Below, in pieces: positions 1 through 39,116 of a DNA stretch of 39,116 nucleotides. Within the stretch, counting starts at the first letter, position 1; every line of letters begins with the position of its first letter. Source of the DNA: Bacillota bacterium (GTDB lineage Bacteria; Bacillota; Bacilli; Alicyclobacillales; SLC66); NCBI GenBank assembly GCA_021846165.1, contig JAJZCL010000005.1, positions 1 through 39,116 of the forward strand, written 5' to 3'. The notes below the pieces were generated by a model. That model was not told the DNA's origin. It saw only the letters and a list, made by a program, of their open reading frames with translations, and did not search any database. Made by a program: the position numbers and the translations under genes.

Positions 1-1
1 G

Positions 2-712
2 CGGGCGTCTGTCGTGGAGTCTGTGCAAAACCCGTTCGAGGATGCGCGGACAACCGTCACTGGCACCTTGCGGGTGCTGGAAGGCGCGCGCAGAGCGAAG
101 GCGTGCAAGGTGGTGTTTTCCTCAACGGCTGCAGTGTACGGCAATCCGGATGCGCCGTTGCCGCTTGTGGAGGACACCTCCACCGACCCGATCTCCCCGT
201 ATGGCGTGTCCAAGCTGGCGGCGGAGCGATACCTGCGAGTATACAAGGAACTGCATCAAGTAGACTTTGCGGTGCTGCGTTACGCGAATGTTTACGGACC
301 GCGTCAAGGTGTGACTGGCGAGGGCGGGGTGATCGCCATATTCACCAAGGCCGCCTTGCGCGGTGAGCCGTTGCGCTTGTACGGGGATGGCTTACACACG
401 CGCGATTACATAATGGTACACGATGTCGCGTGCGCCAACTTGCTCGCCGCCGATCGATCCGGCAGCTTTCTCCTTAATATCAGCACTGGTTTAGAAACGA
501 GCAACCGCCGCTTGACCGAACTTGTTGCTGCGGCGTCGGGACGCGAACTGGACGTGCGGGAAGAATCGGAACGCCCCGGCGATATCAGGCGCAGCGCTCT
601 CTCGCCGACGCTCGCCACGTCGAGCATCGGGTTTGCGGCGAAATACCAGATTGACGAAGGACTGCGCGAAACGTACCAATGGATGTTGAACTGGTCGGCG
701 GATGGAAGTTGA
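2..712 (+). CDS. NAD-dependent epimerase/dehydratase (UDP-glucose 4-epimerase-like), 5'-truncated by the window edge
   Basis: Reading frame continues upstream of the ORF-track start (RASVVESVQNP...); SSTAAVYG, SPYGVSKLAAE (YxxxK) and NVYGPRQ are SDR epimerase motifs. Confidence 0.85.
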   Translation, partial: RASVVESVQNPFEDARTTVTGTLRVLEGARRAKACKVVFSSTAAVYGNPDAPLPLVEDTSTDPISPYGVSKLAAERYLRVYKELHQVDFAVLRYANVYGPRQGVTGEGGVIAIFTKAALRGEPLRLYGDGLHTRDYIMVHDVACANLLAADRSGSFLLNISTGLETSNRRLTELVAAASGRELDVREESERPGDIRRSALSPTLATSSIGFAAKYQIDEGLRETYQWMLNWSADGS

Positions 713-738
713 CATTAATTCCTACGCTAGACTATAAT
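709..738 (+). promoter_or_regulatory. Predicted sigma-A promoter for rpsU
   Basis: TTGACA (709-714), 18-nt spacer, TATAAT (733-738), just upstream of rpsU. Confidence 0.75.
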
Positions 739-813
739 CAAGGATGATACGCAATGTGAATGCGTTCCAGGTGGTTAACCTCCTGTATTGTCGGCGGAGG
801 GAGGGAAAATATC

Positions 814-990
814 ATGTCAGAGATTAGAATTCGCAAGAATGAATCCCTTGATTCTGCCTTGCGGCGTTTTAAGCGTGCGACCGCTAAGGACGGCATCCTC
901 GCCGAAGTGAAGAAACGGAGACAGTACGATAAGCCTAGCGTGGCGCGCAAGAAGAAGTCGGAAGCGGCGCGTAAACGCAAGAAATACTAA
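814..990 (+). CDS. rpsU: 30S ribosomal protein S21
   Basis: [61 protein letters not shown] ggagggaggg upstream; ATG at 814 rather than ORF-track 760. Confidence 0.96.
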
Positions 991-1022
991 TTTGACTAAG
1001 CTAGGAAAAGGGTGACGCCCCC

Positions 1023-1472
1023 GTGGCACTGGCGGATCGCTTGGAACGGGATTTAGTGCAAGCGATGAAAAGCAAAGACAAGGTTCGGTTGTCCGTACTC
1101 AGGCTTGTGAAGGCTGCGGTACGCAATGCAGAGATCGACAAGCGCGTCACGCTTGGGGACGATGAAATCGTCGGCGTGTTGCGCAAGGAAGTCAAGCAGC
1201 GCAAGGAATCGCTTATCGCGATTGAAGGCGCTGGACGGGATGATCTAGTTCAGGAGCTGCATGTGGAGATTGGCATTTTGGAGGAGTATCTGCCGCAGGC
1301 GCTCGCTGAGGAACAGATTGAAGGCATCGTGCGCGAAGTGGTTGCCGAGGTGGGTGCCGTATCCAAGGCGGACATGGGCAAGGTGATGCCGATCGTGATG
1401 AAGAAGGTTGGCGGACAAGCGGAAGGCAGAATCGTCAACCGCATCGTTCAACAGGTTTTGGCCACGCTTTAG
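1023..1472 (+). CDS. yqeY: GatB/YqeY domain protein
   Basis: 149 aa, YqeY-like (LADRLERDLVQAMKSKDK..RLSVLRLVKAAVRNAEID); next to rpsU as in Bacilli. Confidence 0.93.
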   Translation: MALADRLERDLVQAMKSKDKVRLSVLRLVKAAVRNAEIDKRVTLGDDEIVGVLRKEVKQRKESLIAIEGAGRDDLVQELHVEIGILEEYLPQALAEEQIEGIVREVVAEVGAVSKADMGKVMPIVMKKVGGQAEGRIVNRIVQQVLATL

Positions 1473-1492
1473 ACATCGAACAGACTAGCGAA

Positions 1493-1520
1493 GCGACTCG
1501 TGAATACGGGTCGCTTTTTT
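1493..1520 (+). terminator. Rho-independent terminator
   Basis: GCGACTCG-tgaata-CGGGTCGC followed by TTTTTT. Confidence 0.75.
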
Positions 1521-1566
1521 GCGTATAAGTTTGGCGTGACGCGCATACATGTGGAAAGGAGGGGGG

Positions 1567-1875
1567 GTGCCATTGAAATCGAAAGTCCGCAAGTGGGCGG
1601 AACAAATGGCGCAAGACTGGTTAGAGGCGCCTGCCGACACGCTGGGTGCCAAATCCCGGTTGGTGGTTTTGGCCATGAATCAGGCGGTGATCGAAAACTT
1701 CTTAGAACTCGCCGCATTTTCCCCGGAGCAGGTGCGCATTCTCGTGCGGGATGGCGCGATTTCGATTGTGGGACAAAACCTCTGTATTCGTTCCGTGACG
1801 CCAGAAGAATTGCTGGTCGAGGGCGAAATCAGTCAAGTGCGTTTTTCCCGAGATACTGAAAGCGGGTGGGCGTGA
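1567..1875 (+). CDS. yqfC: Sporulation protein YqfC
   Basis: ~100 aa YqfC-like sequence, between yqeY and yqfD; GTG start after aaaggaggggg. Confidence 0.85.
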   Translation: MPLKSKVRKWAEQMAQDWLEAPADTLGAKSRLVVLAMNQAVIENFLELAAFSPEQVRILVRDGAISIVGQNLCIRSVTPEELLVEGEISQVRFSRDTESGWA

Positions 1876-1886
1876 GGAGGGAACGA

Positions 1887-3065
1887 ATGGCTTTTTTTCG
1901 CTTGTCCGAATGGGTAAAGGGTTACGTGGAAATGGAAGTGCGGAACGACGTCGACAAAAACCTGCTTCGAACGCTCGCCACAAACGGCATCCGCCTGTGG
2001 AACGCGCGCCACAAAGGCAGCGTCTATACGTTTTGTTTGCAGCTTGACGACTTGCATGAGGCGCTAGAGCAGGCGCGAACTTCCCATGTAAAAATTCGCT
2101 TTTCCGAGCGCAGGGGACTGCCTTTCCTGATTCGCCATGCCCGCAAACGCAAGACGTTTTTGGTGGGGGGGGCGATGTTTGTCGCGGTATTGTACATGCT
2201 TTCTAGTTTTGTTTGGCGTGTCGAGATCGTTGGCGCCGACCAAACGGAAGTAGTGGAGTTCGCGCTGCGAAAGCTGAACATTTACCCTGGCAGTTGGCTG
2301 TATAACGTGATGGCGCAGGACGATGTGCAGTTGGCGCTGCTGGAAGCGTTGCCGCAAGTGTCGTGGGTGGGAGTGAAAATCCAGGGCACGTCGGTGTTTG
2401 TCAACATCATTCCGCGCATCGCCCCCGCCAAGCGGCTGGAACTGCATCCGCAAAACGTGGTGGCAAGTGTACCTGGCGTGGTGGCGAACATTCTTGCTGA
2501 CAGCGGACAGGCGCTGGTTCAGCAAGGGGAGTACGTGACGCCGGGCGCGGTGCTGATCAGCGGTGAACTTGATAACGGGAAAAAAGTGTACGCGAGCGGC
2601 AAAGTGGAAGCGATCGTGTGGTACCGCACGGAGGTCAAACTGCCGCTTCAACGTGTTGACTTGCAGTACACGGGTCGTTACGTCCGACATGATTACCTGG
2701 TGATCGGGCAATTGCCGGTGCCAGTTTGGGGGTTCTCGCACCCTCCTTATGCGTTATCGAATGCGAATCAAGTCGATGAACCGCTAAAATTGGGGGATTA
2801 CAAGTTGCCTTTGCAGTTCCGTGTCGATACCGTATATGAGGTGAAAAAAGTCCATGTCAAGCTGTCCGTCGCGCAAGCCACCGCGCGGGGCATGCAGTTT
2901 GCCGTCCGTGAAGTGCAGCGCATGACGCCAGACGGCACAAAAGTCATTCGACAGAATATTTTACAGCGTAAACAGGTGCGTGGTAATCTATATGTGACGG
3001 TCTGGTCTGAGGCGCTGCAGAACATCGGCAAGCCTCAGGAGATACCAGACGCGATCCAGCAGTAA
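1887..3065 (+). CDS. yqfD: Sporulation protein YqfD
   Basis: Single N-terminal-third TM segment, YqfD-like length and sequence; synteny yqfC-yqfD-phoH; ATG 1887 after GAGGAGGG. Confidence 0.9.
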   Translation: MAFFRLSEWVKGYVEMEVRNDVDKNLLRTLATNGIRLWNARHKGSVYTFCLQLDDLHEALEQARTSHVKIRFSERRGLPFLIRHARKRKTFLVGGAMFVAVLYMLSSFVWRVEIVGADQTEVVEFALRKLNIYPGSWLYNVMAQDDVQLALLEALPQVSWVGVKIQGTSVFVNIIPRIAPAKRLELHPQNVVASVPGVVANILADSGQALVQQGEYVTPGAVLISGELDNGKKVYASGKVEAIVWYRTEVKLPLQRVDLQYTGRYVRHDYLVIGQLPVPVWGFSHPPYALSNANQVDEPLKLGDYKLPLQFRVDTVYEVKKVHVKLSVAQATARGMQFAVREVQRMTPDGTKVIRQNILQRKQVRGNLYVTVWSEALQNIGKPQEIPDAIQQ

Positions 3066-4061
3066 TTGAGGAGTTGGGATCAAAGGTTGAGTGATCAAAC
3101 CTCGACTTCGCGCAAAATCGTCCTTCGCGATAATGACGAAGCCAGAATGGTGTTTGGTCCGCAAGATGCCCACATTCGTCTCGTGGGTCAGGCGTTTTCC
3201 TGTCAACTGATCAATCGCGGCAATGAGTTGACCATCTCGGGAAACACTGCGGATGTAGATAAAGTATACGACCTTGTCGACGTGCTGGCGCAGCTTGTGC
3301 GAAAGGGTCTGTCTGTCGGCGAGCGCGATGTGACCTATGCAATTGAGGCACAGCGGCAGGGGTACGTTCATGAATTGCTGGAGTTGTACGCGGAAGAGCT
3401 GGCGCACAACTACAAGGGCAAACCGATCCGGATCAAGTCGTTGGGACAGAAGCAGTACGTCGACGCCATGCGCAAGCGCGACATCGTGTTTGCGATTGGC
3501 CCCGCTGGCACGGGCAAGACGTACCTGGCCGTGGTACTCGCGCACATGGCGCTACGGCGCGGCGAGGTCAAGCGCATCATCCTCACCCGTCCCGCCGTGG
3601 AGGCGGGGGAGAATCTCGGCTTTTTGCCCGGTGACCTGCAGGAGAAGGTGGATCCTTACCTGCGTCCGCTGTACGACGCGCTCCATGACGTGATGGGGCC
3701 TGAGCAACTGGCACGAGCAATGGAACGCGGGTTGGTCGAAGTCGCCCCGCTTGCGTACATGCGCGGTCGCACGCTGGATGAGGCTTACGTGATCTTGGAT
3801 GAAGCGCAAAACACAACACCGGAACAGATGAAGATGTTTTTGACACGACTGGGGTTTGGCTCCAAAATGGTAGTGACTGGTGATGTCACCCAGATCGATC
3901 TGCCGCGCGGAAAACTGTCAGGGTTGCGCGAAGCGGTGCGCATTCTCAGTGGTATCAATGAGGTCGGCATGATCGAACTTGATGAAGTGGACGTGGTTCG
4001 TCATCCCCTTGTCCGAAAAATAATTCGCGCCTATGCGGAGGATGAGAGCGAGCGAGAGTGA
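3066..4061 (+). CDS. phoH: PhoH-like ATPase (start uncertain: TTG 3066 or TTG 3087)
   Basis: Walker A GPAGTGKTYLAV, VILDEAQNTTPEQMKMFLTRLG, VTGDVTQIDLP. Confidence 0.95.
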   Translation: MRSWDQRLSDQTSTSRKIVLRDNDEARMVFGPQDAHIRLVGQAFSCQLINRGNELTISGNTADVDKVYDLVDVLAQLVRKGLSVGERDVTYAIEAQRQGYVHELLELYAEELAHNYKGKPIRIKSLGQKQYVDAMRKRDIVFAIGPAGTGKTYLAVVLAHMALRRGEVKRIILTRPAVEAGENLGFLPGDLQEKVDPYLRPLYDALHDVMGPEQLARAMERGLVEVAPLAYMRGRTLDEAYVILDEAQNTTPEQMKMFLTRLGFGSKMVVTGDVTQIDLPRGKLSGLREAVRILSGINEVGMIELDEVDVVRHPLVRKIIRAYAEDESERE

Positions 4062-6175
4062 TGGTCGCAAAGTCTACTAAGAAGAGTTGGCGTGTATGGT
4101 TTAAAAGCGTTAATTTCCGCTACAGTCGAAGGGTGCGCAGCGCGATTTACGCGCTCTTGGCGATATTTCTGTTCAGCGTGTTGGTGGGTACGGTGCTTCC
4201 CGTTCGCTATGATCTGGCCGTCGGGCAGGTAAGCCAAACCACCATTCGCGCGCCGATTGACGCGGTGGACACGCACGCGACCAACCTAGCCAAGCATGCG
4301 GCGGCAGCCATGGTGCCGAAGCGTTATGACATCAACCCCGCCACCGAAGAGCAGGCGCTTGGCGCGCTGGATCAACTTTTTAACACCGCGCAGTCGTTGC
4401 GTTCTGAAAAAAAACTGACAAATGCTGAACGATACGTGCAATTGCGCAAATTTGCGCCTGCAAAACTCTCGTCGTCAGCCCTCCAATCCATTCTGTCGCT
4501 GCGTCAGAGTGATCAGGTGGCGGTCAGCAGCGCCGCCATTAGAATTGTGCAGCAGATTTTGCAAAACAACTTTTCCGCAAGCGACATGAAGCGTGCCGAT
4601 ATGGTTGTGGATCAGCAACTCGTGGCGCTCAACGTGAGCGAGAGTTCGCGCCTGTTGATCGGTCAAATCGTCATCTCAGTACTCAAGCCCAATCTTGTGT
4701 ACAATGCGGTACTCACGCAGCAAGCCAAAATTGCGGCGGAACAGGGCGTGCCGGACGTGTGGATCAACCGCGGGGATATGATCGTCCGTCGTGGGCAGCT
4801 GATTACGTCTACGATCATGAGTCAGTTGCAAGACTTGAAACTCTTAAAGACCGAGCCTGATTATGGCATTTATATTGGATTTTTCTTGTTTATCGCGGTA
4901 CTCGTTAGCGCGACTGCGTCGTTTATACAGATAAGGAAAGGTAAAATTTCCCTTGATAATGTACACCTGTTGTTGTATGCCACCATCGTGGGGCTGATGG
5001 CGGCGTTGATCAGCATCGAAAAGGCGGGCATCGTCGCTGGATTGCCGCTTGCTTCGTCTTATGTGTTGCCGCTCGCGGCAGGCAGCATGCTGACCGTGAT
5101 GTTTTTCGGAACGTCGCTGGCGATGCTGACGTCGGTACTTTTGGCGGTCGCGGTCAGTGCTGCGTTCGGTTACGATTTTCAACATTTCTTTGTGATGTTG
5201 AGCGGCATGATCGGCGCGTCGCTGACCATGATTCGCGTCAAACACCGCCGCGTGTTCATGCATGCGGGATTGCTTGCGGCGTTGCTCAATGCCGTCACGA
5301 TCGCGCTCATGTTCCTGTTGCTGACCTCGTCGGGGATTCGAGACTTGGCGTACGAAGTGGTATTTGGGGTGATCAGCGGCATTTTGTCGTCAGTGTTGAC
5401 GATCGGACTCTTGCCTTTTCTGGAAACGGTCTTTCGCATCACCACGCACATGGGCTTGCTGGAACTTGGCAATCCCAATCACCCGCTCTTGCGCAAGCTT
5501 TTGCTAGAGGCACCGGGGACGTACCACCACAGCCTGATTGTCGGCAATCTGGCCGAAGCGGCCGCAGAGGAGATTGGCGCTGACTCGCTCCTATGCCGGG
5601 TTGGCGCGTACTATCATGATGTCGGAAAAATGCGGCGTCCTCAGTTTTTCATTGAAAACCAGTTTGCAGGTGAAAATCCGCACGAAAAGATCGCGCCCAA
5701 TCTTTCTTGCATGATTGTGACGGCGCACGTGACGGACGGCATCGAGATGCTGCGCGAGTACAACATCCCAGAGCCGATTCGCGATATTTGCGCAGAACAC
5801 CATGGCACTACGGCGCTTTGGTACTTTTATAACAGGGCGGTGGAGCTTGACAAGCACCACGTTCCGAGTATTGACCAATATCGCTATCCGGGGCCGCGCC
5901 CGCGCTCTAAGGAGGCGGCTATCGTCATGGTCTGCGATGCGGTCGAAGCTTCGGTGCGCTCGCTGAACAAACCCACACCGCCACGAATCGAAGCGATGAT
6001 TCGCAAGATTATCAAGGATCGTTTGCAGGACGGTCAGTTTGACGAGTGCGAGTTGACGCTTGGCGATTTGGAACGCTTGGTGGGGGTATTCATGCGCACC
6101 CTGCGTGGGGTTCACCATGAACGGATCGAGTATCCCAAGATCACGAATATTGTGGAATTGAAGGCCAAAAGCTGA
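4061..6175 (+). CDS. pgpH: 7TM-7TMR_HDED/HD domain protein, PgpH-type c-di-AMP phosphodiesterase family (YqfF)
   Basis: N-terminal extracellular region, several TM helices, HD domain (YHHSLIVGNLAEAAAEEIG...YYHDVGKM); synteny. Confidence 0.93.
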   Translation: MVAKSTKKSWRVWFKSVNFRYSRRVRSAIYALLAIFLFSVLVGTVLPVRYDLAVGQVSQTTIRAPIDAVDTHATNLAKHAAAAMVPKRYDINPATEEQALGALDQLFNTAQSLRSEKKLTNAERYVQLRKFAPAKLSSSALQSILSLRQSDQVAVSSAAIRIVQQILQNNFSASDMKRADMVVDQQLVALNVSESSRLLIGQIVISVLKPNLVYNAVLTQQAKIAAEQGVPDVWINRGDMIVRRGQLITSTIMSQLQDLKLLKTEPDYGIYIGFFLFIAVLVSATASFIQIRKGKISLDNVHLLLYATIVGLMAALISIEKAGIVAGLPLASSYVLPLAAGSMLTVMFFGTSLAMLTSVLLAVAVSAAFGYDFQHFFVMLSGMIGASLTMIRVKHRRVFMHAGLLAALLNAVTIALMFLLLTSSGIRDLAYEVVFGVISGILSSVLTIGLLPFLETVFRITTHMGLLELGNPNHPLLRKLLLEAPGTYHHSLIVGNLAEAAAEEIGADSLLCRVGAYYHDVGKMRRPQFFIENQFAGENPHEKIAPNLSCMIVTAHVTDGIEMLREYNIPEPIRDICAEHHGTTALWYFYNRAVELDKHHVPSIDQYRYPGPRPRSKEAAIVMVCDAVEASVRSLNKPTPPRIEAMIRKIIKDRLQDGQFDECELTLGDLERLVGVFMRTLRGVHHERIEYPKITNIVELKAKS

Positions 6176-6197
6176 CTTGCTGGAGAGGGAACGCCAA

Positions 6198-6686
6198 ATG
6201 AGTGAAATTCAACGCGATCATGATATCGCGGTGCGTTGGGAGATCAACCCCGAACCTTTGTTTGCGCAGACGGAAGCGGAGGCGATTGTAGACGGGGTGT
6301 GCGCGGCGATTGCTCGCAAGGCTGAACTGGAGGCCGTGGAGTTGTCGTTGTCGTTTGTAGACGAGCAGGAGATTCAGGACTTGAATCGACAGTATCGAGG
6401 CATCGACGCAGTGACCGACGTGCTGTCTTTTTCTTTGCTCGAAGGAGACGAACCTGAGGTGATTGATGAAGCGGGGCCGCTCGCGCTGGGTGATATTGTG
6501 ATTTGCTGGCCGGTGCTGGCGGCGCAGGCTCGCGAGTACGGTCATGCGCCTGCACGCGAACTCGCGTTTTTGACGGCGCACGGGATGCTGCACCTGCTTG
6601 GCTACGATCACGAAACGCCTGCGGAAGAACAGGCGATGACGGCGCTTCAGGAAGAGGTTTTGACGACGATCGGGATCACCAGGTAA
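6198..6686 (+). CDS. ybeY: Endoribonuclease YbeY (rRNA maturation)
   Basis: HGMLHLLGYDHETPAEE (HxxxHxxGxDH) motif; ATG 6198 after ggagaggga. Confidence 0.95.
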   Translation: MSEIQRDHDIAVRWEINPEPLFAQTEAEAIVDGVCAAIARKAELEAVELSLSFVDEQEIQDLNRQYRGIDAVTDVLSFSLLEGDEPEVIDEAGPLALGDIVICWPVLAAQAREYGHAPARELAFLTAHGMLHLLGYDHETPAEEQAMTALQEEVLTTIGITR

Positions 6687-6692
6687 AGACTG

Positions 6693-7175
6693 ATGAAGGC
6701 GCTGATCCAAAGCTTTCGTTTCGCGCTGGAAGGGATGGCGTATGCGCTGCTCACGCAACGCAACATGCGTATCCACTTTGCCGCCGCGATCTTTGTGGTG
6801 TTGCTTTGTGCGCTTTTGCAGGTGAACACGTATGAGATCATCGCCGTTTTGTTTTCAGTAGCTCTGGTGATCGCTTTGGAGTTGGCCAACACTGCGGTCG
6901 AACGGGTGATCGATCTGCTTGTCGAAGAGCGGCGCCACCCTTACGCGAAGGTAGCGAAGGACGTTGCGGCGGCTGCGGTATTTGTCGCCGCTATCAACGC
7001 GGTTTTGATCGCGTACTTCGTCTTTTATGACAAGTTGACGCCACCGCACCTGCGCGATTGGCAGGCGAGTTTGCATCCTCCTTATATTGGTGCGTTTTTG
7101 ATCGCGCTGTTGCTGCTTTTGAACCTTATCGTCGCCTATGCGATTTTGCTCCGAAATAAGCACAGGAGAAAGTGA
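6693..7175 (+). CDS. dgkA: Diacylglycerol/undecaprenol kinase family protein
   Basis: SFRFALEGMAYALLTQRNMRIHFAAA, ELANTAVERVIDL motifs, 3-4 TM. Confidence 0.93.
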   Translation: MKALIQSFRFALEGMAYALLTQRNMRIHFAAAIFVVLLCALLQVNTYEIIAVLFSVALVIALELANTAVERVIDLLVEERRHPYAKVAKDVAAAAVFVAAINAVLIAYFVFYDKLTPPHLRDWQASLHPPYIGAFLIALLLLLNLIVAYAILLRNKHRRK

Positions 7176-7179
7176 TTCC

Positions 7180-7578
7180 GTGGATTGGAATGAACTCATC
7201 GCCGCCGCGTGCATGTCGCGGATTCACGCGTATGCGCCGTATTCCGGCTTTGCAGTCGGTGCCGCTGTGTTAGCTGACAACGGCCAGTTGTACGCCGGGT
7301 GCAACGTAGAGAACGCCTCCTATGGCCTTGGCAATTGTGCCGAACGGACGGCGGTGTTCAACATGGTGGCGGGCGGCGGCAAACGCATCGCGGCGATGGC
7401 CGTGATCGCCTCTGGTGATCGAGCGGTAGCGCCGTGCGGGGCGTGCCGTCAGGTGCTGACCGAGTTTGCGGATGCGGATACGCCCGTTATGCTTGCCAAC
7501 CTGACGGGTCAAACTAAGCTTGTGACCATCGGCGAACTGTTGCCGTACGCATTTGAAAAGGGAGACTTGCCATCGTGA
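7180..7578 (+). CDS. cdd: Cytidine deaminase
   Basis: CNVENASYGLGNCAERTAV, PCGACRQVL zinc motifs; GTG 7180. Confidence 0.95.
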   Translation: MDWNELIAAACMSRIHAYAPYSGFAVGAAVLADNGQLYAGCNVENASYGLGNCAERTAVFNMVAGGGKRIAAMAVIASGDRAVAPCGACRQVLTEFADADTPVMLANLTGQTKLVTIGELLPYAFEKGDLPS

Positions 7579-8477
7579 TGACGGGAAAAAAATCTGGATT
7601 TATCGCCGTTGTCGGCAAACCGAATGCGGGAAAGTCGACGCTCATGAATGCGATCCTCGGTAAAAAAGTGGCGATCATGTCGGATAAGCCGCAAACGACG
7701 AGGACGCTCGTACGCGGTATTTTGACGCAGGACGAGGGGCAACTGGTGTTTCTCGATACCCCCGGCATTCACAAACCGCGGCACCTGCTGGGCGAAGTGA
7801 TGAACGAACTTGCCGAAGGCGCGATGCGCGAGGTCGATCTTGTCGTGTGGGTGGTTGACGCATCGGCTGGCGCCCTGTATCTGCATGAGGATATCTTGCA
7901 CAAGTTGCAGAGCGCAAAACCGCAAGCAATACTCGTGCTGAACAAGGTGGATCTTGTTGCAAAGGAAAGCCTGCTCGCCCTGATCGCCGAGTATCAAAAG
8001 AGGTACGACTTTTTGGAGATCGTGCCGTTGTCCGCAAAGACGGGCGACCAGGTGGATAAGCTCGTGCGGCTGCTCTATCAGCATGCGCCAGAAGGGCCGT
8101 TTTTTTACCCGGAAGGCGTGGTCACCGACCACCCCGAAACCTTTTTGATGGCCGAGTTGATTCGGGAGAAGGTGCTGAAGCTGACGCGCGAGGAAGTTCC
8201 GCACTCCGTGGCCGTGCAGATCGAGCACACCGAGTTCCGGGAGCACAACCGTGTGCTGTACGTTCACGCCATCATTTACACCGAACGCGATTCGCAAAAA
8301 GCGATCTTGATTGGTAAAGGCGGCGGTGTTCTGAAACGCGTCGGATCGCTTGCGCGCAGCGACATGGAGAACCTTTTTTCGCGCAAGGTGTTTCTTGACC
8401 TTTGGGTGAAGGTTAAGAAAGACTGGCGCCAAAATGAGTATCTGTTGCGCAGTTTTGGTCTGGCGGATAAAGAATGA
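7575..8477 (+). CDS. era: GTPase Era
   Basis: GKPNAGKSTLMNAI, DTPGIHKP, NKVD, C-terminal KH domain. Confidence 0.97.
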   Translation: MMTGKKSGFIAVVGKPNAGKSTLMNAILGKKVAIMSDKPQTTRTLVRGILTQDEGQLVFLDTPGIHKPRHLLGEVMNELAEGAMREVDLVVWVVDASAGALYLHEDILHKLQSAKPQAILVLNKVDLVAKESLLALIAEYQKRYDFLEIVPLSAKTGDQVDKLVRLLYQHAPEGPFFYPEGVVTDHPETFLMAELIREKVLKLTREEVPHSVAVQIEHTEFREHNRVLYVHAIIYTERDSQKAILIGKGGGVLKRVGSLARSDMENLFSRKVFLDLWVKVKKDWRQNEYLLRSFGLADKE

Positions 8478-8566
8478 CGCTGTTGTAAAACAATCTCTGC
8501 ATAAGCGGAATTCCGTTTCAGCCATGCTAACCTTGATTTCAGTATCACTTTACAGGGGGCGTGCGC

Positions 8567-8731
8567 ATGCGGGAGTTCCTTTGGAATTACTTTGTGTTAA
8601 CAGGGGAAATCAGCGCCTATCTACTCTACAAAAACCACGAGAGGATCCAATATGCTCACGCGAGACCACGCTTTTGTACTCACTGCCAAACCGTATCAGG
8701 AAGGGCACCTGATGCTGGCGCTGTTGACTGA
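8567..8731 (+). CDS. yqzL: YqzL-family small protein (54 aa), overlapping the recO start
   Basis: Hand-translated MREFLWNYFVLTGEISAYLLYKNHERIQYAHARPRFCTHCQTVSGRAPDAGAVD; matches the YqzL pattern (FxWxYFxxTGxIxxYLLxK) and lies between era and recO as in B. subtilis; absent from the ORF track. Confidence 0.8.
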   Translation: MREFLWNYFVLTGEISAYLLYKNHERIQYAHARPRFCTHCQTVSGRAPDAGAVD

Positions 8732-9302
8732 GCGACACGGACTGATCCGCGCCGTTGCGCGGCGGGCGCAGCAAACGGTGAGCCCGCTGCGATCCGCTTG
8801 TCAGCCTGTTGTGGAGGCTGACTTTTTGTTGCGTTTGTCGGATAATGGGTTAGCGGACGTATTGCAGGCGGAGGTGATCGACGCGCATGCGCGTGTGCGC
8901 GGGGATCTGGCGCGTGCCGGGTTTGCCGCCGCCTGTACGGAGTGGTTGATGCAGACGGGGGGGCGAACAGGGCTTACGCACCCGCACATCGCGTATCCTT
9001 GTTATCAGACGTCCCTGCGGGCGCTGGCCGCAGATAGGGAGCCGCCCGCGCTCGTCTACTTGCGCTTCCTCGCTCGTACCTTGCCTGAAGCGGGGCTTGT
9101 CTTCGATGCGAAGGAGATCGCGCTGTGGAGCCTGTCGGAAGGCGCAAGGCGGTTGCTTCACGGCGTGGTGGCAGAGAGTGACAGCGTGGCCGCAGCGCCA
9201 GACGTGATTCACGAGGCGCTCAGCGTGGTCGGCGGGTGGATTTTTGATCAAACGGGGATCGTGTTAAAATCATTAAAAATTGCCATCCAGTTAACGCAGT
9301 GA
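8652..9302 (+). CDS. recO: DNA repair protein RecO
   Basis: RecO OB-fold N-terminus (DHAFVLTAKPYQEGHLMLALLTERHGLIRAVARRA); synteny. Confidence 0.9.
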   Translation: MLTRDHAFVLTAKPYQEGHLMLALLTERHGLIRAVARRAQQTVSPLRSACQPVVEADFLLRLSDNGLADVLQAEVIDAHARVRGDLARAGFAAACTEWLMQTGGRTGLTHPHIAYPCYQTSLRALAADREPPALVYLRFLARTLPEAGLVFDAKEIALWSLSEGARRLLHGVVAESDSVAAAPDVIHEALSVVGGWIFDQTGIVLKSLKIAIQLTQ

Positions 9303-9350
9303 TTCGCTTGGCGGCGCTATGCGGATCGCAATGCGGAGAGGAGAGTACAT

Positions 9351-10208
9351 GTGCTGGATTTTCAAACGATGATCTTGAAGTTACAGGAGTTCTGGGGATC
9401 GAAAGGGTGTCTACTGGTGCAGCCGTACGATGTCGAAAAGGGCGCCGGTACCATGAACCCGATGACGTTTTTGCGAGTGCTTGGGTCAAAGCCTTGGAAC
9501 GTGGCCTATGTCGAACCGTCGCGGCGTCCTGCGGACGGTAGGTATGGGGATAACCCCAACCGGCTGTATCAGCACCATCAGTACCAGGTGATCTTGAAGC
9601 CGTCGCCCGCCGATGTGCAGGAGATGTACCTAGAGTCGTTGCAGGTACTTGGCATTGAAGCGGCGCTGCACGACGTGCGCTTTGTCGAGGACAACTGGGA
9701 AGCGCCGACGCTCGGTGCCTGGGGACTGGGCTGGGAGGTATGGCTGGACGGCATGGAAGTGACGCAGTTCACCTACTTCCAACAGGTGGGCGGGTTTGAG
9801 GTGCGACCTGTCGCCGTCGAAATCACTTACGGATTGGAGCGGCTCGCTTCGTACATACAGGACGTGACCAACGTTTATGATTTGGCATACGCAAGCGGTG
9901 TCAGTTACGGCGACGTGTTCAAGGCCGCCGAGTACGAACACAGCGTGTACACGTTCGAGGTGTCGACGGTGGAGCGTCTGTTTGCGTGGTTTCACGAGTT
10001 CGAGAGCGAGGCCAAGCTTGCGATGGCGCACAAACTGGTGCTGCCCGCTTACGATTACGTCCTCAAGTGTTCACACGTGTTCAATCTGCTCGAAGCGCGC
10101 GGTGCGATCTCAGTGACGGAGCGCACGGGCTACATCGGTCGAGTGCGGACGCTGGCGCGGGAGGTCGCGCAAAGTTACCTAGAGTCGCGGGAGGGGGTGC
10201 AGGCATGA
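9351..10208 (+). CDS. glyQ: Glycyl-tRNA synthetase alpha subunit
   Basis: [42 protein letters not shown]. Confidence 0.97.
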
Positions 10209-12298
10209 GCAAGGTTGATTTTTTGCTGGAAATCGGAACCGAAGAGATGCCGGCGCAGTACGTGCCGCTAGCGGCGTCGCGTTATGCGGAAATTTTGTCA
10301 CGATATTTTGACGATAACGGACTTACGTATGCAAATATGAAAAGTGATGCCACACCGCGCCGCTTGGGCTTTCTTGTGCGCGAACTCGATGTCAGGCAGG
10401 CGGATCGCGTGGAAGAGGCGCGCGGACCGGCGGAGAAAGCGGGTAAAGACGCAAGCGGCGACTGGACGGCAGCCGCAAAGGGGTTTGCCCGGTCGCAGGG
10501 CGTCAACGTCGCGGAACTCGCGATCAGGGACACGCCTGCAGGGACGTACTTGTTTGCAATCAAAGCGATCAAGGGGTTGCCGACGAAAGACCTGCTGGCG
10601 AGGGACTTGCCGGATTTGATCGCGTCTGCCGATTGGCCGAAGAGCATGCGCTGGGGCGATGTCGATATGAAGTTCATTCGCCCGATTCGCTGGCTATTGG
10701 CGCTGCTTGGCGACGAGGTGGTGCCGTTTGCGGTCGCGGAGGTGGCGAGCGCCAACACCACTTACGGACACCGGACGCTGGCGCCGCAGGCGCTTGTGAT
10801 TGAGCGGACGGATGAGTACGAAGTAGCGCTGGAGCGCGCATCTGTGTTGGTGGATGTCGCCAAGCGCAAGGCGCTGATCGCGCGGCAGGTGGAGCAAGTT
10901 GCCGCGCAAGGCGGGTACCGCGCGCAAATCGACGCGGATCTGCTCGATGAAGTGACACAGCTTGTCGAATACCCGACGGCATTCATGGGGGAATTTGACG
11001 AAAATTTTCTGGCGATTCCTGCCCGTGTCATCATCACCTCCATGAAGGAGAACCAGCGCTATTTCCCTGTGTTTGACACAGTGGGAAGGCTGGCGCCGCG
11101 CTTTATCGGCGTTCGAAACGGCGGCGACGTGAACCTCGCCCAAGTGGTTAAGGGGAACGAAAAAGTTCTTTCGGCCAGGCTGGCCGATGCGGCGTTCTTT
11201 TTTGCCGAAGACCGCAAGGTGACGCCGGGGGCGTGGCAGGAAAAGCTAAAGACGATGACGTATCACGAGGAGCTTGGCAGTGTCTACGACCGCGCGTTGC
11301 GGGTGGCGGAGATCGCGAAGCGCATAGCGGCGGAACTCGGGGTTGAGGCTGCGGTTCACAATCGGATTGCAACAGCGGCGGCGTATGCCAAGTTCGACCT
11401 GGCGACGCACATGGTGTACGAGTTTCCGGAATTGGAAGGGTATATGGGCGGGATTTACGCCACCCTCGCGCTGGGAGACGAGGCGGTGGGGCAGGCGATT
11501 GCGGAGCAGTATGACCCCAAAGGCGCCGGTGCCGAAATTGCCGTGAGCCTACCCGGTAAAGTACTCGCGCTGGCGGATAAAATCGAGCGGTTGATGGGCG
11601 GCGTGGCGACGCAGGGTGTGCCGACGGGGTCGCAGGATCCGTATGGGTTGCGGCGCGCCGCGATGGGCGTGGTTCGCACTCTGGCCGAAGGCGGCCTTTC
11701 CCTCACGCTTGACGTCCTCGTCGGTTTGGCCGAGGCGGTCATGCGGGCGGACACCAGCGTGAAGTCGACCTTCGACGTCAGCCTTAGGCTCGACATTTTG
11801 GGCTTTTTGTCGGCAAGGTTCAAGACGTGGTTGACCGACCGCGGGTTGCCAAGCGATGTCGTCGAGGGGCTTGTCGCCGTCAGACCGTATGCGGTGTTGG
11901 AGGTAGCGGACATTGCGGAAGGGGTGGCGGAACTGCTGGTTGCGGCCGGGTTTGGTAAGCTCGTGGAACTTTCCAAACGGGTGCGTAACATCATTGCCAA
12001 ACAACCGGAACCGAGCGAACCGCTGCAATTTGAGGCGTTTGCGGAAGCGGTGGAGAAGCACTTGTTCGAAGCGGTGATGGCTGTGCAATACAAGGCTAGA
12101 GCGGCACTCACGAACAAGGACGCGACTGCCGCAATGCGGGCGATGCTCGATCTGGAAGAGCCGGTGAACGCGTTCTTTGATCAGGTGATGGTGATGGATG
12201 AACGGCAGGACGTGCGGGCGCGGAGGCTGGCGCTGCTGCACAGCGTTCACCACACGCTTTCGCTGGTGCTGGACTTGAGCCAGGTGACGGCGCACTGA
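10205..12298 (+). CDS. glyS: Glycyl-tRNA synthetase beta subunit
   Basis: [20 protein letters not shown]...; ATG 10205 overlaps the glyQ stop; ORF-track start 9986 is too far upstream. Confidence 0.97.
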
Positions 12299-12309
12299 CA
12301 GAAAAGCCA

Positions 12310-12346
12310 AAAGAGCCGACTCCACGTAACGGGGAGCGGCTCTTTT
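12310..12346 (+). terminator. Terminator after glyS
   Basis: AAAGAGCCG...CGGCTCTTTT stem-loop. Confidence 0.75.
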
Positions 12347-12361
12347 AAAACCGACATGTAA

Positions 12362-12607
12362 TTATAATGGCAATGACATGATGTGTTGAAATTCATAGTC
12401 GGAAAACAGAAAGACCAGTCCTACGCCAATGCCAAGCCAAAAGTACTGGCTGCGGAACATCTTGCGGCCAAATTGGAACGGCTTTTCCTTTTCAAGGGCG
12501 AACCACTTGCCGGAAACGATACCAGCGACGAGCAGAAGCAAAATGGCAGATACGATGCGAATCAGGATATGCAAACGGTACGACTTCCTTTCCTCAGATG
12601 GGATCAT
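12362..12607 (-). CDS. Small membrane protein of unknown function (start may be TTG at 12574)
   Basis: Two hydrophobic helices; a GGAAAGGA-type RBS fits a TTG start at 12574 (LHILIRIVSAILLLL...). Confidence 0.6.
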   Translation of the reverse strand: MIPSEERKSYRLHILIRIVSAILLLLVAGIVSGKWFALEKEKPFQFGRKMFRSQYFWLGIGVGLVFLFSDYEFQHIMSLPL

Positions 12608-12719
12608 TGTAGCATGAAAAATTCGACGATTTCAATGATGCAAATTTGCGACGGCGGTGTGTGGCGAACCCACTGAGCGACAGAAATCAGCACTTCGACA
12701 TAGAAAGGATGAATCAAAA

Positions 12720-13538
12720 GTGCGCTCTTCTCTCTCTATCGTGTTTGTGGTGTCCGATTCTGTCGGCGAAACGGCTGAGTTTGTGGTGAGGGCGGCGGCG
12801 AGTCAATTTGACCATAACCATTTTGAAATTCGCCGCATGTCCTATGTGGATACCATCGACGCCATTCGCGAGATTATAGAGTCCGCCAAGGAAGTGGGAG
12901 GCTTTATCGCCTACACTCTGATTCTGCCGACGCTTAGAACCGCCATGCGCGAACTGGCGGAACAAATGGGCGTTCGGGCGGTGGATATCATGGGGCCGAT
13001 GATGACTGCGTTTGAGGATGTGTTCAACGCCACGCCCCAACTTCGACCAGGGTTATTGCATCAGCTCGATGACGATTACTTCCGCAAAGTCGAGGCCATT
13101 GAGTTTGCCGTCAAACACGACGACGGGCGTGACTCGCGGGGGTTGTTTCGAGCAGACGTTGTGCTTGTGGGGGTTTCGCGAACCTCAAAAACCCCGCTCA
13201 GCATGTACCTTGCCCACAAAAAGATGCGCGTTGCCAATGTGCCGCTCGTTCCAGAGGTACAGCCGCCGGGGGAATTGTACGAGTTGCCGCAGGGGCGCAT
13301 CATTGGCCTTACGATTGACGGGGATGAATTGACCCTGATTCGCAAAGAACGGCTGCGCTCGCTCGGATTGAACAGCGACGCCAGCTATGCAAGCTGGCAA
13401 CGGATACGCGATGAGCTTCAATATGCTGATGACGTCATGCAAAAGCTCGGTTGCCCGATCATCGACGTGTCCCGACGGGCCGTCGAGGAAACGGCGAGCA
13501 TCATCCTTAGTATTGTCCGACAGCGCTCCCATCCCTGA
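12720..13538 (+). CDS. Pyruvate,phosphate dikinase/PEP synthase regulatory kinase-phosphorylase (PpsR/YqfL family)
   Basis: VFVVSDSVGETAEFVVRAA, GVSRTSKTPLSMYLA P-loop; GTG 12720 after aaagga. Confidence 0.95.
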   Translation: MRSSLSIVFVVSDSVGETAEFVVRAAASQFDHNHFEIRRMSYVDTIDAIREIIESAKEVGGFIAYTLILPTLRTAMRELAEQMGVRAVDIMGPMMTAFEDVFNATPQLRPGLLHQLDDDYFRKVEAIEFAVKHDDGRDSRGLFRADVVLVGVSRTSKTPLSMYLAHKKMRVANVPLVPEVQPPGELYELPQGRIIGLTIDGDELTLIRKERLRSLGLNSDASYASWQRIRDELQYADDVMQKLGCPIIDVSRRAVEETASIILSIVRQRSHP

Positions 13539-13804
13539 AAAAGAAGATGGTGGGCGGAAGGATTTTTTTGCCGCGCTAGCGTACATCTATATAAACAAAG
13601 GAATTGAGGTTTACTTTTGCGGTTTGCGTGAAAAAATAGACTCAGTCTTTTCTGTCGAAAATTTCGGTTAGGATAATTTTTCGTGCAGTGCGGCAGGAAA
13701 TTGTAGAAGTTTGACGAAATCATTCTACTAGATGGCGCGTAACACACGTGGAACAGACCGCTCACCGATGTCAGGCGCACTCGACAATGGAGGGGTCGGT
13801 ATTG

Positions 13805-15670
13805 ATGCGCATACCTGAAGAATTTATCGCCCTTCTGCGCGATCGGGTGGACATTGTCGACGTGGTTTCCGAACACGTCCGCCTAAAACGTAGCGGTCAG
13901 TCTTATGTCGGACTGTGCCCGTTTCATTCGGAACGAACCCCGTCGTTCCATGTCACGCCAAGCAAAGGATTTTACTATTGTTTCGGATGCGGAGCAGGCG
14001 GTACTGCCATTACTTTTCTTATGGAAGCCGAGCAATTAACCTTTTACCAGGCGGTGAGCAAGCTGGCTGCTAAAGCTGGGTTGCCGGTGCCGTCGATCGA
14101 CGAACCTGCGTCTGCCAGTGCCGGGAACCATCGTCAACGACTGCTGGCGATTCACGAACTGGCCAACAAATTCTACAACCACATTTTAATGAATCATGAG
14201 TTGGGAATGCAAGGCCTTTCATATTTTTCCCATAGGGGGTTGACTAAAAAAATTATTGCGGACTTTCAATTGGGATACGCGCCTGGCGGTGGCAGGGCAC
14301 TGACCGATTTTCTCTTGCGCAGAGGGCATGCTGTCGATGATTTGCTGACCGCAGGGGTCGCCAGCGTGAACGGACAGGGTGAGGTGCGAGATCGATTTCG
14401 CCACCGGGTGATGTTTCCGATCTGGGATTTGCAGGGGCGAACCGTCGGTTTTGGCGCGAGATCGCTTGGTGATGAACAGCCTAAGTACATCAATACGGGT
14501 GAGACAGAACTGTTTCACAAAGGTAAGTTGTTGTATGGATTTGCAAAGGCAAGGCATAAAATCCGCCAAACGGGTCAAGTGATTTTGCTTGAAGGGTACA
14601 TGGACGCCATTTCGTTTCACCAGCACGGGATCGCCAACGCGGTAGCGGGTCTTGGCACGGCGTTGACGGCGGAACAGGCCAACTTATTGAAGCGCGTAGC
14701 CGAAGACGTGATCCTGCTTTACGATGGGGATGCGGCAGGGCGAAAAGCGACGATGCGGTCGTTGGAAGTGCTAGGCGAGGCAGGAGTGTTAGCCCGTGTG
14801 GTGGAACTGCCTGATGGTGTGGATCCCGATGAATGGATTCGGGAGCGCGGCGAGGTCGGTTGGCGAGGGCTTCAGGATCAGGCGAAGCGGGCGCTCTCCT
14901 ATCGATTGACGCAACTGACGCACGAACACCCTGATCACATGGGAAGCGGCAGGATCGATTATGTGCGAGACGCAGTCGCGTTGATCGCGCGCGAACCGAG
15001 TTCGATTGAGCGGGAGGCGGCTTTGGAGTGGCTGGGCAAAACCTACGCCATCTCAGTCATCGCCTTGCGTGAGGATCTGAGTCGGGAAATGAAGGCTCAA
15101 CAAAAGCAGCACCATGCGGATAAGTCAGGGAAAATGTGGAATACTTTGAGCCGAACATCAGACGCAACGCAAACTCGGCCAACAGCACCCCAGGGAGGAA
15201 GAATGGCCGTTTCTGAAAGGAAGCTACTTACCTACATGGTACTCGATGCGGCAGTGGCAAAACAAGTGCAACAGCGACTGCAGGGCGAATTTTCGATACC
15301 TATACACAGCGCATTACAAGCCTATTTATACCAGTTTTATATCGACCATGACAAGTCAGACCCGGAGTTGTTTTTGAACCTTCTCGACGATCCCCACTTG
15401 CTGAATTTTGCCACTCGATTGCTGCAGGAAGCGAGCGATGAAGGCGTCGACGTCGACAAGTTGCATCAAGAGGTTGATGACTGCATACAAAACCTGGTTG
15501 GCGATGGGATTGAAAAAACCATGCAGGAGATGGTGAATCAATTGAAACTAGCCACCGAACGAGGAGACGTGGAAGAAATGAGGCGCCTCGGGGAACGCAT
15601 CAAGGCACTGCGGCAAGAATGGAATCGAACTGGCGGTCGCGTGATACGATTGGGCATTTTTCAGAAATGA
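13805..15670 (+). CDS. dnaG: DNA primase
   Basis: Zinc finger [32 protein letters not shown] region [12 protein letters not shown]...YDGDAAG; ATG 13805. Confidence 0.97.
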
Positions 15671-15684
15671 AGGGGGGGGCGAAG

Positions 15685-16836
15685 GTGAGTAAGGAAAGGC
15701 AAGAAGGGTCGCCATTAGGAGAAACGTTAGAGGATGTCAGAGATCATCTTCTCTCCACCGGGAAAAAACGCGGATTTTTGAACTATCAGGAGATTGTCAC
15801 AAAAATGGCCGCGTTTGATCTCGAAAGCGATCAGTTCGAGGACTTTCTCGATCAGCTTAGCGATCATGGCATTGAGGTTTTGAACGAGTCGGACGAAATT
15901 GATGAAGACTCGGAAAGCGACGAAGACATTGAAGAGCGCGATATGGCGGAAGAAAACCAGCAGGAAGAGGAGTTTGACCTCACTGACCTGAGTGTTCCGC
16001 CTGGTGTTAAGATCAATGATCCGGTCAGGATGTACCTCAAGGAAATTGGCCGGGTGCCGCTGCTGTCTGCGGAAGAGGAGATCGAACTGGCCAAGCGCAT
16101 TGAGGAAGGTGATGAGGAGGCCAAGCGTCGGTTGGCGGAGGCGAACCTGCGTCTGGTGGTCAGCATCGCGAAACGCTATGTCGGCAGGGGGATGTTGTTT
16201 CTTGATTTGATTCAGGAAGGCAACATGGGCTTGATCAAAGCGGTGGAAAAATTCGACTACCTTAAGGGGTACAAGTTCAGCACCTATGCGACGTGGTGGA
16301 TTCGTCAAGCGATTACCCGCGCGATTGCGGATCAGGCGCGCACCATTCGCATTCCCGTTCACATGGTGGAAACGATTAACAAACTGATTCGCATCTCCCG
16401 CCAATTGTTGCAGGAACTCGGGCGCGAGCCAAGTGCCGAAGAAATTGCCAAAGAAATGGACATGAGTCCGGAAAAGGTGCGGGAAATCCAAAAAATCGCG
16501 CAAGAGCCGGTGTCTTTGGAAACGCCCATCGGCGAGGAAGACGACTCGCATTTGGGGGATTTTATCCCCGACGAAGATGCGCTGGCACCGGCGGACGCCG
16601 CGGCTTATGAACTGCTGAAGGAACAGTTGGAGGACGTTTTAGACACCTTGACCGAACGCGAAGAAAACGTGTTGAGGCTGCGCTTTGGCCTTGACGACGG
16701 CAGGACGCGCACGCTGGAAGAGGTGGGCAAGGTGTTTGGCGTCACGCGCGAACGGATCCGCCAAATCGAGGCGAAGGCCTTGCGCAAGCTGCGTCACCCC
16801 AGTCGCAGCAAGCGCTTAAAAGACTTCCTTGAATGA
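15685..16836 (+). CDS. sigA: RNA polymerase primary sigma factor SigA/RpoD
   Basis: Region 2 ([39 protein letters not shown]), region 4 HTH; GTG 15685; directly downstream of dnaG. Confidence 0.97.
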
Positions 16837-16873
16837 GCAAGCAGGGGTTTTTAGCGAGCGTGCGACCACTCTG

Positions 16874-17638
16874 ATGCATGTGAGCGATAAGCGCACCTTA
16901 CATTTACCACTGCGACTCGAAGCGATTGTCCGCATGGTGTCTCGCGTTGATTGTGTGGCGGATATCGGCAGTGACCACGGACTTGTGCCGCTGGCGCTTG
17001 TCGGGAGGGGCATCGTGGGTCGGGCGATTGCCATCGAGGTGGCGTTAGGTCCTTTGCAGGCCGTGAAGGCGGCATTTGAGCGTCAGCATTATCGGTTGGA
17101 GGCTCGTCTTGGCGACGGGATGCAGCCCTTGCGGCAGGGAGAGGTGCAGGGGGTTGTGGTTGCGGGAATGGGGGGAGCCACAATATGGCGCATACTTACA
17201 GACGCTTACGCCGGTAAGCTTTTAAAGGCGGATCTCCCGGAACTCGTTCTGCAACCGATGGACGCGCCCGGACTGATCCGCTGGTTTGCCCGGCGATCCG
17301 GATACGAAATCGATCGCGATGTATGGCTTGGTGACCGTGGCATCAGCTATAATGTATTGCGTCTGACGGCGCCTGCGGCGTTGCGCGAGGCGGATTTCGC
17401 AGGAGCGTACGATGAATTCCTTAAATTATCGATTAAATCGCGGGTTGAACTGGAGTACGGCTCGGCGGTTTATGATTTGACCAATGCGGCGTTTGCGGCG
17501 CATTGGCGTTTGCAAGTCGCAAAACACAAGCGCATTGTCGCGCATTTGGAACGGTCAGTGAGCGTAGAGGCGAAGCGACGCTACGCGCAGGTCATGGAGT
17601 GGTTGGATGGGATGAACCGATTGCGACCATTTGAATAA
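16874..17638 (+). CDS. trmK: tRNA (adenine(22)-N1)-methyltransferase TrmK-like
   Basis: LRLEAIVRMVSRVDCVADIGSDHGLVPLALV SAM motif, GMGGATIWRIL; downstream of sigA. Confidence 0.9.
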   Translation: MHVSDKRTLHLPLRLEAIVRMVSRVDCVADIGSDHGLVPLALVGRGIVGRAIAIEVALGPLQAVKAAFERQHYRLEARLGDGMQPLRQGEVQGVVVAGMGGATIWRILTDAYAGKLLKADLPELVLQPMDAPGLIRWFARRSGYEIDRDVWLGDRGISYNVLRLTAPAALREADFAGAYDEFLKLSIKSRVELEYGSAVYDLTNAAFAAHWRLQVAKHKRIVAHLERSVSVEAKRRYAQVMEWLDGMNRLRPFE

Positions 17639-17671
17639 TTTCGCATTTATAAATATTGTATATCATTGACC

Positions 17672-17700
17672 TTGAAAAAATAACGATTTTATGATTTAAT
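17672..17700 (+). promoter_or_regulatory. Predicted sigma-A promoter of rnpB
   Basis: TTGAAA (17672-17677), 17-nt spacer, TTTAAT (17695-17700), ending ~11 nt before the P1 helix. Confidence 0.6.
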
Positions 17701-17710
17701 GATTTCGTTC

Positions 17711-18113
17711 AAAAAGTAAGCTGGGTAATCGCTGGCGCAGTGCCGAAAGGCCGCGTGAGAGGAAAGTCCGAGCTCCGTAGAGCAGGGTGCTGGGTAACCC
17801 CCAGTGGGAGCGATCCTAAGGAAAGTGCCACAGACATGGAGACCGCCGATGGCCTTTTTGGGGCGCAGGCAAGGGTGCAACGGTGCGGTAAGAGCGCACC
17901 AGCGGCGCGGTGACGCGTCGGCTAGGTAAACCCCACCTGGAGCAAGACCGGATAGGAGTACGAAACAACGGCTCGTTGTGTACTCGGGTAGGTCGCTGGA
18001 GCGAATTGGCAACAATCCGCCTAGATAGATGATTGCCACCTCATCAGTGCGAGGTTGACAACAACCGCCATCAGCGCGCGAGGAACAAAACTCGGCTTAT
18101 AGGCTTGCTTTTT
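17711..18113 (+). ncRNA. rnpB: RNase P RNA, apparent A-type architecture
   Basis: GAGAGGAAAGTCCGAGCTCC, CCGCCGATGGCC, GGTGCGGTAAGAGCGCACC, GGTAAACCCCACCTGGAGCAAG, CTAGATAGATGATTGCC; P1 pairing AAAAAGTAAGC (17711) with GCTTGCTTTTT (to 18113). Confidence 0.95.
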
Positions 18114-18116
18114 GCT

Positions 18117-18152
18117 AAAAAACCTCCGTACGGTTTCGTACGGAGGTTTTTT
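18117..18152. terminator. Bidirectional terminator between rnpB and fabH
   Basis: AAAAAACCTCCGTACG-gttt-CGTACGGAGGTTTTTT. Confidence 0.9.
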
Positions 18153-18159
18153 AGTGATG

Positions 18160-19140
18160 TTACAACTGAATCAGTGCGCCGCCCCAGATGAGTCCTGCGC
18201 CAAAAGCGACGAGCAGGAGCGTGTCGCCTTTTTTGATCCTGCCGGATTTTAGATTGGCGTCGATGGCGATCGGTATGGTCGCTGAGGAGTTGTTGCCGAT
18301 GTATTTGATGTTGCTGATCACTTTCTCTTCTGGAACGCGCATGCTTTTGGCCACGGCGTCAATGATCCGCTGATTGGCCTGGTGAGGGATCAGGAAGCTA
18401 ACCTGATCGATCGTATAACCAGTTTTGGCGAGGACCTCACGCGCCGTTTCTGACATCACACTAACCGCCAACTTGAAAATCTTCGGACCATCCATGTACA
18501 TGGTTGTTTTCTGGTCTTTGCCCGGCTTGATCGGGTCGCGACTGCCGCCGCTCGGAATCAGCAGGCTTTGCACATACTCCCCATTGGCATGGGTGGTGGC
18601 GAAAATGATGCCTTTCTGCTCTTCGCTCGTACTCCTGGAAACGACGACTGCGCCAGCGCCGTCAGCAAAGAGGATGCAGGTTGAACGGTCGGTGTAGTCT
18701 GTAAAACGCGTGAGCGAATCGGCGCCGATGACCAGGATGTGTTCGTGCGTGCCCGCGCGGATGAATTGATCAGCCGTGTGCAAGGCCGTAATGAATCCGG
18801 CGCAGGTGGCATGAATGTCCATGACGCTTGCCTGCAGGAGTTGCAAACGGTGTTGGACGATAACCGCGACGGGGGGAAATAAGTAATCGGGCGTTTCCGT
18901 GGCGACGATGATCATGCCGATCTCGGCGGGATTGATTCCTGCGCTTGCGATTGCCAATTTAGCCGCTTCATACGCAAAGTCAGAGGTCGCTTGATCGGGC
19001 GAGGCCATACGGCGTTCCGTGATGCCGGTGCGTGATGTGATCCAGGCGTCGGACGTTTCGACGATCTTTTCGAGATCGAAATTCGTGATCCGATTCTGTG
19101 GAAGGTTGGAACCGATTCCGCTAATGACTGAGTGATACAA
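18160..19140 (-). CDS. fabH: 3-oxoacyl-ACP synthase III (FabH)
   Basis: ITSRTGITERR, DIHATCAGF active-site Cys, PHQANQRI, GNNSSATIP; aggaggtg RBS. Confidence 0.95.
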   Translation of the reverse strand: MYHSVISGIGSNLPQNRITNFDLEKIVETSDAWITSRTGITERRMASPDQATSDFAYEAAKLAIASAGINPAEIGMIIVATETPDYLFPPVAVIVQHRLQLLQASVMDIHATCAGFITALHTADQFIRAGTHEHILVIGADSLTRFTDYTDRSTCILFADGAGAVVVSRSTSEEQKGIIFATTHANGEYVQSLLIPSGGSRDPIKPGKDQKTTMYMDGPKIFKLAVSVMSETAREVLAKTGYTIDQVSFLIPHQANQRIIDAVAKSMRVPEEKVISNIKYIGNNSSATIPIAIDANLKSGRIKKGDTLLLVAFGAGLIWGGALIQL

Positions 19141-19317
19141 AAATGCACACCTCCTGAGGACGAACGATACTTGCCCCCATTATAATATATAATCAGGTCA
19201 TAATAGTAGGCTGTATTCATCGACACGTCAGATCGGGTATAATTAATCAAGGGTGTGTGTCTGACTGATGTGCAATCAAGCAAGAATGATGGTGACTAAA
19301 CGAGGGATGCGATTGGC

Positions 19318-20826
19318 ATGAACGATCAGTCTAAGCGAGGGGAACCGCAATGGCAACAACGCCTGCTGAACTGGGTGCGGTTGTTGCAATCGGCGGATAC
19401 GTTACAAGAGATCGAAGAGCAATTTATTGCCAGAACGCCATGGCGCGTGGTGGCGATTTACAAAATTGATGAACAGAAGAATTTGATTCATGCCAATTCC
19501 CTCAAGGGTTATGAGCAACTGGGAGTGGTTCCGTCTGGGTATCCGCTTTTGCCGGAAAATAATCTGATCTCCTCAGTCTTTCTGCGCGGCGAAACCGTTG
19601 TCATTGACAAAGATTGGGAACAGCATGGTCACTGCTATGGCGAACTTTTTTGCAGGGTTTGGCATGAACTCAAGCTCGAAAAAGCCGCCGCAGTACCGTT
19701 GATTCACAGCGGTGTCACGGTAGGTGGAATGCTGGTCGGTGGGGATGAGGGAGACGATTTTGCTGCCGTTGCGCTGCAGTCGTTGGAATTGATTGCGCCC
19801 ATGCTCGCTTTTCTGATTGTCAAGCAAGACATGTTGGAGACGCTTGAGAGTGAGAACCGTGCCTTCCGCTGGATTCAGGAAATGTCGCAAATTCTGCTGT
19901 TTGTCAGGGACGAAGAGGAACTGTGGCGACAGTTTCGCGACATGCTGATGCAGTTGGGGCACATTAACGGCGGGGTATACGCGCAATGCGTTGACGGTGT
20001 GTGGCAAGTGGAGGATGTGTTTGGACCGATCGCAAGTTATAAGGAGCGTTTGAATGTCGACTTTCCCAAGTGGTTACTGGAGCGGGTAACGACAAATTGG
20101 CAAGATAACCCGTACATATGGTCAAACTCAGGGGTGCGCATTTTGCCTTCATATGTCATCGACGAACCGAAGAACGGCCAAGGACTTCTTGCCATTATTG
20201 GCAGTGATCGAGAGCTTTTCGCTGCACTCTCTATCTACTCCGTAGTGACGGATCCATTGCTGAAACGATTGTTACCCACATTGATCCAATCCTTTACCCT
20301 CGCTTTCCGTTTGATTCGCCAGCGCAAGCTGTTGGCGCGACTGAGTACGCATGATGCGCTGACCGGGGCGTGGAATCGACGCGGCCTTGAAACGCACTTT
20401 GAACAACTGTCGGCAAAACCGGTCTGCGAACCGATGGTGATGATCCTGCTGGATCTTGACTACTTTAAGGAGTTGAACGATCGCGAGGGTCATGACCGCG
20501 GGGATGAGGCGCTGATCGAAATATCGCGTTATTTTCTCGCGAATTTTAAACAAAACGATGTTGTGGCAAGACTTGGCGGGGATGAATTCGTGCTGTTGTT
20601 GCACAAGCGAACATGGACAAAAGAAACGGCAGACTCGTTACTGAACCTGATTCACGGGGCTCCTTTAAAAAAATATCGACTCAGTATGACCTTGGGCGTC
20701 GTCGAGTTCCCTACGGAAGGCAAGGACTTCAGTGCCTGTTATCGTTTGGCGGACGAACGCCTGTACATCGGAAAACGCAACGGTAAAAGCGCGATTTCAG
20801 CGCCAAGTGGCTTGATCGCATTATAG
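19318..20826 (+). CDS. Diguanylate cyclase-like protein with N-terminal GAF-like region(s) and GGDEF domain
   Basis: DALTGAWNRRG...ARLGGDEFVLLL; I-site position reads KQND rather than RxxD. Confidence 0.9.
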   Translation: MNDQSKRGEPQWQQRLLNWVRLLQSADTLQEIEEQFIARTPWRVVAIYKIDEQKNLIHANSLKGYEQLGVVPSGYPLLPENNLISSVFLRGETVVIDKDWEQHGHCYGELFCRVWHELKLEKAAAVPLIHSGVTVGGMLVGGDEGDDFAAVALQSLELIAPMLAFLIVKQDMLETLESENRAFRWIQEMSQILLFVRDEEELWRQFRDMLMQLGHINGGVYAQCVDGVWQVEDVFGPIASYKERLNVDFPKWLLERVTTNWQDNPYIWSNSGVRILPSYVIDEPKNGQGLLAIIGSDRELFAALSIYSVVTDPLLKRLLPTLIQSFTLAFRLIRQRKLLARLSTHDALTGAWNRRGLETHFEQLSAKPVCEPMVMILLDLDYFKELNDREGHDRGDEALIEISRYFLANFKQNDVVARLGGDEFVLLLHKRTWTKETADSLLNLIHGAPLKKYRLSMTLGVVEFPTEGKDFSACYRLADERLYIGKRNGKSAISAPSGLIAL

Positions 20827-20851
20827 AAAAAACGGGAGTGGATGAGAACCT

Positions 20852-21346
20852 GTGGAAACATCGAAACGGGATGCGATATTAAAAATTTTGCACCAGAATG
20901 GCCGCTTGTCGACAGAGACCATCGCGACGATGGTCGGCGAGAGTACGGAAGCGGTCAAGCAAGCGATCAAGGAAATGGAAGACGAGCGCATTATCCTTCG
21001 CTACTCGGCCACGATTAATTGGGAAAGGGTAAAAACAGAACGGGTGACAGCCGTGATCGACGTCAAGGTGACGCCGCAGCGTGAGGTCGGTTTCGATGCG
21101 ATCGCGGAGCGCGTGTATCGGTTTGCGGAGGTCAAATCCGTGACTTTAATGTCTGGCGCGTTTGACCTGCAAGTGGTGGTGGAAGGTGACGACATTCGTG
21201 AGATCGCCCGATTTGTTTCAGAGCGACTCTCAACGATTGAACACGTGATCTCGACAACCACTCATTTCCTCTTAAAAACCTATAAATCGGATGGCGTGAT
21301 TTTTGATGACAATGAGCATGACCGTCGCCTGGTGGTGACGCCATGA
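20852..21346 (+). CDS. Lrp/AsnC family transcriptional regulator (AlaR/YugG-like)
   Basis: N-terminal HTH (ILKILHQNGRLSTETIATMVGESTEAVKQAIKEMEDERII), C-terminal RAM-like domain; coupled to the aminotransferase. Confidence 0.88.
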   Translation: METSKRDAILKILHQNGRLSTETIATMVGESTEAVKQAIKEMEDERIILRYSATINWERVKTERVTAVIDVKVTPQREVGFDAIAERVYRFAEVKSVTLMSGAFDLQVVVEGDDIREIARFVSERLSTIEHVISTTTHFLLKTYKSDGVIFDDNEHDRRLVVTP

Positions 21347-22521
21347 GCGGTATTTCCGAGCGTTTATCCAAAACCGTAAGGGGACTCCCACCTTCCGGTA
21401 TTCGGCGTTTTTTTGATTTGGCGAATCAGATGCAGGATGTCATCTCCCTCGGCGTCGGTGAACCGGACTTTGTCACGCCTTGGCACGTGCGGGAAGCCAG
21501 CGTCTATGCGCTTGAACGCGGGTACACATCGTATACGGCGAATTCGGGGATGTTGGAATTGCGCCGAGAAATCAGCCGGTATTTGCAGAAGTTTGATCTG
21601 GATTACGACCCCGAAACGGAAATTCTCGTCACCGTCGGGGGCAGTGAAGCGATCGACCTGGCGCTGCGCACACTGTTGGAACCGGGGGACGAGGTGCTGA
21701 TTCCTGAGCCAACCTATGTTTCTTATAAGCCATGCACGGTGCTGGCGGGCGGAGTGCCCATCGACGTGCCTACTGTCGGTAAGGATGACTTCAGGTTGAC
21801 CGTTAATAACTTGGTGCCCCGGATCGGCCACCGCACAAAGGCACTGATTATGTCGTTTCCGAACAACCCCACAGGCGCCGTGATGGGGGAGGACGATGTG
21901 CGCGGAATTGCAAAACTGGCGAATGAGCGCGACTTTTTTGTCGTGAGCGACGAGATCTACGCAGAACTGAGTTATGCCGGCCGTCATCACAGTATTGCGG
22001 CGCAACCGGGAATGAAGGAGCGCACGGTGCTGATCAGCGGTTTTTCCAAGGCGTACGCCATGACCGGATGGCGTGTTGGGTATGTGGCGGGGCCGCGGGA
22101 TGTGATGCAAGAACTCTTGAAAATCCACCAGTACACCATCCTCTGCGCCCCGATTATGGGGCAAATGGCGGCCTTGGAGGCGCTGCAAAACGGAGCTGCG
22201 GAACGCGACCGCATGGTAGAAAGTTACAACCAGCGCAGGCGCCTGATTGTGGGTGGTCTGCGGCGAATCGGACTGGAGTGTCATGAGCCGAACGGAGCCT
22301 TTTACGCATTTCCCTCCATTCAAGCAACGGGTTTGAATTCTGAGGAGTTTGCCGAAGGGCTTTTGAAGGAAGGGCGAGTCGCCGTGGTGCCGGGACGTGT
22401 GTTTGGCGGGTCGGGTGAGGGGTATATTCGCGCATCTTATGCCACTTCTGTCGAACAGATTGAGCGGGCGCTGGAACGCATCGATCGGTTTGTCAACGCG
22501 CGGATGTTGCAAAGGGTCTAG
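21343..22521 (+). CDS. PLP-dependent class I/II aminotransferase (AlaT/YugH-like)
   Basis: SFPNNPTGAV, SGFSKAYAMTGWRVGY (PLP Lys); ATGA overlap with the upstream regulator. Confidence 0.92.
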   Translation: MSGISERLSKTVRGLPPSGIRRFFDLANQMQDVISLGVGEPDFVTPWHVREASVYALERGYTSYTANSGMLELRREISRYLQKFDLDYDPETEILVTVGGSEAIDLALRTLLEPGDEVLIPEPTYVSYKPCTVLAGGVPIDVPTVGKDDFRLTVNNLVPRIGHRTKALIMSFPNNPTGAVMGEDDVRGIAKLANERDFFVVSDEIYAELSYAGRHHSIAAQPGMKERTVLISGFSKAYAMTGWRVGYVAGPRDVMQELLKIHQYTILCAPIMGQMAALEALQNGAAERDRMVESYNQRRRLIVGGLRRIGLECHEPNGAFYAFPSIQATGLNSEEFAEGLLKEGRVAVVPGRVFGGSGEGYIRASYATSVEQIERALERIDRFVNARMLQRV

Positions 22522-22522
22522 G

Positions 22523-23491
22523 CTATTTTGCAAATGGGAGCATGGCAACAACGATGCCTAGCAGGATCGAGACAGGCAAAGTGAGGATCCAGGCGGTATA
22601 CAGGCGTGTGACCTTGGCGCGGTTCAAATGGTGGTGGCGCAAGTCGTGGCCGACACCGATCAGGGCGCTGTCGATGGTTTGTGTGGTGCTGACCGGGCCG
22701 CCTAACAGCGCGGCGCCCATTACGACCAGTACGGACGTGAATTGAATGGTGGCGACGTGTTTTGGTTTGAGTTCGTAAAAGGCGTGGCTGATCGTTTGTG
22801 CGATGCGCCCGCCGCCCAACAGTGCGCCAATCAGCCAGACAAAGGTAGAGCCAAGCACGAGTCCCGGCGTGATGCGGAATCCGGGCGTGATGCGTTCGAT
22901 CACGAGCAGCGTGGCGGCGAGACCGATCGCTTTTTCTGCGTCGTTCGCTCCATAGGCCATTCCTTGCAGAAATGACAAAACGTAAGACAGTGGGATCCAG
23001 AATCGATCCCACTTCGATTGTAAGGTTTGCCGAATGCGTCGCTCGATTTTGTAAAGGAATTCTCCTGCGAGGAATCCGAGTGTCACGGAGATGACGATGG
23101 CGAGCAGGGTCATCCAAAGCCCATGCCAGCGGATGGAGTGAAGTCCGAGCCGGTACCCGCCCACGCCAATCAATCCGCCGACAAGGGCGAGCGAGGTACT
23201 GGTGGGGACGCGCGCCAACCAACTGAACACGAGGGTCAGCAGCGTCGCCATCAAAGCCAGATTCAAAACGGAAATATCGCCAGATTGCAAGTGAATGATG
23301 TTGTTGCCGATGGTGTCGGCCACCCTTGCGCCAAAGACAAATGGCCCGACGATCATGCCGACAAGCAGCAGCGCAAACGTCAGACGCCACTTGTTACCGG
23401 CGTGTTCCACCAGTCCCATGAGATTGCCGCCGTCGTTCCATCCCGATATGCCTTGAAAGATCAACAATAAAACAAACGCAAGTGCCATCAA
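22523..23491 (-). CDS. PiT family inorganic phosphate transporter
   Basis: GWNDGGNLMG and GANDAEKAIGLAA motifs, multi-TM; convergent with the aminotransferase (1-bp gap). Confidence 0.9.
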   Translation of the reverse strand: MMALAFVLLLIFQGISGWNDGGNLMGLVEHAGNKWRLTFALLLVGMIVGPFVFGARVADTIGNNIIHLQSGDISVLNLALMATLLTLVFSWLARVPTSTSLALVGGLIGVGGYRLGLHSIRWHGLWMTLLAIVISVTLGFLAGEFLYKIERRIRQTLQSKWDRFWIPLSYVLSFLQGMAYGANDAEKAIGLAATLLVIERITPGFRITPGLVLGSTFVWLIGALLGGGRIAQTISHAFYELKPKHVATIQFTSVLVVMGAALLGGPVSTTQTIDSALIGVGHDLRHHHLNRAKVTRLYTAWILTLPVSILLGIVVAMLPFAK

Positions 23492-23509
23492 CGCCCAATT
23501 CCTTTTGTT

Positions 23510-25210
23510 TTAAAATTGATACGCATGCACAATGTCAGAACTGCCGATGACACCTTTTGCCACGTCGTTGCCATCTACGACAAGCAGGTACGTGGTGTTT
23601 AGGTCGTTCATCATAGTAGTGGCTTCGCTGAGTGTGGCTTCCTCGTGAATGTGGCCGATTTTGTCGGGAAGAAGCGTCAAAAGCATCGTTTCGCCGAAGC
23701 CGAGTTGGATACCCTCCAGGATCTGCGATCTGGCCACGCTCCCCAGGATATTGCCCCGACTGTCATTCACGTTGGCAAACCACTCGGGCGTTTTGGCGAT
23801 GACTTTGAGCGCTTCGCGGAGAGTCAGTTCGCCGTTGATGGTAAGTCGTTCTTTGGGCATGATCTCGTTGACAAGGACAGCGGCAAGTCGATCCGGGTTG
23901 CGCTTACGTAAAATGTCGACACCGCGCCTCTTTAGCTTCATGGTGTAGATGCTTTCGCGCGAAATTCGCACCGAGATGGCAGTCGCGATCACGGATGCCA
24001 GCATCAAAGGCAAAATCAGTTGGTAGTTGCCCGTCATTTCGAACAACATCACCATGGCGGTGATCGGCGCGTGTGCGGAGCCTGCGAACACCGCCGCCAT
24101 GCCGACAGCGGCAAAGACGCCGTCGCTGACCGGCAAGTGTGGAAATATCATTTTCAAGATCAATCCATAGGCGCCGCCGAGCATAGATCCCATAAACAAA
24201 CCCGGCGCGAACACGCCGCCAGAACCACCCGCCGCGAGTGTCAGGGAGGTCATGAACAGCTTCAGGAACAACAGGGCAATCAGCAGACCTAGTGCAAGGT
24301 GGTTGGTTAGCGCGTGTTCCACAGTTGGATAGCCGACGCCGAATAACTGTGGGAAAAAGTAACCGATGACGCCAAGGCCGATGCCACCCACGGCGGGTTT
24401 GAGCCACTCAGGAATTTTTTTCAAGCGATCAAAAAAGTCTTCAAAGACGAATAACACCCTGATGTAGAAGAAACCGTACAACCCGCCCATGATCCCTAAA
24501 ATAGCAAACAATAGAAGAATCACCACTGTTGTAGTGACCGTGTAGTGGGGTAGCGGGAAGGACGCAAAATTGCCGAAGTATACCCGCCCGATTGCCGCTG
24601 AAATGACGGAGGAAATCACAATCGCGCTTACGTTGGCGAGTTCAAAACTGCCAAGAACGATTTCAAACGCAAACAGAGCCCCGCCAATGGGGGCGTTAAA
24701 GGTGGCGGCGATTCCGGCGGCGGCACCACAGGCCACTAGGGTCTTGATCGTGCGTTCACTGACGTGAAGCAGTTGCCCCAGCGTGGATCCCCATGCGGAG
24801 CCAATCTGAACGATGGGGCCTTCGCGACCGACCGATCCGCCGGAACCGAGCGTAATGGCGGAGGCGAGCGCCTTGACAATGACGATACGCGGGCGAATGA
24901 GGCCTTTATTCTGCGTAATCGCGACCATGACCTCAGGCACCCCGTGTCCTTTTGCCTCGCGCGCAAAAAAATAGACAATCGGTCCTACGATCAGTCCGCC
25001 GATAATAGGCACAAAAAAAGACCGGATTCCGTGAAAGGAAGCCAGTTGCGCTTGCGTCTGATGAAAAAATAAGTAGGTAAATTTTGTGATCATCCAGCGG
25101 AACGCCACCGCGCCGTACCCGCCGCCGATGCCAATGATCACTGCGTAAATTAACAAGGTGATTTGTTCCGAGAGAACACGATTCAGTGCGCGGTTCACAG
25201 ATGAGAGCAT
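23510..25210 (-). CDS. ClC family chloride channel/antiporter with C-terminal CBS domains
   Basis: GSGGSVGREGPIVQIG selectivity motif, GGSGGVFAPGLFMG; ATG at 25210 with GGAGG RBS preferred over ORF-track 25270. Confidence 0.92.
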   Translation of the reverse strand: MLSSVNRALNRVLSEQITLLIYAVIIGIGGGYGAVAFRWMITKFTYLFFHQTQAQLASFHGIRSFFVPIIGGLIVGPIVYFFAREAKGHGVPEVMVAITQNKGLIRPRIVIVKALASAITLGSGGSVGREGPIVQIGSAWGSTLGQLLHVSERTIKTLVACGAAAGIAATFNAPIGGALFAFEIVLGSFELANVSAIVISSVISAAIGRVYFGNFASFPLPHYTVTTTVVILLLFAILGIMGGLYGFFYIRVLFVFEDFFDRLKKIPEWLKPAVGGIGLGVIGYFFPQLFGVGYPTVEHALTNHLALGLLIALLFLKLFMTSLTLAAGGSGGVFAPGLFMGSMLGGAYGLILKMIFPHLPVSDGVFAAVGMAAVFAGSAHAPITAMVMLFEMTGNYQLILPLMLASVIATAISVRISRESIYTMKLKRRGVDILRKRNPDRLAAVLVNEIMPKERLTINGELTLREALKVIAKTPEWFANVNDSRGNILGSVARSQILEGIQLGFGETMLLTLLPDKIGHIHEEATLSEATTMMNDLNTTYLLVVDGNDVAKGVIGSSDIVHAYQF

Positions 25211-25389
25211 GATACAAAAACCTCCAACAAAACATGGCCGCAAGAAAGACGGCGGCCATGACTTAATCAATTAGCATACCCACTATAAGTCTTTATATAA
25301 AAGTATCATTTGCAGCCCGTCAAATCAACCCAGGCAACTGGAACTAGGGTCAAGCTGCCGACGGGTTGGCAGGTGTCAGCGGGGCAGCG

Positions 25390-25962
25390 TCAATAGTAGG
25401 TTTTGGCGTTTTCCTCGTCGATCACGATTTGCAGGATCTCGCGAAAGCGTTGCGAGTGTACCACTTCCCGTTCGCGTAGGAAAATTAGTCCGTCTTGCAA
25501 GTCTCGATCATCGGTGATGTCGATCAGGTGCTGGTAAACGGCTCGCGCTTTCTCCTCCGCATCAATGTCCTCGTAAAGATTGGCGATGGGGTCGCCTTTA
25601 GCGGCAATGTACTTGGCACTGAACGGCACGCCGTTGCCGTCGACGTAAAACAGGTCATGACCGTGGTCGACGTAGTGGGCGCCGAGTCCGTGCGCGGTCA
25701 TTTCATCCGCTGTCGCGTTGTGCAGAAGGTGGTGTACCATCGAGGCGATGATCTCAAGGTGCGCGAGTTCCTCTGTCGCAATATCTGTGAGCGTGGCGAT
25801 GGCATGGCGGTTTTTCATGCCGTAACGCTGGTTCATGTAGCGCAATGCGGCGGCCAACTCTCCATCGGGGCCGCCGTATTGGGTGATCAGGAATTTGGCC
25901 ATGCGGATATCCTTTTTGCCAACGCGCACCGGGTACTGTAGCCTTTTTTCATAAAACCACAC
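25390..25962 (-). CDS. cotJC: Manganese catalase / spore coat protein CotJC family
   Basis: MWFYEKRLQYPVRV...GGPDGELAAALRYMNQRY...ATEELAHLEIIASMVHHLL...GDPIANLYEDIDAEEKAR. Confidence 0.93.
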   Translation of the reverse strand: MWFYEKRLQYPVRVGKKDIRMAKFLITQYGGPDGELAAALRYMNQRYGMKNRHAIATLTDIATEELAHLEIIASMVHHLLHNATADEMTAHGLGAHYVDHGHDLFYVDGNGVPFSAKYIAAKGDPIANLYEDIDAEEKARAVYQHLIDITDDRDLQDGLIFLREREVVHSQRFREILQIVIDEENAKTYY

Positions 25963-26045
25963 ATGAATCTCCCCCCGCTTAGGCTTTCGCCTACAGCGTA
26001 TGCGGTGGTTCGCGTGGCGGTGAGTAATTGAGTGTTTCTAATATG

Positions 26046-27182
26046 TTATCCCTTAAAGCGATAGGCGCACGCCGGGTCTTCTGCCAGCGGATCACCGCTA
26101 TGCGCATAAGCGCGAGCCCTTGACCCCCCGCACAGATCCTTCATATCGCAGTCGCCGCAATGCCCAGTGAACTCTGCATTGCGAATCTGCCGCAACACTG
26201 GATTTTCGCGGTAGATGGTGGCTAAACTGGTGTTGCGGATACTGCCAAGCGGCAACGGTAAAAAGCCAGCCGGGTAAACCGTTCCGTCGTAAGAAACGAA
26301 AACGATGCCCTTGCCGTCGCGGGTTTGGCTGGTCTGAGCCTTGGGCGCGGCGTCAGTGGAGCCAAGTCGTTCAATAAGTTCGCCCGCGAGGGTTTTGTAA
26401 AGGGGGCCAAGGTGGTAGGTAGTAGCCACCCGTTCAGGGTCGACGTGGGTGTTGAGTCCGTCGCGCTCGCGCCATTTAACGATGCGTCGGAAAAATGGTC
26501 CTTCCACCGTGCGAACGGTGAGATCGTAGGCAGATGCGTCGTACAAAAAGTGCGAAACGTCCTCGCATTCAACGGGATTCAGTTCGCGGCTGTTTTGTCC
26601 CCGTCCGACGTGAACGAGGAAAAACACCTCCCACGTTGCGACGCCGATGTCCTTTAGGATCTCTGCGATCGCCGGCAATTCGTGAACGTTGTCGCGCATG
26701 ATCGCCGTGTTGACCTGAATGTGGAAACCCAGTTCCACCAGTTGGCGCATGGCTTGAAGGGTCTGTTCGAAGTGATTCGGTACGCCGCGGATCGCTTCGT
26801 GGGTTTCCGCCTTTGCACCGTCAAGACTGATCGACACCATCCGCACGCCGTGGGACTTCATTGCCTGCATGCGTTCCACCGTAAGATTGGGGGTGACGCT
26901 CGGCGACATGGCGACCGGGAGATCGAGGCTGCGCGCGTAGGCGACCAGTTCCATCGCGTCTTTGCGCATCAGCACGTCGCCGCCAGTCAGGATCAGCACT
27001 GGATATGGCTTGCCAAATTCGGTCAACGAATGAATGAACGCTTTGCCTTCGTCTGTGGAGAGTTCCCCCGGAAGCGGGTCTGCCATCGCTTCAGCCCGGC
27101 AGTGGGCGCAACTAAGCAAGCAGGAACGCGTTGTTTCCCAAAACGCAAGGATGGGACGTTCGTGATAGTTAAGGTTTCGCAT
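26046..27182 (-). CDS. Radical SAM/SPASM domain protein (Ahb/NirJ-like group)
   Basis: CLLSCAHCRAEA (CxxxCxxC), C-terminal SPASM cysteines CGDCDMKDLCGG...DPAC; ATG at 27182. Confidence 0.9.
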   Translation of the reverse strand: MRNLNYHERPILAFWETTRSCLLSCAHCRAEAMADPLPGELSTDEGKAFIHSLTEFGKPYPVLILTGGDVLMRKDAMELVAYARSLDLPVAMSPSVTPNLTVERMQAMKSHGVRMVSISLDGAKAETHEAIRGVPNHFEQTLQAMRQLVELGFHIQVNTAIMRDNVHELPAIAEILKDIGVATWEVFFLVHVGRGQNSRELNPVECEDVSHFLYDASAYDLTVRTVEGPFFRRIVKWRERDGLNTHVDPERVATTYHLGPLYKTLAGELIERLGSTDAAPKAQTSQTRDGKGIVFVSYDGTVYPAGFLPLPLGSIRNTSLATIYRENPVLRQIRNAEFTGHCGDCDMKDLCGGSRARAYAHSGDPLAEDPACAYRFKG

Positions 27183-27397
27183 AAGCTTAAACTTCTTTCC
27201 TTTGAGTGATAAGGTGAATGACCACACTTAAGTAAAACAGGTGCAATAGCAAGAATAAAGGGTGGAGAGGACTAGATAAATAGTCCTTATGGACTATATG
27301 CGGTTGGAAATGTCTTTATGAGTTTCAAATTGTGTGATTTGATTGACTCGTGTTACTATCATAATAGAAGAATGGATCGGCAGCGAAGGGATGCGTC

Positions 27398-28384
27398 GTG
27401 AAGTTGGAAATCGACTTTAATCAAGAATTGGCGAAGCTACGTCGTGATAATGACATTTTTCAGTGGTTGTTCCGTTTGTCGGAAGTGTTGTTGTTCCTTG
27501 AAGATCCATCGGAGTTGTGGACGCAGTTTCGGGATTTATTTATTCAGTTGATGAATCTGATCGGCGGCTGCTTTTTTCGGGTGGAAGATGGCGTGACCAT
27601 ATACTCTGAGTGTTTTGGCCGCATTCCGTTTTCCGACGAGTTCATGCTTGCCATTCGTGAAGATGTGCTCGGCGAGGAGGGTGATGCGGTTCGCGTACGT
27701 CCTCTGTTCATTGAACATGAAGGGCGCAGGTATCCCATGATAAGGTATAATCTGTCGCTTGAAAATAAAAATGGTGAGGTGGTGTATTTAATCCAGGCAG
27801 ACGAAGACGACAGTCAAAAACTGATGCGATTTTTGCTGGATTATTACGGGATGGCAATTCAGTTGATCAGTCAACGCAAAAAACTTCGCGACCAGTTGGA
27901 TCTGGATCCGCTGACTGGCATTTGGAATCGGCGCGCGTTGGAGTCCAATATGGAAGAGTATTTTCTTCGCAACAGCGGTCAACCGGCGGTGTTTGTGCTG
28001 TTTGATCTGGATTATTTTAAACGATTAAATGATACCTTAGGCCATTTAATGGGAGATGAGGCATTAAAGGCTGTCGCTGTTCACATACGTGGATCGTTGC
28101 GCAAAGGCGATTGGGTGGCTCGTCTCGGAGGAGATGAGTTTGTCATGGTTTTGCAGAATACGCGCTGGGGGGGACGTTGGGTCAAACAAATGCGCCGCAT
28201 GCTTTCTTTTAGTCCGCTAGAAAAATACTCACTCGGAGTGACGGCGGGCATTGTCGAGATTCCGCGCGAGGCGTTTTCTTATCAAGAAGCGTATCGCCTG
28301 GCCGATCAACGGCTGTATCATGGCAAAAAGAAAGGAAAGAATATAGTTGTTTACCAACCAGACCAGGCCGAGTGGAAATTGTGA
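27398..28384 (+). CDS. Diguanylate cyclase (GGDEF), paralogue of 19318..20826
   Basis: DPLTGIWNRRA...RKGDWVARLGGDEFVMVL; retains RxxD I-site (RKGD). Confidence 0.92.
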   Translation: MKLEIDFNQELAKLRRDNDIFQWLFRLSEVLLFLEDPSELWTQFRDLFIQLMNLIGGCFFRVEDGVTIYSECFGRIPFSDEFMLAIREDVLGEEGDAVRVRPLFIEHEGRRYPMIRYNLSLENKNGEVVYLIQADEDDSQKLMRFLLDYYGMAIQLISQRKKLRDQLDLDPLTGIWNRRALESNMEEYFLRNSGQPAVFVLFDLDYFKRLNDTLGHLMGDEALKAVAVHIRGSLRKGDWVARLGGDEFVMVLQNTRWGGRWVKQMRRMLSFSPLEKYSLGVTAGIVEIPREAFSYQEAYRLADQRLYHGKKKGKNIVVYQPDQAEWKL

Positions 28385-28527
28385 GCAATTTTTCGTAAAA
28401 AATATTCCCTGCAGAATAAATATTCACGAATAGATACTTGACAAGATTTTCTCTGTTCATGGAAAATGGGATTATAAATTAGTTTGATCAATTGATTTTG
28501 CGGAACACAGAAGCGGGAGGAATCGAC

Positions 28528-28839
28528 ATGCCTGTTGATATTGAAAAGCATGGAGAACGGATTGTTGTGCAGTTGGATGGACAGATGTACGTCCCGGATG
28601 CGGCAATGCTCAGGGAGCGTTTGCTGCAATACATGGACAAGGGCGTACAGGAAGTCGAGGTGAATATGAGGCAGTTAGACTTTATTGATAGTGCGGGTCT
28701 AGGCGTTTTGATCGGGATACACAAGCGATTGCTTGAACGCGGCGGGCATGTGACGCTGCGGGGACTGCGCGGGAGCGTAAAGGAACTGTTCACGTTAACG
28801 AGATTGGATAAGGTGTTTGAGATCAAGGATAGCGATTGA
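28528..28839 (+). CDS. STAS domain anti-sigma factor antagonist (SpoIIAA/RsbV-like)
   Basis: LDFIDSAGLGVLIGIHKRL with phosphorylatable Ser; ATG 28528 after gggagg. Confidence 0.93.
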   Translation: MPVDIEKHGERIVVQLDGQMYVPDAAMLRERLLQYMDKGVQEVEVNMRQLDFIDSAGLGVLIGIHKRLLERGGHVTLRGLRGSVKELFTLTRLDKVFEIKDSD

Positions 28840-28923
28840 ATTCGCAGGCTGTTCAAGAGGTGAGCCAGAATAAGGATAGCGAACAGATTTACCGGGCGTT
28901 CTGATGCCTGGCTTTGGACGTAT

Positions 28924-29922
28924 TTGGAGTATGCGCACGATCCGATGGTCGTTGCAAACGCTGAAGGAATTATCTTATGGGTCAATCGAGCGTTTACGGA
29001 AGTGACTGGATATCCTCAGGAGTTTGCGGTTGGCAACTCTACGCGTATATTAAAGTCTGGGGTGCAAGGGTTAGATTTTTATGAAGCGTTTTGGAATTCG
29101 TTAATCGTAACGGGACACTGGTCTGGTGAAATATGGAATAGGCGTAGTGATGGTTCCCTTTACCGTGAGTGGTTGGAGATCTATCCGCTCAACTTCAAGG
29201 GGCAGGGTCGTTATTACTTTACTGTTTTTCAGGAGATTACCAACGAACGAGACATTACCCTCGACATTCAGATGGCGGGCAAGTTGCAGCGTTCGTTAGC
29301 GCCAAAACCTATCTTGGATAACAATGATGTACGCATTCAGACTGCCCAGAGAGGCATGTATTCTGTGACTGGGGATTTGTATGATTATCTGTGGCTTAAC
29401 GATCGAGTGTTGATTGGTTTTATTGCCGACGTGATGGGTCATGGCATGTCGGCAGCCATGCAGGCGGGCACTGTGCGGGTGTTGTTCAAAGAAACGCTTC
29501 AGCAAATGACCGCATTGGGTGACGCGTTGAAGGTATTAAACAAGTCCATCGGTCACTACCTAGCCAACGACACGTTCGCGGCTGCTTTGTGTTTTATTGT
29601 CGACTTGGAGAGCCATGAGTTCCGATACGCTTCAGCGGGGATCCATACATTTTACCACCAAGATGGATTAGGCTTGCATAAGATTCAAGTGGATAGTCTC
29701 TACTTGGGTGTCGCCGAAGATGTTGAATTCAATGAGTACCGTTTGCGGTTGCATCGCGGAGATCGACTCTACCTGATGACGGATGGGTTTTATGACTTGT
29801 TGCCATCGACGATTCAATCGTTTCCCGTTGGGTTGGAAACGATTGACAAGGATATTGAGCGCTTTCTTGGGCAATTTTTGATTCAAGACGATATTACGCT
29901 AATGAACATAGAGGTACTCTGA
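28924..29922 (+). CDS. PAS domain plus SpoIIE-type PP2C serine phosphatase; true start unclear
   Basis: PAS (MVVANAEGIILWVNRAFTEVTGYP), PP2C motifs GDLYDY, IADVMGHGMSAAM, TDGFYD, DDITL. Confidence 0.9.
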   Translation: MEYAHDPMVVANAEGIILWVNRAFTEVTGYPQEFAVGNSTRILKSGVQGLDFYEAFWNSLIVTGHWSGEIWNRRSDGSLYREWLEIYPLNFKGQGRYYFTVFQEITNERDITLDIQMAGKLQRSLAPKPILDNNDVRIQTAQRGMYSVTGDLYDYLWLNDRVLIGFIADVMGHGMSAAMQAGTVRVLFKETLQQMTALGDALKVLNKSIGHYLANDTFAAALCFIVDLESHEFRYASAGIHTFYHQDGLGLHKIQVDSLYLGVAEDVEFNEYRLRLHRGDRLYLMTDGFYDLLPSTIQSFPVGLETIDKDIERFLGQFLIQDDITLMNIEVL

Positions 29923-30006
29923 AAAGGCGGCTGGGGAATGCTCGCATCGTGAGTGCGAATCCTCCTCAGCCGTTCTGTTCGCTGTTTGCACCGTGTGAGG
30001 CTCGCA

Positions 30007-31065
30007 CTACGTTAAGGGATCGTGATTCCCCAACCATTCATTGGTTAAGGGGTGTGCGTTCGGCTTCCCGAACAAATAACCCTGCAATAAGGGATAGCCA
30101 TGCTCCGATAAGTACTGGCCTTCCTCCACTCTCTCAATTCCTTCGGCGATGCAAATCGCGCCGACTTGGTATGCTTCATCTGCCACCAGTCTGGCGATCG
30201 ATTGTTTGTAAGGGTTCTGATCAATGTGATGAACGTATTTACGATCCAGCTTGACGACATCCGGTTGAAGCTGTGCGATGCGATCGATAGTGTTCTGACC
30301 TTTGCCGACATCGTCGAGAGCAAGTGAAAATCCACATTCATGGCAAGCGTCGACGATGGTTTTCATATGATTGAGGTCAAGTAGCGCGTCATTTTCGACA
30401 ATTTCAAATACGATTCTGGACGGCGAGATGTTTAATCGCTTTACTTCGGAATAAGTGAAGCGCATAAAATCATCGATAGAATAGATTGCCGATGGAACCA
30501 GATTGATGAATACCTTGGTATCGGGGGGACAAAATCGCGCCGATCGCAAAGCTTCGGTGCGGCAGTATCGATCCAGCTGATACAATCTGCCATTGCTAGC
30601 GGCTGTTTCGAAAAGATACTCTGGATCGATTGACCGTCCCGTATTCATCTTGCCCCTAGCCAGCAACTCATGCCCGTATAGTGTGGGTGTGTGACCGTCC
30701 CAACGGACGATCGGTTGAAATGCCATGTGCAGCCGTTTTGCGCGGATGATGTCGTCAATCCAGTGCGTCGAGCGGCGATTGATAATAAGATGCCAAGGAA
30801 CCTCTTGCCCAATGACCCACCTATGCTCAGATAAAAAATCTCCAAAATGAAATTGCCACTTATCAAGGTCAAAATTGTCTCTCCAGTACGGCGTCAGTTC
30901 ATGAACGGCAAAATCAGTCAACCACACGCTGAGAGGATCGTTCAGTTTGCGTGCCTCTCTCGCCAAAAAGATGTGATTGGGTATGGAATGAATGCGCGTG
31001 TATGTATCTGGAAACTTGACGATCAAGCCGCGCTTGGGAAGCCAATCATTAGGAATGGAGGACAT
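30007..31065 (-). CDS. EAL-family c-di-GMP phosphodiesterase-like protein (ELL variant of the signature)
   Basis: GHELLARG, FINLVPS, FEIVEND, LALDDVGKGQN, VKLDRKYV, IAEGIE, LLQGYLFGKP. Confidence 0.9.
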   Translation of the reverse strand: MSSIPNDWLPKRGLIVKFPDTYTRIHSIPNHIFLAREARKLNDPLSVWLTDFAVHELTPYWRDNFDLDKWQFHFGDFLSEHRWVIGQEVPWHLIINRRSTHWIDDIIRAKRLHMAFQPIVRWDGHTPTLYGHELLARGKMNTGRSIDPEYLFETAASNGRLYQLDRYCRTEALRSARFCPPDTKVFINLVPSAIYSIDDFMRFTYSEVKRLNISPSRIVFEIVENDALLDLNHMKTIVDACHECGFSLALDDVGKGQNTIDRIAQLQPDVVKLDRKYVHHIDQNPYKQSIARLVADEAYQVGAICIAEGIERVEEGQYLSEHGYPLLQGYLFGKPNAHPLTNEWLGNHDPLT

Positions 31066-31094
31066 TGGGTTACACTCCTTTCTGAGCTAAATTT

Positions 31095-31123
31095 AGTCTA
31101 ATCGACAGCTTTCAGGCAGTCAA
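31095..31123 (-). promoter_or_regulatory. Possible sigma-A promoter for the EAL gene
   Basis: Minus strand TTGACT, 17-nt spacer, TAGACT. Confidence 0.45.
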
Positions 31124-31239
31124 ACGATTCTATTAATCATAGGAAAAAAAATTACAAAACTTTATGAAATCTGATTGCGATCCGTGCTGATTAGGATTAG
31201 CATAGTCTTGTCATCGTTGTGGGTGATTGTGGGGGGATC

Positions 31240-32262
31240 ATGATGGAGATTGTTAGGGCGCGTGGAAAGAAAACTGAATTACGGCGTCTGGCGTCAAGGG
31301 AAGGCGAGGACAGTGTGTTTCCGCTTGTTTGGTATGCGGTCATGTGGTCGAAAGAGCTGGTGCAACATCCGATTAAGCGCACGGTGGCGGGGTTGGATTT
31401 GATATTGTTTCGTGATCAGAGCGGGATTGTCCGTTGCGTCGATGCGTGTTGTCCCCATCGTGGTGCGGATCTTTCTTTAGGGCGAATTGAAGGCGGAACG
31501 CTGCGCTGTGCATACCACGGATGGGCGTTTGATGGAGAGGGACACTGCGAGCGTATTCCCGCCCACCCTGCTCGCTCGATTCCGGAGTTTGCTAATCTAC
31601 TATCATATCCTATCCAGGAAATAGCAGGACTGGTGTGGGTATACCCCCAAGCGAATGGCGATGTGCAGCCATCATCATTAGAAGTGTTCCCTGAACTTAC
31701 GGATGTGCGTTATGTGTTGGCGCCGTATGATGCCAAGTGGCAGGCTCATTTCACGAGAACAGTGGAAAGTGTTCTGGATGTGGCGCACCTTGCGTTTGTT
31801 CATAGGAAGACCATCGGCAAACGTTTGAACCCCGAAATCCGCTCGTTAGACTTTGAAGTGAAGGGGCGGGATCGGATCCAAATTAAAAACGGCGGCGGCA
31901 TCCTGGATTACATTTTTCCGCAGCAGTGGCTACTGCGACCTGATCAAGGCGGTAAGCAAGGCTTCATCAACTATGTGACCTTCACCCCGGTCAACTCCCA
32001 CAAGACCATGATTTTCGGTTATGCTGGGAGAACGTTTCTGCGTCGGGTGCCGTTTGTCACGTCAATGTTTTCCCATTACAGCTTAAAAATCCTGGAAGAA
32101 GATCGGAAGGTGGTGGAAAGTCAGCGCCCACGTCCAATTCCAAAGTCGATGCAAATGGAAGCCCATGTGCCTGCTGATGGGCCGCAAGTGCGTTTTCGGC
32201 AGCGGTGGTATCAGTTTTTATTATCGGATGAGGAAAAGATCGTGTTGCGCAGTCGCTCCTAA
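31240..32262 (+). CDS. Rieske [2Fe-2S] non-heme iron oxygenase-type protein
   Basis: CPHRGADLSLGRIEGGTLRCAYHGWAFDGEG Rieske cluster ligands; DVAHLAFVH catalytic-iron motif. Confidence 0.92.
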   Translation: MMEIVRARGKKTELRRLASREGEDSVFPLVWYAVMWSKELVQHPIKRTVAGLDLILFRDQSGIVRCVDACCPHRGADLSLGRIEGGTLRCAYHGWAFDGEGHCERIPAHPARSIPEFANLLSYPIQEIAGLVWVYPQANGDVQPSSLEVFPELTDVRYVLAPYDAKWQAHFTRTVESVLDVAHLAFVHRKTIGKRLNPEIRSLDFEVKGRDRIQIKNGGGILDYIFPQQWLLRPDQGGKQGFINYVTFTPVNSHKTMIFGYAGRTFLRRVPFVTSMFSHYSLKILEEDRKVVESQRPRPIPKSMQMEAHVPADGPQVRFRQRWYQFLLSDEEKIVLRSRS

Positions 32263-33437
32263 GTATGGTGCAAGCCTTCGGTTTGACCGTTCTCTTCCAA
32301 ACTTCGCTCGAACAAGCGAGTCGACGCAAGCAGTGCCGCAAAACCAATCACAAGAATGGCGGCGGCGATCCAGAACGGAACCTGCATGCCGAACAAAGGC
32401 CCCATAAAACCGCTGAAAATCGGCGCGATTGCTGCGCCTGCCCAGCGCAGGAAGTTGTAAGTGCCAGACGAAATAGAGCGGGAAAACGGTGAGATTTCCA
32501 TGGCTAGCGTTGTGAACAAGGCGTTGGCGATGCCGCAAAAAAATCCCGATACCACGATGATCCACAACAACGCCATGCCGTGTACAAGCGCTGCGGCGAC
32601 GAACACAGCAATCAATCCCAGCAGATTGACTTGCAATAGTCGCACGGGACCAAAGATTGGCCGTAGCCAATTCACTACGAATACAGAGGAAATGCCGACA
32701 AGAATGCCCCAAGCAAAGTACGTGAATCCAAGTTCTATACTGCTCAGCCCTTTCAGTGTCAGCGGCGAATAAGCAAGAATGGTGAAAAAGGCGTAACTGT
32801 ACGCAAGACCGATCAGTGCGTTGGTCAGGACGGCCGGGTGGCGCATGGCGCGGAACAAGTCTTGCGCGGATCGGGGCGCTTCTCGATTGGTTTCCTTGAC
32901 TGTAAAAAAGGTAAATATCAGGGCGATCAGCATGAGCATCGAGGTGCCGTAAAACGGAAACCGCCACGACAGATTCCCCAAAAATCCGCCGATCAAGGGT
33001 CCTGAGGCGATGCCAAGACCAAGCGCCGCTTCATACAGCGTGATGGCCGATGCCATACCGCCGCTGGAAGCGCCGACAATGATCGAAAGCGCGGTCGAGG
33101 TGAAGAACGCATTGCCGAGTCCCCATCCTGCTCTAACGGTGGCGAGCATCGCGATGTTGGGAGATCGACCCGACAAAAAGGCGAACACGACGACAAGGGT
33201 CAGTCCAATCAGCATCACCTTGCGTCCACCGAGTCTTGTTGCCATCACACCCGAGATCAGCATGGTTACGGCCATCACTGCAATATAGCTGGTGAACAGC
33301 CACTCAACTTCAAAAGGGGTGGCGCCCATCGCCTTGCCAATCAGCGGCAGCAGAGGGTCAACAACGCCAATCCCCATGAAAGCAATCAGGGTGGCGAATG
33401 CGGTGGCAATGACCGCAGGTGGAAATCGTTTGAACAT
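32259..33437 (-). CDS. MFS transporter
   Basis: 12-TM-like hydrophobicity, MATRLGGRKVMLIG loop; ATG 33437 after AGGAGA RBS. Confidence 0.92.
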   Translation of the reverse strand: MFKRFPPAVIATAFATLIAFMGIGVVDPLLPLIGKAMGATPFEVEWLFTSYIAVMAVTMLISGVMATRLGGRKVMLIGLTLVVVFAFLSGRSPNIAMLATVRAGWGLGNAFFTSTALSIIVGASSGGMASAITLYEAALGLGIASGPLIGGFLGNLSWRFPFYGTSMLMLIALIFTFFTVKETNREAPRSAQDLFRAMRHPAVLTNALIGLAYSYAFFTILAYSPLTLKGLSSIELGFTYFAWGILVGISSVFVVNWLRPIFGPVRLLQVNLLGLIAVFVAAALVHGMALLWIIVVSGFFCGIANALFTTLAMEISPFSRSISSGTYNFLRWAGAAIAPIFSGFMGPLFGMQVPFWIAAAILVIGFAALLASTRLFERSLEENGQTEGLHHT

Positions 33438-33470
33438 GAGAAACTCTCCTTGGTCATTTCGGTTGCCGAA

Positions 33471-33499
33471 ATTATACATGATCATTCTCGCCATTTCAA
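33471..33499 (-). promoter_or_regulatory. Predicted sigma-A promoter of the MFS gene
   Basis: Minus strand TTGAAA (33499-33494), 17-nt spacer, TATAAT (33476-33471). Confidence 0.75.
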
Positions 33500-33527
33500 T
33501 TTGGAGTTGAAATGGCGAGAATGATCA
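33479..33527. repeat. Perfect 21-bp inverted repeat with 7-nt loop
   Basis: TGATCATTCTCGCCATTTCAA (33479-33499) / tttggag / TTGAAATGGCGAGAATGATCA (33507-33527). Confidence 0.97.
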
Positions 33528-33528
33528 A

Positions 33529-33783
33529 TTATGCGTATTCCCACGGCCACGGCTGTTCGACGTAGCCAGCGCGGTTAGCGACGCGCTCGTCGCCAAATCC
33601 AGTGAGCGGTCCGTACTGTTGTTCATAAGTTTTGCGCAAGGTGCGAAGTCGCTTGTTCAGCGTCGCGTAGTCTTGCAGTGCATCTGGATCACCAGGGTGG
33701 GAATCCAGATAAAGCTGAATTTCCAATAAGGCAAACGACGTCGCCTGCAGATCGATCATGAGATTGTTGTCGTACGCGATCAT
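33529..33783 (-). CDS. cotJB: Spore coat protein CotJB
   Basis: LQATSFALLEIQLYLDSHPGDPDALQDYATLNKRLRTLRKTYEQQYGPLT...PWPWEYA. Confidence 0.9.
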   Translation of the reverse strand: MIAYDNNLMIDLQATSFALLEIQLYLDSHPGDPDALQDYATLNKRLRTLRKTYEQQYGPLTGFGDERVANRAGYVEQPWPWEYA

Positions 33784-33953
33784 TTCGCCTCGTCCCCCCT
33801 GCTAGCGTGGGAATGTACACGCTTGCGATAATGATCGTCCAACCACAAAAACAGAGTGCCTTGGGACAAAGCCGTGGAAAGGTCGTATTTTTTCATTTCC
33901 GCGTACGGGTAGGGGGATGCGCCGCCGGGAAAACTCAAGGATTCTTCCGCCAT
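33780..33953 (-). CDS. cotJA: CotJA-like spore coat associated protein (57 aa)
   Basis: Hand-translated MAEESLSFPGGASPYPYAEMKKYDLSTALSQGTLFLWLDDHYRKRVHSHASRGDEAK; ALxxGTLFxxL pattern; ATGA overlap with cotJB; RBS aaaggag; missing from the ORF track. Confidence 0.75.
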   Translation of the reverse strand: MAEESLSFPGGASPYPYAEMKKYDLSTALSQGTLFLWLDDHYRKRVHSHASRGDEAK

Positions 33954-34013
33954 ACCATCGCTCCTTTATCGTCTGGGCTGTTATACCATATGCGCGGCGT
34001 GGAAATGTGCGCC

Positions 34014-34424
34014 TCACGCATGTAGAAGAACGATGGCGGTACACAACGAACGGGTATGGGAGATGCTGACTTGCGTGTGGATGCGGGGGAACACCTTCAA
34101 CCACTCGAACAAATCCCCATTAAATGACAGATGAGGGAGGCCGCTAGCGTTTGCGAGCGTCTGAATCTCGTTGAAGGCGAAAGGCGGAGCATGGTGGTCG
34201 CCAGGCAGATCTGGTAAACGCTCTTCGTAAAGGGCGCTGAGTGCTTTGAAGGCGGCTTCCTTGGCGGCGAATCGGCCTGCGTAATACTCTGCCACGCGCC
34301 GTTCAGAAGTCAGCGCAACCGCCTGGTCTTGTTCAGCCTGAGAATACACACGTGCGACAAAGCGCTGGTTGTTGATCGCGCTGGCGATCCTGTGAATTTC
34401 GATCAGATCAATTCCAATGAACAA
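34014..34424 (-). CDS. acpS: Holo-[acyl-carrier-protein] synthase
   Basis: MFIGIDLIEIHRI, AGRFAAKEAAFKAL, VSISHT. Confidence 0.94.
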   Translation of the reverse strand: MFIGIDLIEIHRIASAINNQRFVARVYSQAEQDQAVALTSERRVAEYYAGRFAAKEAAFKALSALYEERLPDLPGDHHAPPFAFNEIQTLANASGLPHLSFNGDLFEWLKVFPRIHTQVSISHTRSLCTAIVLLHA

Positions 34425-34498
34425 GGAAATCCCTCCAAGACATCATTCAAGAGCGGTGTAATGAGTGTAGCAAAATGGAATGAAGAATCCGATAAAGG

Positions 34499-34527
34499 TT
34501 GCACCGCATTTTTTCTTGTGCTATACT
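34499..34527 (+). promoter_or_regulatory. Predicted tRNA-Leu promoter
   Basis: TTGCAC, 17-nt spacer, TATACT, ending ~20 nt before the tRNA. Confidence 0.6.
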
Positions 34528-34547
34528 CCACAAGTAGCTTTTTGAAT

Positions 34548-34631
34548 GCGGTCGTGGCGGAATTGGCAGACGCGCAAGATTCAGGTTCTTGTGCCCGTCA
34601 GGGCGTGGAGGTTCAAGTCCTCTCGACCGCA
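34548..34631 (+). tRNA. tRNA-Leu (anticodon CAG), CCA not encoded
   Basis: Acceptor GCGGTCG/CGACCGC; anticodon arm CAAGA-TTCAGGT-TCTTG; T arm GAGGTTCAAGTCCTC; long variable arm. Confidence 0.93.
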
Positions 34632-34643
34632 TACAGAGTATAG

Positions 34644-34673
34644 AAAAACGCGCAGATGAGTCTGCGCGTTTTT
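34644..34673. terminator. Bidirectional terminator between the two tRNAs
   Basis: AAAAACGCGCAGA-tgag-TCTGCGCGTTTTT. Confidence 0.9.
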
Positions 34674-34721
34674 GATGCGTTAATGAATCGTCGTGCTGAT
34701 TCCTTATGTCTTGCGCGGTGG

Positions 34722-34811
34722 CGGAGAGAGTGGGATTCGAACCCACGAACGGCCTTTTGAACCGTTGCTCGTTTTCAAGACGAGTGCCTTCAACCACTCG
34801 GCCATCTCTCC
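34722..34811 (-). tRNA. tRNA-Ser (anticodon UGA)
   Basis: Reverse complement GGAGAGATGGCCGAGTGGTTGAAGGCACTCGTCTTGAAAACGAG...GGGTTCGAATCCCACTCTCTCCG; CTCGT-CTTGAAA-ACGAG anticodon arm. Confidence 0.95.
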
Positions 34812-34957
34812 ACAGGTGTATTGGAGATTGTATCACAATGATTAAAAAAACTCAATGTTCATGGCAGCGTGTGGATTTGAGTGCTTTCTTGATAGTAAGG
34901 AGTGGGGATGATAAAGTGATAGACAGAAGTATCTTTTTTATTGTAAGGAGATGGGTT

Positions 34958-35020
34958 GTGTTTGCGGACTTTGTCGAGAGAATGCCCAATGTCGATGGGA
35001 TGTTCGGGGTGTCGACGTGA
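34958..35020 (+). CDS. Putative 20-aa mini-ORF coupled to the HD-GYP gene
   Basis: AAGGAG RBS 7 nt upstream of GTG; MFADFVERMPNVDGMFGVST-stop; its TGA overlaps the GTG start at 35017 (GTGA). Confidence 0.4.
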   Translation: MFADFVERMPNVDGMFGVST

Positions 35021-36009
35021 CATTCAATGAAATTCTGGCTTGGCCGATTCCTGTGCTAATTACAGATACGCAGCGAAATGTGTGGTTCTTTAATGAACGA
35101 TGGCAAACCCTATACGGCGCAAATCGTGAGAAAGTATACGCTCAATCTGCCGCTATGGTGCGACTTGGACTCGCGAAGCAGTCTGATTACGACAAGATCA
35201 TCGCTAGTCTCATGCAATCCGGCGTCTGGTCGGGGGCTGTGGTCAATCGTCATTTTGAGGATAAGCACTACATGGTTATTTTGTACACGGTTTTTAAGTG
35301 GGAGGTTGAGGGTCAATCGGTCTATGTTTCGTTGCATCAACCGATTGACTTGATGAGTGTGGAAGGCACAACTGCAATCGGGTCGCTGAATACCGTTGAG
35401 GGCATTTTTCTTAAAACGATCGCAAAGATTGCGGAATGGAACGATCCTGAACAAGAGCGTCACGTTTGGCGAGTTTCTGCCTTGTCGAGGTGGATTGCGG
35501 AGATGGCGAGTACGGTAGGACTTATTGCAGATGAAGACGTAGATGTGATTGAAGCGGCCAGTGTCGTGCATGACATCGGCAAAGCGGCCGTTCCGAAGGA
35601 GATTCTCTTTAAGCCAGGCGGACTTTCGGAAGGTGAGCGCACGCATGTTAAAGACCACACGGTCATCGGTGGCGAGATGATCGACGTGCTTTATTCGCAA
35701 ATGAACTCTATTCACAATTTGTACAGAAAATTATTTGAGTTTGCAAAAGACTCTGCATTAACCCATCATGAGTGGTGGAATGGCCATGGGTATCCCAAAG
35801 GGTTGGCGGGTGAGGAGATCCCTGTCGTAGGCAGGGTGGTGGCTTTGGCGGACGTGATTGACGCTTTGTTATCCAAGCGTCCGTACAAGGCGTCGTGGCC
35901 GCCTGACAAAGTCAAAGAGTACATTATGCAAAGCAGCGGAAAGCAATTTGATCCCCTATTCGTGCATTTGGTGATTGCAGAGTGGGATGCGAGGCCTGTC
36001 GAGGAATAA
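35017..36009 (+). CDS. PAS-like plus HD-GYP domain protein (putative c-di-GMP phosphodiesterase)
   Basis: VVHDIGKAAVPKEILFKPGGLSEGE, HHEWWNGHGYPKGLAGEEIPVVGRVVALADVIDALLSKRPYK. Confidence 0.92.
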   Translation: MTFNEILAWPIPVLITDTQRNVWFFNERWQTLYGANREKVYAQSAAMVRLGLAKQSDYDKIIASLMQSGVWSGAVVNRHFEDKHYMVILYTVFKWEVEGQSVYVSLHQPIDLMSVEGTTAIGSLNTVEGIFLKTIAKIAEWNDPEQERHVWRVSALSRWIAEMASTVGLIADEDVDVIEAASVVHDIGKAAVPKEILFKPGGLSEGERTHVKDHTVIGGEMIDVLYSQMNSIHNLYRKLFEFAKDSALTHHEWWNGHGYPKGLAGEEIPVVGRVVALADVIDALLSKRPYKASWPPDKVKEYIMQSSGKQFDPLFVHLVIAEWDARPVEE

Positions 36010-36033
36010 TGTCGTCATGATTAGGAGGTCGCA

Positions 36034-37293
36034 ATGAGAAGGCGATTGGAGTTTCAATTGACGATCGTGACAATGGCAGTGGCCGTGATCACGCATGGCA
36101 TCAGTAATGGAATCCACATTTGGGATCGTATCCATCCGATTAGCGGTGCCCTTTTTACTGGCATCACTGCGTTTGATATGATCAGTGGCGTGTTTTGGCA
36201 AACCTTGCTGGTGTGGCTTGCAGGGCACTACATCTTAAAGCAATTGAACCAATTGCGCGATTCTATCGACGAGGTAAGCAATCGGAATTTTGACATCCAA
36301 GTTCCCGTTCCGCGCATTCAAAACGAAATATACAAAGTTGCTTTGGCGTTTCAGAACACCGCAGCAGTACTCGGTGAGTACCACGAACAGATGGGACGAT
36401 CTGTGCAACTTCTGAATCAGGCAGTGGGCGAAGTCGATGACAAGATGCGTGTTGCTGCGGAAGGCGCACATTTGATTAATCAGGCGATGAAAGAAATCAC
36501 CGATGGGGCCATGCAGGCGGCTGAATCCGCTGATGCACAGATGCGGGAGGCCGATGAGTCGAAGGTACTGGTTGACCGACTCGAAAAAGGGGTGCAGTCG
36601 GAAAATCAAGCGGTTCGCACGTTGAACGACGCCATTACGGCGGGGGCTGGACGCACTGCCCAAATTGCCTCTGAAATGCAGTCGGCAAGCGTCGCCGCAT
36701 CGCAAACCAACGCGAAGACCCGTCAACTTGTCGAACGGGCTGAGAACGTGGAGGAGATCTTAAGAAGCGTGGAATCTGTTGCGGAAAACACGAACATGAT
36801 TGCGTTGAACGCTTCTATTGAGGCGGCGCGTGCTGGAGATGCGGGCAGAGGGTTTGCGGTTGTGGCCAATGAGGTCAGGATTCTGGCGGAGCAAAGCCAA
36901 GAAGCGAATAAGCAGATACAGCAAGTGGTGCGCTTGATGGTCGAGGACATTAACAACGTCAATAAGGCTGTCGGTGAAACGAGCGCGTCGTTTTCCCGTG
37001 TTGAACAGGCGCGCAAAGACATTGAAGCGGCGTTTGCCACCATTCACGAATCAGGTCGCGTAGTCGATGATGTTGTGCAAAACGTGTTGCGCGAATTTGC
37101 GAAGCAACGCGAACAAACCTCGCGTTTGCAGGAACAGGCTCATCGTATCAATGGAGCGGTGCAACAGGTGATGGCGCTGACGCAAGAGGTATCGGCGACG
37201 ACGAACGACCAAAATCTCGCTGTGGAATCGGTTGGCAGTACCCTTGCACAACTGCGCAATGTGGCGGAAAATCTGGACAAATTGCAAAATTGA
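36034..37293 (+). CDS. Methyl-accepting chemotaxis protein
   Basis: Signalling hairpin [41 protein letters not shown]-terminal TM with very short extracytoplasmic loop. Confidence 0.95.
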
Positions 37294-37377
37294 TGGATGG
37301 ACTTTCTGAATATGGGCGACGATGTGATGTGGTTTCACGATAATGATGCATAAATAAAAATTAGTATAATTTCGCTG

Positions 37378-37539
37378 ATGAATGACCGGATTCAGTTGGG
37401 TGTAACGACAATCTATCACTTTTTGTTCGACCCGCTGACGATCGGATTGACTCTTCTTTTGGCCATTCTCGAAACGATGTATGATCGATCTTTGTCGGAC
37501 ACTTGCAAGCCCAGCACCTTGTGCAGGCGCAGCCGATGA
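37378..37539 (+). pseudogene. cydA: cydA (cytochrome bd oxidase subunit I) N-terminal fragment
   Basis: MNDRIQLGVTTIYHFLFDPLTIGLTLLLAILETMYDRS matches the CydA N-terminus, then unrelated sequence and an early stop. Confidence 0.75.
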
Positions 37540-37601
37540 AGAAGGCCGCTTCGGAGGGGATTTAACAAACCACGCCGCCACATGCGCCGTGTTCGATCGC
37601 T

Positions 37602-37658
37602 TTGCCTTACATCGCTAACGCGATGAGGTGGATGATGACGGAAGTCGGTGAATACAAT
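37602..37658 (+). pseudogene. Possible cydA C-terminal fragment
   Basis: LPYIANAMRWMMTEVGEYN resembles the conserved CydA stretch (F/L)P(F/Y)IANTxGWxxTExGRQPW. Confidence 0.5.
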
Positions 37659-37908
37659 GATAGCGGCACTCGTGCAACTATTACTTGCAGCCACGCGGCT
37701 TCGAAGAAAGTTAAAAATTGTTCCACTTATTGTTATCACTTTAGTTGGATTATTTTTCGTCTATTACAAAGGGATTCATCTTAGTATACAGTCCGATATA
37801 AGTCAAACCTTTTTAGGGCTTGTAGTTGGCTTAGTATATATGATCTGTATGTTTATGTTAACGTTTCTTGTTTCTATGTGGGATGTAATTGATCCGAACT
37901 ATAAGAAA

Positions 37909-38424
37909 ACGTTACAATTTGAGATCGATTCCTTTTTCGATCTGATCCACTCCGATGTATCCATGACAAAGCAAGCTTTTTCTCAGGCGAGGCAGAAAAT
38001 ATCCCATGAGCCATTCAAAAGATTGTTCGACACCACTGTCCAATTGGGACGTTCTGAAGACGGGATGGATACTTTCAAGGGTTTGCACGTGAGTGCCATC
38101 GATGGAACCACCATTGCTTTAGAAAAGGGAACCCGCTTTGCAACATAGTTTACGGTTGCAGAAAATGGGCATTTCAAATGATCTGATTATTTTTGACAGA
38201 GGTTAGGCGTCAGCGCAACGGATTGCACAGCTTTTTGAGTCTGGTGTTCATTTTCTGATGCGTATCAAACCAATGTCAATATCCTAATCGGCAAATTGAA
38301 GGATCACCTCGTTTTTGCGGTGTTGGAACCTGATCCTAATAAGAGGGACCGCGCACTGAAAAAGGTGCTGGCTGTCATCGCTAAAAATCGAACTCCCATA
38401 CGACCAGGGGAGCGGCAAGCATGA
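37909..38424 (+). pseudogene. IS4-type transposase remnant with nonsense and frameshift mutations
   Basis: TLQFEIDSFFDLIHSDVSMTKQAFSQARQKIS...LHVSAIDGTTIAL; then KMGISNDLIIFDRG*ASAQRIAQLFESGVHFLMRI (stop at 38204-38206); then LIGKLKDHLVFAVLEPDPNKRDRALKKVLAVIAKNRTPIRPG in another frame. Confidence 0.8.
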
Positions 38425-38518
38425 AGACCTGCTGGCGGTTGACGGGTTGTACCGTCAGATGTGGGATGCCCAACAGCAGTTAATCTCTTATACCAATTCG
38501 CTGCCGGGTAAGCGATAG
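38411..38518 (+). pseudogene. C-terminal tail of an ABC exporter ATPase, possibly CydC/CydD
   Basis: SGKHEDLLAVDGLYRQMWDAQQQLISYTNSLPGKR fits the GxHxELL...GxYxxxWxxQ end of ABC exporters. Confidence 0.6.
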
Positions 38519-38692
38519 TAGTTCAAGGTAATGGTGTTAAAAGTTATATAGTCTAATAGAGCTAATTTTGATAGTCCATTCAATAGTAGTGAGATGGTTC
38601 GAAAAGTGCCACTATGAGAGTGGAAACCCTTCGTAAAGGGATGAGCGCGTGACACTCGAACGCAGATTGTTCACAGTCGCTACGTTGGATGC

Positions 38693-39070
38693 TTGCTTGT
38701 ATTTGAAATTGTAGCTTCCATATTTTCTCGCAGTGTCGCGTTGCTCTCTGATGTGGCGCATGTGGGAACCGATTTTCTCAGTGCGCTGTTGACGCTGTTT
38801 GCGGAAAGACTGGCGCACCGACCAAGTACGAAATTGATGAGTTACGGATTTTCGCGCGGAACGGTGGTTGCTGCGTTTGTCAACGGGTTTTCGCTCATTT
38901 TGTTATCCGTGATTATTTTGGGGCAGTCGGTGGTACGTCTGATTTATCCAGAACCTGTTAAGCCGGTTTGGATGATCGTGGCTGCGTTGATCGCGTTTTT
39001 GGTTGATGGCGTGATCGTTTGGATGCTTGTACACGGAGTTAACTCTAGTATTGAAATAGATGTTCAATAG
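38693..39070 (+). pseudogene. Truncated cation diffusion facilitator (CDF) family protein
   Basis: FEIVASIFSRSVALLSDVAHVGTDFLSALLTLFAERLAHRPSTKLMSYGFSRGTVVAAFVNGFSLILLSVIILGQSVVRLIYPEPV; lacks TM1 region and the C-terminal half. Confidence 0.75.
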
Positions 39071-39086
39071 TGTATAATAGTATACA
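39051..39086 (+). promoter_or_regulatory. Predicted promoter with embedded palindrome upstream of an ATG at 39086
   Basis: TTGAAA (39051-39056), 16-nt spacer, TATAAT (39073-39078); palindrome TGTATA-atag-TATACA at 39071-39086. Confidence 0.6.
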
Positions 39087-39116
39087 TGAAGAACGTTATC
39101 GGCATTACACAAGCGG

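Follow-up and report, generated by a model that had tools for sequence, protein, structure and literature searches.

A perfect 21-bp inverted repeat downstream of cotJB is a probable 3′-end hairpin that overlaps the predicted −35 region of an MFS transporter gene

Introduction

A U-less ('I-shaped') hairpin terminator, TtsaD, has been described in the alr-groEL1 operon of Mycobacterium tuberculosis, and the evidence on whether U-less hairpins terminate transcription in mycobacteria is contradictory (PMC5335608). The hairpin analyzed here, which follows cotJB in a genome of the Bacillota, is closest to this class of terminators. In both loci, a stable stem is located just past a stop codon between genes of the same direction, a proper U-tract is missing, and promoters lie further on. 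The cotJB hairpin differs from TtsaD in its longer perfect stem, its host, a member of the Bacillota, its weakly U-rich tail, and the position of the next promoter, which is inside the 3′ arm. A stable hairpin past the stop without a U-trail, the hallmark of U-less terminators, is thus present at cotJB, but the weakly U-rich tail makes the assignment borderline. Like canonical intrinsic (Rho-independent) terminators, the hairpin is stable and sits after the last gene of its operon, where the two sister species have canonical ones; unlike them, it has no contiguous U-tract and its stem is unusually long. As the U-tract is absent, we do not class it as a canonical terminator. A search of the literature on terminator–promoter overlaps, made with few fixed phrases in a limited set of papers, returned nothing directly comparable; this outcome should not be read as a sign of novelty.

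In TetR- or MarR-type arrangements, an operator can overlap the −10 element or the start site of an MFS efflux gene. The MFS gene downstream of cotJB is similar in that a short palindrome, TTTCG-N5-CGAAA, is found at or just downstream of the −10 element in 19 of 22 orthologues. It differs in that no regulator gene is evident next to it, and the comparison applies to this short palindrome and not to the 21-bp repeat after cotJB.

Results

Architecture of the cotJB–MFS gap

The window, i.e. the whole stretch of DNA that was analyzed, comprises 39,116 nucleotides, and the features of the cotJB–MFS region within it are listed in Table 1. Direct reading and a repeat search both located an inverted repeat with 21 of 21 positions paired, which is separated by a single base from the cotJB stop codon (TAA, 33531–33529, minus strand), exactly as the first-pass annotation of this DNA had described. 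On the forward strand, the arms read TGATCATTCTCGCCATTTCAA (33479–33499) and TTGAAATGGCGAGAATGATCA (33507–33527) and are separated by the loop TTTGGAG. In the minus-strand direction, in which both flanking genes are read, the order is the cotJB stop, one base, TGATCATTCTCGCCATTTCAA-CTCCAAA-TTGAAATGGCGAGAATGATCA, TGTATAATTTCGGCAACCGAAATGACCAAGGAGAGTTTCTC, and the ATG of the MFS gene. The repeat finder described the same interval either as 21 perfect pairs or as 26 pairs at 92%. The span of 33471–33527 that had been assigned to the repeat is correct at its upper end, but the repeat itself starts at 33479, and position 33471 takes in the −10 hexamer. The gap between cotJB and the MFS gene is 91 nt. 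The MFS start was placed at 33437 and not at an in-frame upstream ATG at 33494, because orthologues of 89–90% identity align from residue 1.

Table 1. Coordinates of the features in the cotJB–MFS region of the window
Feature	Position	Strand	Basis or remark
MFS transporter, 392 aa, start ATG 33437	32259..33437	-	Pfam MFS_1, 1.3e-43
MFS ribosome binding site, AAGGAGAG	33444..33451	-	Sequence; kept in both sisters
17-bp palindrome ATTTCGG-CAA-CCGAAAT, core TTTCG-N5-CGAAA at 33457-33471	33456..33472	-	Probable MFS operator
Predicted -10 hexamer, TATAAT	33471..33476	-	Kept in both sister species
Hairpin 3′ arm (minus reading), TTGAAATGGCGAGAATGATCA	33479..33499	-	Contains -35 and 15 of 17 spacer bases
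Predicted -35 hexamer, TTGAAA	33494..33499	-	11/12 promoter, 17-nt spacer
Hairpin loop, 7 nt, CTCCAAA on minus strand	33500..33506	-	Sequence, RNA fold
Hairpin 5′ arm (minus reading), TGATCATTCTCGCCATTTCAA	33507..33527	-	Begins 1 base past cotJB stop
cotJB	33529..33783	-	Pfam CotJB, 2.9e-24
57-aa ORF overlapping cotJB start, cotJA by position, without Pfam hit	33780..33953	-	Inferred from operon order

The repeat is far beyond chance expectation. Over 1.70 Mb of the genome to which the window belongs (129 contigs in a fragmented assembly, 83% complete; the pieces searched overlap slightly), we counted 42 perfect inverted repeats whose arms reach 12 bp or more and whose loops span 3–14 nt. An order-2 Markov control gave 1, and the arms of the repeat past cotJB are the longest of all 42. 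The RNA of the hairpin region folds with −47.1 kcal/mol (shuffled mean −22.7, z −7.5), and a search of RNA families with the hairpin returned only meaningless microRNA-like hairpin matches far under the gathering scores. The 10 nt that follow the hairpin (TGTATAATTT) contain six T residues in interrupted order, and a terminator scan made no call on the hairpin. The earlier statement that no T-run follows, so that this is not a standard terminator, thus holds for an unbroken run but overlooks that the tail is weakly U-rich.

The predicted MFS promoter, TTGAAA-17-TATAAT on the minus strand, matches the consensus at 11 of 12 positions with a spacing within the 16–18 nt expected of Sigma-A promoters, and a transcript start is predicted near 33464, about 7 nt past the −10 hexamer. 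Promoters scoring at least 11/12 were found in 14 of 897 upstream regions, compared with 0.2 in shuffles (∼70-fold enrichment), so the match is unlikely to have arisen by chance and, like the repeat, is a real sequence feature. This is in agreement with the first-pass annotation, which had placed a strong consensus promoter across the repeat, with one arm supplying the −35 hexamer and nearly all of the spacer. Among 419 same-direction gaps of this genome, only one other has a −35 hexamer within the 3′ arm of a hairpin, and the stem there is 10 bp. As such an overlap is this rare here (2 of 419), it may be a coincidence; it may also have been selected.

Location of perfect hairpins across the genome

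Most of these 42 perfect repeats are found at gene ends: 29 are located at most 60 nt downstream of a stop codon, while the stretches of 80 nt past stops make up ∼7% of the genome (gene calls came from a simple script, so single distances to stops are approximate). Many of these 29 are found between convergent genes and have A/T-tracts, i.e. they are terminators, and by a loose criterion a U-rich stretch is within reach in 22 of them. The U-poor minority includes hairpins at L178 6233, L201 13676, and L172 18584. With its tail, the cotJB hairpin is borderline between the two groups. The second-longest perfect repeat of the window (18 bp, 18115–18154, CTAAAAAACCTCCGTACG-gttt-CGTACGGAGGTTTTTTAG) has A/T-tracts inside its arms and looks like a bidirectional terminator.

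The same slot in relatives

Orthologues of the MFS gene were compared in 22 genomes across the order (63–90% identity). The two sister species, G001 and G002, are the closest (89–90% identity of the MFS protein) and share the cotJB–MFS gene order of the window. In both, cotJB is followed by an ordinary terminator, in which a stem precedes TTTTTTT or GTTTTTA and the sequence is unrelated to the 21-bp repeat; the repeat itself is absent from their cotJB–MFS slot. In the more distant G004, a perfect 19-bp hairpin (ACAACAGTGACCTGATGAG-GCAT-CTCATCAGGTCACTGTTGT) of unrelated sequence and without a T-run starts one base past the cotJB stop. The MFS gene and cotJB are convergent in G004, and the hairpin therefore lies between two gene ends where no MFS promoter is possible. 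A long hairpin, here with a U-rich tail, also follows cotJB in G013. What recurs, as judged from these sequences, is a hairpin at the end of cotJB, and neither its sequence nor a tie to the MFS promoter. Conservation of the hairpin only as a cotJB 3′ end, together with the lack of a transcript start near 33464, had been named beforehand as an outcome that would speak against a role at the promoter, and hairpins of unrelated sequence do recur at this end in relatives, which goes part of the way toward that outcome.

The exact 21-bp hairpin occurs in one genome only among those compared, and inspection of the other 21 orthologues did not reveal the repeat upstream of the MFS gene in any of them. 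A perfect repeat with arms of 12 bp or more precedes the MFS gene in 2 of the 22 genomes, i.e. in the window and in G009, where the repeat has an unrelated sequence and lies 137 nt upstream. In G009 and G015 (L011/L012), about 140–190 nt upstream of the MFS gene, a 22-bp repeat that is perfect in G009 and has one mismatch in the stem in G015 adjoins an apparent remnant of a converging oxidoreductase gene. We rejected it as the same element: in G009 it lies 82 nt past cotJB and beyond the apparent remnant, its sequence is unrelated, and it is imperfect in G015.

Between the window and its sisters, TATAAT and everything downstream of it align, with strong similarity over TATAATTTCG-N5-CGAAATGA..AAGGAGA. 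Origin of the repeat in situ from the sisters' promoter region was considered and rejected; a multiple alignment hinted at weak similarity, but alignment scores compared with shuffles gave no convincing homology to that region (full length, P = 0.32 for G001 and 0.04 for G002; neither arm significant).

A homologue of cotJC (66% identity to a relative's cotJC) is located at 25423–25962, 7.5 kb from cotJAB. In most relatives outside this group, cotJC directly follows cotJB, as judged by eye. In G004 and G008, an inverted MFS gene lies between cotJB and cotJC. As cotJC follows cotJB elsewhere and is 7.5 kb away here, the end of cotJAB is a new gene end in this lineage, and this, we infer, may account for the presence of a different terminator in each genome.

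A short palindrome at the MFS start site

The 19 orthologues with TTTCG-N5-CGAAA match it at 9 or more of the 10 core positions within 200 nt upstream of the MFS gene; at the same threshold, each of 300 random palindromes of this form was found in at most two orthologues. More distant MFS orthologues (Sulfobacillus and archaeal bins) lack the motif. In the window, the motif covers the end of the −10 hexamer together with the expected start site; in several relatives it is found, by eye, ∼15 nt past a likely extended −10 element (TGnTATnAT). This conservation and placement suggest that TTTCG-N5-CGAAA is probably the target of a repressor and a better candidate for the MFS operator than the 21-bp repeat. 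The only other intergenic exact copy in this genome (L139:9712–9726) is located between divergent genes and is a possible second target of the same regulator.

Discussion

We consider it likely, although well short of certain, that the 21-bp repeat is a 3′-end hairpin of cotJAB, acting as a U-poor terminator or a 3′ protector, and that the MFS promoter draws its −35 region from the 3′ arm of this hairpin. As RNA polymerase leaves cotJB, the RNA would fold at once into a 21-bp stem of about −33 kcal/mol, followed by the weakly U-rich tail UGUAUAAUUU. The stem would end transcription partly or fully and/or shield the 3′ end from nucleases, by which sporulation transcripts would be kept out of the MFS gene, which lies 91 nt further on. 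With so little room between the genes, the second arm would also provide the −35 hexamer and most of the spacer of a vegetative-type MFS promoter. Control of the MFS gene would be exerted through the separate TTTCG-N5-CGAAA over the end of the −10 hexamer and the start site, probably by a repressor. Against this reading, we counted the interrupted tail with 6 T in 10, the silence of the terminator scan, the U-tract that 22 of the 29 gene-end hairpins do have by a loose criterion, the occurrence of the exact hairpin in a single genome, and the rarity of a −35 hexamer within a 3′ arm.

An unlikely yet credible alternative is that the hairpin acts in stability and processing only, in which case cotJAB RNA would continue into the MFS gene and be trimmed back to the stem by nucleases, with no termination. 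The high stability of the stem, its position near the stop codon, the missing proper U-tract, and the similar U-poor hairpins after other genes (e.g. L178, L163, and L172) are consistent with this. However, ordinary terminators occupy the same slot in the sisters, which points to a need for termination at this place, and the tail is weakly U-rich.

We regard it as improbable that the repeat is a long DNA operator, to both arms of which a dedicated regulator would bind and block the MFS promoter, as the first-pass annotation had proposed. A protein bound there would indeed block the promoter, since one arm contains the −35 hexamer and most of the spacer. However, the repeat is missing upstream of the 21 other orthologues, including the two at 89–90% identity, and what is conserved instead is a different, 15-bp palindrome in 19 of 22; moreover, the arm is unique in the genome, and no evident regulator gene lies beside the MFS gene. 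Of the further proposal that the palindrome is both a cotJAB 3′ hairpin and an operator, the 3′ hairpin is the better supported half. Transcription through the hairpin could, speculatively, disturb the MFS promoter. That the palindrome is a two-way switch, in which cotJAB transcription during sporulation or cruciform extrusion occludes the MFS −35 hexamer so that one element ends one transcript and gates the next, seems to us highly improbable.

The arrival of a small REP- or MITE-like mobile palindrome in the cotJB–MFS gap, which had also been suggested, would account for the perfect arms, the absence of the repeat in the sisters, and the end of similarity to the sisters near the edge of the repeat. 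However, the arm occurs at a single locus of its own genome (83% complete) when up to three mismatches are allowed, the next best match having three mismatches and covering one arm only; viral contigs searched with the arm and plasmids searched with the region gave no match, and no target-site duplication was seen by eye at the ends of the repeat. We therefore give this explanation very little weight. It is scarcely credible that supercoiling extrudes the repeat as a cruciform, removing the −35 hexamer and switching the MFS promoter off; the long perfect arms, short spacer, and promoter overlap would permit it, but the argument is one of anatomy, and relatives have no such repeat. Equally remote is a fold-back join at the repeat in a fragmented metagenome bin (129 contigs, 83% complete), as the flanking genes are syntenic in both sisters, the sequence beyond each arm aligns with theirs, and the same assembly has other long perfect hairpins at expected gene ends.

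The arrangement of a 3′-end hairpin and a promoter at cotJB is of an ordinary kind, in a compact and elegant instance. It indicates that, in a compact genome, a single stretch of DNA can form the 3′ hairpin of one gene while providing the −35 region of its neighbor, and that even a conspicuous palindrome at a promoter is not necessarily the operator of that promoter. As a by-product, the comparison brought out TTTCG-N5-CGAAA, previously unassigned within this analysis, as a conserved operator-like motif upstream of the MFS transporter gene in Alicyclobacillus and related acidophile bins.
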